The translations under genes were made by a program, and so were the position numbers. A stretch of 64,000 nt of DNA from Sphingomonas astaxanthinifaciens DSM 22298 (GTDB taxonomy: Bacteria > Pseudomonadota > Alphaproteobacteria > Sphingomonadales > Sphingomonadaceae), in NCBI RefSeq assembly GCF_000711715.1, contig NZ_JONN01000001.1, positions 1,550,001 through 1,614,000 on the forward strand, given 5' to 3'. The notes under the pieces were generated by a model that saw only the letters and a program-made list of their open reading frames with translations, searched no databases and was not told the DNA's origin. The first letter of the stretch is position 1, and the number at the start of each line of letters is the position of its first letter. This document shows, piece after piece, positions 1-64,000 of the stretch.

Positions 1-439
1 CGCGGGCGTCCATCGCATTCATGTCGGCGCGCAGCGCGGCGAACCGGCGGGCGGCGGCTAGACGGCGCTCGATCCGCGCGACCAGCACTTCGAAATGGAA
101 GGGCTTGAGGATTACGTCCTCGGCGCCCGCCGCGAAGGCGCGGACCGCGGGATCGGGTTCGGCGCGGCTGGCGATCAGCATCACCGGGACTTCGGCGAAG
201 GCCGTCTGCTCGCGAATGGCGCGGGTCAGTTCGGGACCGTTCATCGGAGTCATCACGAGTTCGGCGATGACGAGGTCGATCGGCGAGCGGTGCAGTTCCC
301 CCAGCGCGGCGCGGCCGTCGCTTGCCGTGATGATCGCATAGCCCTCGGCTCCGAGCCGCCTTGCCAGCAGCGCGAGGTGCGATCGATTGGGCGACACGAC
401 GAGGACGCGCGGACGCTTGGAGGGTGCTGGCACTGCCAT
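1..439 (-). CDS. Response-regulator-like receiver domain protein, 3' end outside window
   Basis: The first ~125 residues have a CheY-like receiver fold: a hydrophobic first strand (RVLVVS), a PMNG loop, a VPVMLIA strand and a final LKPF with the conserved lysine. Key phospho-chemistry residues are changed. The acidic pair after strand 1 is SPN, the phospho-acceptor position in LVIAELVM is Glu instead of Asp, and the switch Thr/Ser aligns with Ala. It is therefore probably a pseudo-receiver not controlled by ordinary phosphorylation. The ATG at 439 is the first reasonable start. The frame is open to base 1 (146 codons), so any output domain lies off the left edge; the last visible stretch is helical and Ala/Arg-rich. 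Receiver fold is seen; function is unknown. Confidence 0.8.
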   Translation of the reverse strand, partial: MAVPAPSKRPRVLVVSPNRSHLALLARRLGAEGYAIITASDGRAALGELHRSPIDLVIAELVMTPMNGPELTRAIREQTAFAEVPVMLIASRAEPDPAVRAFAAGAEDVILKPFHFEVLVARIERRLAAARRFAALRADMNAMDAR

Positions 440-508
440 GCCCGTAACGGTGAAGCGAAATGGTAAACGAAGTCTTAAGTTTCGGGCCAGGCGGGACCGA
501 GCCGCGGC

Positions 509-1075
509 TCAGGCGTCGAGCTCGACGTCCCAGTAGAGATAGTCGCGCCAGCTTTCGTGGAGGTAGTTGGGCGGGAAGGCCCGGCCATGGTCCTGCAATT
601 GCCAGCTGGTCGGCCGCTCGGGCCAGCGGGCAATGCTCATGCCGGCCTGCCGCGGCGTGCGCCCGCCCTTCCTGAGGTTGCAGGGCGCGCAGGCGGTGGC
701 GACATTTTCCCAGGTCGTCCGCCCGCCCTGCGCGCGCGGGATGACATGGTCGAAGGTCAGTTCGCGGTGGCTGCCGCAATAGACGCAGCGGAAGCGGTCG
801 CGGAGGAAGAGGTTGAAGCGGGTAAAGGCGGGGTGCTCGCTCGGCCGCACGAACTGCCGGAGCGCGATCACGCTCGGCAGCTTGAGCGTATGATTGGGCG
901 AATGCACCTCGCGCTCATAGTGGGCGATGACGTCGACCCGCTCGAGGAACATCGCCTTGACCGCGGTCTGCCACGGCCACAGGCTCAGCGGATAATAGGA
1001 GAGCGGGGTATAATCGGCATTGAGGACCAGCGCCGGACAGCTGTCGGGATGGCGGATCAGTTCGGGATGATACAC
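509..1075 (-). CDS. HNH endonuclease
   Basis: A 188-residue HNH family nuclease. The C-terminal half carries a CVYC knuckle, the FDHVIPRAQGG core with the metal-binding His, a WENVATAC segment and a second CAPC knuckle, the layout of the compact chromosomal HNH proteins common in alphaproteobacteria. The N-terminal part (ALVLNADYTPLSYYPL) is also typical of that family. The frame is open upstream to 1183, but GTG at 1075 preceded by GGAGAA gives the family-like N-terminus; the extra upstream residues look like translated leader. The cellular role of this HNH subfamily is not known. Divergent from gluQ. Confidence 0.85.
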   Translation of the reverse strand: MYHPELIRHPDSCPALVLNADYTPLSYYPLSLWPWQTAVKAMFLERVDVIAHYEREVHSPNHTLKLPSVIALRQFVRPSEHPAFTRFNLFLRDRFRCVYCGSHRELTFDHVIPRAQGGRTTWENVATACAPCNLRKGGRTPRQAGMSIARWPERPTSWQLQDHGRAFPPNYLHESWRDYLYWDVELDA

Positions 1076-1247
1076 GAGCGCGGGTTCTCCGTTCGGTCTC
1101 GCCGAACGCGCCCCTCCGGCCTCGTCGCACGCAAGGAGGAGAGACCGTTTTCGGCCGCTTCCCTTGTGCCCACCGGATGCCAAGCCGATGTGACGCCGTC
1201 ATGAATCGCAAGTTGCGGAATCGCGGTCAAGGGTCTTTGCGCGTGCA

Positions 1248-2084
1248 ATGATCACGCGCTTCGCCCCCTCGCCCACCGGGCGGTTGCATCTCGGCCACGC
1301 CTACAGTGCGGTGTTGGGGCGGCGGCACGGGGAGCGCTGGCTGCTGCGGATCGAGGATCTCGACCCCGGGCGGGCGCGGCCCGAGTTCGTCGGAGGGATA
1401 ATCGAGGACCTCGCCTGGCTCGGCCTCGAACCTGACGGCGAGCCCCTCGTCCAGTCGCGGCGAACGCACCTCTATGCCGAGGCGCTCGAGACGCTGAAGA
1501 AGCGCGGACTAGTCTATCCCTGTTTCTGCACCCGCGCCGACATCGCCGCCTCGCTGAGCGCGCCGCACGGCGATGCCGGAAGCGCCTATCCCGGCACCTG
1601 CCGCGGCCGCCCCGACGATCCCGCGCGCCGCGCCTCGACCCCGCACAGCTGGCGCCTGCATTCGGCGAAGGCGCTGGACGAGGTCGGCGGCGTTCCGGGC
1701 TGGCGCGAACTTGGCGGGGAGGCGTTCGAGGGCTCGGCCACCATGATCGGCGATGCCATCCTGGCGCGGAAGGACGCGCCCTCCTCCTATCATTTGTCGT
1801 GCGTCGTCGACGACTGGGAAAGCGGCGTGACCCTCGTCGTGCGCGGCGCCGACCTCAGGCCTTCGACCCCCGTCCAGCGGCTGCTCCAGATCCTGCTCGG
1901 CGCGCCCGAGCCCGTCTATCTGCACCATGCGCTCGTCACCCACGAGGACGGCCGCCGCCTCGCCAAGCGCGATGCCGCGCCGACGCTCGCCGCCATGCGC
2001 GCGGCCGGGGTGGACGGCCCGGCCCTCGCATGGGAGCTTGCTACGGGCCAGCTCCCTACTGGTTATCGGCTGGCAGGAGACTAA
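1248..2084 (+). CDS. gluQ: Glutamyl-Q tRNA(Asp) synthetase
   Basis: A 278-residue paralogue of the GluRS catalytic domain without the anticodon-binding domain. GluQ-RS charges glutamate onto queuosine-34 of tRNA(Asp). Class I signatures are visible: HLGHA (HIGH-like, residues ~14-18) within RFAPSPTGRLHLGH, and RLAKRD as the KMSKS-like loop near residue 238. A CFC pair and a later YPGTCRG give the Cys/Tyr zinc site of this family. Length fits GluQ-RS (about 280-300) and not GluRS (about 470). It is followed 12 nt later by a HIG1-type gene on the same strand. Confidence 0.93.
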   Translation: MITRFAPSPTGRLHLGHAYSAVLGRRHGERWLLRIEDLDPGRARPEFVGGIIEDLAWLGLEPDGEPLVQSRRTHLYAEALETLKKRGLVYPCFCTRADIAASLSAPHGDAGSAYPGTCRGRPDDPARRASTPHSWRLHSAKALDEVGGVPGWRELGGEAFEGSATMIGDAILARKDAPSSYHLSCVVDDWESGVTLVVRGADLRPSTPVQRLLQILLGAPEPVYLHHALVTHEDGRRLAKRDAAPTLAAMRAAGVDGPALAWELATGQLPTGYRLAGD

Positions 2085-2096
2085 GTAGGAGAGGTT

Positions 2097-2300
2097 ATGA
2101 ACACGCTCCTCATCATCCTGCTCGTCGGCTTCATGGCCGCTACCGCCTACGTCCTCGTGCGCGGGGTCATGGCCATGGCCTCGGGCAAGGTCGGCAACCA
2201 GGAACAGCAGCAGCAGTGGATGCGCAAGCGCGTCCTCTACCAGGGCATTGCGATCTTCATCGCCGCCGCGATCCTGCTCCTCGCGGGCGGCGGCAAATAG
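2097..2300 (+). CDS. HIG1-type twin-transmembrane protein
   Basis: A 67-residue protein with two hydrophobic segments (about residues 3-26 and 48-63) separated by a polar, Gln-rich loop. The loop holds RKRVLYQ, matching the R-x-R-x3-Q signature of HIG1 domains, which in mitochondria associate with cytochrome oxidase complexes. AGGAG lies just before the ATG at 2097. It sits between gluQ and the cobalamin adenosyltransferase gene, probably co-transcribed. The fold assignment is good; a respiratory role is inferred only from the eukaryotic family. Confidence 0.8.
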   Translation: MNTLLIILLVGFMAATAYVLVRGVMAMASGKVGNQEQQQQWMRKRVLYQGIAIFIAAAILLLAGGGK

Positions 2301-2304
2301 TCCC

Positions 2305-2862
2305 TTGGTCAAGCTGACGAAGATCTACACCCGCACGGGCGACGGCGGGGACAGCGGGCTGGTTGACGGGAGCCGGGTCAGCAAGGCGAGCCCGCGCATG
2401 CACGCGATCGGTGAGGTCGACGAGGCCAATAGCGCCATCGGCCTCGCCCTGGTCGCGCTCGACGGCGCGGCGAAGGAGATGCTGTCGCGGATCCAGAACG
2501 AGCTGTTCGACCTCGGCGCCGACCTCGCCACCCCGGGCGAGATCGAAGGCGCGCTGCGGATCGTCCCCGAGCAGGTCGCCCGGCTGGAGGCCGAGATCGA
2601 CGCGATGAACGCCGAGCTCGCGCCGCTGACCAGCTTCATCCTCCCCGCCGGGCCCGCGGGCGTGTCCGCGCTCCACCTCGCCCGCGCGACCGTCCGCCGG
2701 GCCGAGCGCTGGACCGTCGCCCTGGGTGCGGAAGAGCCGATCAACGCCCACGCGCTCGCCTATCTCAACCGCCTGTCGGACCATCTGTTCGTGACCGCGC
2801 GGCATGTCGCCAGCCGCTCGGGTGGCGACGTCCTGTGGAAGCCGGGCGCCACCCGCACCTGA
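2305..2862 (+). CDS. pduO: Cob(I)alamin adenosyltransferase (PduO type)
   Basis: A 185-residue corrinoid adenosyltransferase that moves the 5'-deoxyadenosyl group of ATP to cob(I)alamin to make coenzyme B12. The N-terminal TKIYTRTGDGGDSGL is the PduO ATP-binding motif; GEVDEANSAIG and the C-terminal RRAERW...LNRLSDHLF stretch with its conserved Arg and Asp are also present. The start is taken as TTG at 2305, because an upstream start would run through the previous gene and the family begins just before this motif. A GGCGG sequence lies before it. No other B12 gene is nearby. Confidence 0.92.
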   Translation: MVKLTKIYTRTGDGGDSGLVDGSRVSKASPRMHAIGEVDEANSAIGLALVALDGAAKEMLSRIQNELFDLGADLATPGEIEGALRIVPEQVARLEAEIDAMNAELAPLTSFILPAGPAGVSALHLARATVRRAERWTVALGAEEPINAHALAYLNRLSDHLFVTARHVASRSGGDVLWKPGATRT

Positions 2863-2932
2863 CAAGAGGTCTAGGTACGGCACTGAAACCATTCCCGCGG
2901 GTTTGATATCGAGCCTGTTCCCGGGAGTGCTC

Positions 2933-3556
2933 GTGACCCTCAAAGCCATTGCCATTAACGCCACGCTCAAGCCGACCGGCAAGGAGCCTTCGTCCACCGA
3001 CAAGATGATCGACCTCGTCCGCGACCAGCTCAAGGAGCACGAGGTCGAATGGGCGGGCACGATCCGCCTCGCCGACCATCGCATCAAATGGGGCGTCAGC
3101 TCGGACGAGGGCGACGGCGACGAATGGCCCGAGCTTCGCCGCCGGATCCTCGCCGCCGACATTCTCGTCTTCGGGACGCCGATCTGGATGGGGCAGCTGT
3201 CGAGCCCCGCCAAGCTGGTGCTCGAGCGGATGGACGCCTTCCTGTCCGAGACCGACGACCGGGGCCGCACCCCCGCCAGCGGCAAGCTCGCGGTCGCCGC
3301 GATCGTCGGCAACGAGGATGGCGCGCATCGCTGCACCGCCGACCTCTTCCAGGCGCTCAACGATGTGGGCTGGACCATTCCCGCGGGCGGCGCGACCTAT
3401 TGGGTCGGCGAGGCGATGAACAAGAAGGACTTCAAGGACCTGCCCGAGGTGCCCGAGCAAGTCACCGCGACGGTCGCCGCGCTGGCGAGCAATGCCGCGC
3501 ATCTCGCCAAGCTTCTTGGAAATGACACGTATAAAGGGGTAGAGCAGAAGGCATGA
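2933..3556 (+). CDS. Flavodoxin/NADPH-dependent FMN reductase family protein
   Basis: A 207-residue flavodoxin-fold protein. It opens with KAIAINATLKP (strand plus FMN phosphate loop of the FMN_red type), has FGTPIWMGQLSSPAK at about residue 80 as the second flavin loop, and a later YWVGEAM segment. GTG at 2933 is preceded by GGGAG and starts the family-like strand. Its last four bases overlap the egtB start (ATGA at 3553-3556), so it is probably translated in concert with egtB and egtD. No role in ergothioneine synthesis is established for such a protein; a redox-supply role is only inferred from coupling. Confidence 0.87.
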   Translation: MTLKAIAINATLKPTGKEPSSTDKMIDLVRDQLKEHEVEWAGTIRLADHRIKWGVSSDEGDGDEWPELRRRILAADILVFGTPIWMGQLSSPAKLVLERMDAFLSETDDRGRTPASGKLAVAAIVGNEDGAHRCTADLFQALNDVGWTIPAGGATYWVGEAMNKKDFKDLPEVPEQVTATVAALASNAAHLAKLLGNDTYKGVEQKA

Positions 3557-4782
3557 ACGCCGCTGCTCCCGTTCGCCAGCCCGGACTGGCCGAGCGCGTG
3601 GCAGAAGTCCGTGCGCTGACGCTGGCGCTCGCCGCGCCGCTGGGCGATGCCGATGCGACCGTCCAGCCGATGCCCGACGCCTCGCCCGCCAAGTGGCATC
3701 TCGCGCATACCAGCTGGTTCTTCGAGACCTTCGTCCTGCGCGACTTCGTGCCCGGCTATCGTCCCTATGACGAGCGCTGGGGCTTCCTCTTCAACAGCTA
3801 TTACAACGGCGAGGGGAAAAGGCTCGCGCGCGACCGGCGGGGCATGCTGGCGCGGCCGCATCTCGACGAGATCCGCGCCTATCGCGCCCATGTCGACGCG
3901 GCGCTGGCGCGGGCCATTCCCGATCTGCCCGCCGAAGCGCTGTCGCTGGTCGAGCTTGGCATCCACCACGAGCAACAGCACCAGGAGCTGTTCCTGACCG
4001 ACATCCTCGCAAGCTTCGCGGCCAATCCGCTCGAGCCCGCTTATGGCGCAGACAAGGATGCGGTGAGCGCGGGCATGCCGCTGACCTGGCACGAGGGCCG
4101 CGCGGGCGAGCAGGAAATCGGCGCCGGGGACGACGGCTTCTCCTTCGACAGCGAGCGGCCCCGTCACCGGGTCTGGCTGCAGCCCCACGCCATCGCCAGC
4201 CGCACCGTCACCAATGGCGAATGGGCCGAGTTCATCGCCGCGGGCGGTTATTCGAACCCCGCGCTGTGGCTGAGCGACGGCTGGGACTGGGTCCAGCGCG
4301 AGGGCATCACCGGCCCGCTCTACCGCGACGAGGACGGCACCGCCTTCACTCTCGCCGGGCGCCGGCCGCTCGATCCGCAGGCCCCGGTCACCCATGTCAG
4401 CTATTACGAGGCCGATGCCTTTGCCCGCTGGGCCGGGGCGCGGCTTCCGACCGAGGCCGAGTGGGAAGCCTGGGCGGCGGGGGCGGACCCCTGCGCCGGC
4501 CACCAGCTCGATCGCGCCGGCCCGGTCCGGCCGCAAGGCAGCGACGGGCCGTTCGGCGACGTCTGGTGCTGGACCGGCTCGGCCTTCCTGCCCCACCCCG
4601 GCTTCCGCCAGCCCGAGGGCACGGTCGGCGAATATAATGGCAAGTTCATGAGCGGGCAGATGGTGCTCAAGGGGGCCAGCTGCGCCACCCCGCGCGGCCA
4701 TTCGCGCGCCAGCTATCGCAATTTCTTCCCCCCGGCCGCGCGCTGGCAATTCACAGGAGTACGTCTTGCTCGCGATCTCTGA
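3553..4782 (+). CDS. egtB: Ergothioneine biosynthesis sulfoxide synthase
   Basis: A 409-residue EgtB. The enzyme uses non-haem iron and O2 to join a thiol (gamma-Glu-Cys or Cys) to N-alpha-trimethylhistidine as a sulfoxide. The N-terminal DinB-like domain supplies the iron ligands: H52 in WHLAHT, and H139 and H143 in the HHEQQHQE motif (HX3HXE). The C-terminal half is an FGE-sulfatase domain, recognisable from RLPTEAEWEAWAAGA and the closing RNFFPPAARWQFTGVRLARD. Length matches the family. It overlaps the flavodoxin gene by 4 nt and egtD by 17 nt. No egtA, egtC or egtE is in the window. Confidence 0.95.
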   Translation: MNAAAPVRQPGLAERVAEVRALTLALAAPLGDADATVQPMPDASPAKWHLAHTSWFFETFVLRDFVPGYRPYDERWGFLFNSYYNGEGKRLARDRRGMLARPHLDEIRAYRAHVDAALARAIPDLPAEALSLVELGIHHEQQHQELFLTDILASFAANPLEPAYGADKDAVSAGMPLTWHEGRAGEQEIGAGDDGFSFDSERPRHRVWLQPHAIASRTVTNGEWAEFIAAGGYSNPALWLSDGWDWVQREGITGPLYRDEDGTAFTLAGRRPLDPQAPVTHVSYYEADAFARWAGARLPTEAEWEAWAAGADPCAGHQLDRAGPVRPQGSDGPFGDVWCWTGSAFLPHPGFRQPEGTVGEYNGKFMSGQMVLKGASCATPRGHSRASYRNFFPPAARWQFTGVRLARDL

Positions 4783-5725
4783 GCAGGTGGATGAGGCCTT
4801 CGCCCGCGACGTCCTCGACGGGCTGGCGCAGAAGCAGCCGGCGGTCCCGGCGCGCTGGTTCTACGACGAGCGCGGCTCGGCGCTGTTCGACGACATCACC
4901 CGGCTGCCCGAATATTACCCGACCCGGACCGAGCTTGCGATCCTCAGCCGCTCGATGGGCGAGATCGCCGCGGCGGTCGGCACCGGCCGTGCGGTGGTCG
5001 ACTATGGCGCGGGGTCGCAGATCAAGACCCCCCTGCTGCTCGAGGGGATCGATCCCGCGCTCTACGTCCCGGTCGACATTAGTGGGGTCCACCTGCGCGC
5101 CAGTGCCGAGGCGCTGCAGCAGCGCTTTCCTGATCTTGCGATCGAGCCGGTCGAGGCCGATTTCGCCAAGCCCTTTCGCTTGCCGCCAGCGGTCGATCGC
5201 CATCCGGTGCTGGGTTTCTTCCCGGGCTCGACCATCGGCAATTTCGTGCCCGCTAGCGCAATCGACCTCCTGCGCTCCTTCCGCGCGACCCTCGGCGTCG
5301 ACGCGCTGCTGCTGATCGGGGTCGACCGGATCAAGGACCGGTCGCGACTGATCGAGGCCTATGACGATGCCCAAGGGGTGACCGCGGCCTTCAATCGCAA
5401 TCTCCTCGAGCGGATCAACCGCGAGCTTGGCGGGACCGTGCCGATCGAGGCCTTCCGCCACGAGGCGCGGTGGAACGCGATGCTGTCGCGGGTCGAGATG
5501 CACCTCGTCGCCGCCCGCGATGTGACCTTCGAGGTGGTCGGCCGCACCTTCCGCATCGCGCAAGGGGGCAGCATCCACACCGAGAACAGCCACAAATATA
5601 CTTCCGAGAGCGCCCGGCTGCTGCTGGCGGCCGGAGGCTGGACCCCGCTTCAGGAATGGACCGACGGGCCGGGCGACTTCTCGCTGCTGCTGGCCCGCGC
5701 CGAAGCCGACCGCATGGCCCCCTAG
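4766..5725 (+). CDS. egtD: L-histidine N-alpha-methyltransferase
   Basis: A 319-residue EgtD (DUF2260-type SAM methyltransferase) that trimethylates histidine to hercynine, the EgtB substrate. Family features include ARWFYDERGSALFDDITRLPEYYPTR cut across residues ~28-55, the SAM-binding DYGAGSQIKTPLLL, and the late EVVGRTFRIAQG and EWTDGPGDFSLLLA segments. The start is TTG at 4766, inside the egtB 3' end, with a clear AGGAG seven bases upstream (4755-4759). The overlap implies translational coupling. EgtB and EgtD together are the minimal ergothioneine core. Confidence 0.95.
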   Translation: MLAISEQVDEAFARDVLDGLAQKQPAVPARWFYDERGSALFDDITRLPEYYPTRTELAILSRSMGEIAAAVGTGRAVVDYGAGSQIKTPLLLEGIDPALYVPVDISGVHLRASAEALQQRFPDLAIEPVEADFAKPFRLPPAVDRHPVLGFFPGSTIGNFVPASAIDLLRSFRATLGVDALLLIGVDRIKDRSRLIEAYDDAQGVTAAFNRNLLERINRELGGTVPIEAFRHEARWNAMLSRVEMHLVAARDVTFEVVGRTFRIAQGGSIHTENSHKYTSESARLLLAAGGWTPLQEWTDGPGDFSLLLARAEADRMAP

Positions 5726-5769
5726 GGCCCGTGTTGCCGGGGGCCGCCCCCCTCGGCTACAGCCCCGGC

Positions 5770-6078
5770 ATGGTTCTTCGCACGCTCCTCGAGATCGCCG
5801 CCATCCTCCTCAACCTGCTGTGGTGGCTGATCATCATCCAGGTGATCCTGAGCTGGCTGATCGCCTTCAACGTGCTCAACACCTCGAGCCAGGGGGTCCG
5901 CCGCTTCCTTACCGGCCTCGACCGCCTGCTCGAGCCGCTCTACCGGCCGTTCCGCAAGATCCTGCCTGATTTCGGCGGGCTCGACCTGTCGCCGGTGGTG
6001 GTGCTGCTGCTGATCGGGATCCTGATCAATCCGGTCATTTCCAACGCTTTGGCGTCGCTGCCCCAACCGGGGATGTGA
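5770..6078 (+). CDS. YggT family membrane protein
   Basis: A 102-residue inner-membrane protein with two hydrophobic blocks (about residues 5-33 and 76-95). A linker carries the YggT hallmark [24 protein letters not shown], spread over residues ~55-78. YggT proteins are linked to osmotic or envelope functions, but the mechanism is unclear. ATG at 5770 gives the usual N-terminus; an upstream open frame belongs to the antiparallel reading of egtD. It is followed after 4 nt by folD, so the two are likely one transcript. Confidence 0.9.
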
Positions 6079-6082
6079 GGCG

Positions 6083-6976
6083 ATGAGCGCGCGTCGAATC
6101 GACGGCAAGGCCGCCGCCGCGGCGCTGCGCGCGCGGGTCGCCGGGCTCGCGCAATCCTTCGCCGCCGCGACCGGACGGCCCGCGGGACTCGCAACCGTGC
6201 TGGTCGGCGAGGACCCCGCGAGCCAGGTCTATATCCGCTCCAAGCGCGCCGCGACCGCCGAGGCGGGGATGCGGAGTGACCATCATCCCCTCGACGCCGG
6301 CACCAGCGAAACCGAGCTGCTGGCGCTGATCGAGCGGCTCAATGCCGACCCCGCGGTCGACGGGATCCTCGTCCAGCTGCCGCTGCCGGCGCACATGGAC
6401 GCCGCGCGGGTGATCGCGACCATCGATCCCGACAAGGACGTCGACGGCTTCCACGTCGTCAACGCGGGACGGCTGGCAGTGGGCGACCCGGCGGCGCTCG
6501 TCCCCTGCACGCCGCTTGGCTGCCTGCACCTTCTCAAGGCGGAACTCGGCGACCTGTCGGGCCTCCATGCGGTCGTCATCGGCCGCTCCAACATCGTCGG
6601 CAAGCCGATGGCGATGCTGCTGCTGGGCGAAAGCTGCACGGTGACCATCGCCCACAGTCGCACCCGCGACCTTCCCGCGATCTGCCGCGAGGCCGACATC
6701 CTGGTCGCCGCGGTCGGCCGGCCCGAAATGGTCAAGGCCGACTGGATCAAGCCGGGTGCGACGGTGATCGACGTCGGCATCAACCGCCTCCCGGGGGCCG
6801 AGCCGGGCAAGAGCCGGCTGGTCGGCGACGTCGCCTTCGCCGAGGCGGCCGAGGTGGCGGGCGCGATCACCCCGGTTCCGGGCGGGGTCGGGCCGATGAC
6901 CATCGCCATGCTCCTGCGCAACACCCTCGTCGCCGCGCATCGCCGCGCCGGCCTCCCCGCTCCGGAAGGACTGTAA
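6083..6976 (+). CDS. folD: Bifunctional methylenetetrahydrofolate dehydrogenase/cyclohydrolase
   Basis: A 297-residue FolD, which interconverts 5,10-methylene-THF and 10-formyl-THF in the cytosol. Visible motifs: [14 protein letters not shown] with the catalytic Lys (residues ~43-56), [20 protein letters not shown], the Rossmann loop [13 protein letters not shown] and the closing [14 protein letters not shown]. Length is normal. The stop TAA directly abuts the next ATG at 6977. Confidence 0.97.
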
Positions 6977-7624
6977 ATGCTTGGCCTCGGCCTTCTCCTT
7001 GCCGCCGCCACCGTGCCCGCAACCGCGATCGAGGCCGAGCGTGCCTTTGCCGCCGACGCGCGGCGCGAGGGGCAATGGACCGCCTTTCGCAAATGGGCGG
7101 ACCCGACCGCGGTGATGTTCACGCCCCAGGCGGTGTGGGCGCAGGATTATCTCAAGGACCGGAAGGATCCGGCGACCTCGGTGCGCTGGCAGGCGTCGGA
7201 CAGCTGGGTCAGCTGCGACCGCCGGACCGCCGTCAACACCGGCCCCTGGCAACTGCCGGACGCGAACGGCTATTTCGTCACCCTCTGGATGCGCCAGCCG
7301 AGCGGCGACTGGCGCTGGACGGTCGATGGCGGCGACACGCTGAGGAAGCCGCTGGCGGCCCCCGCGCGCCCCCGCCTGCGGGTGGCCGCCTGCACCAATC
7401 GCGCCGCGCGGCTGCGCGCGGTTTCGCGCGACTATGCCAATCCGACCAACCGCACCGCTCCGCCGGGGGACAGCGGCTTCGCCCGCTCGGCCGACGGGAC
7501 CCTGCTGTTCCACTGGACGGTGACGGCCGCCGGCGCGCGCCGGACCCAGGTCCGGCTGTGGAACGGGCGGCGGTTCGAAACCGTGCTCGACCGTCAGGTG
7601 GCGGCATCCCCGGCGCGCTCGTGA
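6977..7624 (+). CDS. Uncharacterised secreted protein
   Basis: A 215-residue protein with a short hydrophobic N-terminus (MLGLGLLLAAATVPATA) that looks like a signal peptide, followed by a soluble, Trp-rich region. Segments such as WTAFRKWADPTAVMF resemble NTF2-like/SnoaL secreted proteins of sphingomonads, but I cannot name a family with confidence. Two cysteine-containing segments (WVSCDRR, RVAACTNR) could form a disulfide. It directly abuts folD and its stop overlaps the marC GTG start (GTGA at 7621-7624), so the three are probably one operon. Confidence 0.75.
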   Translation: MLGLGLLLAAATVPATAIEAERAFAADARREGQWTAFRKWADPTAVMFTPQAVWAQDYLKDRKDPATSVRWQASDSWVSCDRRTAVNTGPWQLPDANGYFVTLWMRQPSGDWRWTVDGGDTLRKPLAAPARPRLRVAACTNRAARLRAVSRDYANPTNRTAPPGDSGFARSADGTLLFHWTVTAAGARRTQVRLWNGRRFETVLDRQVAASPARS

Positions 7625-8253
7625 TCGAGCTCTTCACCTCGGCCTTCATCACGCTCGCGGTCATCGTCGACCCGCCGGGCTGCGCGCCGATCTTCGCCGG
7701 CCTGACCAAGGGTACCGACGCGGTGCACCGGCGGCGCATGGCGTTCCGCTCGGCGCTGGTCGCCTGGTGCATCCTGACCTTCTTCGCCTTTCTCGGCGAG
7801 CCCCTGTTGCGCACGCTCGGGGTCAGCCTCTCGGCCTTCCGGCTGGCGGGCGGGATCATGCTGTTCATGATCGCCCTAGACATGGTGTTCGAGAAGCGGA
7901 CCGAGCGCCGCGAGGAGCGCGCCCGCGAGATCGAGGGTTCGCCCGAGGCCGAAGACATTTCGGTCTTCCCGATGGCGATCCCGATGATCGCGGGGCCGGG
8001 CTCGATCGCCTCGATCATGCTGCTGTCGGCCCGCGCCGAGGGCGTCGCCGAGCAGGCTATTGTCCTCGGTGCGATGACCGCGGTGATCGTGCTGACCCTC
8101 GCAGCCCTCCTCGCCGCGGGCCCGCTGATGCGGCTGATCGGGGCCAAGCTCGAGGCGATGATCACCCGCATCCTCGGCGTGATCCTCGCCGCGCTGGCGG
8201 TGCAGTTCGTGCTCGACGGGCTCGAGCGGAGCCTTCCCGGCCTCGCCGGCTAG
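7621..8253 (+). CDS. MarC family integral membrane protein
   Basis: A 210-residue polytopic protein of the MarC (UPF0056) family, with about six hydrophobic segments. Hallmarks are FITLAVIVDPPGCAPIF near the N-terminus, FRLAGGIMLFMIALDMVF in the middle and FPMAIPMIAGPGSIASIM at about residue 118. The charged ERREERAREIEG linker is also usual. Transport function is not established for the family. GTG at 7621 overlaps the upstream stop. Confidence 0.92.
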   Translation: MIELFTSAFITLAVIVDPPGCAPIFAGLTKGTDAVHRRRMAFRSALVAWCILTFFAFLGEPLLRTLGVSLSAFRLAGGIMLFMIALDMVFEKRTERREERAREIEGSPEAEDISVFPMAIPMIAGPGSIASIMLLSARAEGVAEQAIVLGAMTAVIVLTLAALLAAGPLMRLIGAKLEAMITRILGVILAALAVQFVLDGLERSLPGLAG

Positions 8254-8279
8254 ACGCAATCGACGCCTGGCCGGCTAGG

Positions 8280-10061
8280 CTAGCGGATCACCCGCCACAT
8301 CTTGAACGGGCTGTCCTTGCCGAGGTCGATCGGCTGAAGCCACGGGAAGGACGCCCCCTTCTCGAGCTGGGCGTAGAAGCCCTTGGGTGTGCGGGCGACG
8401 AAAATGGTCGCCTGGTTCATGTGCGGACAGACCAGCAGATAGTCCGAGCGGTGCTTGGTGATCAGCGCGCGCGCCAGCTCTGGCGAGCCGCGGAAGGCGT
8501 TCATGCTGTCGGCGATCGCCTGCCCATTGCGATGATAGGGTCCACCCAGCGCATCATGGTGGGTGACCGCGATCAGCCGCGGTCCGAGGTCGATGAAGGT
8601 GAAGACCATGCCCTTTGGCTGCCGGGCCACGGGGCGCATCGCCCACATGGTCGGGCAGAGCCGGTTGGCGCGATTGTTGAGCCGGCTGGCTTCGGTCTGC
8701 TTGCTCGCCTTCTCGGGGAAGAAGGACAGGGCCGCGGGGGCCGCCGCGCCGCTCCCGACGAGGACGAGGGCGCTGCTGCCGAGCACTACCACGAGACTGT
8801 TCTTCGCGTTCCACAGCCGCGGCAGCAGGGTCGCGATGAGCCCGGCGCAGCCGACCACGCCGAGCAGTTGCGCGGCGGGTCCGGCGCGGGTCTGCCAGAA
8901 CAGGAGGCCGAAGGCAGCGGCGGCGATGACCGCCAGCGCGAGGATCTTGGGCAGGCGCTCGTCGCAGCGGCGGAGCCAGAGGAGCCAGGCCCAGCCCAGC
9001 AGCCCCGCCACGGGAAGCGAGAGAATGGTGACCTGCGTGCGCCAGGCATGCTGGGTGATCGGGCGCGCCTCGCGGACATTGTTGAGCCATAGCCGCTCGA
9101 CCTCGGGGCTCACCCCTTCGAGCCGCGACAGGCAGTGCGGCCAGGCGAGGGCATGGAAGCCGGCGATGACGAGGCCGGCGGCGGCGGCGATGGCGAGTCG
9201 AACCGTCCAGCGCTGCGGGGTTCGCCAGGCGAGCAGCCACAGCAAGGCACCGCCAAGCAAAGCGTCGGACAGCCAGACCGGCGACAAGGCGTCGCAGACG
9301 GGCGCGCGATTGGCGTAGCTGGCGAAGAGCAGGAAGCCGGCCGCGCAGCCGCCCGCGACGCTCACCGCATAGGCGCCCAGCCGCTCGCGCTCGCGTGGGT
9401 CCGCGACCCACATCAGCACCTGCGCGACCCCGGCCAGCGCCAGATAGATGAGCATCTCGAGCCCGATCGACAGGCTGATCGCAGTCGCGACCCCGACGGT
9501 CAGCCCGCCGCGCCGCCGGTCGGGATCGGCGATCCCGCTCATCGCCATCGCCAGCAGCGCCAGCTGCCAGCCGTGGTGATCGATCCGGGTCGGCATGAAC
9601 ATGCCGTTGGTCGCGCCCGCCAGGTAGAGCGCGAGGAAGGCGGGGACGAAGGCGGCCGGGCTGATCAGCCGGCGCGCGGTCATCGCGATCCCCGCGAGCA
9701 GCACGACGTAAGGCAGCATCGGCGCGACCGCGACCGCCATCTTCTCGGCGTCGGCACCGCTCATGAACAGGCGGCCGAGGAGGATCAGCCCGGCGATGGG
9801 CAGGTCGACGATCCGGCTCCAGTGGATATTGGCGCCGCCGAAGGCGGGGTCGAAGCGATATTGGCGAAGGTCGTACCAGCCCTGCCCGTTCATCCAGGCG
9901 CGGACCTGCGCGATCCGGAGATTGTCGTCGGTGTCGCCGAGCCCGAAGCTCTGGATGCTGCCCCAGCGCTGCCAGGTGAAGACCGCGCAGGCCGCCAGCC
10001 AGGTGATGAGGACCACCCACCGCCAGTTCCGCTCCACCCAAGCCAACAGCCGTTCCGGCAC
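8280..10061 (-). CDS. Polytopic membrane protein, candidate GT-C-fold glycosyltransferase
   Basis: A 593-residue protein with about ten or more hydrophobic helices and a soluble C-terminal domain of ~130 residues. The first outer loop carries D43-T-D45-D46, followed by a WSRIVDLP segment. Such acidic motifs after TM1 are typical of GT-C enzymes that use lipid-linked sugars (STT3/PMT/ArnT superfamily). Start: GTG at 10061 has GGAAGG eight bases upstream; the frame is open to 10220, but that would overlap the divergent gtrA gene. It lies in a cluster with gtrA, a methyltransferase, gtrB and a second polytopic protein, which supports a glycan role. The exact reaction is unknown. Confidence 0.7.
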   Translation of the reverse strand: MPERLLAWVERNWRWVVLITWLAACAVFTWQRWGSIQSFGLGDTDDNLRIAQVRAWMNGQGWYDLRQYRFDPAFGGANIHWSRIVDLPIAGLILLGRLFMSGADAEKMAVAVAPMLPYVVLLAGIAMTARRLISPAAFVPAFLALYLAGATNGMFMPTRIDHHGWQLALLAMAMSGIADPDRRRGGLTVGVATAISLSIGLEMLIYLALAGVAQVLMWVADPRERERLGAYAVSVAGGCAAGFLLFASYANRAPVCDALSPVWLSDALLGGALLWLLAWRTPQRWTVRLAIAAAAGLVIAGFHALAWPHCLSRLEGVSPEVERLWLNNVREARPITQHAWRTQVTILSLPVAGLLGWAWLLWLRRCDERLPKILALAVIAAAAFGLLFWQTRAGPAAQLLGVVGCAGLIATLLPRLWNAKNSLVVVLGSSALVLVGSGAAAPAALSFFPEKASKQTEASRLNNRANRLCPTMWAMRPVARQPKGMVFTFIDLGPRLIAVTHHDALGGPYHRNGQAIADSMNAFRGSPELARALITKHRSDYLLVCPHMNQATIFVARTPKGFYAQLEKGASFPWLQPIDLGKDSPFKMWRVIR

Positions 10062-10131
10062 GCGCACTTCCTTCCCGCCCGACAACAGGACTCGTTGCCG
10101 CTGTAGAAGCTCGCCGCTAGAGGGCAAGCCA

Positions 10132-10545
10132 ATGGTCATCGCCACCCTTTTCCCCGATCCCCGGCAGCGCGAGATGTTCGGGCAGCTGATCCGCTTCGGC
10201 CTCGTCGGGGTCGGGCTCACCTTGCTCTATGCCGCCATCTACTGGCCGCTGGCGACCTACGTCATGTGGCCGGTGCTGGCGGTGATCATCGCCTTCGCCA
10301 TCGCGGTCACGGTCGGCTTCTTCCTCCACAGCCGTTGGAGCTTCAAGGATCATGGCAAGGTCGAGGACGCGAAGACCAAGGCGCAATTCCTGGTGGTCCA
10401 GACCAGCGGCATGGTCCTGAACGCGCTCTTCACCTGGATCGCGGTCGACCGGCTCCACGGGCCAACTTGGTGGCCACTGGTCCCGGCGGTGCTGGTCACC
10501 CCCTTCCTGACCTTCGCGCTCAACCGCTTCTGGGTGTTCCGCTGA
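10132..10545 (+). CDS. GtrA family membrane protein
   Basis: A 137-residue protein with four hydrophobic segments and the GtrA signature: FGLVGVGLTLLYAAIY in helix 1, FFLHSRWSFKD after helix 2 and a closing TFALNRFWVFR. GtrA proteins are thought to flip or recognise undecaprenyl-linked sugars in concert with a GtrB transferase, and a GtrB-like enzyme lies at 11198-12226. The stop overlaps the next start by one base (TGATG at 10543-10547). Divergent from the GT-C candidate; the ~70-nt gap presumably holds both promoters. Confidence 0.92.
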   Translation: MVIATLFPDPRQREMFGQLIRFGLVGVGLTLLYAAIYWPLATYVMWPVLAVIIAFAIAVTVGFFLHSRWSFKDHGKVEDAKTKAQFLVVQTSGMVLNALFTWIAVDRLHGPTWWPLVPAVLVTPFLTFALNRFWVFR

Positions 10546-11273
10546 TGGAACGGCAGGTCTACGACCGGATGGCGGAGCTCGACCAGCTCCACTGGTGGTA
10601 CCGGGCGCGGCGCAAGGTGCTGTCGGCGCTGATCGCGCGGGTGGTCAAGCCGCCGCGCAATGCCCGGATCCTCGAAGTGGGCTGCGGCACCGGGCACAAT
10701 CTCGCGATGCTCGACCTGTTCGGGACGGTGGACGCGATCGAGGTCGATCCAGCGGCACGGGCAATGGCCGAGCAGCGGCTCGGGCGGCCGGTCGGCTCGG
10801 CCCCGCTCCCCGACCTCAAGGGCGTGCCGAGCGGCGGCTTCGACCTCATCGGCTCGTTCGACGTGATCGAGCATATCGACGACGACCGCGCCGCGCTGGC
10901 GGGGATCGCGCGCTGCCTCAAGCCCGGCGGCAAGTTCGTGATGACCGTGCCCGCCCACCAGTGGATGTGGTCGGCGCATGACGAGGTGAACCACCATCGC
11001 CGCCGCTACTCGAAAAGCGGGCTCGAAGCGCTGTTCAAGGGCTCGCCGCTCAAGCTCGAGCGGATCGGCTATCTCAACAGCCTGCTCTTCCCGGTCGCCA
11101 TGGCTGCGCGCGCGGCCGGACGGTTGACGGGCAAGGACGATGGCGACGACACGCTTCCCCCCGCACCGCTCAACGCGGCGCTGGAAGCGGTCTTCGCTCA
11201 GGAAGCGCGGCTGATCGGCCGGGTGGCGCTGCCGCCGGGACTGTCGCTCTGGGCGGTGGCGTCGGGCACCTGA
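10545..11273 (+). CDS. Class I SAM-dependent methyltransferase
   Basis: A 242-residue methyltransferase. It has motif I as ILEVGCGTGHNL (~residue 41), acidic strand 2 (DAIEVD), and a strand 4 region FDVIEHIDDDRAAL. A following LKPGGKFVMTVPAH and a HHRRRYSK stretch recall the Methyltransf_11/23 enzymes found in polysaccharide clusters. Translationally coupled to gtrA. The last 76 nt overlap the 3' end of the convergent gtrB-like gene. Substrate is unknown, likely a sugar or isoprenoid. Confidence 0.88.
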   Translation: MERQVYDRMAELDQLHWWYRARRKVLSALIARVVKPPRNARILEVGCGTGHNLAMLDLFGTVDAIEVDPAARAMAEQRLGRPVGSAPLPDLKGVPSGGFDLIGSFDVIEHIDDDRAALAGIARCLKPGGKFVMTVPAHQWMWSAHDEVNHHRRRYSKSGLEALFKGSPLKLERIGYLNSLLFPVAMAARAAGRLTGKDDGDDTLPPAPLNAALEAVFAQEARLIGRVALPPGLSLWAVASGT

Positions 11274-12226
11274 CCCAGACCCTTGCGCGGCGCCCGGGCG
11301 GTGCCGGCAATATCCTGGACAATATAGAGCGGGCGCTGCTTGGCCTGGCTGTAGAGCCGGCCGATATATTCGCCCATCATCGCCAGCACGAACATCTGCA
11401 CCGCGCCCAGCACCACCACGACCAGCATCAGCGAGGTCCAGCCCGGGATGCTGCGCCCGGCGATGAAGGCGTAGAGGATGTAGAGCACGATCAGCAGCGA
11501 GCCGAGGCTCAGCAGCAGCCCGAAATGGCTGGCGAGCTTCAGGGGCGCCGAGCTGAAGCCGGTCAGCGCGTCGAGGGCGAAGCGGATCATCTTCGACAGC
11601 GGATATTTGGTCTCGCCCGCCGCGCGCTCGGCGCGGTCGTAGGCGAAGGGCACCTGGCGGAAGCCGATCCAGGCGACCATTCCGCGGACGAAGCGGGCCT
11701 GCTCGGGCATGGCCAGCAGCACGTCGAGCGCGCGCCGGCTCATCAGCCGGAAATCGCCGGCGTCGAGCGGGATGTCGATCTCGGTGGCGCTCGACAGCAG
11801 GCGATAGAAGGCATGGGCGGTGGCGCGCTTGAAGCGGGTCTCGCCGGCCCGGCTTCGGCGGACGCCATAGACGACGTCGGCACCCTCGCGCTCCATCGTC
11901 TCGAGCATCGGGGCGAGGAGCTCGGGCGGGTCTTGGAGGTCGGCATCGACGATCAGGATCTTGTCGCCGCGGGCAAGGTCCAGCCCGGCGGTCAGCGCCA
12001 GCTGGTGGCCGTGGTTGCGCGACAGGTTGACGCAGGTCAGGCGCGGATCGCGCGCGGCGAGCTCCTGCATGATGTCCCAGGTCCGGTCGCGCGAGCCGTC
12101 ATTGACGAGGACGATCTCGTAATCCTCGCCGAAGCTGGTCCGCCCCGCCTCGCTCAGCCGCCGGTGCAGCAGCGGGAGGCATTCCTCCTCGTTGAAGCAG
12201 GGAACGACGATCGAGAGCGCGGTCAT
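11198..12226 (-). CDS. GtrB-like family 2 glycosyltransferase
   Basis: A 342-residue membrane-anchored GT2 of the DPM1/ArnC/GtrB type, which moves a sugar from a nucleotide donor to a polyprenyl phosphate. It shows SIVVPCFNEEE at the N-terminus, VNDGSRDRT, the DXD motif in IVDADLQDPPE (D94/D96) and a FVRGMVAWIGF segment. Two C-terminal membrane helices end in MMGEYIGRLY. It follows the 524-residue membrane protein with a 4-nt overlap. It and GtrA probably form one sugar-lipid transfer module, though on opposite strands. The 3' end overlaps the convergent methyltransferase gene. Confidence 0.92.
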   Translation of the reverse strand: MTALSIVVPCFNEEECLPLLHRRLSEAGRTSFGEDYEIVLVNDGSRDRTWDIMQELAARDPRLTCVNLSRNHGHQLALTAGLDLARGDKILIVDADLQDPPELLAPMLETMEREGADVVYGVRRSRAGETRFKRATAHAFYRLLSSATEIDIPLDAGDFRLMSRRALDVLLAMPEQARFVRGMVAWIGFRQVPFAYDRAERAAGETKYPLSKMIRFALDALTGFSSAPLKLASHFGLLLSLGSLLIVLYILYAFIAGRSIPGWTSLMLVVVVLGAVQMFVLAMMGEYIGRLYSQAKQRPLYIVQDIAGTARAPRKGLGQVPDATAQSDSPGGSATRPISRAS

Positions 12227-13797
12227 GGCGCCGGATTAGCGCCTTCGGGATGGATACGGTAGAGGGCCGAGCCGTCGGGCAGCGCCCACAGCTTCTGCAT
12301 CCCCGCGACCTGCGCCGGGTCATAGGGCGGCGGGTTGATCAGCCACAGATAATCGAAGGCGTCGCGCGGGAAGGCAGCGAGCATATAGCCGATCGGCTTG
12401 GCCCAGCGCGCCGGGCAGCGATTGGCGACCACCAGGTTCGACGGATCGTAGCGCCACGCACCGGCCTTGGCATAGGTGACGGTGAGGAGTTTGGCGCCCT
12501 CGACATCCCAATGGTCGTTGGAGAAGCCGAGCTTTCTCACCACGACCATCCCGCCCAGGTGGGCGTTGCGCCACATCGGCCAGCTCGATTCCTTGGTGCA
12601 GCCGAGCCCGACCATGGTCACGACCTTGGCGCCCACCGGCATGTGGTCGAGCGCGGTCAGCTGCTGCTGCTGCTCGTCGCTGGCGAGCTTGAGGCTCCAG
12701 GTGACGCTGGCGGTGCGGGCAAGGAGAAAGGCGAGCGCGACGCTGGCCAGCACCCAGCCGATGCGCAGGTCGGTGTCGCGGCGGAAGCGGATCGCGAGCA
12801 GTGCCATCGCCAGGACGAAGGGCATCAGCCGCATGTCGGCATAGGCCGAGCCGAAGATGATCCGCGGAAGGCAGACGAAGGTCACCGCGAGCACCAGCGC
12901 GGTGAAGCTCAGCATGCGCGACAGGGTGAGGCGCGGGTAGATGACCGCAAAGCCGAACACCACCACCACGAAGAAGAAGGACAGCCGGTCCCAGCCGATC
13001 CAGCGGTCGCGCAGTACGGTGCGCAGCGAGAACATCTTGTTGGTCCAGTTGAACCAGTCGGCGGTCTGCCCGCCCGATCCCTCGCGCCAGGCCAGCATCA
13101 GCACCACCGGGACCGCGAGGCTCAGCGCCTGCCCGACCGCGCGGAGGATCGCCCGCCACCAGCTCCGCCCATCGTCATGCGCGCGGACCACTTCGGCCGA
13201 GAAGGCAAGCAGACCGAGCATTCCCCAGCCAAAGGCATGGCACAGCCAGATGACGATGCTGATCGGGACGAACAACGCCGCCCGCAGGCGATAGCGATGC
13301 AGCCGACCGAGCCGCAGCCACAGGCCGAAGGCGATCATCGCCAGCGCGACGCTCAGCGAATAATTGACGAAACCGAACAGGAAATGGTGGCCGTAGACGA
13401 ACGGCAGCGCGAACATCACCGTCGGCGGAAGGCGGTGGTGTACCTCGCGGGCGACCCACAGCATCCCCGCCACGGTCATCATGGGAATGGCGATGACGAC
13501 CAGCTTCACCGCCGGCTCGAGACCGATCAGCTTGGCCAGCGGGTAGACCGCGAGGTCGACCCCGAGATTGCCCATCAGCGCCCACTGGAAATGATAGAGC
13601 GGGGCGAGGCTCGGCGCGTCGCCGTCTAGCATCACCCGGTAGCGGCCCATGTGGCCGAGCAGGTCGACCAGCGGCGGAACCGGCGGATAGAGCAAGGGCA
13701 CCGCCGCCAGCAGCACCATCAGCACCACGAAGGTGCGCGTCTCCCACCAGGGACGCGGGCTTCCTTTGGGGGTGGGGGGCGCGGCGGGCGGAATCAT
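12223..13797 (-). CDS. Polytopic membrane protein of the glycan locus
   Basis: A 524-residue integral membrane protein with about ten to twelve hydrophobic segments and a ~120-residue soluble C-terminal part containing VTMVGLGCTKES and DYLWLINPP. The early outer loop PPLVDLLGHMGRY carries an Asp, as in GT-C proteins. I do not recognise a named family. It overlaps the gtrB-like gene (ATGA at 12223-12226), so the two are probably made together. ATG at 13797 was chosen; a GTG at 13839 in frame adds 14 Arg/Gly-rich residues and is less likely. Glycosyltransferase or polymerase role is inference from context. Confidence 0.75.
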   Translation of the reverse strand: MIPPAAPPTPKGSPRPWWETRTFVVLMVLLAAVPLLYPPVPPLVDLLGHMGRYRVMLDGDAPSLAPLYHFQWALMGNLGVDLAVYPLAKLIGLEPAVKLVVIAIPMMTVAGMLWVAREVHHRLPPTVMFALPFVYGHHFLFGFVNYSLSVALAMIAFGLWLRLGRLHRYRLRAALFVPISIVIWLCHAFGWGMLGLLAFSAEVVRAHDDGRSWWRAILRAVGQALSLAVPVVLMLAWREGSGGQTADWFNWTNKMFSLRTVLRDRWIGWDRLSFFFVVVVFGFAVIYPRLTLSRMLSFTALVLAVTFVCLPRIIFGSAYADMRLMPFVLAMALLAIRFRRDTDLRIGWVLASVALAFLLARTASVTWSLKLASDEQQQQLTALDHMPVGAKVVTMVGLGCTKESSWPMWRNAHLGGMVVVRKLGFSNDHWDVEGAKLLTVTYAKAGAWRYDPSNLVVANRCPARWAKPIGYMLAAFPRDAFDYLWLINPPPYDPAQVAGMQKLWALPDGSALYRIHPEGANPAP

Positions 13798-13902
13798 GGG
13801 CTGGCCGTCGCCCCTTGCACCTTGCGCACGCCCTGTCACCCCCGGTTCAGCCGCGGCCGCTTACGTGGCCTTCATCACGACAGGGTCTTTGGAGGGTTAC
13901 CG

Positions 13903-14490
13903 ATGAAGAAGTTCTTGATTGGAGCGGGCGCCTTGCTCGCCGCCACCGCCGCCGTCGCCCAGGTCGCGCCGCAGCCGCCGATGGCGCCGCGTGACGGCAT
14001 CCGGACCCGGGCCGAGGTCGTCCAGCAGGTCCGCACCATGTTTGCGCGGATGGACGCCAATCGTGACGGCGTCCTCACGCAGGACGAGCAGAAGATGGGC
14101 AAGGGCCGCGAGAGGATGGCCGAGCGCGGTGCCGATCCGGCCCGCCGCCAGCAGATGTTCGACCGGCTCGACACCAACCGCGACAACATGATCAGCCGCG
14201 ACGAATTCGCCCGTGCCGATGCCATGCGCGGCGAGCGTGGGCCGCGTGGTCAGGGTCGCGAGCACCGAATGGGCATGAAGGGCATGCACGGCGGGATGAT
14301 GCGGCGGGCGGACGCCAACAACGACCAGCGCCTCACGCTGGCCGAGGCCGAGGCGGCGGCGCTCCAGCGCTTCGACCGTGCCGACGTCAACCGCGACGGC
14401 CGGATCACGCAGGACGAGCGCCAGCAGATGCGCCAGCAGTGGCAGCAGCGTCGCCCGCAGGCGGCCCCGGCGCCGGCGCCGGTTCGCTAA
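13903..14490 (+). CDS. Secreted EF-hand calcium-binding protein
   Basis: A 195-residue protein with a signal peptide (MKKFLIGAGALLAATAAVAQ) and four EF-hand loops: DANRDGVLTQDE, DTNRDNMISRDE, DANNDQRLTLAE and DVNRDGRITQDE. Each has acidic or Asn residues at positions 1, 3, 5 and 12. The loops are spaced as two pairs, separated by a Met/His/Gly-rich linker (about residues 120-130) that could bind metal. Such proteins are common in the sphingomonad periplasm, but their role is unclear. GGAGGG lies before the ATG. A hairpin terminator follows at 14511-14542. Confidence 0.92.
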   Translation: MKKFLIGAGALLAATAAVAQVAPQPPMAPRDGIRTRAEVVQQVRTMFARMDANRDGVLTQDEQKMGKGRERMAERGADPARRQQMFDRLDTNRDNMISRDEFARADAMRGERGPRGQGREHRMGMKGMHGGMMRRADANNDQRLTLAEAEAAALQRFDRADVNRDGRITQDERQQMRQQWQQRRPQAAPAPAPVR

Positions 14491-14510
14491 GCGCCTGTCA
14501 GATAGGAGAA

Positions 14511-14542
14511 GGGCTCGCCGCCTCGCGCGCCGGGCCCTTTTT
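14511..14542 (+). terminator. Rho-independent terminator after EF-hand gene
   Basis: Stem GGGCTCG (14511-14517) pairs with CGGGCCC (14531-14537), including one G-T wobble, and is followed by five T residues. It lies 20 nt after the EF-hand gene stop and just before the convergent cfa 3' end. Confidence 0.75.
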
Positions 14543-14553
14543 CATGTCCGGGT

Positions 14554-15774
14554 TCAACCGTCGAGCCTGGCGCGATACTCGCTCTCGACCTCGACCATGT
14601 AGTCGCGGGTGATCGGCAGCGCGCGGCGGTCGCGGACATATTGCACCTGGAAATTGTTCATCGCGCCATAGTCGAAGGCGACCGAGCCGGCGGCGAGATA
14701 GAATTCCCACATCCGGAAGAAGCGCTCGTCATAGAGCGCGACGATCTCGTCCCGCCGCGCATGGCAGTTCGCCAGCCACGCCCGCAGCGTATAGGCATAA
14801 TGCATTCGCAGCGTCTCGACGTCGGCGGCGATCAGCCGGACCTCCTCGCTCGCCGCCATCATCTGGCTGAGGCTCGGCAGGTGGTAGCCGGGGAAGATCC
14901 ACTTGTCGGTGAAGGGATCGGGCTTGCCCGCCTTGCCATATTTGCCGATCGTGTGGAGCAGCATGACCCCGTCGCGGGTCATGAGTTCGCGGCACTTGCC
15001 GAAGAATTCGCCATAGTGCGCGGCACCGACATGCTCGAACATGCCGACCGAGACGATCCGGTCGAACTGGCCCGTCACGGCGCGATAGTCGATCAGCTCG
15101 AACTTCACCTTGTCGGCGACGCCCGCTTCCTGGGCGCGCTGCCGGGCGACGCGAAGCTGCTCCTCGGACAAGGTGACGCCGAGCATCTCGGCCCCGCTCA
15201 GCCGGTGGATGGTCAGCGCCATGCCGCCCCAGCCGCAGCCGATGTCGAGCACGCGCTGCCCCGGCTGGAGGTGAAGCTTGGCGGCGATATGCGCCTTCTT
15301 GTCCGACTGCGCCTGTTCGAGGCTGTTCGCGGGATCGCGATAATAAGCGCAGCTGTACTGAAGGTCGGGATCGAGGAAGAGCCGGTAGAGCTTCTCATCG
15401 AGGTCATAGTGGTGCGCGACGTTGCGGCGCGAGGCCTTGGCGTCGTTGCGCCCGCGCGGAAGCAGCGCCTTGAGGATCGAGACCTGCTTCTTGAGCCGGC
15501 CGCCGTGGCCGCCGTCCTCGAACCGGCTCGAGCCCACGACCAGGGTCAACAGGTCGAGCAGACTGCCCTGCTCGATCGTCAGCCGCCCGTCCATGTAGAG
15601 TTCGCCGAAGGCCAGGCGCGGATGGCGGAGCAGGCGGACCAGCGCCGCCTTGTCGTGGATTCGGGCGACGACGTCGGGCTCGCCCTTGCCGAGCATGGTG
15701 CGGTCGCCGTCGGGCGTGATGACGGTGAGCGTACCGCCGGTAATGCGCTCGCCGAGCAGGCGTTGGAGAATCAT
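14554..15774 (-). CDS. cfa: Cyclopropane-fatty-acyl-phospholipid synthase family methyltransferase
   Basis: A 406-residue CFA synthase, which adds a SAM-derived methylene to unsaturated acyl chains of membrane lipids. It has an N-terminal lipid-binding region, NVAHHYDLDEKLYRLFLD, the SAM motif VLDIGCGWGG, SVGMFEHVG, and the catalytic region through LHTIGKYGK and the WIFPGYHLPS block. C-terminal CHARRDEIVALYDERFFRMWEFYL is typical. Its ATG overlaps the stop of the MpaB-like gene (ATGA at 15771-15774), so it sits third in an rlmN-mpaB-cfa operon. Confidence 0.94.
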   Translation of the reverse strand: MILQRLLGERITGGTLTVITPDGDRTMLGKGEPDVVARIHDKAALVRLLRHPRLAFGELYMDGRLTIEQGSLLDLLTLVVGSSRFEDGGHGGRLKKQVSILKALLPRGRNDAKASRRNVAHHYDLDEKLYRLFLDPDLQYSCAYYRDPANSLEQAQSDKKAHIAAKLHLQPGQRVLDIGCGWGGMALTIHRLSGAEMLGVTLSEEQLRVARQRAQEAGVADKVKFELIDYRAVTGQFDRIVSVGMFEHVGAAHYGEFFGKCRELMTRDGVMLLHTIGKYGKAGKPDPFTDKWIFPGYHLPSLSQMMAASEEVRLIAADVETLRMHYAYTLRAWLANCHARRDEIVALYDERFFRMWEFYLAAGSVAFDYGAMNNFQVQYVRDRRALPITRDYMVEVESEYRARLDG

Positions 15775-16631
15775 GCCCGATTGTTGGAGGGTGCGAGCGC
15801 CCAGCGCAATGTTGTTGCCAATCCGAGCGTCATCGCCTGCGTCGTCGGGCGGGCGATCCCCCCGTCCTTGAGGCCATGCAGCCGGCGCACTTCGGGCGGA
15901 AGCAGGTCGATCGCCGAGCGGGTCAGCAGCCGCTGCAACGGCAGGACGCTGAGCCGCTCGGGCGGCGACTGGAGGATGATGTCGCGGATGGTGCGCGAGC
16001 GCTGGTCGGCGCGCAGCTCAAGCAGGAAATCGCGCGCGAGCAGCGCTGCCTCGGCCTCGCTGCGGGGGACGGGATCGGCACCGAGCATTTCGCCGATCAC
16101 CGCGACCTCGCGCCAGTAGGTATCGCGGTCGGCCGGGCTCATCCCGGGCTCCTTGAAGCGGCGATAACCGGCGAGGAACATCGCCGAGCCCGCAACATGG
16201 ACGAAAGCCAGAAGCCGGGGATCATTGGCGTCGTAGGGCGTGCCGTCGGGCAGGCTGCCGTGGACGAAGCCGTGGATCTTGCGGACTCGCTCGATCGCCT
16301 GCTCGGCATCGCTGCGCGCGCCATAGGTGGTGACCGCGATGAAGCGCGCAGTGTTGCGCAGCCGGCCGTGCATGTTGCGGCGAAAGTCGCTGTGGTCCCA
16401 CACGCCCGCGAGCGCCTTGGGGTGGAGCATCTGCCAGAGGAGCGCCGCGACCCCGCCGACCATCATCCCGGTGACGTCGGCATGGACCCGCCAGGCGACG
16501 CCCTCGGGCGGACAGAGCGAATCCAGCGCGGGCACGATCGGCTGCTGTCCCTGCTCGGGATCGTTGAAGAAGCCCACCACGCCGCGGGCGATCGCCCGGC
16601 GCAGCTGCTCGGTGGGCGCGAGGCGGTTCAT
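15771..16631 (-). CDS. MpaB-family oxygenase (DUF2236)
   Basis: A 286-residue member of the DUF2236/MpaB family, related to fungal MpaB and rubber oxygenase (haem-binding, helical). Recognisable parts are LLWQMLHPKALAGV, the IHGFVHG histidine motif, the DPRLLAFVHVAG segment and YWREVAVIGEMLG. In fungi MpaB cleaves a prenyl chain; the bacterial substrate is unknown. Coupling to cfa by a 4-nt overlap suggests a lipid-related role (inference). Start ATG at 16631, 19 nt after the rlmN stop. Confidence 0.88.
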   Translation of the reverse strand: MNRLAPTEQLRRAIARGVVGFFNDPEQGQQPIVPALDSLCPPEGVAWRVHADVTGMMVGGVAALLWQMLHPKALAGVWDHSDFRRNMHGRLRNTARFIAVTTYGARSDAEQAIERVRKIHGFVHGSLPDGTPYDANDPRLLAFVHVAGSAMFLAGYRRFKEPGMSPADRDTYWREVAVIGEMLGADPVPRSEAEAALLARDFLLELRADQRSRTIRDIILQSPPERLSVLPLQRLLTRSAIDLLPPEVRRLHGLKDGGIARPTTQAMTLGLATTLRWALAPSNNRA

Positions 16632-16650
16632 GCCCGGCCCAACGCCCGGA

Positions 16651-17838
16651 TCAGGCCGCCTGCTCCCGGTCGAGCTCGGCGCGGCGCTTCTTCTCGGCGG
16701 CGGTCTTGAGCTGCCCGCAGGCGGCATCGATGTCGCGGCCGCGCGGGGTGCGGACCGGTGCCGAAATCCCGCCCTCGAAGACGATATTCGAGAAGCTGCG
16801 GATCCGCTCGGGCGTCGAGCATTCATATTCGGCGCCCGGCCAGGGATTGAACGGGATCAGGTTGACCTTGGCCGGCAGGCGATAGTGGCGGATCAGCCGG
16901 ACCAGCTCGCGGGCATGGTCGTCGCTGTCGTTCTTGTCCTTGAGCATCACATATTCGAAGGTGATGCGGCGGGCGTTGTTGGCACCGGGATAGTCGGCGC
17001 AGGCCTGGAGCAGTTCCTCGATGCCGTACTTGCGGTTCAGCGGCACGATCTCGTCGCGGATCTCCTTGGTCACCGCGTGGAGCGAGACCGCGAGATTGAC
17101 CCCGATCTCTTCCCCGCACTTCTCCATCATCGGAACCACCCCCGAGGTGGACAGGGTGATCCGGCGCTTGGACAGGCCGAGGCCGTCACCGTCCATCACG
17201 ATCCGAAGCGCGTCGCGGACATTGTCGAAATTGTAGAGCGGCTCGCCCATGCCCATCATCACGATGTTGGTGAGCATCCGGCCCTCGGGCTGGCTCGGCC
17301 ATTCGCCGAGCGAATCGCGCGCCAGCATGACTTGGCCGACGATCTCGTGGACGGCCAGGTTGCGGACCAGTCGCATCGTTCCGGTGTGGCAGAAACGGCA
17401 GTTGAGGGTGCAGCCGACCTGGCTCGACACGCATAGGGTCCCGCGATCGGCGTCGGGGATGAACACCATCTCGAAATCGTGGCCGTCATGGGTCTGGAGC
17501 AGCCACTTGCGGGTGCCGTCGGTCGAGACCTGCGCCTCGACCACCGCCGGGCGGGTGATGCGGAAGCGCTCGGCCAGCCAGGGCTGCTGGGCCTTGGCGA
17601 TGTCGGTCATGAGCGAAAAGTCGGTGACGCCGCGGTTGTACATCCAGTGCCACAGCTGCTTGGCGCGCAGCTTGGCCTGGCGCGGCTCGAGCCCGGCCTC
17701 TTCGAGCGCGGCGCGGATGCCGTCGCGCGCAAGGCCGATCAGCTCGATCCGCGGATCATCGGAAACGGCCGCGTCGCGGGGGACGGGCACGGGGTCGACC
17801 GGTCCGGGGATCGGCATCAGGTTGGTATCGGCGCTCAT
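16651..17838 (-). CDS. rlmN: Dual-specificity 23S rRNA/tRNA adenine-C2 methyltransferase
   Basis: A 395-residue radical-SAM RlmN, which methylates A2503 of 23S rRNA and A37 of some tRNAs. The 4Fe-4S motif is CTLNCRFC (CX3CX2C). The covalent-intermediate cysteines are visible in [10 protein letters not shown] and the near-C-terminal DIDAACGQL. Other signatures are [22 protein letters not shown] and [11 protein letters not shown] at 17838 is chosen as giving a usual-length N-terminus. First gene of the operon with mpaB-like and cfa. Confidence 0.96.
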
Positions 17839-17923
17839 GGGAGAGCGGCCATGTAGCGAGTTTTGCGGATTTTTCCAGTCGAGTCCTTTGTGGCGGGCGG
17901 GCGGCCGGCCAACCCCGCCCGCT

Positions 17924-18406
17924 TCAGGCGCAGCCCAACGCCGCCGCGTCGATCGCGGTTGGCGCTCCGGCAAGGAGGTAGCGGTCGCTGATCGCGCCCC
18001 CGACGCCGGCCGCCCGGACCCGCATCTCGCTCGCACCGCGCAGGGCCGCGAGGATGGCGCGCTCCTGCGCCGGGCCGCGGCTCCAGGCCGAATTGCCGCG
18101 CGTGACGAGGAGGAAGCTCGCCTGACCGACGCTCAGGACCGCCGACGCGCCGGGCCTGACGGGACGCGCGAACAGGAAGTGCAATTCGCCCCGGCGGCTC
18201 CGATCACGCGCGAAGGCGAAGGCAGCGCGAGGCTGGACCCGGCCGGAAAGCGCCTGGAGTTCGCTTCGTCCGACCGCCTCGCACACTCCGCCGGACCGCT
18301 CGAACGCCGCCCAGTTGGCACCGGCATGGAGGAGGCGCTGGGCCGCCGCGGGCGCCGGGACTGCCAGCAGGGCGGCGAGGATCAGCGGGCGCGCAAGGCG
18401 TTCCAA
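17924..18406 (-). CDS. Secreted protein, IalB-like
   Basis: A 160-residue protein with an apparent signal peptide ([20 protein letters not shown]). The mature part shows [13 protein letters not shown], a central [20 protein letters not shown] strand region, [16 protein letters not shown], and an [21 protein letters not shown] ending. This architecture resembles invasion-associated locus B (IalB) family proteins of alphaproteobacteria; the match is by memory and moderate. The start is uncertain: TTG at 18406 lies 25 nt inside the upstream peptidase gene and begins just before the signal peptide. Probably co-transcribed with that gene. Confidence 0.6.
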
Positions 18407-18918
18407 TTGTTCACCGCGCTGACCGGCTCGCTCGGCTGGAGGAGCAAGGTCGTGATGATCGCGCCCGCCGCGATGGCGATGCCGTAGGGAATGCCCGCCT
18501 TGGGCTGAAGCACCCTGACACGCGAGCGCAAGGCATCGGGCCAGGGCACCACGCGCAGCGCGATAATCAGCACCGCGAGAAGACCGCCGCTCAGCGCGGT
18601 GTAGATGAGGAACCGGAGCGCGCCGCCGAACTCGAACCAGAGCACCGTCGCGGCGAACAGCTTGACGTCGCCCCCGCCCAGGATCCCTCGGCCGAAGAGG
18701 AAGGTCCCGATCACCAGCGCGAGCAGGAAGACGACGCCGTTTTCCCACAGTTCGAGCCTGGGGCCCACCATGACCGCCGCGACGATTCCAAGCAGCAGCA
18801 CCGCGCCGACGATGTAGTTGCTGATCTTCAGCATGACCGAATCCTGCAGCGCGGCGAGGACCAGCAGGCCGATCAACGCCCAGACGATCCAGTCCGGAGC
18901 CAAGGTCACCAGATTCAC
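18382..18918 (-). CDS. Prepilin peptidase (A24 family, CpaA/TadV type)
   Basis: A 178-residue membrane protease with six hydrophobic segments. Both catalytic aspartates of A24 peptidases are visible: one in LAALQDSVMLKISN (residue ~26) and one in LGGGDVKLF (residue ~79). The short form without the N-methylating domain is the Flp/Tad type, which processes Flp pilins. No other tad/cpa gene is in the window, so its pilin substrate must be encoded elsewhere. A secreted-protein gene overlaps its 3' end. Confidence 0.92.
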   Translation of the reverse strand: MNLVTLAPDWIVWALIGLLVLAALQDSVMLKISNYIVGAVLLLGIVAAVMVGPRLELWENGVVFLLALVIGTFLFGRGILGGGDVKLFAATVLWFEFGGALRFLIYTALSGGLLAVLIIALRVVPWPDALRSRVRVLQPKAGIPYGIAIAAGAIITTLLLQPSEPVSAVNNWNALRAR

Positions 18919-19103
18919 GCGCTCATCCCCCCTCAGGTCGCCCTAGCGATGGCGCGGCGCGGGCCCTTTCGCAAGGGCGCTTGCGCAGCCCGGGTCCGCA
19001 TGAGACACTCAGGCTGCTCGGATGACCAGCGCTGGGGGCGCGTGGACCGGGTGATTTCCTTTCTTTCCCGACGCTTGCCGCTGCCGCCCGCGAGTCGCGC
19101 CCA

Positions 19104-20477
19104 GTGACGCTGCAACTCGCGCTGGCGCAGGTGGCGGCGGAGCTGGCGCTGTTCGCGGCGCTCGGTTTCCTGTTCTTCTCGCTCGACGACCTCGCGGTCG
19201 ATCTCATCTATTTCGGCCGCGCGCTGTGGCGCTCACTGACGGTCTACCGCCGCCATCCGCGGAGCAATGCGCGAAGCCTCGTCGGCCGCGCGTCCCCGGG
19301 CTGGATGGTGGTGATGATCCCGGCCTGGGACGAGGGGGCGGTGATCGGCGACATGCTGCGTTCGACGCTCGCCCGGTTCGACCATGGCGATTACAGCCTG
19401 CTGGTCGGCTATTATCGCAACGACCCCGCGACCCGGGTGGCGATCGAGGCGGTCACCGACCCGCGCGTGGTCGCGGTCGAAGTGCCGGTCGACGGTCCGA
19501 CCACCAAGGCCGACTGCCTCAACCACCTCTACGCCTTCCTGCTCCGCCACGAGGCGGCGCGTGGGCGGCGCGCCCGGGGAATCGTCCTCCACGACGCGGA
19601 GGACCTCGTCCATCCGCTCGAGCTTCGCCTGTTCGACAGACTGGTGGGCCGCGCCGGGGTGGTGCAGTTGCCGGTGGTCCCGCTGCCCGACCGGACCAGT
19701 CCGTGGATTGGCGGGCATTATTGCGATGAATTCGCCGAGAGCCACGGCAAGGAGCTGGTGGTGCGCGAAGCGGTCGGCGCCGCCATTCCGCTGGCCGGGG
19801 TCGGCTGCGCCATCTCGCGCGAGGCCATGGCCCGGCTGCCGGTGGCGCATGACGGCAAGCCCTTCGCCGGCGGGTCGATGACCGAGGATTACGAAATGGG
19901 CCTGCGGCTCGGGGCGCTCGGCGAACGGACCATGTTCGTCCGCCTTCCGGCCGAGGCGGGCGAGCCGGGGGTGGTCGCGAGCCGCGGACATTTCCCGGCG
20001 ACGCTCGGCGCGGCGGTCCGCCAGAAAGCGCGCTGGCTGGGGGGAATCGCCTTTGCAGGCTGGGACCGGCTGGGGTGGCGTGGCGGACTCGGCGAGCGCT
20101 GGTTCCGCCTGCGCGACCGGCGCGGGCCACTCGCCGCCTTGCTCCTCCTCGCGGGCTATGTCGCGGCCCTCCTGTGGGGGCAATTGTGGCTCGCGGCACA
20201 GCTTGGCGCGCCCAATCCGCCGCAGCCCTCGCCACTGCTGGCGACCCTGCTGCAGGTCAATTTCGTCCTCCTCCTGTGGAGAACCCTCATGCGTATCGGC
20301 TTCACCACCCAGCTCTACGGCCTGGGCGAAGGACTTGCCTCGGTGCCGCGGATCGTCGCCGGCAACCTCATCGCCATCCTTGCCGCCGGGCGTGCCTTCG
20401 GGCTTCACGCGAAGGGCGGCCCGACGCAATGGGACAAGACCGCGCACGTCTTCCCGACCGAACTAGTGCGGTCGTGA
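19104..20477 (+). CDS. nfrB: NfrB-like membrane glycosyltransferase
   Basis: A 457-residue GT2-type membrane protein. After an N-terminal helix it has MIPAWDEGAVIGDML, a DAED motif in IVLHDAEDLVHPLE, an Asp-Glu segment TEDYEMG, and QKARWLGG matching the Q/RXXRW processive-transferase motif, then three to four C-terminal helices. This is the pattern of bacteriophage N4 adsorption protein B (NfrB), which in E. coli makes a surface glycan and is activated by c-di-GMP through a C-terminal MshEN domain. Here that extra domain is absent, since E. coli NfrB is about 745 residues. Start GTG at 19104. Coupled by GTGA to the barrel protein. Confidence 0.88.
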   Translation: MTLQLALAQVAAELALFAALGFLFFSLDDLAVDLIYFGRALWRSLTVYRRHPRSNARSLVGRASPGWMVVMIPAWDEGAVIGDMLRSTLARFDHGDYSLLVGYYRNDPATRVAIEAVTDPRVVAVEVPVDGPTTKADCLNHLYAFLLRHEAARGRRARGIVLHDAEDLVHPLELRLFDRLVGRAGVVQLPVVPLPDRTSPWIGGHYCDEFAESHGKELVVREAVGAAIPLAGVGCAISREAMARLPVAHDGKPFAGGSMTEDYEMGLRLGALGERTMFVRLPAEAGEPGVVASRGHFPATLGAAVRQKARWLGGIAFAGWDRLGWRGGLGERWFRLRDRRGPLAALLLLAGYVAALLWGQLWLAAQLGAPNPPQPSPLLATLLQVNFVLLLWRTLMRIGFTTQLYGLGEGLASVPRIVAGNLIAILAAGRAFGLHAKGGPTQWDKTAHVFPTELVRS

Positions 20478-21742
20478 GCGCGCCGCTCCGCTTCCTCGGC
20501 CTCGCGATCGTGAGCTATGTCGGGCTGCGTACCGCGAGCAGCGCGCTGGCGCTGCAGCCGATCCCGACCGCGACGCCCCCAGCGTTTCCGGCCGGCGCAA
20601 CCCAGCAGGCGCAGGCCGAAGTGCCGCTGCCGCCGCCCGGCGTCCCCGCAGACATGGGTCCGCCACCCGGGGCCTATCCGGCGCCTTACGGTTACCCCTA
20701 TCCCTACGGCTACCCACAGCAGGCCGCGATGGCGGCGCCGATGATGCCGCCGATGCAATATCTGCCCTACCCGGTGCCCGCGATGATGGCGGCCCCGCGC
20801 ATGCCCCGGGGGCTTTACTATCCCGCACCCTATCCCGTGGCTGCGAGCGAGGCCCCGGCGCGCGCGCCGCGCGACCAGGCGACCGAGCTTGCGAGCTACG
20901 AGACGGGCGAAGGCGGCGGCGGGGGCTACGAGCAACCCTCGGCCCCGCTCGACCAGTGGCCGGCGATCGGCACGGTCGGGTCGGTGGCCGCTGCGGGGCT
21001 CCAGCGCACGCCCGGTTGGCGAAAAGGGAATGACGACGCCGCGCCGCTCGACACGGTCGCGCCCAAGCGCTGGTCGGTCGATGCCTGGGCGCTGCTCCGG
21101 CCGCCGCGGCAGGGCGCGCTCAGCCTGACCGACCCCGGGCGCGGCCTCAATCCCGGGCTCGCCTCGGCGGGCGCGCTCGGCGGAAGCCAGGCCGGTTTGC
21201 GGATTACCTGGCGGCCGCTCAACTCGATCGGAGTCCATGTCCGCGCCTCCACCGCCCTGCTCCCGCAAGGACGCGGCGGGCAGACCATGGCCGGCGGCGA
21301 AGCGGCACTAGGGCTCAGCTGGCAGCCCTTCCGGCAGATCCCGGTCCGCCTGCTCGCCGAGCGCCGCCAGCGGCTTGGCTCGGCGCTGGGCGGCGGACGC
21401 AACGATTTCGCCTTTCTTGCCGAGGGCGGGATCAGCGACCAGCGCCTGCCCTACGGGATCCGGCTCGACGGCTATGGCCAGGCGGGCGTGGTCGGGCTGT
21501 CGAGTCGCGACCTGTTCGCCGACGGCGCCTTGACCGCGACCTATCCCTTCATGCCGCGGCTCGCGATCGGCGGCGGGGTCTGGGGCGGGATCCAGCCGGG
21601 GCTCTATCGCTTCGATGCGGGACCGCGCCTCAGCTACCAGCGCAGTCCGCGGCTGCGGGTGCATCTCGACTATCGCTTCCGCGCCTTCGGCAATGCCGAT
21701 CCGGTGAGCGGACCCGCGCTGACGCTCGCGGCCGGTTTCTAG
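20474..21742 (+). CDS. NfrA-like outer-membrane beta-barrel protein with Pro/Tyr-rich linker
   Basis: A 422-residue protein with a hydrophobic N-terminus (residues ~1-26). A low-complexity Pro/Tyr/Met-rich region follows (about residues 50-130, with YPAPYGYPYPYGYP and runs of PMMPPMQ). From about residue 195 the sequence shows alternating strands and the ending LRVHLDYRFRAFG...LTLAAGF, with a terminal aromatic residue as in outer-membrane barrels. The barrel resembles the C-terminal part of NfrA, the phage N4 receptor that exports the NfrB product. The long TPR domain of NfrA is missing. GTG start overlaps the nfrB stop. A 12-bp hairpin follows. Confidence 0.75.
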   Translation: MSAPLRFLGLAIVSYVGLRTASSALALQPIPTATPPAFPAGATQQAQAEVPLPPPGVPADMGPPPGAYPAPYGYPYPYGYPQQAAMAAPMMPPMQYLPYPVPAMMAAPRMPRGLYYPAPYPVAASEAPARAPRDQATELASYETGEGGGGGYEQPSAPLDQWPAIGTVGSVAAAGLQRTPGWRKGNDDAAPLDTVAPKRWSVDAWALLRPPRQGALSLTDPGRGLNPGLASAGALGGSQAGLRITWRPLNSIGVHVRASTALLPQGRGGQTMAGGEAALGLSWQPFRQIPVRLLAERRQRLGSALGGGRNDFAFLAEGGISDQRLPYGIRLDGYGQAGVVGLSSRDLFADGALTATYPFMPRLAIGGGVWGGIQPGLYRFDAGPRLSYQRSPRLRVHLDYRFRAFGNADPVSGPALTLAAGF

Positions 21743-21775
21743 CGTCCCGGCCGGCCGCCCCGAGCCGCCGGCCCC

Positions 21776-21811
21776 GAGGCCCCCTCCGTCATACCCCAGG
21801 GAGGGGGCCTC
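21776..21811 (+). terminator. Strong hairpin after the nfrB operon
   Basis: A perfect 12-bp inverted repeat, GAGGCCCCCTCC (21776-21787) and GGAGGGGGCCTC (21800-21811), with a 12-nt loop, sits 34 nt after the barrel-gene stop. There is no T-run, so it may act as a transcript-end stabiliser rather than a classical terminator. Confidence 0.6.
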
Positions 21812-21905
21812 CCTCGCCTTGCGAGCTCCGAAGATGCGCTTTTGCGCCGCGCCCGCTCTTGTCCTAAAGCCGCGACCGGGTTCGGGAGGAGGCAAAAGGA
21901 CCGGC

Positions 21906-23675
21906 ATGCGCAAGGGCAACAAGCTCGAAACATTTCCCAATCTCGTCGCGATGTTCCTGGACCGCGTCGAGCAACGGGGGAACACGCCCTTCCTGTGGGC
22001 CAAGCGCGGCGGGGCCTGGCAGTCGATCAGCTATGCCGAGGCCGCCCGCCAGGTCGCCGCGCTCTCCGCCAGCCTGCTGCGGATCGGGTGCAAGCCCGGC
22101 GACCGGATCATGCTGGTCTCCGAGAACCGCCCCGAATGGCTGATCGCCGACCTCGCGATCATGGCGGCGGGCTGCGTCACGGTGCCGACCTACACCACCA
22201 ACACCACCCGCGATCACACCCATATCCTCTCCAATTCCGGCGCGCGGGCGGTGATCGTCTCGAGCCAGAAGCTGGCCAAGACGCTGATCCCGGCGGTGCT
22301 GTTCTCGTCCGACTGCCACGACGTGATCGGGATCGAGGACATCCGCACCGGACAGCCGGTCAACGGCGCAAAATTCCACCAGTGGGACGAGCTGATCGCC
22401 GGCGGCGGAGAGATCGCCGACGTCCGCGCGCGGATTGCCGGGATCGGCCGCGGCGACCTCGCCTGCCTCATCTACACCAGCGGCACCGGCGGCGCGCCGC
22501 GCGGGGTCCGCCAGCACCATGGCGCGATCCTCCACAATGTCGCCGCCTGCATCGACGTCATCGCCAACGACTTCGGCTGGGACGACGAGGTGTTCCTCTC
22601 CTTCCTCCCCGCCAGCCACGCCTATGAGCATAGCGGCGGGCAGATGTTTCCGATCGGACTCGGCGCGCAAATCTATTTCGCCGAGAGCCTCGAGAAGCTT
22701 GCCGCCAACATCGAGGAAGTGCGCCCGACCCTGATGGTGGTCGTGCCGCGGCTGTTCGAGATGCTCCGCCAGCGCATGCTCAAGACGATCGAGAAGCAGG
22801 GCGGACTTCCTCAGAAGCTGCTCGACCGGGCGCTCTCGATCGGCAAGCAGCGCTACGAGGAAGGCTCGATCGCGCTCAAGGACTGGCCGGCCGACATGGC
22901 GGTCAAGCTGCTCCTCAAGCGCAAGGTCAGCCAGAAGTTCGGCGGCCGGATCAAGGCAATGGTCTCGGGCGGAGCGCCGCTCAATCCCGACGTCGGCCTG
23001 TTCTTTCACTCGCTCGGGATCACCATGCTCCAGGGCTATGGCCAGACCGAGGCCGGGCCGGTGATCAGCTGCAACCGGCCCAAGGTCGGGATCCGGATCG
23101 AGACGGTCGGCCCGCCGCTGCTCGACACCGAGGTCCGCTTCGCCGAGGACGGCGAGCTGCTGGTCCGCGGCGAGCTAGTGATGCACGGCTACTGGAACAA
23201 TGACGAGGAGACCGCGCGGGTGCTCAAGGACGGCTGGCTGCACACCGGCGACGTCGGTCATTTCGACGATAGCGGCCGGATCGTCATCACCGACCGCAAG
23301 AAGGACCTGATCGTCAACGACAAGGGCGACAACGTCTCGCCGCAGCGGGTCGAGGGGATGTTGACCCTCCAGCCCGAGATCGCCCAGGCGATGGTCTATG
23401 GCGACCGCCGTCCGCATCTCGTCGGGCTGCTGGTCCCAGAGCCCGAGCTCGTCACCGAGTGCAAGCGCGACGACGCCGCGATCCGCGCCCGGCTGCAGAA
23501 GGCGGTCGACCGGGTCAATGCCGAGCTGAGCGTGGTCGAGAAGGTCCGCCGCTTCATCCTCGCCGACGAGGCCTTCACGGTCGACAACGAGCAGATGACG
23601 CCGAGCATGAAGATCCGGCGTCACGTGCTCAAGACCGCCTATGGCGAGCGGCTGGACGCGCTTTACGGCAAGTAG
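21906..23675 (+). CDS. AMP-dependent long-chain fatty acyl-CoA synthetase family protein
   Basis: A 589-residue ANL-superfamily ligase, which activates a fatty acid as acyl-AMP and transfers it to CoA. Motifs: the P-loop-like YTSGTGGAPRG (note G in place of the usual T at the STG/T position), SHAYEHSGGQ, GYGQTEAGPVISCN, the hinge HTGDVGHFDDSGRIVITDRKKD, and the C-terminal MTPSMKIRR lysine. ATG at 21906 follows AAAGGA. Length and order fit FAA1/FadD15-type AMP-forming ligases. Substrate is not predictable. Confidence 0.92.
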   Translation: MRKGNKLETFPNLVAMFLDRVEQRGNTPFLWAKRGGAWQSISYAEAARQVAALSASLLRIGCKPGDRIMLVSENRPEWLIADLAIMAAGCVTVPTYTTNTTRDHTHILSNSGARAVIVSSQKLAKTLIPAVLFSSDCHDVIGIEDIRTGQPVNGAKFHQWDELIAGGGEIADVRARIAGIGRGDLACLIYTSGTGGAPRGVRQHHGAILHNVAACIDVIANDFGWDDEVFLSFLPASHAYEHSGGQMFPIGLGAQIYFAESLEKLAANIEEVRPTLMVVVPRLFEMLRQRMLKTIEKQGGLPQKLLDRALSIGKQRYEEGSIALKDWPADMAVKLLLKRKVSQKFGGRIKAMVSGGAPLNPDVGLFFHSLGITMLQGYGQTEAGPVISCNRPKVGIRIETVGPPLLDTEVRFAEDGELLVRGELVMHGYWNNDEETARVLKDGWLHTGDVGHFDDSGRIVITDRKKDLIVNDKGDNVSPQRVEGMLTLQPEIAQAMVYGDRRPHLVGLLVPEPELVTECKRDDAAIRARLQKAVDRVNAELSVVEKVRRFILADEAFTVDNEQMTPSMKIRRHVLKTAYGERLDALYGK

Positions 23676-23687
23676 CCCGTCCCGCGC

Positions 23688-24113
23688 CTAGCGGCGCATG
23701 GGTCCCGTATAGGGAACGAAGTCGCCGAGACTGCAGGTGCCGACCGTGAAGCCGTTCAGCGTGTCGACCACCTGCGCGATCTCGCCGCGACAGAGACCCG
23801 TTCCGAACTGCTTGGTGAGCAGGGCATAGCCCGGCCGGCCAAGCCCCGAGCAGGGACCGTTCACGTCATTGCGCCAGACCCGGTTCGCGCCGTCACGAAA
23901 CAGGATGGTGCGCTCGTCGATCACGATCATGTCCTGGCTGCGGAAGCTCGGCAGGCAGGTCTGCGGCTTGCCCGCGACCCGCCCATCGAGCCAGCGCGCC
24001 AGCTCCTTCTCGGCATCGGGCGAACGGACATAGGCCTCGCGCGGGGTCGCGCAGGCGACGAGGGCGGCGCTGGCGGCGAGGACGAGGGTGGAGGCGAGGG
24101 TCAGGCTGCGCAT
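23688..24113 (-). CDS. Putative lipoprotein of unknown function
   Basis: A 141-residue protein with an N-terminal signal and lipobox (LAASAALVAC), pointing to a lipid-anchored envelope protein. Four further cysteines (LPSFR-preceding C, NGPCSG, GLCRGE and GTCSLGDF) probably form two disulfides. It has a recurring hydrophobic-strand pattern around DMIVIDERTILFRDG. I recall similar proteins in sphingomonads but no named domain. Convergent with the ligase gene (12-nt gap). Confidence 0.78.
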   Translation of the reverse strand: MRSLTLASTLVLAASAALVACATPREAYVRSPDAEKELARWLDGRVAGKPQTCLPSFRSQDMIVIDERTILFRDGANRVWRNDVNGPCSGLGRPGYALLTKQFGTGLCRGEIAQVVDTLNGFTVGTCSLGDFVPYTGPMRR

Positions 24114-24174
24114 CTGGGACTTCCCGGCTGGAGGGACTTGGACGAAACGCGCGACGAGGCTGCTCTTTCCTCCC

Positions 24175-24912
24175 TTAACTAAAGCTGTCCTTCACCGCCC
24201 GCAGCCGGGCGAATTCGGCGGCGTCGTGCGCCATCAGGAACGGATTCGTGACGCGCTCCTCGCCGATGGTGACCGGCAGCGTATTCATGTCGCGCGCGCG
24301 GGCTTCCTCGACCACCGCCAGCCGCTGCTTCAGCAACTGGTCGCCCGGTCGCTGCGCGACGCAGAAGCGCGCATTGGCAAGCGTATATTCGTGCGCGGGG
24401 TAGACGACGACGTCCTCGGGCAGCGCGCGTAGCCGGACCATGTTGCCGTACATCTGCTCGGCCGTGCCCTCGAACAATCGGCCGCAGCCCATGGCGAACA
24501 AGGTGTCGCCGATGAACAGCATGCCATTGTCTTCGAAATAATAAGCGATGTGGCCGAGGGTGTGGCCGGGGACTTCCCACACCACCGCCTCGAGCTTGCC
24601 CACTCGCACCCGGTCGCCTTCCCGGACCTGGACGTCGATCCCGGGGATCCGGTCGGCCTCGGCGGCGGGACCGGTGATCGTGCAACCGGTCGCTTCCTTG
24701 ATCCCGGCATTGCCGCCGACATGATCGGGATGCCAGTGGGTGTTGAGGATCTGCCCGACCTCCCAGCCGACGTTGCGGAAGGCATTCAGCACCGGCCCGT
24801 CGACCGAAGGATCGATCACCGCCGCCTCGCCGGTCTCGCTGCAGCGCAGGAGCCAGATGTAATTGTCGGTGAGCGCGGGGATGCAGCCGATGTCGAACCG
24901 GGGCGCCGCCAT
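24175..24912 (-). CDS. gloB: Hydroxyacylglutathione hydrolase (glyoxalase II)
   Basis: A 245-residue metallo-beta-lactamase-fold enzyme that hydrolyses S-lactoylglutathione to lactate and glutathione. Metal ligands: THWHPDHVGG, the PGHTLGH His, the GDTLFAMGCGRLFEG Asp and the PAHEYTLAN His. NTLPVTIGEERVTNPFL is the glutathione-binding C-terminal region. Its ATG overlaps the gloA stop by one base (TAATG at 24914-24910), so the two glyoxalase steps are coupled. Confidence 0.96.
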   Translation of the reverse strand: MAAPRFDIGCIPALTDNYIWLLRCSETGEAAVIDPSVDGPVLNAFRNVGWEVGQILNTHWHPDHVGGNAGIKEATGCTITGPAAEADRIPGIDVQVREGDRVRVGKLEAVVWEVPGHTLGHIAYYFEDNGMLFIGDTLFAMGCGRLFEGTAEQMYGNMVRLRALPEDVVVYPAHEYTLANARFCVAQRPGDQLLKQRLAVVEEARARDMNTLPVTIGEERVTNPFLMAHDAAEFARLRAVKDSFS

Positions 24913-25328
24913 TACCAGACGCCCGTGTTCGGCATCGACGCCCAAGGCTCGGCCGGCGCCTGTGCGCCGCCCTTGTTGAGCAGCTCGATCGAGATGTTGT
25001 CGGGGGTGCGGACGAACGCCATGCGCCCGTCGCGCGGCGGGCGGTTGATCGTCACCCCAGCGTCCATCAGCCGCTGGCAGGTCTCGTAGATGTCATCGAC
25101 CTGATAGGCGAGGTGCCCGAAGTTGCGGCCGCCGTCATAGTCCTCGGGGTCCCAATTGTAGGTCAGCTCGACTTCGCCGCCCTCGTCCCCGGGAACGCCG
25201 AGGAAGATCAAGGTGAAGCGGCCGCCCTCATTCTCGATCCGGCGGCGCTCCTCGAGTCCGAGCAGCCGGAAGAATTCGATCGTGCGGTCGGGATCGGCGA
25301 CGCGCAGCATGGTGTGGAGGAATTTCAC
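24912..25328 (-). CDS. gloA: Lactoylglutathione lyase (glyoxalase I)
   Basis: A 138-residue VOC-fold enzyme that isomerises the methylglyoxal-glutathione hemithioacetal. The four metal ligands appear in MKFLHTMLRV (His5), VELTYNW (Glu), FGHLAYQVDD (His) and ISIELL (Glu), as in nickel-type bacterial GloA. Upstream of gloB with a 1-nt overlap; an alpha/beta hydrolase gene precedes it by 42 nt. Together these form a methylglyoxal detoxification unit. Confidence 0.96.
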   Translation of the reverse strand: MKFLHTMLRVADPDRTIEFFRLLGLEERRRIENEGGRFTLIFLGVPGDEGGEVELTYNWDPEDYDGGRNFGHLAYQVDDIYETCQRLMDAGVTINRPPRDGRMAFVRTPDNISIELLNKGGAQAPAEPWASMPNTGVW

Positions 25329-25370
25329 TGGTCAGTTTCTCCGTCTTGGTCTCCGGCCCCGCCGTCCCCG

Positions 25371-26114
25371 CTAGCGCGTCGGCTCGCGGCGACAAAGCGC
25401 CATCGTCACCTGCTCGAGCAGCGCCAGCTCGCGCGGGGCCGAGAGGCGGTGGGTCCCGCCCTTGACGACCGTCAGCTGGACGTCGTCCGAGACCAGCGCG
25501 TCCTTCAGCCGGACCGCGATCTCGAGCGGGACCTCCGCGTCTTGGTCGCCGTGCAGCAGGCGGACGGGGCCGGGGAAGGAAATGCGCCTGTCGAGCCGCC
25601 GGTTCCGCTCGCCCGACTGCCAGAAGCCAAGGGTCGTCAGCTCGGCCTCGCCGCCATAGGGATTGGGCCGACGGAGCTCGCCATCGCGAGCGAGCGCCTT
25701 CTTGTCTTCGTCCGAATAGCCCCAGTCGGTGAAGTCGGGCGCGGCGGCGATCCCGACCAGCGCCTCGACGCGGGTGCCGAGCGCCTCGGCGAGCAGCAGC
25801 ATCAGCCACCCGCCCATCGACGAGCCGATCAGGACCAGCGGCCCCTCGGCGAGCGCGGCCACCGCCTCGGCCTCGGCGCGCCAGCGATCGAGCGTGCCGT
25901 CCGCGAAGCGCCCCTCGCTCTCGCCGGTGCCGCTATAGTCGAAGCGCAGCAGGCCAAGTCCCTCGCGCTCGGCGAGCGCGTCGAGCGCCTGCGCCTTCGA
26001 CCCCAGCATGTCCGACGCATAACCGGGCAGGAACAGGATGGTCGGCCCGGTGCCGCGGCGGTGCCGGACGGCGATCCGCCGCCCGTCGTCGAGGGTCAGC
26101 CAGGAGGGATCCAT
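25371..26114 (-). CDS. Alpha/beta hydrolase
   Basis: A 247-residue serine hydrolase. The nucleophile elbow is GSSMGG (~residue 96), the oxyanion region ILFLPGYASDM, the acid is likely the Asp in LLHGDQDAEVP and the base the His in KGGTHRLS. The FDYSGTGES segment links it to the acyl-peptide/esterase-like group (palmitoyl-thioesterase ABHD10-like). Substrate is unknown. Lies just upstream of gloA on the same strand. Confidence 0.9.
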   Translation of the reverse strand: MDPSWLTLDDGRRIAVRHRRGTGPTILFLPGYASDMLGSKAQALDALAEREGLGLLRFDYSGTGESEGRFADGTLDRWRAEAEAVAALAEGPLVLIGSSMGGWLMLLLAEALGTRVEALVGIAAAPDFTDWGYSDEDKKALARDGELRRPNPYGGEAELTTLGFWQSGERNRRLDRRISFPGPVRLLHGDQDAEVPLEIAVRLKDALVSDDVQLTVVKGGTHRLSAPRELALLEQVTMALCRREPTR

Positions 26115-26135
26115 CGCCCTCCCTTAGCGCGCTTG

Positions 26136-26438
26136 TCAGCGGGCGGCGAGACGCTCGAGCGAGGGCGTGAGGGCGAGTTGCTGGCGCGCGCGGACGAGCG
26201 CCTCATGGCGGCAGGCGCGGACCGCGCGGCGGCCGGCAGGATCGCTCGCGCTCGCCTCGCCGCACAGTTCGGCGGCGGCCAACCGGACCCGCCGGTCGAG
26301 CGCGGCGCGGCCCGCCGCGGTGGCGAGGTCGAGATCGTGGGTGGTGACGGTCATTGCGGCGGGCGCGGCGCTTGCCAGGCCGGACGCGCCGCCCGCGAGG
26401 ACGGCCAGAACGGCAAAGACGATGGCACTACTCTTCAT
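26136..26438 (-). CDS. UrcA family protein
   Basis: A 100-residue secreted protein with signal peptide (MKSSAIVFAVLAVLAGGASGLASA). The UrcA core is visible: VTTHDLDLATAAGRAALDRRVRLAAAELCG and a second cysteine in RACRHEAL. UrcA proteins are small periplasmic proteins of unknown function, common in sphingomonads and Caulobacter. GGGAGC precedes the ATG. Confidence 0.9.
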   Translation of the reverse strand: MKSSAIVFAVLAVLAGGASGLASAAPAAMTVTTHDLDLATAAGRAALDRRVRLAAAELCGEASASDPAGRRAVRACRHEALVRARQQLALTPSLERLAAR

Positions 26439-26543
26439 GGTCCGGCTCCCTGGCGCTGGCATGGCAGCGCTATGCGCCGCCGGTCGGCCTCGCGGGAGCA
26501 GCGATGTTGCGTTGCCGTTCTGCGAATTTGCAGAACGAGGCGC

Positions 26544-26858
26544 CTATTGCTTCGGCATCCAGCCCTTGGGCGCGGTCCCAACCTCGGCCGGCGGGGCGGC
26601 GGTCGCGGCGGGCGGTGCGGAGACTCGTCCCGGCCAGGCGACCACGATCACCGCCGCGGCCAGTACCGCAAGGCCGATCATCAGCAGGAAATAGGGAACG
26701 ACCCCGAGCAGCGGCCGGGCCGGTTCGCCCGGTTGGCCGCGCGGCGAGGTCGGCGTGACCGCACCCTTCACTGCATGGCTGCGTCGGCGGAAACGGCGCG
26801 GCGGCCAATAATCTTCGGGGCGGGTCCAGGCCCGCGCTTTCTCGTCGGGAATCGGCAT
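26544..26858 (-). CDS. Small single-pass membrane protein
   Basis: A 104-residue hypothetical protein. A basic, Trp/Pro-rich N-terminal half (RPEDYWPPRRFRRR) is followed by one hydrophobic helix (about residues 52-75, LLGVVPYFLLMIGLAVLAAAVI cut here) and a Pro/Ala tail ending GWMPKQ. ATG at 26858 was chosen; the frame extends to 26900 with an earlier Met. No family recognised. Confidence 0.6.
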   Translation of the reverse strand: MPIPDEKARAWTRPEDYWPPRRFRRRSHAVKGAVTPTSPRGQPGEPARPLLGVVPYFLLMIGLAVLAAAVIVVAWPGRVSAPPAATAAPPAEVGTAPKGWMPKQ

Positions 26859-26950
26859 GGTCGTTGGGGGCAACGCACCATATCCGGCTTGGCTTCGCAT
26901 CCCGGCGCAAAGTCCGGGGTGCCCGTCGCGCTTTGCGGCGGACCGTGTCG

Positions 26951-27382
26951 TCAGTGCAGCAGCCGCGCCGGCGGGGCCCAGGGCTGGACCGCCGGCCCGG
27001 CAGGGTCGTGCATGTGGCGGGCATGGGCTGCGACCAGCAGCAATTCACCGTAGAGCCGGTCCCAGAAGACGTCGCGCACGGCCAGGACGCGTTCCTGCTG
27101 GTAAAGGAGGACGCTGGCGCGGCCCTGCTCGTCGACCAGCCGCAGCCGCAACGGCCAGTCACTCTGGCTTTCCTCGTCCGCCAGCCGACCGTGATCGGCC
27201 AGCCAGGCGTTGAGCAGGAAGCCGGCGATGAGGTCGAGCCCCAGGCCGTCGAGCAGGATCACGGGGTGCTCGGGTCGGCCGGGGTCGCTCAGCCGGCCGA
27301 TCGGCGCCGCCGTGCCCGGCTCGCGGTCGAGCACGATCCGCAGGCGGCCGCCCACGGGATGGATGATGTCACGCACGCGCAT
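26951..27382 (-). CDS. Uncharacterised soluble protein
   Basis: A 143-residue protein without signal or membrane segment, starting MRVRDIIHPVGGRLRI. It alternates strand-like and helical segments (VILLDGLGLDLIAGFLLNAWL, LLYQQERVLAVRDVFWDRL) and ends in a Pro/His-rich tail. AGGGA precedes the ATG. I do not recognise a domain. It lies immediately downstream of the flagellin remnant, so it may once have bordered a flagellar cluster. Confidence 0.55.
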   Translation of the reverse strand: MRVRDIIHPVGGRLRIVLDREPGTAAPIGRLSDPGRPEHPVILLDGLGLDLIAGFLLNAWLADHGRLADEESQSDWPLRLRLVDEQGRASVLLYQQERVLAVRDVFWDRLYGELLLVAAHARHMHDPAGPAVQPWAPPARLLH

Positions 27383-27499
27383 GGGTCGGGTCCCTGTGCA
27401 GCAAGGATGGAGCGGGGAAACAGGAAGGGCCGGAGTGATCCGAAAACCGCCCCGGCCCACCCGTCACCAGCTCGGGGCTGGCGAAGCTTTCGAGAAAGC

Positions 27500-27680
27500 C
27501 TAGCGGAACAGGGACATGATCGCCTGCGGCGCCTGGTTGGCGATCGACAGCGCCTGGATGCCCAGCTGCTGCTTGACCTGGAGGGCCTGCAGCTTGGCGC
27601 TTTCCTTGGCGAGGTCGGCGTCGACTAGATTGCCCACCGAGGCCTCGACGACGTCGCTAAGCTTGCTCGAGCCCAGCAGC
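27500..27680 (-). pseudogene. fliC: Flagellin 3'-terminal remnant
   Basis: On the minus strand, the last ~60 codons read as a flagellin D0 C-terminal helix: [20 protein letters not shown], then [20 protein letters not shown] and the closing SLFR, with a normal stop at 27500. No start codon, N-terminal D0/D1 or variable domain exists upstream. Right of about 27675-27690 the sequence becomes a flgD fragment on the other strand. The remnant cannot make a functional flagellin. The right boundary is approximate. Confidence 0.88.
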
Positions 27681-28171
27681 TCGCGCAATATTCGCAGGTC
27701 GAGCAGTCGCTCCAGCAGACCTCGGTGCTGAAGGACATTCTCGCCCGGCTGGGCGGGGACGACCTCACCCGCGCGGGCACGCTGATCGGGCGCACTGCGG
27801 AGTTTGACAGCTCGGTCTCGGGCCTCTCCACCGACCGGCCGGCCGAATGGCGCTGGAGCTTCGCCCGCGCGCCGCAGTCGCTGACGGCCGAAATTCTCGA
27901 CAGCAGCGGCACGGTCGTCGCCCGGCCCGCCGTTGCGCTCGACGCCAGCGGGACGCTGCAGTGGGACGGCCGGCTCGCCGACGGCAGCCGCGCGCCCGAC
28001 GGCGCCTATGTGCTGCGCTTGAGCGCCAGGGACAGCGCCGGGACGGCCTTGGCGGCCGACATGACCAGCCTCGGCCGGATCCAGGAAGTGATGAGCCGGG
28101 AGGGCGAATTGTGGGCCGGCTTCGGCAGCGTCGCACTGCCGCTCGCCAAGCTGGTCTGGATTGCCGCCTGA
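27671..28171 (+). pseudogene. flgD: FlgD (hook capping protein) 3' remnant
   Basis: On the plus strand from about 27671 the frame reads [20 protein letters not shown], the conserved FlgD N-terminal-domain helix, and continues about 165 codons to a TGA at 28171. The hook-cap Ig/Tudor-like part is included ([38 protein letters not shown]). The first ~70-90 codons of a normal FlgD, including the start and the conserved FLKLL-QDP segment, are absent. A GTG at 27725 could start a 148-residue product, but it has no family-like N-terminus. Followed by a strong bidirectional terminator. Confidence 0.8.
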
Positions 28172-28186
28172 GCGGGACACGAAAAA

Positions 28187-28217
28187 GGGGCCGGCCGGAT
28201 CGTCACCGGCCGGCCCC
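28187..28217. terminator. Bidirectional terminator
   Basis: Perfect 12-bp stem GGGGCCGGCCGG / CCGGCCGGCCCC with a 7-nt loop. Five A residues on the left act as a U-run for the minus-strand autotransporter gene. It separates the flgD remnant from the convergent esterase gene. Confidence 0.85.
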
Positions 28218-28234
28218 CTTCCTGATGCCTGCGA

Positions 28235-30061
28235 TCAGAAGCCGATGCGGACGCCGACCTGGCCGCTGACTTCGTTGCCTTGGTCCTTGCCGGCGGTGGT
28301 GCTGGCGACGACGTCGAGCTGGACCGCATTGGTGATGCGGGCCGAGGCACCGCCGGTGAAGCGGGTGTAGATGCCCTGGTCGCGCTTGCCCGCGTCGAAG
28401 TGGTTGACGATCGTCGGCGAGGCCGTCTGCGCGAAATCGAGCGTGCGGCTGTCGCCCTTCAGGTCCTTCTCGACCATCGCCGAAGCGAACGGACGGAGCG
28501 CGGTGCCAGCAGCGTTGAAGTCGCCGCGAAGCTCGAGCCCGGCGCCGCCGACCAGCGCTTCGTAGCGCTGCTTGCCGACATTGAGGCTGAGCGCCCCGTC
28601 GCCATTCTCGGTGTAGCCGTCGACCTTGGCGCGGGCATAGTCGAGCGCGACCACCGGGCCGACCCGGACCGGGCCGAGCGGGGCGAGGAAGCCGGCCTTG
28701 GCACCCGCCACGATGTGGCTGCCGTTGGGGCTGGCGTCGAGATTGCCGACGACTCCCGAGCGACGGATGTCATAGTCGGTGCGGCCGCCGCCGGCGTGGC
28801 CCTGGATGAACACCGGGCCGAGCGAATAAGCGGCGTAGACGCCGGCCTGCCAGGTCTTGGCCTCCACCCGCGCGCTGTCGACGCCGAACTTGGCGCGCCC
28901 CTTGCTGTAACTGCCGGCGATGCCGACGAGGCCGTTGCCGCCGAAGCCCGCCTCGGCGCCGACCGTGCCGCCGACGCTGTCGATGTCGAACTGGTCGGTG
29001 ACGTCGCTCATGCCGACGTCACGGCTGAAGCTGTCGCCGACCGCGAACAGGCGGACGCCCTCGAGCACCTCGCCGTCGCGCGGACTGCCGACGTCCATGC
29101 GGCTGTTGAGCGTGCGGCCGAACTGGCGCGCGGTGTCGAGCCCGAGGTCGCTGGTGGCACCGATGTTGAGCGGGGCCTGGAGCTGGCGCTGGACATACTG
29201 GCCGACGATCTTGAAGCCATCCGAGCTGAGGTGGAGGTTGTCGACGTAGAACAGGTAGCCCGCGCAGCCCGAGCCGATGTTGGCGGTCGTCGGCGCGCAG
29301 GTGACGCCGTTGGGAACGCCGTAAGCCGCCGGATTGGCCTGGATCGACTGCAGCACCTTGGTGAGGTCGAGGTAATGGACGATCACGCCATTGTTGGCAT
29401 AGCCCGCCAGCATCGACTGGAGCGCGCTGTTGTAGGTCGTCGAGAAGGTGTTGCGGACCGCCTGCGCGGCCGGGTTGGCCGCGACCTCGGGCAGCAGCGC
29501 GGTGTTCCCGGCGAGAAAGCTGATGGTCGGCGCGCCAGCCGCGACCAGTCGGTCGAGCTGGGTGCGCGCGGCCGAAATCGCGTCGTTGACCGTCAGGCTG
29601 CCGTAGAAGCCCTGCTGGAAGTAGCGCGCGTCGTTGCCGCCGATCGAGACGGTGACGAGGTCGCCCTTGCCGAAGGTCGGAGCGCCGTTCGGAAAGGCCG
29701 GGAGCTGGGTCCCGACGTTGAGGAAATTGTCGACCTGGAGCTGGAGGTCGAAGGTCGTCGCCGGGGCGCCGCGCACCGCGGTCGCGCCGCCGATGGCGAA
29801 ATTCTCGACCGGCGCGCCGAGCAGGAAGGACAGGGTATCGACATAGTTGGTGCCGCCCGAGAAGCGGCCCGTCTTGTAGATGCCGCTCTGGAAGGTCGCC
29901 GGGTTGAGCCCGGTCAGCTCGAACAGGTTGCCGTCGTCGGCATAGCTGTCGCCGAAGGTGACGATGCGGTCGATCCGCTGGGCCGACGCCGGCGTGGCGG
30001 CGGCAACGGCGACAAGCGCAGTGGCCCCAAGCAGGGCGCGAGCGCCAAGACGCTGAATCAT
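28235..30061 (-). CDS. Autotransporter with GDSL/SGNH esterase passenger
   Basis: A 608-residue type Va autotransporter esterase. Signal peptide at residues 1-28 (LLGATALVAVAAATPASA). The passenger carries SGNH blocks: block I FGDSYADDGNL, the Gly in NFAIGGATA, block III SIGGNDARYF and block V VDNLHLSSDG (Asp-x-x-His). The C-terminal ~270 residues form a 12-strand barrel ending in VGVRIGF, with the terminal Phe. Similar proteins (EstA/EstP) are surface lipases. ATG at 30061 has GGGGAGGA upstream. Confidence 0.94.
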   Translation of the reverse strand: MIQRLGARALLGATALVAVAAATPASAQRIDRIVTFGDSYADDGNLFELTGLNPATFQSGIYKTGRFSGGTNYVDTLSFLLGAPVENFAIGGATAVRGAPATTFDLQLQVDNFLNVGTQLPAFPNGAPTFGKGDLVTVSIGGNDARYFQQGFYGSLTVNDAISAARTQLDRLVAAGAPTISFLAGNTALLPEVAANPAAQAVRNTFSTTYNSALQSMLAGYANNGVIVHYLDLTKVLQSIQANPAAYGVPNGVTCAPTTANIGSGCAGYLFYVDNLHLSSDGFKIVGQYVQRQLQAPLNIGATSDLGLDTARQFGRTLNSRMDVGSPRDGEVLEGVRLFAVGDSFSRDVGMSDVTDQFDIDSVGGTVGAEAGFGGNGLVGIAGSYSKGRAKFGVDSARVEAKTWQAGVYAAYSLGPVFIQGHAGGGRTDYDIRRSGVVGNLDASPNGSHIVAGAKAGFLAPLGPVRVGPVVALDYARAKVDGYTENGDGALSLNVGKQRYEALVGGAGLELRGDFNAAGTALRPFASAMVEKDLKGDSRTLDFAQTASPTIVNHFDAGKRDQGIYTRFTGGASARITNAVQLDVVASTTAGKDQGNEVSGQVGVRIGF

Positions 30062-30160
30062 GTGAATTTTCCTCCCCGGCTCGAGAGCGTGAGCCACGAC
30101 CGTGGCTATGCCCCGCGTGACCCAAAAATGACAAGTGGCCGCACGGCCACAGTCGGGCGC

Positions 30161-30460
30161 TCAGATGCCGAGCGCGCGGGCCGAGTCGGCGTCTAGGAGA
30201 TCGTGGGTCTCGGGGTGCCGCGCCATGTACTTGGCGTAGAAGGAACAGCGCGGCGCCACCTTCAGCCCCTGCTCCCGCGCCCAGTCGAGCGAGGCCCGGG
30301 CGATCGCCGAGGCGAGGCCCTGCCCTTCGTGCGCCGGCGGGACGACCGTATGCGGGAAAGCGACCAGGCCCGGCAACAGGCGATATTCGGCGAAGGCCAC
30401 CTGGCCATCGTCGAGCGCGATCTCGAAGCGGTGCGCGGCCTCGTTGTTGACGACCTTCAT
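30161..30460 (-). CDS. GNAT-like (YjdJ-type) N-acetyltransferase
   Basis: A 99-residue short acetyltransferase of the Gcn5-related YjdJ/GCN5-like family. It shows FAEYRLLPGLVAFPHTVVPP, the acetyl-CoA loop AHEGQGLASAIARASLDWAR and PRCSFYAKYMARHPE. AGGAG precedes the ATG, which overlaps the stop of the M20 peptidase gene (ATGA at 30457-30460). Last gene of the homogentisate operon. Substrate unknown. Confidence 0.87.
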   Translation of the reverse strand: MKVVNNEAAHRFEIALDDGQVAFAEYRLLPGLVAFPHTVVPPAHEGQGLASAIARASLDWAREQGLKVAPRCSFYAKYMARHPETHDLLDADSARALGI

Positions 30461-31758
30461 CGGCGCTCCTTGCCCAGCCGGCTCATGAGGATCGCGGCGC
30501 GCGTCGCCTGCCGGGTGATCGACGGGATGTCGAGCCACTCGTCGTCACTGTGAGTGCCGCCTCCGCCCGGCCCGAAGCCGACCAGCCCGGCGGCGACATC
30601 GGCGGCGACGAAGCTGATGTCCCCGGCACCGCGACGAATGGGGTCGAGCGGCTCCTGGCTGTCGAGCCCCAGGTCGCGATTGACCAGGTTGAGGCGGGCG
30701 AGCAGCGCGCGATTGGCGTCGGTCGCGGCCATCGGCGGATAGCCCGGCTCGAATTCTAGATTGGCCTCGCTGACCCCGCCGAGGCGCGCGGCGACGATTG
30801 CCCGCATGCGTGCCTGCGCCCGCTCCAGCTGCGCCGGGTCGAGGACCCGCAAGTCGCCCTTGGCGACAGCCTCGCTGGCAATGATGTTGGTCTTGCCCTC
30901 GACCGCGGCGCGGATCCCGCCGGGTTCGAGCTTTGCGGAGGTGCCGCCCGCGATCATTCCGACGTTGAGGGTCAGTCCCGGCTCGGTGACGTCCTTCCGG
31001 AAGGCGTCGACGATTCGCGCCAGTTCATAATTGGCGCCAAATCCGCTTCCCGCGGTTCCGACCGCACTCGAATGCCCGCCTCTGGCTTTCACGACGAGCT
31101 GCCAGTCGGTGATCGAGCGGCGTGAGATTCCGCCCATGTCGCGTTCGCCGTCACGCGCCATCGGCTCGAAATCGAGCGCCACATCACTGGCCTTGCCGGC
31201 GGCGATGAGGTCGCCGCGCGCCATGGCCAGCGGCATGCCGGGATCCTCCTCGTCGCCGGTCAGGAAGACCGTGACGTTGGTCTGCTGGAGCGTTCCCGCC
31301 GCCTTCATCGCGCGCAGGGCGGCGACGATGACGGCAATCCCGCCCTTGTTGTCGGTCGCCCCCGGTCCACGAACCTCGTCGCCGTCACGAACCCAGCGCT
31401 GGAACGGCGAAGCGGGTTCGAACACCGTGTCGAGATGGCTGATGAGCAGCAGCCGCTTGGTCCCGCGCTTGCCGGTGTGGCTCGCGACCAGGTGTCCGGC
31501 GCGCCCGGTCTGGCGGAGCGGGATCCAGCGGACCGCGAAACCCAAGGGCTCGAGCTCGGCGCGGACCATCGCCGCGACCTTTTCCACCCCGTCGGGATTC
31601 TGGCTGCCGCTGTTCTGGTTCACCATCCGCTCGAGGAGCGACAGCGTCCGGTCCTGTTCGGCGGCGACGGTCGCCTGCATGGTGCGCTCCGCGGGCGTCA
31701 ACTGCGCCAACGCGGGCGCGGCCAGCATCAGCGCGAAGCTCGCGAGAAGCGCCCTCAC
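30457..31758 (-). CDS. Secreted M20 family metallopeptidase
   Basis: A 433-residue zinc peptidase of the ArgE/carboxypeptidase G2 group with a signal peptide (LLASFALMLAAPALAQ). Metal-site residues: ISHLDTVF (His, and catalytic Asp), GPGATDNKGG (bridging Asp), TGDEEDPG (catalytic Glu, ligand Glu), ALDFEP and the final GGGTHSDDE His. The dimerisation domain begins near VVKARGGHSS. GTG start at 31758 overlaps the fahA stop. A glutamate-type carboxypeptidase activity is possible, but its link to homogentisate degradation is unclear. Confidence 0.92.
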   Translation of the reverse strand: MRALLASFALMLAAPALAQLTPAERTMQATVAAEQDRTLSLLERMVNQNSGSQNPDGVEKVAAMVRAELEPLGFAVRWIPLRQTGRAGHLVASHTGKRGTKRLLLISHLDTVFEPASPFQRWVRDGDEVRGPGATDNKGGIAVIVAALRAMKAAGTLQQTNVTVFLTGDEEDPGMPLAMARGDLIAAGKASDVALDFEPMARDGERDMGGISRRSITDWQLVVKARGGHSSAVGTAGSGFGANYELARIVDAFRKDVTEPGLTLNVGMIAGGTSAKLEPGGIRAAVEGKTNIIASEAVAKGDLRVLDPAQLERAQARMRAIVAARLGGVSEANLEFEPGYPPMAATDANRALLARLNLVNRDLGLDSQEPLDPIRRGAGDISFVAADVAAGLVGFGPGGGGTHSDDEWLDIPSITRQATRAAILMSRLGKERR

Positions 31759-33032
31759 CCGACCACCACGCCGCGGCACTCGCCGAGGCCGATCGACACA
31801 TATCCCGGCGCCTCGGCGCGCCCCCGCAGGATCAGCTCGTCGCCATCCTCGAGGAAGGCGCGCTGTTCGCCCGACGGCAGGGTCAGCGGTGCCTTCCCGC
31901 CTTGGCTGATCTCGAGCAGCGAGCCCAGCCCGTCGGCCGAAGCGGTCGACAGCGTCCCCGTCCCGATGAGGTCGCCGGGCTGGAGGTTGCAGCCGTTGGC
32001 GCTGTGGTGGGTGACGATCTGCTCGACCGTCCAGTACATCGCCTCGGCGGCGACGCCCCGGCTCAGGCGGTGTGGCTTGGTCCCCGCTTCGCGCATGGTC
32101 GCGGTGGACAGATAGGCTTCCACAGTCAGCCCTAGCCCCGGGGCGTCGCTTCCCCCGGCGAGATAATCGAGCGGGGCGGGGTCGCCATCGGGCCGGGCGA
32201 AGGGCGCGGTCATGAACGGTGCCATGGCCTCGGGGGTCACCACGAACGGCGAGACGCTGGTCAGGAAGTTCTTGGCGAGGAACGGTCCGAGCGGCTGATA
32301 TTCCCATGCTTGGAGGTCACGCGCCGACCAGTCGTTGAGCAGGCAATAGCCCGCAACATGAGATGCCGCCTCGTCGATCGGGATCGGCTGGCCCAGCGCA
32401 TTGCCCGGCCCGATCCAGACCCCGAGCTCGAGCTCGTAATCGAGGCGCCGCGAGGGCCCGAACACGGGTGTTTCGGCTTCGGGCGGCTTGCGCTGGCCCG
32501 ACGGGCGGATCACGGGTTCGCCGGACACGCGCACGCTCGACGCGCGGCCGTGATAGCCGATCGGCACATATTTGTAGTTGGGCAGGAGCGGATTGTCGGG
32601 ACGGAACTGCCTGCCGACATTGGTCGCGTGATGGATGCCGACGTAGAAATCGGTGTAGTCGCCGACCAGCGTCGGCAGGTGCATCGTCGCTTCCGACTGG
32701 CCGATCAGCGCCGCCTCGATGACGTCGCGATGCGAAACGTCACCAAGCAGCTCCGACAGACGGTGCCGAAGCGCAACGCGCGCATCCCGGCCGAGCGCGA
32801 GAAAACCGTTCAGGACCGGACTTGCGAGTTCCTCCACCCACGCCTCGCCGAGCGCTTCGGCGATCGCGGGCAGGTCGAGCAGGAAGTCGCCGATCGCGAC
32901 GCCCGCGCGGCGCTCAAGCCCTTCGCTCGAGAAGATGCACAAGGGCAGGTTCTGGATCGGGAAATCGGGATGCCCATCGGCACCCTCGACCCACGAGCGG
33001 AGGGCGGGGTCATGCGTATGGTCGATGGTCAT
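31755..33032 (-). CDS. fahA: Fumarylacetoacetase
   Basis: A 425-residue FAH, which splits fumarylacetoacetate into fumarate and acetoacetate at the end of tyrosine catabolism. It contains the N-terminal SH3-like domain and the metal/catalytic region [42 protein letters not shown] and the FLAKNF segment. Its start overlaps the hmgA stop by 4 nt (33029-33032). Confidence 0.96.
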
Positions 33033-34318
33033 GGGAGTCGCGCTTTCGGGAAATCGGCCCAGGCGAGGTCATAGTCGGGCTGGGCCCGGCCGAGCGCCTC
33101 GGCGGTGACCTCGAACGGCCAGCAGCTCTCGACCATGAAGGCCATGGTGCCGTCGATCTTGGCGGGTTTGAGTTCGGCCTCGCTCGCCTTCTTCCAGCTT
33201 TCGACGTCGGGGCCGTGGCCGCTCATCATGTTGTGGAGCGACAGCCCGCCCGGGCGGAACCCGTCGGCCTTGGCATCATATTCGCCGGTCAGCAGGCCCA
33301 TGCATTCGCTCATCACGTTGCGGTGGAACCACGGCGGGCGGAAGGTGTCCTCCGCGACCATCCAGCGTGGCGGGAAGATGACGAAGTCGGCATTGGCCCG
33401 GCCGATCATCCCCGAGGGCGAGGTCAGGACGGTGAAGATCGACGGATCGGGATGGTCGAAGCTGACCGTTCCGATCGTGTTGAAGTGCGACAAATCGTAG
33501 CGATAGGGCGCGAGATTGCCGTGCCATGCGACGACGTCGAGCGGCGAGTGGTCGAGCGTCGTCACCCACAATTTGCCGCCATATTTCTGGATGACCTGGG
33601 TCGGCTCGTCGCGGTCCTCGAACCATGCCACCGGCGTTTCGAAGTCGCGCGGATTGGCAAGGCCGTTGGCGCCGATCGGCCCGAGATCGGGCAGCCGGAA
33701 GGGCGCGCCGTAATTCTCCGTCAGATAACCCCGCGCCGCACCCTCGGGCAGCAGCACCTTGAAGCGCACCCCGCGCGGCACCACCGCGATCTGGCCCGGC
33801 GCGATGTCGATCCGGCCCAGTTCGGTGAGAAGCTCGAGCCGGCCCTGCTGCGGCAGGAACAAGAGCTCGCCGTCGGCCGAGAAGAACACGCGGTCCGCGC
33901 GCTCGGCATTGGCGGCGTAGAGGTGGAGCGCGACGCCATCGAGCTCGTTCGGGGCGCGGTTGAAGACCGCGGTCGTCAGCGAATCGATGAAATCGGTCCC
34001 TGCCGCCGCGTCGGGGATGGGATCCCAGCGCAGCCGGTTCGGCGCCAGCGCCCCATCTTTCTCGCAGCGCAGCCGGGGGGCGCCGTCATAAGCGACGAAC
34101 GGCCGATGGTCGGCGGTCGGCCGGAGCCGGTAGAGCCAGCTCCGCCGGTTCTCGTGCCGGGGCATGGTGAAGGCGGTGCCCGACAATTGCTCGGTATAGA
34201 GGCCGAAGGCCGGCCGCTGCGGGCTGTTGCGCCCCTTGGGGAGCGCGCCCGGTACGGCTTCGGTCGCGACATGCCCGCCGAAGCCCGGCAGGTAGGCGGG
34301 GGAGGAGGTCGTCAGCAT
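33029..34318 (-). CDS. hmgA: Homogentisate 1,2-dioxygenase
   Basis: A 429-residue cupin-type iron dioxygenase that opens the homogentisate ring to maleylacetoacetate. Iron-site signatures are [15 protein letters not shown] (His and Glu) and [15 protein letters not shown] (His). The N-terminus ([19 protein letters not shown]) and internal [19 protein letters not shown] match HGD. First gene of a four-gene overlapping operon. Maleylacetoacetate isomerase (maiA) is not in the window. Confidence 0.97.
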
Positions 34319-34358
34319 TCCCCTGCTCTAGGACTGCCAGGCTGGCCTGAAAAGCATT

Positions 34359-34379
34359 GTCCCGGCATGAAGCCGGGAC
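34359..34379 (-). terminator. Hairpin downstream of the small membrane gene
   Basis: Perfect 8-bp stem GTCCCGGC/GCCGGGAC with a 5-nt loop, ten bases after the stop of the minus-strand gene at 34389. In minus orientation it is followed by AATGCTTTT, a weak U-tract. Confidence 0.5.
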
Positions 34380-34388
34380 GCCGCCACC

Positions 34389-34598
34389 TCAGTTGACGTT
34401 GACGTTGATCTTGTCGGGAACCTTGATCTCGGTCTTGCTGCCGCCGAAGCCGAGGTTGTCGCGGAACACGTAAGCAAGCACCAGCAGCGCCAGGATGAGC
34501 ACGATCGCCACGATCGCCCCGCTGCCGCCGCCGCTGTCGGTGTTCACGACCGTGGTTCGTTCGACCACCCGTTCGTTGCCGTCGTCGATATCCGCCAT
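34389..34598 (-). CDS. Small single-pass membrane protein
   Basis: A 69-residue protein: an acidic N-terminus (MADIDDGNERVVERTT), a Gly/Ser stretch, one helix (about residues 28-45, AIVAIVLILALLVLAYVF) and an outer tail ending KVPDKINVNVN, which suggests a beta-strand edge. Similar small proteins occur in sphingomonads, but no function is known. A CCTCCT complement (AGGAGG) lies just upstream of the ATG. Confidence 0.7.
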   Translation of the reverse strand: MADIDDGNERVVERTTVVNTDSGGGSGAIVAIVLILALLVLAYVFRDNLGFGGSKTEIKVPDKINVNVN

Positions 34599-34747
34599 CT
34601 CGAAATCCTCCTGTTGTATCGCCGTAACGAACGCCCTTCCGGCCCCAAGCGTTCCAGAGGATTCACAGCGGACTCCAAGGGGTATACTTAACTCGTTGGT
34701 AACTGCAGCTGCGGCATTGGCTCCATAACGGGAGTGATCTTGACGGC

Positions 34748-35959
34748 ATGGACGGTAGCTTTCCTTCAGGCATGAGCGCGGAGCCCGAGGCGCCGGGCGA
34801 CGTCATGGTGATCGGCGGGGACGAGCGCCGGATGCACGTGCGCGCCTACAATTACTGGGCCTCGCTGCTGCGCGGCCGCGACTTTCCCTCGATAGAGGAC
34901 CTCGACAGCCGCGACGTGCAGGATTTCTCCGACCACAGCCTGCTGCTCGACTTCACCGCCTCGCCCGACAATCCGACCACCAGCTTCATCGGCAGCGCCA
35001 TCCGCGCCGAATGTGAGATCGGCGACGAGGTCCGCAGCATCGCCGACGTGCCCCCGCGCTCGCTGCTCAGCCGGCTGACCGACCATTACATGCAGATCAT
35101 CGCCAATCGCGCGCCGATCGGCTTCGAGGCCGAGTTCACCAATCAGCGCGGCCACGACATCTGCTATCGCGGCATCCTGATGCCCTTCTCGTCCGACGGC
35201 GAGGGCATCGACTTCATCTACGGCGTCATCAACTGGAAGGACGGGGTCGGCATGCCGGCGCCCGCCCAGCCGACGGTCGCCGACGAGGCTGAAGAGATCC
35301 TCGATCTCGTCGATCCGCTCGCCGAGTCCGAAGACGAGGGCCAGGAAGTCGAGGACGCCCCGGTCGCGCTCGAGGCCGACGCCGGCCTTGCCGACCGATT
35401 GTCCGCCGCGCGCGAGACCGTCGAGGTGCTCAAGGCCGCCGACGGCCGCAGCCGCGCCGCGCTCTACCGCGCGCTGTCGCTCGCTTATGATTTCGCGGTC
35501 GCCGCGCGGCGCGTGCCGCAGGATTATGCCGAGCTGCTCGAAGACGCCGGGGTCAAGGCCCAGGCGCGCGCGCCGATGACCCCGATCGTCAAGCTCGTCT
35601 TCGGAGTCGATTACGACAAGGCGCGGCTGACCGAATTCGCCGCCGCGCTCGCTTATGCCGAGCGCCGCGACATTCCCTTCGAGGGCTTCCTCGCCTTCAT
35701 CGAGCAGCACCCTGGCGGCCTCAAGGGACTGGTCGCCGCCGAGCGCGATGCCCGCCGGCCCGAGCCGCGCACCGACAACCGTGCCGACCAGGCCCGGACC
35801 CGGCTTCGCTCGGCGCTCGCCCAGCCGCTCAGCACGCTGGCCGGGAATGACGAATTCACTCTCGTTCTCGTCCGCCGCGACGCCCAGGGCCGGGTCGAAC
35901 CGGTCTCGGCGGTGACCGATCTCACCCTCCTCGAGAAGGCGCTGCGCAAGCTCGCCTGA
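34748..35959 (+). CDS. PAS-domain protein of unknown function
   Basis: A 403-residue cytosolic protein. The N-terminal ~150 residues resemble the PAS_5-type sensor of alphaproteobacteria (YNYWASLLRGRDFPSIEDLD ... FIYGVINWK). A strongly acidic linker (about residues 180-215) follows. A helical C-terminal part has SRAALYRALSLAYDFAVAARR and a KLVFGVDYDKARLTEFAAALAYAERRD segment. Tandem starts at 34748 and nine codons later are possible. No kinase or DNA-binding motif is evident. It precedes the NAD-GDH gene by 75 nt; a shared role is speculative. Confidence 0.75.
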   Translation: MDGSFPSGMSAEPEAPGDVMVIGGDERRMHVRAYNYWASLLRGRDFPSIEDLDSRDVQDFSDHSLLLDFTASPDNPTTSFIGSAIRAECEIGDEVRSIADVPPRSLLSRLTDHYMQIIANRAPIGFEAEFTNQRGHDICYRGILMPFSSDGEGIDFIYGVINWKDGVGMPAPAQPTVADEAEEILDLVDPLAESEDEGQEVEDAPVALEADAGLADRLSAARETVEVLKAADGRSRAALYRALSLAYDFAVAARRVPQDYAELLEDAGVKAQARAPMTPIVKLVFGVDYDKARLTEFAAALAYAERRDIPFEGFLAFIEQHPGGLKGLVAAERDARRPEPRTDNRADQARTRLRSALAQPLSTLAGNDEFTLVLVRRDAQGRVEPVSAVTDLTLLEKALRKLA

Positions 35960-36034
35960 CCCGCCCGGGGTTGTGGCTCCGGACCGCGAGGTCTAGACGC
36001 CCGGCCAGTTTCAAGGGCGGAGTATCATTCAATC

Positions 36035-39000
36035 ATGGCGGCTGAGCCCCGCGTGTCCGGATCTCTGACGGACGCTCTTTCCCAAGCCTTGCTGGACGGC
36101 GCATTGCCCGGCGAAACCGAGGGCTTCAGCCCGTCCGAGCAGGCCGAAGCCGCCGCCTTCATCGCCGAAGCCGCCGCCACCCGCCCGCCCGGCCAGATCG
36201 TCCTCAAGCTCCAGTCGGTCGGCGGCGAAGCGGCCAAGCGCGTGATGCGCATGGTGATCGTCAACGACGACATGCCCTTCCTCGTCGACAGCGTCGCCGC
36301 GGTGATCGCGGGCCATGGGCTGACCGTGCACCGCCTGCTCCACCCGATCGTCCGCGCGACCCGCGAGGGCGGCAAGCTCGTCCGGCTCGGTGAAGGCGCG
36401 CCCGAATCGATCATCTACGTCGAGCTCGACCGCGCCGACGCGCGTGGCCGGCAGGACCTCGTCCAGGGGATCGAGGGTGCGCTCGCCTGCGTCCGCGCCG
36501 CGGTCGGCGACTGGCGCGCGATGCTCGACCTCATGCACGGCGACGCCGCGGCCGTCGGCACCACCGACCCTGAGAATGCCGCGCTGCTGACCTGGCTCGC
36601 CGACAACCATTTCACCCTGCTCGGCCACAAGGTTGTCGGCGCCGACGGGCGCTGCGGCGCCGGGCTCGGCATCCTGTCGGGCGAGGGCATCGACCTGTGG
36701 AGCGCCGAGGATACGCGCGGCCTGCTGGACGCCCTGGCCTCCGACCCACGACCGGTGCTCGCGCTCAAGGCCGACCGCCTGTCGCCGGTGCATCGCCGGG
36801 TCCCGCTCGACGTGGTCATCGTCCGCCGCGACGACGGGACGCTGTCGGTCCATGCCGGCCTGTGGACCAGCGCCGCGCTGCGGTCGCCCCCGACCGAGAT
36901 CCCGGTCATCCGCCAGCGTCTCCAGATGCTCGACCGCGAGCTCGGCTTCGCGCCCGCCAGCCATGGCGCCAAGGCGCTCGCCCACGCCATCTCGACCCTG
37001 CCGCACGACCTCCTCATCTCGTTCGAGGAGGCCGAGGTCCGCCAGGCCGCGCTGACCGCGATGAGCCTCGCCGACCGCCCCCGTCCGGCGCTGCTGCTGC
37101 TCCCGGGCGCGCTCAAGCGGCACCTGTTCGCATTCGTCTGGCTGCCCCGCGACGAGCTCACCACCGCGCGCCGCCAGTCGATCATGAAGATGATCGAGGA
37201 GGCCGTTCTCTCCTCGGTCAGCAACTGGGCGGTCGAGCTTGGCGACGGCGACCTCGCGCTGATCCGCCTGACGCTCGGCTTCTCGGGCTCGCGCCCGCTG
37301 CCCGACGTCGACAAGCTCGATCGCCAGCTGGTCGACCGGGTCCGCGGCTGGGCCCCCGCCGTCGAGGCCGAGCTCACCGACCGCGTCGGCAGCGGCCGCG
37401 CGACTCGTCTCGCCCTCACCTATCTGTCGGGGATGCCCGAGGACTATCGCAGCCGGGCCCAGGCCGCCGAGGCCGCGGCCGACATCCTCCGGATCAGCGC
37501 GCTCGAGGACAAGGACGACCGCGACGTCCGCCTGTTCCGCGGCGAGGGCGACCGCCCTGGCCAGCTGCGCCTCAAGCTCTACCGCGCCGGCGACCTCATC
37601 CCGCTGTCCGAAGCCGTTCCGGTGCTCGAGAATTTCGGTTTCCGGGTAATCGAGGAGCGGCCCGTGTCGCTCGGCGACGACAGCCGGCTCGGCCACATCC
37701 ACGACTTCCGGCTCGAGCTTCCGGGCGCCGAGTTCGAGAGCGTGCTCGCCCGAACCGACGTGATCGAGGGCGCGATCGCCGCGGTGCTCCAGCGCCATGC
37801 CGAGGACGACGAGTTCAACCAGCTGGTCCTCCTCGCCGGGCTCGAACCGCAGAGCGTGGTCTGGCTGCGCGCCTGGTTCCGCTACCTGCGCCAGACCGGC
37901 GTCTCCTATGGCCTCAGCACCGTGGTCGACGCCCTGAAGCGCACGCCGGCGGCCGCCCGCGCGCTGATCGCCTGGTTCGCTGCCGCGCACGATCCCGCCC
38001 GCGCCGATCGCACCGACAACGTCGCCGCCCGCCGCCAGGAGTTCGAGACCGCGCTCCAGGGCGTCAAGTCGATCGACGACGACCGCATCCTGCGCCTGAT
38101 CCGCAGCGTGATCGAGGCGACGCTTCGCACCAACGCCTTCAATCCGCAGCCGGGCGAGGCCCTCGCCTTCAAGCTCGATCCGACCCGGGTCCCGGGCCTC
38201 CCCGCGCCCATCCCCTATCGCGAAATCTGGGTCTACAGCCCGCGCGTCGAGGGCATCCACCTCCGCGGCGGCCCGGTCGCCCGCGGCGGGCTTCGCTGGT
38301 CCGACCGGCGCGACGACTTCCGCACCGAGATCCTCGGCCTGATGAAGGCCCAGCTGGTGAAGAATGCGGTGATCGTGCCGACCGGCGCCAAGGGCGGCTT
38401 CTATCCCAAGCAGCTGCCTTCGCCCGCGACCGACCGCGAAGCCTGGCTCGCCGAGGGCACCGAGAGCTACCGCATCTTCATCCGCTCGCTGCTCTCGATC
38501 ACCGACAACATCGTCGACGGCAAGGTCGTCCATCCCGACGGCGTCGTCGTGCATGACGGCGAGGACCCCTATTTCGTGGTCGCCGCCGACAAGGGCACCG
38601 CGACCTTCTCCGACATCGCCAATGCGATCGCGCTCGAGCGCGGCTTCTGGCTGGGCGACGCCTTCGCCAGCGGCGGCTCGAACGGCTACGACCACAAGGC
38701 GATGGGGATCACCGCCAAGGGCGGCTGGATCTCGGTCCAGCGCCACTTCCTCGAGATGGGCGTCGACATCCAGAAGGAACCGGTCACCGTGGTCGGCTGC
38801 GGCGACATGTCGGGCGACGTGTTCGGCAACGGCATGCTTCTGTCCAAGGCGATCAAGCTGGTCGCCGCCTTCGACCACCGCCACATCTTCATCGATCCCG
38901 ATCCCGATCCGCACACCAGCTGGGTCGAGCGCGAGTGCCTGTTCACCATGCCGCGCTCGAGCTGGGACGATTACGACCGCAAGCGGCTGAGCAAGGGCGG

Positions 39001-40660
39001 CATGATCGTGCCGCGCAGCCAGAAGGAAATCACGCTGACTCCCGAGGCGCGCCGAGCGCTCGGGATCGAGGTCGAGACGATCGACCCGACCAGCCTCATC
39101 ACCGCGATCCTCAAGGCCCCGGTCGGGCTGATCTGGTTCGGCGGCATCGGCACCTATGTGAAGGCCTCGCACCAGGCCAACAGCAGTGTCGGCGATCCTG
39201 CCAACGACCCCGTCCGGGTCGATGCCAACGAGCTTCGCGCCAAGGTCATCGGCGAAGGCGCCAACCTCGCCATCACCCAGGCCGCGCGGATCGAGTTCAG
39301 CGAGGAAGGCGGGCGCTGCAACACCGACTTCATCGACAACAGCGCGGGCGTCGACTGCTCCGACAATGAAGTGAACATCAAGATTCCCTTGAACCAGGAG
39401 ATGCTCGAGGGAAGTCTCACGCTCGAGGCCCGCAACGAGCTACTCGCACGGATGACCGACGAGGTCTCCGAACTGGTGCTCGAGGACAATCGCCGTCAGA
39501 CGCTCGCCCTGTCGGTGGCCGAGAGCGGCGGCGTCGCCGCGCTTCCCGCGCAGGTCCGCACGCTCGAACTGCTCGAGGCCTCGGGCCGGCTCGACCGCGC
39601 GGTCGAGGGGCTGGAGACGAGTGAGGAGCTGCTTCGCCGCGGCGCCGACAATCGCGGCCTGACCCGGCCCGAACTCGCGGTCCTGCTCAGCCTGTCCAAG
39701 CTGTCGCTGCAGGATGCCGCCGAGGAACTCCGCCTCGCCGACGATCCCCTGATGGAAGAGCAGTTGCTTGAGGCCTTCCCGGCCCCGATGCGGCGCAAGC
39801 ATCGTCAGTCGATCCTCGCCCACCGCCTGCGCCACGAAATCGTCGCCACCAAGGTCGCCAACCGCTTCGTCAACCGCCTCGGGCCGAGCATCGCGCTCGA
39901 CCTCACGGAAGAGGAAGGCTGCTCGCAGGGCCAGGTGGTCGCCGCCTTCCTCACCGCCGAGCGGCTGCTCCAGCTCGACCGGCTGTGGGATCGCCTCGAC
40001 GCCGCGCCGGTCAGCGAGGCCGCGCGCCTCAGCCTGTTCGCGATCGCCGCGCAGAGCGTCCGCAATCACATCGCCGACATCCTCCGCGCCGGCGGCGGCG
40101 AGACCCGCGTCTCGGCGCTGGTCGAGATGCTCGAACCGGGCCTGACCAAGGTCAATGCCGAGGCCCGCTCAATCATCCGCCACGAGGTGAAGACGCAGGC
40201 CAGCGCGCGCCAGGAGGTCCTCGAGGCGATGGGCGCCCCGGCCGAGATCACCCGCGGCCTCGTCAAGCTCTATGAGCTCGATGGCGTGTTCGGGATCGCC
40301 GGGCTCGCCGCGCGCAAGGAGATGGACGTCCTCGCCCTGACCCAGGCCTATGTCCGAATCGGTGAGGTGCTTGGCATCGACTGGGCGCAGAGCCAGGCCG
40401 TCCGCCTCAGCCCCGCCGACCAGTGGGAGCGCCTGCTCGTCGCCGGCCTCGCCAACGAGTTCGAGCAGCTTCGCCTCGAGTGGCTCGCCCGGGTCCGCGG
40501 CGACGATCCCGAGGCGTCGGTCGAACGCTGGACCGAGCGCCAGGCGCAGCGGATCGGCCAGTTCCGCCAGCTCGTCTCGCGCGCCCGCAGCAGCGGCCAC
40601 GTGACCGTGCCGATGCTCGCGCAGATCGCCGGCCAGGCCCGGATCCTGCTCGCACGCTGA
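36035..40660 (+). CDS. gdhB: NAD-specific glutamate dehydrogenase (large type)
   Basis: A 1541-residue member of the ~1600-residue NAD-GDH class (PF05088), which deaminates glutamate to 2-oxoglutarate. The long N-terminal ACT-containing regulatory region shows VNDDMPFLVDSVAAVI. The catalytic domain has GGPVARGGLRWSDR, MKAQLVKNAVIVPTGAKGG with substrate lysines, DPYFVVAADKGTA, GGSNGYDHKAMGITAKG and the NAD-binding VVGCGDMSGDVFGNGM. A C-terminal helical domain follows. Slightly shorter than E. coli-unrelated family members from Streptomyces (~1650). Single-gene unit with an ATP-grasp gene 11 nt downstream. Confidence 0.95.
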   Translation: MAAEPRVSGSLTDALSQALLDGALPGETEGFSPSEQAEAAAFIAEAAATRPPGQIVLKLQSVGGEAAKRVMRMVIVNDDMPFLVDSVAAVIAGHGLTVHRLLHPIVRATREGGKLVRLGEGAPESIIYVELDRADARGRQDLVQGIEGALACVRAAVGDWRAMLDLMHGDAAAVGTTDPENAALLTWLADNHFTLLGHKVVGADGRCGAGLGILSGEGIDLWSAEDTRGLLDALASDPRPVLALKADRLSPVHRRVPLDVVIVRRDDGTLSVHAGLWTSAALRSPPTEIPVIRQRLQMLDRELGFAPASHGAKALAHAISTLPHDLLISFEEAEVRQAALTAMSLADRPRPALLLLPGALKRHLFAFVWLPRDELTTARRQSIMKMIEEAVLSSVSNWAVELGDGDLALIRLTLGFSGSRPLPDVDKLDRQLVDRVRGWAPAVEAELTDRVGSGRATRLALTYLSGMPEDYRSRAQAAEAAADILRISALEDKDDRDVRLFRGEGDRPGQLRLKLYRAGDLIPLSEAVPVLENFGFRVIEERPVSLGDDSRLGHIHDFRLELPGAEFESVLARTDVIEGAIAAVLQRHAEDDEFNQLVLLAGLEPQSVVWLRAWFRYLRQTGVSYGLSTVVDALKRTPAAARALIAWFAAAHDPARADRTDNVAARRQEFETALQGVKSIDDDRILRLIRSVIEATLRTNAFNPQPGEALAFKLDPTRVPGLPAPIPYREIWVYSPRVEGIHLRGGPVARGGLRWSDRRDDFRTEILGLMKAQLVKNAVIVPTGAKGGFYPKQLPSPATDREAWLAEGTESYRIFIRSLLSITDNIVDGKVVHPDGVVVHDGEDPYFVVAADKGTATFSDIANAIALERGFWLGDAFASGGSNGYDHKAMGITAKGGWISVQRHFLEMGVDIQKEPVTVVGCGDMSGDVFGNGMLLSKAIKLVAAFDHRHIFIDPDPDPHTSWVERECLFTMPRSSWDDYDRKRLSKGGMIVPRSQKEITLTPEARRALGIEVETIDPTSLITAILKAPVGLIWFGGIGTYVKASHQANSSVGDPANDPVRVDANELRAKVIGEGANLAITQAARIEFSEEGGRCNTDFIDNSAGVDCSDNEVNIKIPLNQEMLEGSLTLEARNELLARMTDEVSELVLEDNRRQTLALSVAESGGVAALPAQVRTLELLEASGRLDRAVEGLETSEELLRRGADNRGLTRPELAVLLSLSKLSLQDAAEELRLADDPLMEEQLLEAFPAPMRRKHRQSILAHRLRHEIVATKVANRFVNRLGPSIALDLTEEEGCSQGQVVAAFLTAERLLQLDRLWDRLDAAPVSEAARLSLFAIAAQSVRNHIADILRAGGGETRVSALVEMLEPGLTKVNAEARSIIRHEVKTQASARQEVLEAMGAPAEITRGLVKLYELDGVFGIAGLAARKEMDVLALTQAYVRIGEVLGIDWAQSQAVRLSPADQWERLLVAGLANEFEQLRLEWLARVRGDDPEASVERWTERQAQRIGQFRQLVSRARSSGHVTVPMLAQIAGQARILLAR

Positions 40661-40671
40661 GGACCGACCCC

Positions 40672-41553
40672 ATGCGCTTCGCCGTCCTGACCCCGGCCCC
40701 AGATTACGAGGGCGAATGGGACTGGGCCTTCGCCGTCGAGGCCGAGGCGCTACGGGCGGCGGGCGGCGAGGTCGTGGCGGTGCCATGGACCGAATTCGAC
40801 GACGCGGCCGACTTCGACCTCGTCTTGCCGCTCGTCACCTGGGGCTATCACCTCCGCCATACCGAGTGGCTGGCGTTGCTGGACCGCGCCGAGGCCGAGG
40901 GCTGGCCGATGGTCAATCCGCCGGCATTGCTCCGCTGGAACAGCGACAAGGGCTATCTCGCCGAACTCGGCGCCAAGGGCATCGCCAGCGTGCCGACGCT
41001 GGAGGTCGATCACCTGAACGAAGCCGCACTGGCCGCCGCCCACGGCGTGCTCGGCTCGGACGAACTGGTGGTGAAGCCGCCGGTCTCGGCGGGCGCGCAT
41101 GGCACCTATCGGCTTGGGCCGGGCCAGCCGGTGCCGAACGACGTCCACGGTCAGCGGATGCTGATCCAGCCCTGGCTCGGCTCGGTTGTCGACGAGGGCG
41201 AGTATAGCCTGATCCTGTTCGGCGGGCGCTTCTCGCATTGTGTGGTGAAGCGGCCGCAGGCGGGCGACTTCCGGGTCCAGCCCGACCATGGCGGCTCGAC
41301 CGACGCGGTCGAGATGCCCGACGGCGCGCTCGACCTCGCGCAGGCCGCGCTGGCGGCGGCGCCGGCGAAAGCGACCTACGCCCGGGTCGATCTCATCCGC
41401 GGCGATGACGGCGCGCTGCAGCTGATGGAGCTCGAAATGGTCGAGCCCGCGCTGTTCCTCCACTGCGCGCCCGACGCCTCGGCGCGCTTCGCCGACGCGA
41501 TCCTCGCCGCGGCCTCAGCCGCCCAGCGCGCGCCCGAACAGCCACTGCCGTAG
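40672..41553 (+). CDS. ATP-grasp enzyme (glutathione-synthetase/DcsG-like)
   Basis: A 293-residue ATP-grasp protein. The pre-grasp motif RWNSDKGYLAEL (~residue 83) and the PT segment after it match the DcsG/RimK-like group that ligates amino or thiol acids. Later parts are LVVKPPVSAGAHGTYR (ATP lysine and glycine loop), LIQPWLGSVVDEGEYSLILFGG and the magnesium site LMELEMVEPALF. Substrate unknown. It starts 11 nt after the GDH stop, so the genes are likely co-transcribed. Its last 39 nt overlap the convergent RHH gene. Confidence 0.87.
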   Translation: MRFAVLTPAPDYEGEWDWAFAVEAEALRAAGGEVVAVPWTEFDDAADFDLVLPLVTWGYHLRHTEWLALLDRAEAEGWPMVNPPALLRWNSDKGYLAELGAKGIASVPTLEVDHLNEAALAAAHGVLGSDELVVKPPVSAGAHGTYRLGPGQPVPNDVHGQRMLIQPWLGSVVDEGEYSLILFGGRFSHCVVKRPQAGDFRVQPDHGGSTDAVEMPDGALDLAQAALAAAPAKATYARVDLIRGDDGALQLMELEMVEPALFLHCAPDASARFADAILAAASAAQRAPEQPLP

Positions 41554-41754
41554 CGCGCTGGTGAGGTTGGGCGGGCTCGCCACCCGCAGCCGCGCCTCGT
41601 CGACTTCCGCGACCAGCGCGTTGATCGGCATGACCGCATCGCGCGCAGCGATCTCGAGGGCATGCCAGAAGATCGGCTCGAGGCTGATGCTGGTCTGGTG
41701 ACCGCGAATGAGGACGCTACGCTTGACCGGTGGCGAGTAGGTGACGGTTTCCAC
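41515..41754 (-). CDS. Ribbon-helix-helix (RHH_4) domain protein
   Basis: A 79-residue small DNA-binding-type protein. KRSVLIRGHQTSISLEPIFW is the ribbon and first helix of the RHH_4 domain (PF13467); LEIAARDAVMPINALVAEVD and NLTSALRQWLF complete it. GTG at 41754 was chosen, directly after the phaB stop. It may regulate the neighbouring phaB or its own promoter (inference). The 3' end overlaps the ATP-grasp gene. Confidence 0.83.
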   Translation of the reverse strand: METVTYSPPVKRSVLIRGHQTSISLEPIFWHALEIAARDAVMPINALVAEVDEARLRVASPPNLTSALRQWLFGRALGG

Positions 41755-41756
41755 CG

Positions 41757-42479
41757 TCAGTACATGTGCTGCCCGCCATTGATGGACAAGGTCGAGCCCG
41801 TCACGAACCCGGCATTCTCGTCGACCAGGAAGGCGACGCCGCGGGCGATCTCGTCGGCCCGGCCGAGCCGCCCCACCGGAATGCGCGCGACGATCTTTCC
41901 GAGCACGTCCTCGGGGACCGCCGCGACCATGTCGGTGTCGATATAGCCCGGCGCGATGGCGTTGACGGTGATCCCAGCGCGCGCGCCTTCCTGCGCCAGC
42001 GCCTTGGTGAAGCCGTGGATGCCCGACTTGGCGGCAGCGTAATTGACCTGTCCATATTGACCGGCCTGGCCGTTGATCGAGCCGATGTTGACGATCCGGC
42101 CGTAACCGCGCGCGACCATCCCGTCCCACGCCGCTTTCGCCATGTTAAAGCAGCCGCCGAGATTGGTGTCGATGACCTCCTGCCACTTGGCGTGGTCCAT
42201 CCGCTTCATCGTCGTGTCGCGGGTGATGCCGGCATTATTGACGAGGACCTCGACCGGGCCCAGCTCCGCCTCGACCGCACGCACCCCGGCGATGCAGGCT
42301 TCATGGTCGCTGACGTCCCACTTGAACGCCTTGATCCCGGTTCGCTCGGTAAAGGCGCGGGCGCGCTCGTCATTGCCGGCGTAATTGGCCGCGACCGTCA
42401 TTCCGGCATCGCGAAGCGCGACACTGATCGCCTCGCCGATTCCGCGTGTGCCCCCGGTAACGATCGCCACTCGTGCCAT
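41757..42479 (-). CDS. phaB: Acetoacetyl-CoA reductase
   Basis: A 240-residue short-chain dehydrogenase. It has the NADPH loop VTGGTRGIGEAIS, NNAG (residues ~88-91), catalytic Ser-Tyr-Lys in NIGSINGQ...YGQVNYAAAKSG, and the closing STLSINGGQHMY characteristic of PhaB. PhaB reduces acetoacetyl-CoA to (R)-3-hydroxybutyryl-CoA for polyhydroxybutyrate. AGGAGG precedes the ATG. phaC and phaA are not in the window. Confidence 0.95.
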   Translation of the reverse strand: MARVAIVTGGTRGIGEAISVALRDAGMTVAANYAGNDERARAFTERTGIKAFKWDVSDHEACIAGVRAVEAELGPVEVLVNNAGITRDTTMKRMDHAKWQEVIDTNLGGCFNMAKAAWDGMVARGYGRIVNIGSINGQAGQYGQVNYAAAKSGIHGFTKALAQEGARAGITVNAIAPGYIDTDMVAAVPEDVLGKIVARIPVGRLGRADEIARGVAFLVDENAGFVTGSTLSINGGQHMY

Positions 42480-42508
42480 AACCCATCCTCCTGTCGACGG
42501 AGGCGAGC

Positions 42509-43516
42509 CTAGGCAGGCGAAATCCACCCCGCAAGTTCGCGCCGGACGATTGCCTCGAGCATCACCATGCCCTCGTCGCCGTCGTTGAGGCAGTCGAGCC
42601 GCGCGAAATGCGTGCCCCCGGCTTCCTCGAAATCCTCCTTGCCGCGAATGCCGAGCTCCTCGACCGTCTCGATGCAGTCGGCCGAGAAGCCGGGCGCGGC
42701 GATCGCGACCCTGGTGATCCCGCGCGCCGGATAGGCCTTGAGCACGTCGTCGGTTGCAGGCTCGAGCCACTTGTCGCGGCCGAAGCGCGACTGGAAGCTC
42801 GTGTCGGTCGGGATGCTCATCCGCTCGGACAGCAAGCGCGCGGTCTTGCGGCAGTGGCAATGATAGGGATCGCCCTTGCGGAGCGTCCGCTCGGGCATGC
42901 CGTGATAGGACAGGAGCAGCCGCTCGGGCACGAAGTCGAGCGCGGCGATCTGCCGCTCGAGATCGCGGTGCAGCGCGGCGATATAATCCTCGCTGTCGTG
43001 ATAGGGCGGGAGGGTCCGGAGCGCCGGCTGCCAGCGCATTCCCGCGAGCGCGGCAAAGGCGACGTCGTTGGCCGTGGCCGTCGTCGCGGCGCAATATTGC
43101 GGGTAGAGCGGCGCGACGAGGATCCGTTCGCAGCCTGCCTCCTTGAGCTTCTCGACCCCTTCCGCAATCGGGCGCGTGCCGTAGCGCATCGCCCAGTCGA
43201 CCATCACTTCGTCGCCCAGCCGCTCCTGCAGCTTCTGCGCCTGCTTGCGGGTGATGGCCGCGAGCGGCGAACCTTCCTCGGTCCACACCTGCGAATAGGC
43301 ATGCGCCGACTTGGCCGGGCGGGTCCGCAGGATGATCCCGTGAAGGATCGGCTTCCACACCAGTCGCGGGACCTCGATCACGCGCGGATCGGACAGGAAC
43401 TCCGCGAGGTAGCGGCGGACCGAGCCGACGTCGGGCGCATCGGGCGTGCCGAGGTTGATCAACAGCACGCCGACCTTGCGCGGCTTGATCGGGGGATGGT
43501 CGGGGGGAGGCTGCAT
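42509..43516 (-). CDS. hemH: Ferrochelatase
   Basis: A 335-residue HemH, which inserts Fe2+ into protoporphyrin IX. Signatures: GVLLINLGTPDAP, LYPQYCAATT, the catalytic His in LLSYHGMPERTLRKGDPYHCHC, and SFQSRFGRDKWLEPATDDVL, with the acidic region APGFSADCIETVEELG. A Cys-rich segment (YHCHCRKT) is common in this family. It lies 29 nt upstream of phaB on the same strand. Confidence 0.96.
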   Translation of the reverse strand: MQPPPDHPPIKPRKVGVLLINLGTPDAPDVGSVRRYLAEFLSDPRVIEVPRLVWKPILHGIILRTRPAKSAHAYSQVWTEEGSPLAAITRKQAQKLQERLGDEVMVDWAMRYGTRPIAEGVEKLKEAGCERILVAPLYPQYCAATTATANDVAFAALAGMRWQPALRTLPPYHDSEDYIAALHRDLERQIAALDFVPERLLLSYHGMPERTLRKGDPYHCHCRKTARLLSERMSIPTDTSFQSRFGRDKWLEPATDDVLKAYPARGITRVAIAAPGFSADCIETVEELGIRGKEDFEEAGGTHFARLDCLNDGDEGMVMLEAIVRRELAGWISPA

Positions 43517-43519
43517 GGA

Positions 43520-45661
43520 TCAGGACATCGGGTTCAAGGGGAGGCTGCGCAAGCGTCGGCCGCTGGCCGCAGCGAGCGCATTGCCGACCGCGGCCGGAGC
43601 GGCAACCCAGCCGAGCCCGTTGACCCCGCCGGGGGCTGCGCCGCTAGGCAGTATTTCGACCAGTGTCTCGGGGCCCTTGCGAAGCCCGGGCGCGCTCGCC
43701 TCGAGGGGGCCCGCGACCCGGCCATAACGGAAGGAAGGCGCCGCCACCGTCGCCTGGTGGAGGGATGCGATCATCCCGCCCTCGACCTGCTGGCGCACGA
43801 GGCCCGGATTCACCACCCGGCCGCAATCGACCACCGCCACCAGCCGGCTCACCTCCACTTGTCCCCCCGTTCCGACCGATGCGCTCGCGACCACCGCGAT
43901 GAAGCTGCCATAGGCGCTAATCGCGCAAAGTCCCATCTGGCTGCCCGGGCCGCCGCCGTCCCACCCGCCGAGCGCGGTCGCACGCACGAGGCAGCGCGCC
44001 AGTCGGGGATTGCCGCCGAGGAGCGCGATGCGCTGGCTGAGCGGATCGCGCCCGCCGATCCGCGCCAGCTCGTCAACGAAACTCTCGGTGAAGAAGGCAA
44101 GGGCGCCGTACAGCTCGCCGCGATGATAGCCGGCTTGCACCGGCAGCGTCGCACTTGCCGCTTCGAGCGCGACGTTGGGAATGGCGTAGGGGAGCGGCGA
44201 GAAAGCAGCGGCGCGAAACCCGCCCGGATCGCCGCCGACCAGCCGCCGCATCGCCGCATCGGTCCCGTCCACCCCGGCCACCCGCATCCGCCAGCCGCCG
44301 ATCCGCCCGTCGGGCAGCGGCCGGGCATAGAGCCTTGCCTTGAGCGGCGCGCGCACCGCATCGCCGCGCACCTGCTCGGCGCGGCTCAAGGTCAGCTGCA
44401 CCGGCCGGCCGGCCTCACGCGCCAGCGCGACCGCGATCGGAATAAGTCCCACATCGAGCGCGGCGCCGCCCTGCCCGCCGACCGGAAGCGGATAGAGGAT
44501 CGTCCGGTCGAGCTTGTGGCCCGCCGCCTCCGCCGCTGCCCGCCGCGCCAGTTCGGGCGCCTGGGTCGCCGCCCAGATTTCGAGCAATCCGTCGGCAAGC
44601 CGCGCAGTCACGCTCGGCGGTTCGAGATCGTGGTGCAGCGCTGCCGCCGCCGAATAGGTCGCGGCCAGCGGGCGGGCGCCCTCGAAGGCCGTCTCCACAT
44701 CGCCGATCCCGATCAGCGTCGCGAAATCGTCGCTGGCCAGCGCCCGGTCGAGGGCGTCGGCCACCGCCGCATCGTTGCCTGCGGCAAGCCCGAAGCTTGT
44801 CACCTTGGCCTTGGCCAGCGCCGCCTCGGCTCCCCACCAGTCCTCGGCCAGCGCTGCCACCCAGTCCTCGCCGCTTGCAAAGCGAATTCCCGCCGGGGCC
44901 GCGCTCTCGATCCTGACCTGCCCCGCGCCCGACCGCCGCAGCGAGGCGTGAAGCATCCCCGGCAGCCGCACATCGCCGGCAAAACGCAGCCGCCCATCAG
45001 CCTTGGGCGCGGCCTCCAGCCGGGGCAGCGGCTTGCCGACGAGCGCCCCACGTCCGGCCCGCAGCGGCGCTTCGCCCGGCAGCGTCCGTCCTGCCGCGCC
45101 TTCGGCCAGCGCCGCAAAGGGCAGCGATCGGCCTTCGTGGGTGACGAAGCCATTGGCGCTGTCGCACTCGCCCGCCCGCACCTTCCACCGCGCGGCGGCC
45201 TCCGCGACCAGCAGCGCCCGCGCCCCCGCGCCGAGCCGCCGCATCGGCGCTTCCATCGCCCGTATCGAGGTCGAGCCCGCGGTGATCCGCGCCGCCCCCT
45301 CGCCCAGCCGCCATTCGCGCCACGACGACAAGCCGTCGAGCCAGCCCTCACTTTTCGCGAGGGCATTCCCCCACTCGCCGCCGGGTCGCGCGGGCGTGAC
45401 CCCGACGCTTTCCCACGCCGCGCCGAGCTCGTCGGCGGCGACCTGTGCCAGCCCCGTCCAGATCCCCTGGCCCGTCTCGACCTGCGGGATGGCGATGGTC
45501 ACCCGGCCGTCCCTGGCGATCGCGATTCCCGGCCCGAGCAGCAGTTCGCCTTTGGCCGGGCGCAAGCTCGCCCGCTCGGCTCGCGGCCAGGCGGCATAGG
45601 CGATGACCAGCGCGCCCGCCGCGCCGCTGCCCACCAGCAGGGTCCGGCGGTCGAGCTTCAA
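43520..45661 (-). CDS. Molybdopterin-binding aldehyde/isoquinoline oxidoreductase large-subunit-like protein
   Basis: A 713-residue protein of the IorB/xanthine dehydrogenase large-subunit family, with a twin-Arg-like N-terminus (MKLDRRTLLVGSGAAGALVI). It has VTIAIPQVETGQGIWTGLAQVAADELG, VGGQGGAALDVG and LAAASGRRLRSLPL near the end. In the C-terminal active-site block, where family members have a catalytic Glu in GVGEPG, this protein reads GGVNGLGWVAAPAAVGNA, with Gly at the Glu position. The [2Fe-2S] partner IorA is not adjacent. The start overlaps the stop of the acyl-CoA ligase gene by 4 nt. It may be inactive, or use different chemistry. Confidence 0.8.
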   Translation of the reverse strand: MKLDRRTLLVGSGAAGALVIAYAAWPRAERASLRPAKGELLLGPGIAIARDGRVTIAIPQVETGQGIWTGLAQVAADELGAAWESVGVTPARPGGEWGNALAKSEGWLDGLSSWREWRLGEGAARITAGSTSIRAMEAPMRRLGAGARALLVAEAAARWKVRAGECDSANGFVTHEGRSLPFAALAEGAAGRTLPGEAPLRAGRGALVGKPLPRLEAAPKADGRLRFAGDVRLPGMLHASLRRSGAGQVRIESAAPAGIRFASGEDWVAALAEDWWGAEAALAKAKVTSFGLAAGNDAAVADALDRALASDDFATLIGIGDVETAFEGARPLAATYSAAAALHHDLEPPSVTARLADGLLEIWAATQAPELARRAAAEAAGHKLDRTILYPLPVGGQGGAALDVGLIPIAVALAREAGRPVQLTLSRAEQVRGDAVRAPLKARLYARPLPDGRIGGWRMRVAGVDGTDAAMRRLVGGDPGGFRAAAFSPLPYAIPNVALEAASATLPVQAGYHRGELYGALAFFTESFVDELARIGGRDPLSQRIALLGGNPRLARCLVRATALGGWDGGGPGSQMGLCAISAYGSFIAVVASASVGTGGQVEVSRLVAVVDCGRVVNPGLVRQQVEGGMIASLHQATVAAPSFRYGRVAGPLEASAPGLRKGPETLVEILPSGAAPGGVNGLGWVAAPAAVGNALAAASGRRLRSLPLNPMS

Positions 45662-47325
45662 GCGGCGTACTGGGCCTTGAGCGCCACCCGGTCGATCTTG
45701 CCGGTCCCGAGCCGCGGCAGATTCTCGTCGGCGAAGATGAAGCGCTCGGGCACCTTGAAGGCGGCCAGCCGCGGCGCGAGGAAAGCGCGAAGCTCGTCTT
45801 CGCTGAGGTCAGTGCCCTCGGCGGGAAGCACCACCGCGACCGGCACCTCGCCCAACCGCTCGTCGGGCGCGCCGAACACCGCCGCCTCGGCCACCGCCTC
45901 GCAGGCATAGACCGCGGCCTCGACCTCGGCCGAGCTGATATTCTCGCCGCCGCGGATGATGATGTCCTTCTTGCGGTCGACGATGAAGAGGTAGCCGTCC
46001 TCGTCGAGGTAGCCGATGTCGCCGGTGCGGAAGAAACCGTCGGCGGTGAAGGCCGCCGCGGTCGCCTGCGGATTGCGCCAATAGCCCTTGATGTTGGCGG
46101 CCGCCCTGATCCCCACTTCGCCGCGTTCGCCACGGGGCAGCTGCTGGCCGCCATCGTCCAGGATCGCGACTTCGGTGTAGGGCAGCGCCCGCCCGGTCGA
46201 GGCCGGCTTGGCGAGGTAATTGCCCCAGTAATTGCCGCAGCCGACCGCGTTGGTCTCGGTCAGGCCGTAACCCAGTGCGGGCTGGGCGGTCTCGAAGCTT
46301 TCCTTCAGCCGCTCGACATGCGCGACCGGGCGCGGCGCCCCGCCGGCGGCGATGTCGGTCAGGGTCGAAAGGTCGTAGCGGTCGCGATCCGGGTGGTTCA
46401 TGAGCTCGAGGCTCATCGTCGGCACGCCCACGAAATAGGTGATCTTCTCCTGCGCGATCAGCCGCAGCGCCTCGCCCGCGTCCCATTTGGGCATCAGCAC
46501 CATGCCCCGCCCGATGACGAAGCTGTTGAGCAGCACCGGCACTTCGCCGGTGACGTGGAACAGCGGCACGTTGAGCAGGGTCTTGGGCGGATTCTTCGGC
46601 CCGTCGCCCAGGCTCTCGAGGACGCCCAGCAGGGTCATCAGGCTGGTGGCGTAGGTATAGACGCCCATGGTCACCGCCCGATGCGTCGACAGCGCGCCCT
46701 TGGCGTCGCCGGTCGAGCCCGAGGTGAACAGGATGGTCGCGTCGTCGTCCGGGCCGATCTCGGGCAGCGTTACGCCCTCGTCCTCCTCGCCGAGCAGCGG
46801 GGCGAGCGCCTCGCCGATCGGGCGCTCGATCGCGACCGACAGGAGGCCGATCTCGCCGCAGCCAGCCTCGATCCGCCGCGCGCGCGGCTCGTCGGCGATG
46901 ATCAGCCGGGGCGCGGTGAGCTCAAGCGCATGCTGCGCCTCCGAGGCCTGCCACCAGCCGTTGAGCAGGGTCGAGATGCCGCCCGCCTTGAGGATCGCCA
47001 TATGCGCGACGATCCAGGTCGGGCAATTGCGCATCGCGATGCCGACACGGTCGCCCTTGCGGACCCCGTGCCGGGAGACCAGCGCCTTCGCCAGCCGCTC
47101 GGACCAGCGGTCGAGGTCGGCGAAGGTCAGCCGCTCCTCACCCGCGATCACCGCTTCGACCGCAGCATTCAGCGCGCAGAACGTGCGGAAAAAGGCCGGC
47201 AGCGTCGCCGGTAAGTTGGTGACGACCTTGCACCCCTTCGCGTCGGTGCCGACGACAATGCGACCGCCCGGCCCCGTGACGGCCGCGAGCACGGCGTCAT
47301 AACGTTGGTCGAGCTCACTCGGCAT
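45658..47325 (-). CDS. Class I adenylate-forming acyl-CoA ligase
   Basis: A 555-residue ANL-family ligase. Motifs: ILFTSGSTGDAKGALS, NVPLFHVTGE, YGLTETNAVG, the RTGDIGYLDEDGYLFIVDRKKD hinge, GGENISSAEVE and a C-terminal LPRLGTGKIDR lysine. The short-chain/medium-chain or aryl acid substrate is unclear. Its 3' end overlaps the molybdenum-enzyme-like gene, so the two are likely one functional unit. Divergent from lgt. Confidence 0.92.
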   Translation of the reverse strand: MPSELDQRYDAVLAAVTGPGGRIVVGTDAKGCKVVTNLPATLPAFFRTFCALNAAVEAVIAGEERLTFADLDRWSERLAKALVSRHGVRKGDRVGIAMRNCPTWIVAHMAILKAGGISTLLNGWWQASEAQHALELTAPRLIIADEPRARRIEAGCGEIGLLSVAIERPIGEALAPLLGEEDEGVTLPEIGPDDDATILFTSGSTGDAKGALSTHRAVTMGVYTYATSLMTLLGVLESLGDGPKNPPKTLLNVPLFHVTGEVPVLLNSFVIGRGMVLMPKWDAGEALRLIAQEKITYFVGVPTMSLELMNHPDRDRYDLSTLTDIAAGGAPRPVAHVERLKESFETAQPALGYGLTETNAVGCGNYWGNYLAKPASTGRALPYTEVAILDDGGQQLPRGERGEVGIRAAANIKGYWRNPQATAAAFTADGFFRTGDIGYLDEDGYLFIVDRKKDIIIRGGENISSAEVEAAVYACEAVAEAAVFGAPDERLGEVPVAVVLPAEGTDLSEDELRAFLAPRLAAFKVPERFIFADENLPRLGTGKIDRVALKAQYAA

Positions 47326-47395
47326 CGTCGCAGGTCTCCTTGGACTTTGATCGCGTCCCTCTTATGAGACCCGCGGGCCCAAGGGAAAGACCGTA

Positions 47396-48283
47396 ATGAG
47401 TAATGCGAGCAATACCGGCATCGACTTCACCTCGCTCGGTCTCGATCCGGTCGCGCTCAGCATCCCGCTCGGCAGCTTCCACTTCGACCTGCGCTGGTAC
47501 AGCCTCGCCTACCTCGCCGGCATCTTCCTCGGTTACTGGTACCTGCTGCGGCTGATCCGCCAGCCCGGCGCGCCCCTTGCCCGGCGCCATGCCGACGACC
47601 TCGTCTTCTACGCCTCGCTGGGCGTGATCCTCGGCGGCCGCTTGGGCTATGTCCTCTTCTACAATCTGGAATTCTACGCCCAGCACCCGATTGCGATTCT
47701 GAAGCTGTGGGACGGCGGTATGAGTTTCCACGGCGGCGTCATCGGCACCAGCCTCGGGATCATCTATCTCAGCTGGAAGGAGAAGCTGAACTGGCTGCGG
47801 GTGCACGACTATGTCGCCTGCGTGGTCCCGATCGGCCTCTTCACCGGCCGCCTCGCCAACTTCGTCAACGGCGAATTGTGGGGCGCGCCGACCACCGTCC
47901 CCTGGGCGGTGCGCTTCCCCGAAGTGATCGCGGGCGTCACCGTGCTCGGCCCGCCGCGCCATCCGAGCCAGCTCTACGAAGCCGCGCTGGAAGGTCTTGC
48001 CCTGTTCGCGATCCTCGCCGTCATGTTCTGGAAGACCCGCGCGCGCTATCAGCCGGGTCTGCTCGTCGGCACCTTCCTCTTCTTCTACGGCCTGTTCCGC
48101 TTCGGGGTGGAGTTCATCCGCGAGCCCGATCCCCAGCGAATGGGCATCGTCGAGGCCACCGGGCTCCACCTCGGCCAGTGGCTATGCGTGCCGATGATCC
48201 TCGGCGGCCTGTTCCTGATGCTGACCGCCAAGGGCCGACGCCAGCGGATCGAGCCGACCGCCGGGGTGGAGAGCGTCGCCTGA
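47396..48283 (+). CDS. lgt: Prolipoprotein diacylglyceryl transferase
   Basis: A 295-residue inner-membrane Lgt, which transfers diacylglycerol from phosphatidylglycerol to the lipobox cysteine of preprolipoproteins. It has about seven hydrophobic segments, DGGMSFHGG, the GRLANFVNGELWG signature, HPSQLYEA and FGVEFIREPD. ATG at 47396. The last bases overlap the next frame (CTGA at 48280-48283). Confidence 0.97.
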   Translation: MSNASNTGIDFTSLGLDPVALSIPLGSFHFDLRWYSLAYLAGIFLGYWYLLRLIRQPGAPLARRHADDLVFYASLGVILGGRLGYVLFYNLEFYAQHPIAILKLWDGGMSFHGGVIGTSLGIIYLSWKEKLNWLRVHDYVACVVPIGLFTGRLANFVNGELWGAPTTVPWAVRFPEVIAGVTVLGPPRHPSQLYEAALEGLALFAILAVMFWKTRARYQPGLLVGTFLFFYGLFRFGVEFIREPDPQRMGIVEATGLHLGQWLCVPMILGGLFLMLTAKGRRQRIEPTAGVESVA

Positions 48284-49260
48284 CTCCGTTCGAGCGGGCC
48301 CTGCGTGAACGCCTGCGATCCGACGGGCCGATCACCGTCGAGGCCTATATGGCCGCCTGCAACGATTATTATTACGCGACCCGCGATCCGCTCGGCAGCG
48401 CGGGCGACTTCACCACCGCGCCCGAAATCAGCCAGATGTTCGGCGAGGTGGTCGGCGCGGCGCTGACCGACGTCTGGCGCCGCGCCGGAAGCCCGGCCCA
48501 CGCCGCTTATGTCGAGCTCGGTCCGGGCCGCGGAACGCTCGCCGCCGATGCGCTTCGGGTGATGCGCTCGGCCGGGCTCGACCCCGACATCTTCCTGGTC
48601 GAGACCAGTCCGACCCTGCGCGAGGTCCAGGCCGCCGCGCTCAATGGCACCATTACCCATGTCGATATGATCGACGCCTTGCCGGGCGATCGGCCGCTGC
48701 TGGTGGTGGCGAACGAGTTCCTCGACGCGCTGCCGATCCGCCAGCATGTCGATGGCGCCGAGCGGCACGTCACGCTGACCCCGGCGGGCCTCGCCTTCGA
48801 CCGCGACGGCACGATTCTCGAGACCTCACCCGCCCGCGACGAGGCGGTCGAGGCCTTGAGCGAAGGGCTGGTCGCGGTCGGCGGGGTCGCCCTCGTCATC
48901 GACTATGGCCATGCTAGGACCGCGCCGGGCGACACGCTGCAGGCGGTCCGCGAACATCGCTTCGCGCCGGTGCTCGCCGATCCCGGCGAAGCCGATCTCA
49001 CCAGCCATGTCGACTTCGAGCGGGTGGCCGACATCGCGCGCGAGGCCGGGGCCTTCGTCGCCGGCCCGGTCGAGCAAGGCCCCTGGCTCGAGCGGCTCGG
49101 GATCCAGGCCCGCGCCCGGGTGCTCGCCAATGCCTCGCCCGAGCGCGCCGGCGACATCGAGGCCGCCCGCGCGCGGCTGTGCCGGCCCGACGCCATGGGC
49201 AGCCTGTTCAAGGTGCTTGCCATCCACTCGCCCGAATGGCCAAGCCCGGCGGGCCTATGA
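48280..49260 (+). CDS. MidA/NDUFAF7-like SAM-dependent methyltransferase
   Basis: A 326-residue methyltransferase of the PF02636 family (mitochondrial NDUFAF7/MidA), implicated in complex I assembly. It has GPITVEAYMAACNDYYYATRD cut at residues ~16-36, GDFTTAPEISQMFGE, the SAM motif YVELGPGRGTLAADAL, LVVANEFLDALPIRQ and VIDYGH. There is no ATG, GTG or TTG at the family-like N-terminus. The only plausible start is CTG at 48280, which overlaps the lgt stop and has GGAGAG seven bases upstream. Coupled to the GNAT gene by ATGA. Confidence 0.88.
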   Translation: MTPFERALRERLRSDGPITVEAYMAACNDYYYATRDPLGSAGDFTTAPEISQMFGEVVGAALTDVWRRAGSPAHAAYVELGPGRGTLAADALRVMRSAGLDPDIFLVETSPTLREVQAAALNGTITHVDMIDALPGDRPLLVVANEFLDALPIRQHVDGAERHVTLTPAGLAFDRDGTILETSPARDEAVEALSEGLVAVGGVALVIDYGHARTAPGDTLQAVREHRFAPVLADPGEADLTSHVDFERVADIAREAGAFVAGPVEQGPWLERLGIQARARVLANASPERAGDIEAARARLCRPDAMGSLFKVLAIHSPEWPSPAGL

Positions 49261-49760
49261 TCATCCGCCCCGCCACCGCCGCCGACCTTCCCGCGATCGA
49301 CCACGTCTTCCGGACGAGCTTCTGCGCCACCTTCGCGCATCTCTACGATCCGGCCGATCTCGACAGCTTCCTCGCCGGCCTGACCCCCGAGGCCTGGGCC
49401 GCCGAATTTGCCGACCCGGCTTACGCCTTCGAGGTCGGTGAGGTGGAGGGTGAGGTTGTCGGCTACGCCAAGCTCGGTCCCAACAAGCTTCCCCATGTCG
49501 CGGGCGGGGACGTGATCGAACTGAAGCAATTCTACCTTCTCAAATCGGCCCACGGCAGCGGTCTCGCGGGGCGGCTGATGGAGTGGGTGATGGCTGAGGC
49601 GCGGCAGCGCGGCGCGGGCCGCATCGCGCTCTCGGTCTTTTCCGAAAACTGGCGGGCTCAGGCCTTCTACAAGCGTTACGGCTTCGTCGACCGCGGGCCG
49701 GTGACCTTCATGGTCGGCAATCATCCCGACGAGGACCAGGTGTGGGAGTTGGTGCTGTGA
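49257..49760 (+). CDS. GNAT family N-acetyltransferase
   Basis: A 167-residue acetyltransferase. It shows IIRPATAADLPAID at the start, VVGYAKLGPNK, LKQFYLLKSAHGSGLAGRLM (acetyl-CoA loop) and ENWRAQAFYKRYGFVDRG at the end, the RimI-type fold. Start ATG overlaps the MidA gene stop, and its stop overlaps pgeF (GTGA). Substrate unknown. Confidence 0.92.
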   Translation: MIIRPATAADLPAIDHVFRTSFCATFAHLYDPADLDSFLAGLTPEAWAAEFADPAYAFEVGEVEGEVVGYAKLGPNKLPHVAGGDVIELKQFYLLKSAHGSGLAGRLMEWVMAEARQRGAGRIALSVFSENWRAQAFYKRYGFVDRGPVTFMVGNHPDEDQVWELVL

Positions 49761-50518
49761 GCGCGTCCGCCTGGACCAGCGCCGTCCTTCCCGTCCCCCA
49801 CGGCTTCCTCGGTCGCCGCGGCGGGGTCAGCGAGGGCGCGATGGCGAGCCTCAATTGCGGCTGGGGCAGCGGCGACGACCTCGCCCTGATCGTCGAGAAC
49901 CGCCGCCGCGCAGCCGACGCGGTGCTCCCCGGCGCGCGGATCGTCTCGCCCTACCAGGTCCATGGGGCGGTCGTGCTCGAGGCGGGGGACTGGGCCGACG
50001 ACGCGCGGCCCGAGGCCGACGCCCTCGTCACCGACCGGCCGGGCATCCTGCTCGGAATCCTCACCGCCGACTGCGCCCCGGTCCTCTTCGCCGATCGGGA
50101 AGCCGGGATCGTCGGCGCGGCCCATGCCGGGTGGCGCGGGGCGCTCGCCGGCGTGACCGACGCCACGATCGACGCGATGGAGCGCCTCGGCGCCGAGCGG
50201 AGCCGGATCGCCGCCGCGATCGGTCCGACCATCGCGCGGGCGAGCTACGAGGTCGATCCCGCCTTCCCCGAGCCCTTCCTCGCCGCCGATCCCGCGGCCG
50301 AGCGCTTCTTCGCCGAGGGACCGGCGGGCCGCCCTCATTTCGACCTTCCCGCCTATCTACTCGACCGACTGGCGAGGGCCGGGCTGCGGCGGGTGGAGGC
50401 GCTGGGGCTCGACACCTATGCGCGCGAGGAGGACTTCTATTCCTTCCGCCGATCGACGCACCGGAACGAGCCGAGCTACGGGCGGCAGCTGAGCCTGATC
50501 GGCCTGCCCCCGCGCTAA
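49757..50518 (+). CDS. pgeF: Peptidoglycan editing factor / polyphenol oxidase family
   Basis: A 253-residue PgeF (YfiH, LACC1-like) protein. Family marks: HGFLGRRGGVSEG, YQVHG with the metal His, TADCAPVLFAD with the Cys, and AAHAGWRGALAG, plus IGPTI and EEDFYSFRRSTHRNEP. In E. coli PgeF removes L-Ser-containing muropeptide errors; human LACC1 is a related nucleosidase. GTG at 49757 overlaps the previous stop; fifth in the lgt-midA-GNAT-pgeF string. Confidence 0.95.
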   Translation: MSASAWTSAVLPVPHGFLGRRGGVSEGAMASLNCGWGSGDDLALIVENRRRAADAVLPGARIVSPYQVHGAVVLEAGDWADDARPEADALVTDRPGILLGILTADCAPVLFADREAGIVGAAHAGWRGALAGVTDATIDAMERLGAERSRIAAAIGPTIARASYEVDPAFPEPFLAADPAAERFFAEGPAGRPHFDLPAYLLDRLARAGLRRVEALGLDTYAREEDFYSFRRSTHRNEPSYGRQLSLIGLPPR

Positions 50519-50552
50519 CCCTCCGGTAAGGCTCGGCCCCTATCCTCAGGGC

Positions 50553-50816
50553 ATGGCGCGCCCACTACCCTCGGCCAAGAAGGCGGTCGACCTCGCTGGA
50601 GGCTCGCGGCCGGTCGGCTCGCGGATCCGCCGCGATCCCCCGCCGCCGCCACCCAAGAAGGTCTCCCCGAGCGAGCTTCGCGAGAAGGAAGCCTGGCTGA
50701 TCGGGACCGGAATCACGGTCGTCGGGCTCGCCATTGCGGTCATCATCGTGGCCCTCTCGCAATGGGCCGGATGGAGCCCGAGCCAGTACCGGATCGAGAT
50801 CGTCGACCACCGCTGA
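50553..50816 (+). CDS. Small single-pass membrane protein
   Basis: An 87-residue hypothetical protein with a basic, proline-rich cytosolic part (RRDPPPPPPKK), an acidic KVSPSELREKEAWLIG segment and one helix (about residues 47-68, LIGTGITVVGLAIAVIIVAL), then a short tail. The DUF2171 gene follows on the same strand. No family recognised. Confidence 0.65.
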   Translation: MARPLPSAKKAVDLAGGSRPVGSRIRRDPPPPPPKKVSPSELREKEAWLIGTGITVVGLAIAVIIVALSQWAGWSPSQYRIEIVDHR

Positions 50817-50884
50817 CCGCCATGGACCCGGACCCGGCAATGAGCGTTGAGGGGCCGGAACAACCAGCGGAAGGAAGCGACCCC

Positions 50885-51145
50885 ATGGCCGACCTCAGCC
50901 AGATCAACGAACATATGGAAGTCATCGGCGCCGACGGCGTGCACCTCGGCACCGTCGACAAGGTCGAGGGCGAGCGGATCAAGCTCACCAAGGCCGACAG
51001 CGGCATGACCCACGGCGACCACCACCACTATATCCCGGGCGGCCTGGTCGCCGGCATCGAGGGCGACAAGGTCCGCCTCAGCGCCAATGCCGATGTCGCC
51101 GCCGGCCTGTTCGAGCAGGAAGAATCGGGCGAGCCGATCGGCTGA
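50885..51145 (+). CDS. DUF2171 domain protein
   Basis: An 86-residue soluble protein of the DUF2171/PRC-barrel-like type. It contains MEVIGADGVHLGTVDKVEGERIKLTK cut at residues ~9-34, the HGDHHHYIP metal-like histidine run and VRLSANADVAAGLF. Similar proteins are abundant and stress-associated in sphingomonads (memory, not checked). ATG at 50885 follows GGAAGGAAG; a Met 41 codons upstream in frame lacks a good site. A strong terminator follows. Confidence 0.88.
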   Translation: MADLSQINEHMEVIGADGVHLGTVDKVEGERIKLTKADSGMTHGDHHHYIPGGLVAGIEGDKVRLSANADVAAGLFEQEESGEPIG

Positions 51146-51185
51146 GTCTGTCGACCAGACATGGTCTGAGACCTTCGGTCTCTTG

Positions 51186-51223
51186 GGGCGGGGCATCGGC
51201 GACGGTGCTCCGCCCTTCTTTTT
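51186..51223 (+). terminator. Rho-independent terminator after DUF2171 gene
   Basis: A 12-bp stem (GGGCGGGGCATC, 51186-51197, with GGTGCTCCGCCC, 51204-51215; two G-T pairs) with loop GGCGAC, then TTCTTTTT. A classical strong terminator 40 nt after the stop. Confidence 0.9.
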
Positions 51224-51342
51224 GCTGGCAAGGGTCGACGGCGCCCCCGCCCGGCCGGGACCACCAGCCCTGTGACGTCGTCTTGGGGCGGCGGCCGCAT
51301 CCATGCTATGGCGGCCGGGCAACGGACAGGGGGAGCGTCCCG

Positions 51343-52164
51343 ATGCCTTATCCTCGCGCGGCTTATGCCGTCCTCGCCTGCATCGCGGTGATCGTGGTGG
51401 GGTTCTGGGCAAGCTACCTGTCGGTCTATGCCAGCGTGCCCTGGCAATTCCACGCGCACGGAGTGGCGGCGAGCCTGTGGGTGCTGATGGTGCTGGCGCA
51501 GAGCATCACGCCCCACGCTCGGATGATGGGCCTCCACCGCGCGACCGGCAAGGCAAGCCTCCTCCTCTTCCCCTTCCTGATCGGCGGACTGTTCGCGATC
51601 ATCGATTATACGGGCAAGAATTTCGTCGCCGGGGACGGTCCGGTGCGACAGATGTTCGGCGGGGAATTTCTCATCGGCCTCGCCATCGCCGCGCTCGCCT
51701 ATCTCGTCCTCTATCACGAGGCGCTGCGCCACCGGGCACGCGTCTGGGACCATGCCGGCTACATGCTGGCGACGCCGCTCATCCTGTTCGAAAGCCCGCT
51801 CAGCCGGATCTTCGCGGCGTGGGTGCCGGGGCTGGTGGTGACCGGGCCCGACAGCTTCGACCGGATCATCTCGTCGATCGTCTGGGCGATGGCGGTCGAG
51901 CTCGCGATCGTCGCCTATTTGTGGTGGCGGGTCAGCACGCGGCGGGCGCGACCGTTCTTGGTCGCGGGCCTGTTCATCGTCGCGCAGATGCTGGCCATGG
52001 GGCTGATGCACCATGTCGGCTGGCTCGAGCGGACACTCGTCTGGATCGGCGGCGTGCCGAGCGCGGCGGTGGTGCTGAGCGGCATGGCGCTGGGCGCGGG
52101 CGCGGCGTGGAGCGGCTGGGTCGCGGGACGGCGGCCGGCGCGGCGGACCGCCTTCGCCGCCTAG
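51343..52164 (+). CDS. Polytopic membrane protein of unknown function
   Basis: A 273-residue inner-membrane protein with seven to eight hydrophobic segments. The recurring features HAHGVAASLWVLMVLAQ and MMGLHRATGKASLLLFP recall DUF2306-like and ferric-reductase-like bacterial membrane proteins, with conserved histidines facing helices 2 and 3. Function is unknown. AGGGGGAG precedes the ATG. It ends convergently with a 65-residue gene (4-nt overlap). Confidence 0.75.
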   Translation: MPYPRAAYAVLACIAVIVVGFWASYLSVYASVPWQFHAHGVAASLWVLMVLAQSITPHARMMGLHRATGKASLLLFPFLIGGLFAIIDYTGKNFVAGDGPVRQMFGGEFLIGLAIAALAYLVLYHEALRHRARVWDHAGYMLATPLILFESPLSRIFAAWVPGLVVTGPDSFDRIISSIVWAMAVELAIVAYLWWRVSTRRARPFLVAGLFIVAQMLAMGLMHHVGWLERTLVWIGGVPSAAVVLSGMALGAGAAWSGWVAGRRPARRTAFAA

Positions 52165-52358
52165 GTCGCGGGGGGCTCGGGCAGCCTGATCTGGATCGGC
52201 CGATCCTCGAGCGGCCGGTCCTCGAGCGCCGCGCGGCGTGCGTCAAAATCGTCGGCCAGTTCCTGCAGCGCCGCGGCGGCGCGCCCGTCCGAATTGTCGC
52301 GCGCGAGGCGGCGGCACTTGTCGGCTTGACGCTTCAGGAAGTCGGCATCCTCGCTCAT
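52161..52358 (-). CDS. Small helical protein
   Basis: A 65-residue soluble, highly charged protein, MSEDADFLKRQADKCRRLARDN, followed by a helix (AAAALQELADDFDARRAAL). The ADKCRRLAR segment occurs in many small sphingomonad hypothetical proteins. No function known. Its stop overlaps the convergent membrane-protein gene. Confidence 0.7.
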   Translation of the reverse strand: MSEDADFLKRQADKCRRLARDNSDGRAAAALQELADDFDARRAALEDRPLEDRPIQIRLPEPPAT

Positions 52359-52439
52359 CGTGGGCCCTTAGAGCGAGCCAATGTCGAGAAGGCAACATAG
52401 GTTAATGGTGGACTTAAGGCCCGATTGTGCCGCCTTGGA

Positions 52440-52706
52440 TCAGCGGCGGACCGGCTCGCAGGCGAGGCCGTCGTTGTCGCCGTCCATCCACGGACGATAG
52501 CCGGGCTCCCCGCGGCGCAAGGGCGCGCGGCCGAGGCGGCGGACCTCGTTGCAGCCCGAATAGGTGACGCTCTTCTCGCGCTGGGAGAGCGAACGGGCCT
52601 GCTCGGCGCGGGACGGCTCGTCCCACGGCCGGCTGTCCTGCGCGGCATGGGCGATGCCGGCGAGCGTCGGCAGGAAGACGAGCGCGGGAATGACGAGGTT
52701 GCGCAT
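52440..52706 (-). CDS. Secreted excalibur-domain protein
   Basis: An 88-residue protein with signal peptide (MRNLVIPALVFLPTLAGIAHA). The C-terminal excalibur calcium-binding motif has a Cys in SGCNEVRRLGRAPLRRGEPG and a DGDNDGLACE acidic loop, which is EF-hand-like with two cysteines. Such domains occur in surface proteins and nucleases. Here it stands alone. Confidence 0.85.
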   Translation of the reverse strand: MRNLVIPALVFLPTLAGIAHAAQDSRPWDEPSRAEQARSLSQREKSVTYSGCNEVRRLGRAPLRRGEPGYRPWMDGDNDGLACEPVRR

Positions 52707-52759
52707 GGGGGCGAGCCTAGGCCCGCCCTGGTTACCAATGTCTTTCCCTGCGCCCTCCC

Positions 52760-52987
52760 CTAGCGCGTGCCCGAATAGGCCGGGCGGAACGGCAGCCGCC
52801 GCGCGGTGTCGGCGATCAGGCTGGACTTCAGCTTGCGCATCATCAGCACGGCGCCGGCGCTGCTCATGGTGACGAGGCGGGTGCCGCCCTCGGGCAGTTT
52901 CTCGAGCGCGGAGATGCCGACGTCGGCGGCGGCGCATTTGGCGATGACGTCCTGCTCGGGCAGGCTGGTGAAGACGACCCGGCTCAT
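52760..52987 (-). CDS. Small hypothetical protein
   Basis: A 75-residue protein without signal or TM helix, starting MSRVVFTSLPEQDVIAKCAAAD and ending FRPAYSGTR. Charged and Met-rich (VLMMRKLKSSLI). Its start overlaps the stop of a 49-codon gene (ATGA at 52984-52987). No family recognised; possibly a small regulatory protein. Confidence 0.6.
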   Translation of the reverse strand: MSRVVFTSLPEQDVIAKCAAADVGISALEKLPEGGTRLVTMSSAGAVLMMRKLKSSLIADTARRLPFRPAYSGTR

Positions 52988-53133
52988 GCGGCCACCGCCA
53001 GACGCGCGGCGGCGATGCGCGCGGCATAGGCGCGGGCAAGGCCGAGATGGGCGTCGCGCGAGGGCGTGCAGGTCGCCTGGTGGGCGAGGGTCAGCGAGAC
53101 GCCGCGACGATGGTAGAGGTAATTGAGGTCCAT
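52984..53133 (-). CDS. Small (49-residue) conserved-type protein
   Basis: A 49-codon gene not obvious by length. It reads MDLNYLYHRRGVSLTLAHQA, a central TPSRDAHLGLARAYAARI and an Ala-rich end. I recall similar MDLNYLYHR-type small proteins in sphingomonads. It overlaps the next gene by 4 nt, so both are probably translated together. No upstream start competes. Confidence 0.6.
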   Translation of the reverse strand: MDLNYLYHRRGVSLTLAHQATCTPSRDAHLGLARAYAARIAAARLAVAA

Positions 53134-53262
53134 AGACTGGCTCCCGTGTGATCAAGCGGGAGCGCGTTCGGTCTCTCAGCCGCACGGGCTTGGATAGCCG
53201 TTCCGTACGATGGCCATGGCTTAGCACGGGTGGGCCTGAACGCCTAATGACGGCGGGTCGAG

Positions 53263-53835
53263 TTAGGCCCCCGCCATGGTCCCGGGGCGGAGATAGGCGA
53301 ACATGTGGGGGACGTAGTCGGGCTTGCCGAGCGGCACGCCGGCGCTGCGCAGGAGCGCGTAAGCCATGTCGGTGTGGAAGGAGACCTGCGGCAGCGCCCA
53401 GTCGCGGGCGAAGGTGAAGCCGGTCATGTCGAACACCATGCCCATCGGCAGCGCGTGGGCGAGCGGGCGGTCGGCGGCGGCGTCGAGCGCGGCGTCACCG
53501 AGGTCATCGAGAGAGGCGAGCGCGGAATCGATGATCGCGCGGAGGTCGGCGAGGCTGCCCGTCTCCTCCTGCCGGATGGCGGCGTGGGTGCGCAGGTCGA
53601 CGGTCGCGGCGGGAGTGTCCTCCCCGCGCAGACGGTGGACGGTCTCCTGCACCAGGAAAGCGGCGATGCGGACCTGGCTGTGCAGCGGAAACATGTCGAC
53701 CGCGAGCCGGACGCCGAGCAGCTCGGCTTCGCTCATCCCCTGCGCGGCGGCATGGGCTTCGCCCTTGTCGAGCCAGGCGCGAAGCGCGGTGAGCTGGTGG
53801 CGGAAGGTGGGGATAAGGAGGGTGGTGAGGGTCAT
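53263..53835 (-). CDS. DUF1993 family protein
   Basis: A 190-residue helical protein of the DUF1993 (DinB-like four-helix) family: LTTLLIPTFRHQLTALRAWLDK cut at residues ~3-24, ADMFPLHSQVRIAAFLVQ, GFTFARDWALPQVSFHTDMAY and the PDYVPHMFAYLRPG ending. Metal-ligand histidines appear in LHSQVR and SFHTDMAY. Likely a metal-dependent hydrolase/transferase of unknown substrate. ATG at 53835 chosen over a longer open frame. Confidence 0.85.
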   Translation of the reverse strand: MTLTTLLIPTFRHQLTALRAWLDKGEAHAAAQGMSEAELLGVRLAVDMFPLHSQVRIAAFLVQETVHRLRGEDTPAATVDLRTHAAIRQEETGSLADLRAIIDSALASLDDLGDAALDAAADRPLAHALPMGMVFDMTGFTFARDWALPQVSFHTDMAYALLRSAGVPLGKPDYVPHMFAYLRPGTMAGA

Positions 53836-53914
53836 GGGGGCGACTTCTGCGCGTGCAGGACTTCGAAAGGAAGGGGCTTCACACAAAGGGGCGAAGGCAC
53901 GAACATGTGAGTCC

Positions 53915-54097
53915 ATGAGGTCAACGCCTGATCCGACACCCTTGAAGGGCCGCCGCCTGAAAGGCCTCGACGAGTTCAGGACGCCGGACTTCGTTGGAAG
54001 AATGGATCGCATGGCGCGGCGAAAGCGGTGGCGTTGGCGGTTCGCCCTCGTGCTCGCTGCGTGCCTCGGTGCGGCGCTGGGTTGGCTCATTATCTGA
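53915..54097 (+). CDS. Possible small single-pass membrane protein
   Basis: A 60-codon frame with a basic N-terminal half and one C-terminal hydrophobic helix (FALVLAACLGAALGWLII). A shorter start at the ATG near 54002 would give only the helix and a basic flank. It lies 10 nt before the M15-like gene on the same strand. Coding status is uncertain, based on the open frame and helix only. Confidence 0.4.
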   Translation: MRSTPDPTPLKGRRLKGLDEFRTPDFVGRMDRMARRKRWRWRFALVLAACLGAALGWLII

Positions 54098-54107
54098 GGG
54101 GTCCAGG

Positions 54108-54689
54108 ATGCCACGCAGCTGGAGCGTTTCGGCTCTCACCGACCTAGGCCGGGTCCGGCTGAGCAAGTCCTTCTTCATGCGCGACATGCTGCATAGCGAG
54201 ATCGCGCAGGTGCATGGCCTGTTGAACGCGCCCGACGATCCCGATCTGGCCATCGCAGCCGGCACGAAGCTTTGCGAGGAGTTGCTTGAGCCTTTGCAGG
54301 AACGATGGGGACGGCTGGCCATCCGTTCAGCCTATCGCAGCCGCGCCGTGAACGAGCTTGGCTGGCGCCTGCAGAAGGAAGGCAAGAAGGGGTACAATTG
54401 CGCGTCAAACGAGCAGAACGCCGCCCATCACATCTGGGACATGCGCGACGAGGATGAATGCATGGGCGCGACGGCCTGCGTGGTGGTTCCGGCCTTCTGG
54501 GACGCGCATCATGCGCAGGGCGACTGGCAGATTTTGGCCCGGTGGATCGACGACAACCTACCGTATTCGAGCCTGTATTTCTTTCCGACCCTTTGGGCGG
54601 TTAACGTCAGCTGGCACGAGCGCCCCCTACGCCGTGTGGACAGCTATGCGGAGCCTAGAGGGCGATGGTCGCCGGAAAAGCAATCATGA
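54108..54689 (+). CDS. M15-peptidase-like protein
   Basis: A 193-residue protein. It shows FFMRDMLHSEIAQVHGLLNAP, AIRSAYRSRAVNELG and NEQNAAHHIWDMRDEDECMGA, with the His and Asp in the positions of M15A D-Ala-D-Ala peptidases, and a later VSWHERP His. Such proteins are related to phage endolysin-type peptidases. No signal peptide, so it may be cytosolic or phage-derived. GGAT/AGG-type site before the ATG is weak. The next gene, convergent, overlaps by 6 nt and has unusual composition. Confidence 0.72.
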   Translation: MPRSWSVSALTDLGRVRLSKSFFMRDMLHSEIAQVHGLLNAPDDPDLAIAAGTKLCEELLEPLQERWGRLAIRSAYRSRAVNELGWRLQKEGKKGYNCASNEQNAAHHIWDMRDEDECMGATACVVVPAFWDAHHAQGDWQILARWIDDNLPYSSLYFFPTLWAVNVSWHERPLRRVDSYAEPRGRWSPEKQS

Positions 54690-55196
54690 TACGCTCGTGG
54701 TAGGCACTTCATTTCCACCCTGCCTTGCTACACTCACATCAATTCGCGTGTGAATGTAACCGTCCTCCTTTCTGAAGGCCAAGAAGAAGACAGCCATGCC
54801 CATTAACACAAGGACTGTCGCCAGAAGGTCATGATTAAGTTGGCTGAGCGTGGAGCGAAAAAGAAGGGCAGACAGGAATACTACACCAGCTGTTAGGAAA
54901 GTGTGGTAGAGACCTGCATTCGCGACTATTGTCTCAAGCTTCTTGTCCTCCCTCTCGCTTGTGACAAAAGATCGATAATCCTTCGGCTTGAGAAGTCGAA
55001 GTTTTCTCATCAGTGGGTCCAGCACGATTGAGCCGAGCCTGTTGACGGTCACTCCAATCACAAAAGCAACGAGGACGAACGCACCGATGTCTTCGGGCTT
55101 CGGTGAGGGGATGCCTGTTGCATGGAATGCGTACGTAAGGGCGGCCCCCGGTACGAGGTTCGCCACAAGATTGTACGCATCCAGCTTGTCAAACAA
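54684..55196 (-). CDS. Low-GC polytopic membrane protein, probably acquired
   Basis: A 170-residue protein with about four hydrophobic segments (LVPGAALTYAFHATGI, VLVAFVIGVTVNRLGSIVL, FLTAGVVFLSALLF, TVLVLMGMAVFFLAF). Its coding DNA is near 50% GC with A/T-rich codons, against roughly two-thirds GC for neighbours. TTG at 55196 lies just 6 nt after the nrdB stop and uses the GGAG at the nrdB 3' end as its likely ribosome site. Function unknown; suggests an insertion hitching on nrdB transcription. Confidence 0.75.
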   Translation of the reverse strand: MFDKLDAYNLVANLVPGAALTYAFHATGIPSPKPEDIGAFVLVAFVIGVTVNRLGSIVLDPLMRKLRLLKPKDYRSFVTSEREDKKLETIVANAGLYHTFLTAGVVFLSALLFRSTLSQLNHDLLATVLVLMGMAVFFLAFRKEDGYIHTRIDVSVARQGGNEVPTTSVS

Positions 55197-55201
55197 GTGA
55201 C

Positions 55202-56254
55202 CTACTCCGCCGCCACCGTCGCCGCGTCGAACAACCCGCCTTCAGCCTCGGCCTCCGGCGCATCGTTCGCGACCTTGGCCTTCTGCCGGCGGTCGAAATT
55301 GTCCCACACCTCGTTCCAGTTCCCGCGGGTGGCCGCCTTGGAATATTCCGTCGCGCGCTGCTCGAAGAAGTTGGCGTGTTCCACCCCGTTCAGGAGCGGG
55401 GCGAGCCAGGGGAGCGGGTGCTCGTCGACCATGTAGATGGGCGCGAAGCCCAGCTGCCCGAGGCGCCAGTCGGCGATGTAGCGGACATACTTCTTGATCG
55501 ACTTGGCGGTCATGCCCTCGACCGGGCCCTGCTCGAAGGCGAGGTCGATGAAGGCGTCCTCGAGCCGCACCGTCTTCTGGCACTGGTCGATGATCGCGTC
55601 CTTGACGTCGGCGGTGAGGCAGTCGCGCTCCTTCACGAAGGTGTGGAAGAGCTTGATGATGCCCTCGCAGTGCAGCGATTCGTCGCGGACCGACCAGCTG
55701 ACGATCTGCCCCATGCCCTTCATCTTGTTGAAGCGCGGGAAGTTCATCAGCATCGCGAAGCTGGCGAACAGCTGCAGCCCCTCGGTGAAGGCGCCGAACA
55801 TGGCGAGCGTCTTGGCGATGTCGGCGTCGGTCTCGACCCCGAAGGTCGAGAGATAGTCGTGCTTGTCCTTCATCTCCTTGTACTGGAGGAAGGCGCTATA
55901 CTCACTCTCGGGCATGCCGATCGTGTCCAAGAGGTGCGAGTAAGCGGCGATGTGCACCGTCTCCATGTTGGAGAAGGCGGTCAGCATCATCTTGATCTCG
56001 GTCGGCTTGAACACCGAGCCGTATTTGTCGTGGTAGCAGTCCTGCACCTCGACATCGGCCTGGGTGAAGAAGCGGAAGATCTGGGTGAGGAGGTTGCGCT
56101 CGTGCGGGGAGAGCTTCTGCGCCCAGTCGCGGCAATCCTCGCCCAGCGGCACTTCCTCGGGCATCCAGTGGATCTGCTGCTGGCGCTTCCAGAACTCGAA
56201 CGCCCAGGGATATTCGAAGGGCTTGTAGGCCTTGTTGGCTTGGAGAAGGGGCAT
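55202..56254 (-). CDS. nrdB: Ribonucleotide-diphosphate reductase subunit beta
   Basis: A 350-residue class Ia R2 protein. It holds the di-iron and radical site: METVHIAAYSHLLDTI aligns Glu, His and the radical Tyr with E. coli E115, H118 and Y122. Other metal-site parts are QADVEVQDCYHDKY and SVRDESLHCEGIIKLFH. The C-terminus after LNGVEHANFFEQRATEY is the R1-binding tail. Six small membrane genes lie between it and nrdA on the same strand. ATG at 56254. Confidence 0.96.
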   Translation of the reverse strand: MPLLQANKAYKPFEYPWAFEFWKRQQQIHWMPEEVPLGEDCRDWAQKLSPHERNLLTQIFRFFTQADVEVQDCYHDKYGSVFKPTEIKMMLTAFSNMETVHIAAYSHLLDTIGMPESEYSAFLQYKEMKDKHDYLSTFGVETDADIAKTLAMFGAFTEGLQLFASFAMLMNFPRFNKMKGMGQIVSWSVRDESLHCEGIIKLFHTFVKERDCLTADVKDAIIDQCQKTVRLEDAFIDLAFEQGPVEGMTAKSIKKYVRYIADWRLGQLGFAPIYMVDEHPLPWLAPLLNGVEHANFFEQRATEYSKAATRGNWNEVWDNFDRRQKAKVANDAPEAEAEGGLFDAATVAAE

Positions 56255-56258
56255 GGGC

Positions 56259-56387
56259 TCAGTCCTTGGGCGTTGAAGCGGTGGTGGAGGCGGCGTCGCG
56301 GCGGCGGCGGGTGAAGACGACGAGGGTGTAGAGGCCCGCGAAGAGCGCGATCAGCGCCGACAATGTGACGATCGTTGCTTGGGTCAC
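56259..56387 (-). CDS. Small (42-residue) membrane protein
   Basis: A 42-residue single-pass protein, VTQATIVTLSALIALFAGLY then TLVVFTRRRRD with a positive cytosolic flank. GTG at 56387 overlaps the PepSY gene stop (GTGA at 56384-56387); it ends 4 nt before the nrdB start. The tight coupling on both sides supports translation. Function unknown. Confidence 0.65.
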   Translation of the reverse strand: MTQATIVTLSALIALFAGLYTLVVFTRRRRDAASTTASTPKD

Positions 56388-56764
56388 CAGAACATCCTCC
56401 GACTGGGGTTGGACTGCTTGGACGCGCGGGCCCGGAACATCTGGATATACATCCAAAGCCCTGAAAAGGCGAAGAAAAGCAGCGCGAAGCCGCTGAGAAT
56501 CGAGAGCGCGACACCGACCGGCCCGAACTCCTCGCCCGAGTGGAGGTGGTGGAGGAGGCCGACGTTCCAGCCGCCCGGCTGGGGCTTGGGCCGGCAGTTC
56601 ATCGTCTCGGGACAGACGAAGCCGGCGGGAATGGCGGGCGGCGGCGCCGCGGCCTGGCGGCTCTCGTTCACGAGGGAACCGACCTGGCTGAGAATGCCGG
56701 TGGTCGCGATGAACAGGATCAGGATCCCGAAGAAAACCGAGAGCCAGCGGTGCCACTTACGCAT
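56384..56764 (-). CDS. PepSY-associated membrane protein
   Basis: A 126-residue protein with two hydrophobic helices. WHRWLSVFFGILILFIATTGILSQ is the PepSY_TM N-terminal helix motif; a periplasmic loop with paired cysteines (FVCPETMNC) and a HHLHSGEEFG His-rich segment follows, then VALSILSGFALLFFAFSGLWMYIQMF. PepSY_TM proteins accompany iron-uptake and ferric-reductase genes. ATG at 56764 was chosen. Two dyads lie directly upstream. Coupled to the 42-residue gene and nrdB. Confidence 0.75.
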   Translation of the reverse strand: MRKWHRWLSVFFGILILFIATTGILSQVGSLVNESRQAAAPPPAIPAGFVCPETMNCRPKPQPGGWNVGLLHHLHSGEEFGPVGVALSILSGFALLFFAFSGLWMYIQMFRARASKQSNPSRRMFW

Positions 56765-56778
56765 GCGAACATCCTTTG

Positions 56779-56824
56779 TTGCGAATCGTTCGCAGGTCGT
56801 GGCGTTGTTGCGAAGCATTCGCAA
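56779..56824. promoter_or_regulatory. Two dyads, candidate Fur-like operators upstream of PepSY-nrdB
   Basis: TTGCGAA-TCG-TTCGCAG (56779-56795) and TTGCGAA-GCA-TTCGCAA (56808-56824) are paired inverted repeats with 7-bp arms and 3-nt spacers, centres 29 bp apart. They lie 15 nt and 44 nt upstream of the PepSY start. Such GCGAAT-N-ATTCGC-type sites resemble Fur-family boxes in several proteobacteria, but the exact binding protein here is an inference. Confidence 0.55.
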
Positions 56825-56842
56825 GAGGTGAGTGGCGGCGGG

Positions 56843-57199
56843 TCATGCGACGAGGTCCACGCCGACGGCCACGAGCGCGAGAAGCCCGAGGAAGACGAGG
56901 GTCGCCGTAAGAAAGCTCCGATTGCGCTTCTTCTGGAGATCGTCCTCGACTTCCGGGACGTCTTCCTTGCGGCTGTTGATGAGCGTCATGCCGACGAGCG
57001 CGGCAAGTGTCCCATATTGCACGGGGATGTCGCGGGCATGGAGGGCCTCGAGCCGGACGAGCAGATGCCAGAGGAGGATCCCGACCGCCGCGATCTCGCC
57101 GCCGACGCCGATCCACTGCACCCAATTGAAGGGGCGCTTCGGCCGGGTCTTCGCGGTGACGAATAGCGGGTCGTAGTTGGTGGTCTGGCGATAGCCCAT
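56843..57199 (-). CDS. Two-helix membrane protein
   Basis: A 118-residue protein with two hydrophobic segments (about residues 27-46, WVQWIGVGGEIAAVGILLWH, and the C-terminal FLTATLVFLGLLALVAVGVDLV) and a basic loop. The N-terminus is soluble (MGYRQTTNYDPLFVTAKT). Its ATG overlaps the previous stop by one base (TAATG). A 78-nt gap separates it from PepSY and contains two dyads. Unknown function. Confidence 0.7.
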   Translation of the reverse strand: MGYRQTTNYDPLFVTAKTRPKRPFNWVQWIGVGGEIAAVGILLWHLLVRLEALHARDIPVQYGTLAALVGMTLINSRKEDVPEVEDDLQKKRNRSFLTATLVFLGLLALVAVGVDLVA

Positions 57200-57426
57200 T
57201 ACGCGGCCTCGTTCCGGAACTCAGGATAGGGTTTGGTGGTGGCGTAGGCGATGGCGAAGCCCGCGAGGACCAGGCCGAAGGCGAGGATCATCATGCCGGC
57301 GATGAGCTGGGCGGTCGACTTGCGGCTTTCCCCGACGCGGCCGCGCAGCGCGGCGACGAGCAGGATGAGGCCGATCAGCGCCGCGAGGCCGCCGACGATC
57401 AGGAACAGGAGGTTCGCGCCGCTCAC
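57199..57426 (-). CDS. Two-helix small membrane protein
   Basis: A 75-residue protein with two hydrophobic helices (LLFLIVGGLAALIGLILLVAA and AGMMILAFGLVLAGFAIAYA) and a short basic loop. GTG at 57426 overlaps the upstream stop, and its TAA overlaps the next ATG by one base. Part of the small-gene chain between nrdA and nrdB. Unknown function. Confidence 0.7.
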   Translation of the reverse strand: MSGANLLFLIVGGLAALIGLILLVAALRGRVGESRKSTAQLIAGMMILAFGLVLAGFAIAYATTKPYPEFRNEAA

Positions 57427-57863
57427 GGCCGCCCCCCAAAGGCGCCAGTCACGAACAAGAATAAGCCTCCGAACAGCAGCGGAAACAGGAGGCCGAGCGT
57501 CCACAGGGCGCCCGACCCCAGCCAGTAGAGCCGCTCTCCGCCCTCGGCCGAGCGCCCCTCAAGAAAGGCGAAGACGACGAAGATCGTGGCGGGAACTAGG
57601 GTCAGGATGCCGAGCGGCGCGGCCTTGAGCGCGCTCCGGCTTCCCTGGCCGAGCGTGCGCCACAAGACCCCGACCGCCCCGAGGCAGAGGATCAGGCACA
57701 GGCCCGCGAACGCGAGGAGCGGAGCACCGGCGCCCTCGGACGCCTGCCAGGCGAGCAGCGGCGCGGGCAGCGCGAGCGCCAGGCCCGCCAGGAGAACGAG
57801 GGAAACGATCGCGCTGAAGGCGCGCTGCCCCAACGTCGCCGGCCTGACCACGGCGCCGCTCAC
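57423..57863 (-). CDS. Four-helix membrane protein
   Basis: A 146-residue integral membrane protein with about four hydrophobic segments, GTG at 57863. The longer frame from 57896 would overlap the small gene upstream and is less likely. Features: FSAIVSLVLLAGLALALPAP, LCLILCLGAVGVLW, PATIFVVFAFL and LLFPLLFGGLFLFV. Overlaps by GTGA at both ends. No family recognised. Confidence 0.65.
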   Translation of the reverse strand: MSGAVVRPATLGQRAFSAIVSLVLLAGLALALPAPLLAWQASEGAGAPLLAFAGLCLILCLGAVGVLWRTLGQGSRSALKAAPLGILTLVPATIFVVFAFLEGRSAEGGERLYWLGSGALWTLGLLFPLLFGGLFLFVTGAFGGRP

Positions 57864-57955
57864 TGGCCGCTCCCGCGCTGCTTGCGCCCAACCCACGCGC
57901 CGAAGGCGATGACGCCGACGGCGAGGAGGAAGAAGAGGACGGGGTTGGCAAGCAT
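57860..57955 (-). CDS. Tiny (31-residue) membrane protein
   Basis: A 31-codon frame, MLANPVLFFLLAVGVIAFGA then WVGRKQRGSGQ: one hydrophobic helix with a basic tail. Its stop overlaps the next gene start (GTGA at 57860-57863). The first in the chain between nrdA and nrdB. Because so small, its coding status rests on the overlap and helix. Confidence 0.5.
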   Translation of the reverse strand: MLANPVLFFLLAVGVIAFGAWVGRKQRGSGQ

Positions 57956-57977
57956 GGGTTTCGTCGATTTCCTCAGC

Positions 57978-58052
57978 GTCGTCCCTGCGAAGGCAGGGAC
58001 CTCAGGCGATCGCGCGCGGGCCGCCCGGGATCCCCGCCTGCGCGGGGACGAC
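57978..58052. repeat. REP-like inverted repeat element
   Basis: Two GC-rich palindromic units: GTCGTCCCTGCGAAGGCAGG plus GAC at 57978-58000, and GGATCCCCGCCTGCGCGGGG plus ACGAC at 58028-58052. Each folds on itself and the two units face each other (GTCGTCC at one end, ACGAC at the other). This matches the short intergenic repeats scattered in alphaproteobacterial genomes. It lies just after the nrdA stop. Confidence 0.65.
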
Positions 58053-58057
58053 CGCTT

Positions 58058-59938
58058 TTACTGGCAGGCGAGGCACTCGTCGTAATTGGTGACCTCGACT
58101 TGGATTTCGCGCAGCTCGGGGGTGTTGTCGGCCTCGACCCCGCCGGCGAAGCCCGCGCGCTGCACGGACTTGGAGCGGAGATAGTAGAGCGACTTGATGC
58201 CGAGCTCCCAGGCGCGGAAGTGGAGCATCATCAGGTCCCACTTGTCGACGTCGGCCGGGATGAACAGGTTCAGCGAGGTGGCCTGGTCGATATAGGGCGT
58301 GCGATCGGCGGCGAGCTCGATCAGCCAGCGCTGGTCGATCTCGAAGCTGGTCTTGAAGGTGTCCTTTTCCTCCTGGGTGAGGAAGTCGAGGTGCTGGACG
58401 CTGCCGCCCTGCTCGAGGATCGAGTTCCACACCTGCTCGGAGTTCTTGCTCTTCTCGATCAGCAGCTTCTCGAGATACGGATTGCGGATCGAGAAGCTGC
58501 CCGACAGCGTCTTGTGGGTGTAGACGTTGGCCGGGATCGGCTCGATGCAGGCCGAGGTGCCGCCGCAGATGATCGAGATCGACGCGGTCGGCGCGATCGC
58601 CATCTTGCAGGAGAAGCGCTCCATCACGCCCATGTCGGCGGCGTCGGGGCAAGGCCCGCGCTCGTGCGCGAGCATCATCGAGGCCTCGTCGACTTGCCCC
58701 TTGATGTGCTTGAAGATGCGCAGGTTCCAGCTCTTGGCCATGGCCCCCTCGAAGGGGAGGCCGCGGGCCTGGAGGAAGCTGTGGAAGCCCATCACGCCAA
58801 GGCCGACCGACCGCTCGCGCTCGGCGCTGTACTTGGCGCGCGCCATCTCGTCGGGCGCGCGTTCGATATAGTCGGTGAGCACATTGTCGAGGAAGCGCAT
58901 GACGTCCTCGATGAAGCGCTTGTCGCCGTTCCACTCGTCCCAGGTTTCGAGGTTGAGCGAGGAGAGGCAGCAGACCGCGGTCCGGTCGGCGCCGAGGTGG
59001 TCCTTGCCGGTCGGCAGGGTGATCTCGGAGCAGAGGTTCGAGGTCGAAACCTTCAAACCAAGGTCGCGGTGGTGCTTGGGCATCGACCGGTTCACCTGGT
59101 CGATGAAGATGATGTAGGGTTCGCCCGTCGCGAGGCGGGTCTCGACCAGCTTCTGGAACAGCGAGCGGGCGTCGACCTTGCCGCGCTCGGACTGGTCCTT
59201 GGGGCTGCGGAGGGTGAATTCGGCACCCTCGCGGACGGCCTCCATGAACTCGTCGGTGACGAGCACGCCGTGGTGGAGATTGAGCGCCTTGCGGTTGAAG
59301 TCGCCGCTGGGCTTCCGGATTTCGAGGAACTCCTCGATCTCGGGATGCGAGATGTCGAGATAGCAGGCGGCCGAACCACGGCGGAGCGAACCCTGCGAAA
59401 TGGCGAGGGTCAGGCTGTCCATCACCCGGACGAAGGGGATGATGCCGCTGGTCTTGCCGTTGAGGCCGACCGGCTCACCGATGCCGCGGACATTGCCCCA
59501 GTAGGTGCCGATGCCGCCGCCCTTGGAGGCGAGCCAGACATTCTCGTTCCAGGTGTTGACGATGCCGTCGAGGCTGTCGCTGACCGAATTCAAGTAGCAG
59601 CTGATCGGCAGGCCGCGGCCGGTACCGCCGTTCGACAGGACCGGAGTCGCGGGCATGAACCACAGGCGGCTGATATAGTCGTAGACGCGCTGCGCATGCT
59701 CGGCATCGTCGGCGTAAGCGGCGGCGACGCGGGCGAACAAATCCTGATAGCTTTCGCCGGGCAGGAGGTAGCGGTCGTTCAGCGTTTCCTTGCCGAAATC
59801 GGTGAGGAGCGCGTCGCGGCTCGAATCAGTGACCACCGCGAAACGGCGTTCATCGACCGTCTTGCTGTCCTTCTTCGCGCGTCCGCCGGTTGCGGTGACG
59901 TCGGCCGTGCCGACCTCGCTGCCACTCGAGAAGTCCAT
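58058..59938 (-). CDS. nrdA: Ribonucleotide-diphosphate reductase subunit alpha
   Basis: A 626-residue class I R1. It carries SCYLNSVSDSLDGI with the redox Cys, SNLCSEITLPT with the thiyl-radical Cys, AVCCLSSLNL, and the closing DECLACQ pair (thioredoxin relay). PTASISIICGGTSACIEP is the C-terminal family segment. There is no N-terminal ATP-cone, and the first ~35 residues are low complexity, so dATP overall inhibition is probably absent or different. GGAGGAAG precedes the ATG at 59938. nrdB is ~1.8 kb downstream. Confidence 0.96.
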   Translation of the reverse strand: MDFSSGSEVGTADVTATGGRAKKDSKTVDERRFAVVTDSSRDALLTDFGKETLNDRYLLPGESYQDLFARVAAAYADDAEHAQRVYDYISRLWFMPATPVLSNGGTGRGLPISCYLNSVSDSLDGIVNTWNENVWLASKGGGIGTYWGNVRGIGEPVGLNGKTSGIIPFVRVMDSLTLAISQGSLRRGSAACYLDISHPEIEEFLEIRKPSGDFNRKALNLHHGVLVTDEFMEAVREGAEFTLRSPKDQSERGKVDARSLFQKLVETRLATGEPYIIFIDQVNRSMPKHHRDLGLKVSTSNLCSEITLPTGKDHLGADRTAVCCLSSLNLETWDEWNGDKRFIEDVMRFLDNVLTDYIERAPDEMARAKYSAERERSVGLGVMGFHSFLQARGLPFEGAMAKSWNLRIFKHIKGQVDEASMMLAHERGPCPDAADMGVMERFSCKMAIAPTASISIICGGTSACIEPIPANVYTHKTLSGSFSIRNPYLEKLLIEKSKNSEQVWNSILEQGGSVQHLDFLTQEEKDTFKTSFEIDQRWLIELAADRTPYIDQATSLNLFIPADVDKWDLMMLHFRAWELGIKSLYYLRSKSVQRAGFAGGVEADNTPELREIQVEVTNYDECLACQ

Positions 59939-60361
59939 GCCTGCTTCCTCCTGGCGACCCTCGAGTCGCACCTTTGTTCCCGATCCGTTCACGGTGCCGG
60001 AGTACGCCCAACGCCCGCGATTCGCTAGGGCCAAGAAGCCGGGAAATGCGCTGTCCCCGCTATCCACAGGGACGCGTCTCTCCCTCGCTGGAGATATAGT
60101 TATCCCCAGCGCCAACCACAAGCTTGTGCGTTGGTGCCCCTGAGCCGCTACAACATCTTGTGCTTTCAGACCGGTTCGGGCGCAAGCGGGAAAATGATGG
60201 TTAACGCAATATTGCGGTGGATAATGTGTTTTCCGCGCCGCACTTCGAGGGGCCCGCCCCTCTGCCGCACAAGCGCCATTCTCGGGATGCAAGCGCCGTT
60301 CACATTGCGCGGCCCAGGGGCGCGCCGGGCAGCGGCTCGAAGACGGGAAGGACGGACGGGG
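59939..60361. promoter_or_regulatory. nrdA upstream region with DnaA-like boxes
   Basis: No gene is supported in this 423-nt gap between divergent nrdA and the TonB-like gene. It holds three near-matches to the DnaA box: CTATCCACA (60060-60068), TTATCCCCA (60100-60108) and, inverted, GGTGGATAA (60216-60224), each 8 of 9 to TTATCCACA. A palindrome CACAAGCTTGTG lies at 60117-60128. E. coli nrdAB is DnaA-controlled; here this is inference. Confidence 0.4.
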
Positions 60362-61141
60362 TTGAGCGAAGCGGCGATCGGCCGGAAGCGGGGCGCCGAC
60401 GCGCTGCGGGTGACCCCGCGGCGGCGGCTGACGGGGCTTGTCGCGGCGCTGCTGTTCGAGGCGCTGGTGGTGCTCGCGCTGCTGACGCTCGGCACCCGCC
60501 GGACGGTGCCGATGGCCGAGGACCGGCCGCTCTCCACCTTCGACGTGACCGAGCCGGAAGCCGAGCCGACCGATGTCCAGAAGCCCGAGCCGGCCAGGCA
60601 GGCGAAGAAGGAGACCAGCACCACGCCGCCGCTGCCGACCCCGGTGGCGGTGACCCCGCCCCCGCCGGCCACGGTCAAGGTGCCCGAGCCGGTGGTGAAG
60701 CTCCCCTCGCCGGTGGTCACCCTTCCCGCCGACCAGATGGCGAGCGCCGACCTGCGCAACTTCCCGCCGGCCAAGCCGCGCGGACCGGCCGGGCCTCCGG
60801 CACCCCGGGGCGAAGCCGACAGCGAAGTGGTCGGGCGCGCCCCCAATGGCGAGCGCCTGTACGCCGCCGCCTGGCTTCGCGAGCCCTATGACAGCGAGCT
60901 GCGCGGCTATCTTTCGACCGCGGACCCGGGCTGGGCGCTGATCGCCTGCAAGACCGTGCCCGACTACAAGGTCGACGATTGCGTCGCGCTCGACGAATGG
61001 CCCAACGGGTCGCGGCTGGCGCGGGCGGTGCTGGCCGCCGCCTGGCAGTTCAAGGTCAAGCCGCCGCGGGTGGGCGGGAGCTACAAGGTCGGCGAGTGGG
61101 TGCGGATCCGGATCGACTACGGGATCAAGGGGCGCGGCTGA
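60362..61141 (+). CDS. TonB-like membrane-anchored protein
   Basis: A 259-residue protein. One N-terminal helix (LVAALLFEALVVLALLTLG, about residues 24-42) is followed by a long Pro/Glu/Lys-rich periplasmic linker (repeated PEP and PTPV-type segments). A C-terminal ~100-residue domain ends in GEWVRIRIDYGIKGRG, which resembles TonB C-terminal strands, as does the LARAVLAAAWQFKVKPP segment. Start TTG at 60362 with GGAAGG upstream; longer frames include improbable leader. ExbB/ExbD are not adjacent. Its 3' end overlaps the convergent hydrolase gene by 17 nt. Confidence 0.75.
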   Translation: MSEAAIGRKRGADALRVTPRRRLTGLVAALLFEALVVLALLTLGTRRTVPMAEDRPLSTFDVTEPEAEPTDVQKPEPARQAKKETSTTPPLPTPVAVTPPPPATVKVPEPVVKLPSPVVTLPADQMASADLRNFPPAKPRGPAGPPAPRGEADSEVVGRAPNGERLYAAAWLREPYDSELRGYLSTADPGWALIACKTVPDYKVDDCVALDEWPNGSRLARAVLAAAWQFKVKPPRVGGSYKVGEWVRIRIDYGIKGRG

Positions 61142-62318
61142 GCAAGGCGGCGGTTTCGCGGAAGGCGGCTTCCTCGGCGGCCTTGAATTCGGAGCGGCCG
61201 CCCGGCGGATCGGCGTCGAGGCCGGTCACGACATAAGCGATCCCGACCTTGGCGACAGGGTCGATCCACAGCCCCGAGCGCAGGCCATAGGCTTCGCCAG
61301 CATGGCCGATCCAGCGGCCGCGGTCGCCGACGGGATCGTCGCGGCAGCCGGGGTGCGGGGTGGCGAGCGATTGGGTGGCAAGGCCGAAGGCGCAGTAGAA
61401 GCCCCGTTCGGTCTCGCCGTTGGTCCCGTCATATTGCCAGCGATTGGCGAGCAGGGTGCGGACGCTGGCGGGCGAAAGCAGGCGGACGCCGTCGAGCTCG
61501 CCCTCGTTCAGGAGCAGGCGGCCGATCCGGGCGAGGCCGCGGACCGAGATGCGCAGGCCCCCCTGCGGCGCGAACAAGGCGCCATTGTCGCCCGGCTTCC
61601 ATGTGGTGAGGTTGCACGGGTCGCCGTCGCGGGTGAAGACCGGACAGGCGGGGCGGACGCCGTGGAGGTCGTCGCGGACGGACTTGCCGCCCTGGGTGAG
61701 GACGATGGCGCGGGCGATCGCGGGGTCCGAGCAGGTCGCCCAATTGTAGCAGGCGTCGATCGAAAGGGGCTCGAGCACTTCGCGGCGCATCCAGCGGTCG
61801 AACCGCTCCCCCGTCGCGCGCTCGATCGCCGAGGCGATGACGGGAAAATTCATATTGGCATAAGTGAAATAGGTGCCGGGGGCATGGGCCGGATCCCAGC
61901 TTCCCGGGCGGTCGAGCGCGGCGCGAACCGTGGCTCCGAGCGGAACGATATACTGGTCGTCATGGTCGCGCACCGAGCCGGTGTGGCTGAGCAGCATGGC
62001 GAGGGTGACCGGGCGGTCGGGGAAGGCCGGGTTGCGAAGCGGCCAGCCGAGCAGCGGCGAGAGATCGCTGTCGAGGCCGAGCCTGCCCTGGTCGACCAGC
62101 TTCATCACCCCGATGGCGACGACGAGCTTGCTGACCGAGGCGACGCGGACCGGATCGTCGAGCGTGGCGGCGCGGCCCATCGCGGGATCGGCGGGCCCAC
62201 GCGCAAATCCCTGCCCTTCGGCCGCGGCGGTGAAGGCGAGGCCCGCGACCACGCCCGGCCGGGGCGCGGTGGCGCAGGCGGCGAGCGCCAGGAACAGCGG
62301 GAGCAGGAGGAAGCGCAT
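61125..62318 (-). CDS. Beta-lactamase-fold serine hydrolase (class C-like), lipoprotein
   Basis: A 397-residue penicillin-binding/esterase-type protein. A lipoprotein signal with LALAACATAP is present. Motifs: the catalytic SVSK (residues ~62-65), TYANMNF (Tyr-x-Asn) and GHAGEAYG in the place of the KTG triad. It belongs to the Pfam beta-lactamase family with esterase or D-aminopeptidase members. Several cysteines (ACYNWATCSDP, ACPVFTRDGDPCN) probably form disulfides. Not a proven beta-lactamase. Confidence 0.9.
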   Translation of the reverse strand: MRFLLLPLFLALAACATAPRPGVVAGLAFTAAAEGQGFARGPADPAMGRAATLDDPVRVASVSKLVVAIGVMKLVDQGRLGLDSDLSPLLGWPLRNPAFPDRPVTLAMLLSHTGSVRDHDDQYIVPLGATVRAALDRPGSWDPAHAPGTYFTYANMNFPVIASAIERATGERFDRWMRREVLEPLSIDACYNWATCSDPAIARAIVLTQGGKSVRDDLHGVRPACPVFTRDGDPCNLTTWKPGDNGALFAPQGGLRISVRGLARIGRLLLNEGELDGVRLLSPASVRTLLANRWQYDGTNGETERGFYCAFGLATQSLATPHPGCRDDPVGDRGRWIGHAGEAYGLRSGLWIDPVAKVGIAYVVTGLDADPPGGRSEFKAAEEAAFRETAALLSRAP

Positions 62319-62457
62319 GGTGCGAACCTGCGCTCAATGTCCGTTTCGGGGCAAGCGAGTTGAACTTTTCGGCGCGTCATGAGATATGGTCTCCGCGGAC
62401 CGGGCCCCTCTGGCGCGTCCTCCAGGCCTTTGGCCGAGGCGCGTGATGTCGGACCGC

Positions 62458-62521
62458 ATCGGAATTTCCGATGTGAGCAGGCCCGGCATCCCGGCACCCT
62501 TCCCCATGCGGAAATTCCGAT
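62458..62521 (+). promoter_or_regulatory. 13-bp inverted repeat in the terC leader
   Basis: ATCGGAATTTCCG (62458-62470) and CGGAAATTCCGAT (62509-62521) are a perfect inverted pair with a 38-nt loop, 29 nt upstream of the terC ATG. Each arm is itself nearly palindromic. It could be a protein-binding pair or an RNA hairpin in the leader. I do not see the yybP-ykoY manganese-riboswitch consensus often found before terC/alx. Confidence 0.55.
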
Positions 62522-62550
62522 CGGCATCATAGGCTGACGGGAGCAGTATC

Positions 62551-63621
62551 ATGGAATTTCTCTTCGCCGACTGGCTCGGGACCCCTTTGTGGTTCTGGCT
62601 GTCCTTCGTCGGCATCGTCGCGGGCCTCACCGCCTTCGACCTCGGCTTCCTCCACAAGGAGGACAAGGAAATGGGGATCGGCGAGAGCCTCAAGCTCTCC
62701 GCCTTCTACATCTCGATCGCGCTGGCGTTCGGCGTGTGGGTCTATTTCCAGAAGACCGCGGCCTTCGGCGAGACCGAGGGCATGGCGCTGACGGTCAGCT
62801 ACTACACCGCCTTCTTCATCGAAAAGGCGCTGTCGATCGACAACGTCTTCGTGATCAGCCTGATCTTCACCTATTTCGCGATTCCCGCGAAATACCAGTA
62901 TCGCGCTTTGCTGTGGGGGATCATCGCGGTGATCCTGCTGCGCGGGCTGATGATCGGCCTCGGCGCGGCGGTGGTCCAGCAGTACGAATGGGTGCTCTAC
63001 ATCTTCGCGGCGTTCCTGGTCTTCACCGGCATCAAGATGCTGTTCGCCGGCGACAAGCCGATGGACATCGAGCACAATCCGGTGGTGCGGTTCATCTCGC
63101 GCCACATGCGGGTGACCAAGGACCTGCACGACCAGCATTTCTTCGTGAAGATCGCCGACAGTAAGACCGGCAAGCTGGTGTGGGCGGCGACGCCCTTGTT
63201 CCTGGCGCTGGTGGTGATCAACCTCGCCGACCTCGTGTTCGCGGTCGACAGCGTGCCGGCGGTGTTCGCGATCACCACCGACACCTTCATCGTCTACACC
63301 TCGAACATCATGGCGATCCTCGGCCTGCGCGCGCTCTACTTCGCGCTGGCCGCGATGGTGCACCGCTTCCACTATCTGAAGTATGCGCTGGCGCTGGTGC
63401 TGGTGTTCATCGGCGCGAAGATCTTCATCGCCGACTTCGTGCTGGGGACGAAGTTCCCGCCGCTGCTCAGCCTCGGGGTCACCGCGGGCCTGATCGCGGG
63501 CGGGGTCTTCTACTCGCTGTGGAAGACCAAGGGCGCGGAAGAGCCGCAGTGGCCCATGCCCGAGGCGCCGGGCGCGGCCGCTCGCCATGTCGACGAACTG
63601 ACCGGCGGCAAGACCCTTTAA
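62551..63621 (+). CDS. TerC/Alx family membrane protein
   Basis: A 356-residue polytopic protein with about eight to nine hydrophobic segments. The TerC signatures are AFFIEKALSIDNVFVISLIF (residues ~89-108, with the acidic metal-site residues) and VVINLADLVFAVDSVPAVFAITTD. Alx/TerC proteins export Mn2+ or protect against tellurite. AGCAGTATC precedes the ATG. A 230-nt leader with an inverted repeat and a strong terminator frame it as a single-gene unit. Confidence 0.93.
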   Translation: MEFLFADWLGTPLWFWLSFVGIVAGLTAFDLGFLHKEDKEMGIGESLKLSAFYISIALAFGVWVYFQKTAAFGETEGMALTVSYYTAFFIEKALSIDNVFVISLIFTYFAIPAKYQYRALLWGIIAVILLRGLMIGLGAAVVQQYEWVLYIFAAFLVFTGIKMLFAGDKPMDIEHNPVVRFISRHMRVTKDLHDQHFFVKIADSKTGKLVWAATPLFLALVVINLADLVFAVDSVPAVFAITTDTFIVYTSNIMAILGLRALYFALAAMVHRFHYLKYALALVLVFIGAKIFIADFVLGTKFPPLLSLGVTAGLIAGGVFYSLWKTKGAEEPQWPMPEAPGAAARHVDELTGGKTL

Positions 63622-63644
63622 GGCCTCGCAGGCCTGACGAAGGA

Positions 63645-63679
63645 GGCCCGGCCGGCGCAATCCGGCCGGGCCTTTCTTT
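63645..63679 (+). terminator. Rho-independent terminator after terC
   Basis: Perfect 11-bp stem GGCCCGGCCGG/CCGGCCGGGCC (63645-63655, 63662-63672) followed by TTTCTTT. A clean terminator 24 nt after the terC stop. Confidence 0.9.
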
Positions 63680-63685
63680 CTCGGG

Positions 63686-64000
63686 TCAGGCCTTGGGCAC
63701 CGCCGCGGCGGTGCACTGGTCGGCGGTCTTCTTCGCGACGATGTCCTGGACCATCTTGTAGTCACCCGAGCCGGTGAAGACGCTATTGGCGGTGACCGTC
63801 CCGGTGAAGCCCTCGGCGGTATAGGCGCCGTCGAGCATGGCGAGGACCTGTCCCTGCCCCTTGCGACGGCAATCGAGCGTGACGTTCATCCGCCCGTTGC
63901 GGGTGTAGGGATCCTTGACCTGGCAGACGTCGCCCTTGGCGGCGAGCAGCTCGGGCGCGGGTGCGCCGTCGCTCCCGACGCAGCCGACCGTCTTGGTCAC
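63686..64000 (-). CDS. DUF3617 family periplasmic protein, 5' end outside window
   Basis: The C-terminal 104 residues of a DUF3617 protein: GDVCQVKDPYTRNGRMNVTL, DCRRKGQ, TGTVTANSVFTG and the final ADQCTAAAVPKA. The conserved Cys residues and Ser/Thr-rich strands fit that secreted family, whose function is unknown. The frame runs off the right edge with no start seen. Lies just downstream of the terC terminator, convergent. Confidence 0.8.
   Translation of the reverse strand: MTKTVGCVGSDGAPAPELLAAKGDVCQVKDPYTRNGRMNVTLDCRRKGQGQVLAMLDGAYTAEGFTGTVTANSVFTGSGDYKMVQDIVAKKTADQCTAAAVPKA

Follow-up and report, generated by a model that had tools for sequence, protein, structure and literature searches.

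Flagellar loss is common and normally looks random, and the ends of ordinary deletions are scattered except where they are flanked by repeats or insertion elements. The closest counterparts of the locus described here are the deletion scars of flagellar clusters in motility-losing bacteria, in which two truncated genes are likewise fused at one point, other markers are gone and the clade holds non-motile type strains; the present case differs in that separate lines share the position of the joint. A likeness also exists with Hin and Fim inversion and with the R64 shufflon, where sites are fixed and intact and rearranged forms occur in one species. However, no recognised site was found at the present locus, no reciprocal product was seen in the best 120 of 1436 matches, and the outcome is loss rather than switching. 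In the experimental evolution of Campylobacter jejuni, motility is reported to be lost by mutation or deletion (PMC7677240), whereas here the same joint is present in several natural species. No description of this scar, or of a recurrent fliC-flgD deletion, was found in the open-licence literature searched.

Structure of the fliC-flgD joint

The window analysed is a stretch of 64,000 nucleotides (C1:1550001-1614000) from the genome of Sphingomonas astaxanthinifaciens DSM 22298 (G000; 2.53 Mb, completeness 99.97). An initial annotation, made from the letters of the DNA, had read the C-terminal end of flagellin with its stop on the minus strand and FlgD up to a stop on the plus strand, both genes being broken at one point. 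Profile searches confirmed this reading: the minus-strand frame matched positions 34-86 of the 86 of Flagellin_C (PF00700, E 2.6e-11), the plus-strand frame matched positions 9-77 of the 79 of FlgD_ig (PF13860, E 1e-9), and the exact joint lies between 27670 and 27671 (Table 1). On its fliC side, the gene is readable up to the codon TCG (S) preceding SKLSDV, and on its flgD side the first codon is GCC (A; T in full FlgDs), followed by QQLAQYSQ.

Table 1. Features of the scar locus (window positions) and of the flagellar relic elsewhere in the same genome (genome positions).
Feature	Coordinates	Strand	Evidence and remarks
fliC 3' end (56 codons plus stop TAG) without the 5' part	27500..27670	-	Pfam Flagellin_C
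hook-cap gene flgD, 3' part, 166 codons and stop, without N-terminal domain	27671..28171	+	Pfam FlgD_ig
fliC/flgD deletion joint	27665..27676	.	junction alignments, gap-free in G059, G011, G020 and G017
flgL, intact, 305 codons, and last ~111 codons of flgK	G000:C1:1411437-1412689		166 kb from the scar; both flagellin domains match in flgL

In whole-genome profile searches, no match was obtained in the window genome for the FlgD N-terminal domain (PF03963), FlhA (PF00771), FliF (PF01514) or the rod/hook N-terminal domain Flg_bb_rod (PF00460). FlgD_ig was found at the scar locus only, and Flagellin_C at two places, the scar locus and C1:1411443, in a gene read as flgL; the sole match of the flagellin N-terminal domain (PF00669), at C1:1411935, lies inside that same gene, with none in the fliC remnant. 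No intact copies of fliC or flgD exist elsewhere in the genome, and the scar segments are therefore not duplicates. Since two gene halves are present and the other searched markers are absent, a deletion took out the flagellar cluster that lay between fliC and flgD, and this locus is its healed joint. In agreement with the initial annotation, no further flagellar gene was seen by eye in the gene calls of 10-50 kb, the outer ends of the window being covered by the genome-wide profiles only.

The genome-wide search that the annotation had called for thus found the markers gone, but it also recovered an intact flgL and a 3' piece of flgK (Table 1). This flgK piece is 87% identical to that of the sister genome, S. 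rosea (G059), in which flgE, a full flgK and flgL stand at the corresponding place. In the window genome, the flgK/flgL relic is followed, at 1412872, by a gene read as a phage-type lysozyme; as flgK is reduced to its 3' piece, a second deletion joint lies between the relic and this gene.

Recurrence of the joint in the genus

A DNA search of 71 genomes of the genus, with positions 27460-28180 as query, recovered the whole scar in five: the window genome, S. rosea (81%), S. kaistensis (G011), a genome whose FlgD remnant is that of Sphingomonas sp. LHG3406-1 (G020), and another record called S. kaistensis (G017, 77%). The five sequences aligned without a gap and agreed in the joint position to ~1 base, the bases at the joint being CGAGCC in the window, CGAGCG in S. 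rosea, GGTGCC in G011 and GGTACC in both G020 and G017. A full FlgD is on record for Sphingomonas sp. LHG3443-2. Outside the clade, all 80 FlgD loci kept from 103, a set that may lack records close to the window, carry the N-terminal domain in frame (64 by pattern and 16 by eye).

In two further genomes, S. swuensis (G021) and S. glaciei (G050), the same search found the halves of the scar apart. Both carry a full fliC, to each of which the fliC remnant of the window is 91% identical in DNA, and a flgD that is cut at the scar position and fused to the start of the gene that follows fliL, which is presumably fliM. In S. glaciei, fliC, flgH, flgA, flgG and flgF lie on one strand, followed by fliL with the 28 first bases of the next gene and then by the flgD remnant; S. 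swuensis aligns with it over this segment, its flgG being split into two frames. The gene names were read from translations, with PF00460 and PF00669/PF00700 supporting the rod genes and fliC. Whether flgD is joined to fliC or to the gene after fliL, its remnant starts at the same place within one or two bases. Since S. glaciei keeps flgH to flgF and fliL between a full fliC and an already cut flgD, there was more than one route of loss.

The possibility that S. glaciei recently acquired its fliC-to-fliL segment from a donor like S. swuensis was considered and rejected: the two are 75% identical over 5.3 kb, with 200-base windows inside the segment ranging from 0.60 to 0.89, so there is no sign of recent exchange; an unsampled donor is possible. 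Two other genomes count against a single hot spot. In G003, motA is joined to flgD ~5 bases further in than the common flgD end, and in G049 the flgD piece, which is convergent with a full fliC (L064-L065, 289935-290522), starts ~30 codons after that end.

Other breaks and neighbouring genes

G008 has a fliC piece (L068, about 9785-9950) whose cut, before SKLSDV, is a single codon away from the common fliC end and whose partner is a different one. In the same genome (L069, 7762-8412) and in G044 (L063, 7219-8229), the 5' part of MotA (to ..CDY) is fused in frame to the 3' part of FlhA, which starts from SEAQKLL or TEAQKLL, and the joint is identical in the two. This fusion may be a second recurrent site, but the two cases need not be independent, because GcvPB places G008 nearer to G044 (0.90) than G049 is (0.87). 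The loci L050-L053 hold another kind of flagellar cluster, whose FlgD is short (101 residues in G004, an open frame of 119 in G006); in G006 its third-position GC of about 0.60-0.70 makes it look imported.

Next to the flgD remnant, an autotransporter-like esterase gene (28235-30097 in the window) was observed in the window genome, S. rosea, G020 and S. swuensis, and a gene read as uvrB occupies that side in G017 and S. glaciei and lies one gene further in G011. These differing neighbours reflect rearrangement near the remnant.

One deletion or several

According to the initial annotation, a single deletion explained both truncated genes. A single deletion joint with loss of the cluster stands, but the event is neither private to this genome nor single, given the same joint in four other genomes, the grouping of the carriers outside one clade and an intact and a cut form within one species. 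A single ancestral deletion, inherited by all five scar genomes, would account for the gap-free joint and for the absence of FlhA and FliF matches in every one of the seven clade genomes. However, it conflicts with the trees. The tree of the 1541-residue NAD-glutamate dehydrogenase (GDH) comprised 24 of 30 genomes, G008 (no match) and G007, G010, G060, G073 and G081 (fragments) being left out. In this tree S. swuensis branches first, then the window genome with S. rosea, then G020, G017, and G011 with S. glaciei, all with starred support. S. glaciei, with its full fliC, is thus sister to the scar genome G011 (100/100), and the grouping of the five scar genomes as one clade was rejected on a 10-row GDH tree (p-AU 2.3e-7).

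The tree of the C-terminal part of FlgD pointed in the same direction. It held 66 rows (62 from 95 matches, plus G000, G044, G074 and G083), 36 with the N-terminal domain and 30 without. Full and truncated forms were mixed on it, with at least 14 changes, a figure that is not a deletion count since many truncated rows come from short metagenome contigs and may partly reflect gene-calling or contig-edge effects. The flgD remnant of G017 was sister to the full P0022 (98/83), and a clade uniting the eight scar rows was rejected (p-AU 1.2e-8) in a test that left the identical pair P0009/P0010 free and counted P0001, whose upstream part was not seen, as a scar. A first tree had already been inspected when the two clade tests were made. 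Together with the intact and cut forms described below, these results make a single inherited deletion very unlikely.

Intact and cut forms within one uncultured species

P0009 is a full FlgD of 219 aa. P0010, of 226 aa, is a scar protein in which antisense fliC leads into FlgD at QQLVQYSQ, and the two proteins do not differ in their last 165 residues. As the plus-strand codons of a scar are the reverse complements of flagellin codons, each antisense residue constrains the opposite flagellin residue, and the parent fliC could be sought on this basis. Among the matches listed, 130 flagellins had a matching end and 124 of them could be tested; only one, P0103, was compatible with P0010 over all 56 positions. 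Four other flagellins failed only where P0103 has KLND for KLSD, 4 codons from the joint. P0103 and P0009 have their longest contig (53,016 bases) and their source in common and so probably lie on one contig, a pairing that rests on these two agreements. Since P0103 is the sole compatible flagellin among the 124 and the C-terminal part of FlgD is identical, the P0010 scar most likely formed from the intact fliC and flgD of its own species, and its position matches that of the window scar.

This pair bears on the proposal that a short allele with one or few origins spread between species by homologous recombination in two conserved stretches, the 3' end of fliC and the beginning of the flgD remnant, and replaced the long intact cluster. 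Both flanks are indeed conserved, and the fliC remnant of the window genome is closer to that of G017 (7 silent differences) than to that of its sister S. rosea (14). However, on the fliC side P0010 carries the species-specific N residue 4 codons from the joint, and on the FlgD side its protein does not differ from the intact form of the same species, so that crossovers would have had to fall in a narrow space; in addition, spread of such an allele does not explain the after-fliL joint that ends at the same place in flgD. This proposal is therefore considered improbable.

Because of the tree conflict and the intact and cut pair in one species, it is proposed, with a probability of roughly two in three, that the same fliC-flgD joint arose in several independent events within this Sphingomonas clade and that motility was lost repeatedly and recently via deletions with fixed ends. 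This reading assumes that a full form can become a cut one but not the reverse; if the cluster was regained by recombination, fewer deletions are needed.

Selection on the remaining genes and age of the loss

Among the five scar genomes, pN/pS was 0.03-0.11 for the fliC remnant and 0.31-0.64 for the flgD remnant, and three full FlgDs gave 0.45-0.59. In all seven truncated genomes, the 165 codons of the flgD remnant are without stop or indel. Such values could also be expected if the two fragments were kept for a job of their own, as mini-genes or RNA, the fixed ends being the edge of an element. However, the flgD ratios overlap those of the full FlgDs, which is what a recent loss should produce. 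Inspection by eye showed a conserved start codon in neither fragment, and the plus-strand frame across the joint is stopped in the window, so a function of this kind is very doubtful.

That plus-strand frame runs from antisense fliC into FlgD over 229-277 codons; it is open in S. rosea, G011, G020 and G017 (L054-L057), four of the five scar genomes, and in the window it is stopped within the fliC part. A functional protein across the joint was therefore not kept as the main reading.

Flagellar genes are also retained at a distance from the scar. The flgE-flgK-flgL genes, with genes read as flbT and fliI, are kept in S. rosea, S. glaciei, G011, S. swuensis and G020 (L078-L082, L128, L132) and in G017 (L142), despite the absence of FlhA and FliF. 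Between G011 and S. glaciei, pN/pS was 0.07 for flgL, 0.09 for flgE, 0.12 for flgK, 0.27 for flbT and 0.35 for the flgD remnant, against 0.09 for GDH; in other pairs within the clade, flgL gave 0.27-0.45 versus 0.20-0.38 for GDH. In the G011-S. glaciei comparison, flgE, flgK and flgL are thus constrained about as tightly as a core enzyme, and the flgD remnant is looser, perhaps because faster evolution is usual for FlgD or because it had been cut earlier, already in the ancestor of these two genomes. Since the export gate is gone and flgE, flgK and flgL are still tight, a recent loss in each line fits better than a loss in a distant common ancestor.

Decay of old inert pseudogenes was likewise disfavoured by the lack of stops and indels and by the low pN/pS, even though in G011-S. 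glaciei the flgD remnant is looser than flgL, flgE and flgK. The suggestion in the initial annotation that the loss was recent thus probably stands, the fragments being open and constrained, but not as a private single event. S. glaciei S8-45T and S. kaistensis PB56T are recorded as non-motile and S. astaxanthinifaciens DSM 22298T as motile (PMC9611098); G011 and G017 are both S. kaistensis records, and the type strain PB56T to which the non-motile record belongs may be either genome.

Mechanism of the deletion

If chance alone placed the ends along the 849 bases of fliC and the roughly 660 bases of flgD, both would fall within one base again with a probability of about 1.6e-5 per event. The fixed ends would imply a sequence-directed process of breaking and joining, for which cutting or recombination at set sites seems likelier than chance fragility. 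Motile forms would have persisted until recently in these lines, which could explain the signs of selection in the fragments and in the leftover flgE, flgK and flgL. Candidate mechanisms are a nuclease or recombinase aimed at these sites, recombination that carries a deletion allele from line to line, and local fragility.

Neither a recognition motif nor an enzyme was found. An inverted repeat at the fliC and flgD ends was no better than chance, with 896 to 2474 of 6000 random pairs being as good. A mechanism based on a hairpin or inverted repeat was thus rejected: TTGCTGG-TAC-CCAGCAA in G017 looked striking, but 15 to 41% of random pairs scored as high as the pairs of intact sites. In G083, a TAC codon stands just before the ends of both flgD and flhA, and TAC also precedes the end of motA, there on the retained side; other genomes have TAT or TTC at this position.

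A dedicated sequence-directed enzyme, such as a recombinase, transposase or guided nuclease, might excise the cluster by acting at set positions within fliC, flgD and further flagellar genes and leave the same scar each time, as a programmed or selfish route to non-motility, and this is put forward tentatively. A programmed and reversible excision, in which the cluster leaves as a circle that can return and the sequenced genomes represent the off state, would agree with the fixed ends, with intact and cut forms in one species and with the constrained flagellar genes kept elsewhere. However, no reciprocal joint between the N-terminal parts of fliC and flgD was present in the best 120 of 1436 flagellin N-part matches, where the sole match without the C-terminal domain ends in a frameshift by eye, on a 912-base contig. 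Additionally, the FlgD N-terminal domain was absent from the five clade genomes searched (G000, G011, G017, G020 and G021), and the two type strains mentioned above are described as non-motile. Reversible excision is therefore regarded as extremely unlikely.

Biological meaning

If the same two places were indeed joined repeatedly, a large and costly gene cluster would have been removed by an aimed process and not at random. Forms with and without the scar appear to coexist within one species. The clade would thus offer a natural system for asking how such a removal takes place, as a motile S. astaxanthinifaciens is on record and the 0.7-kb scar product can be counted by PCR.
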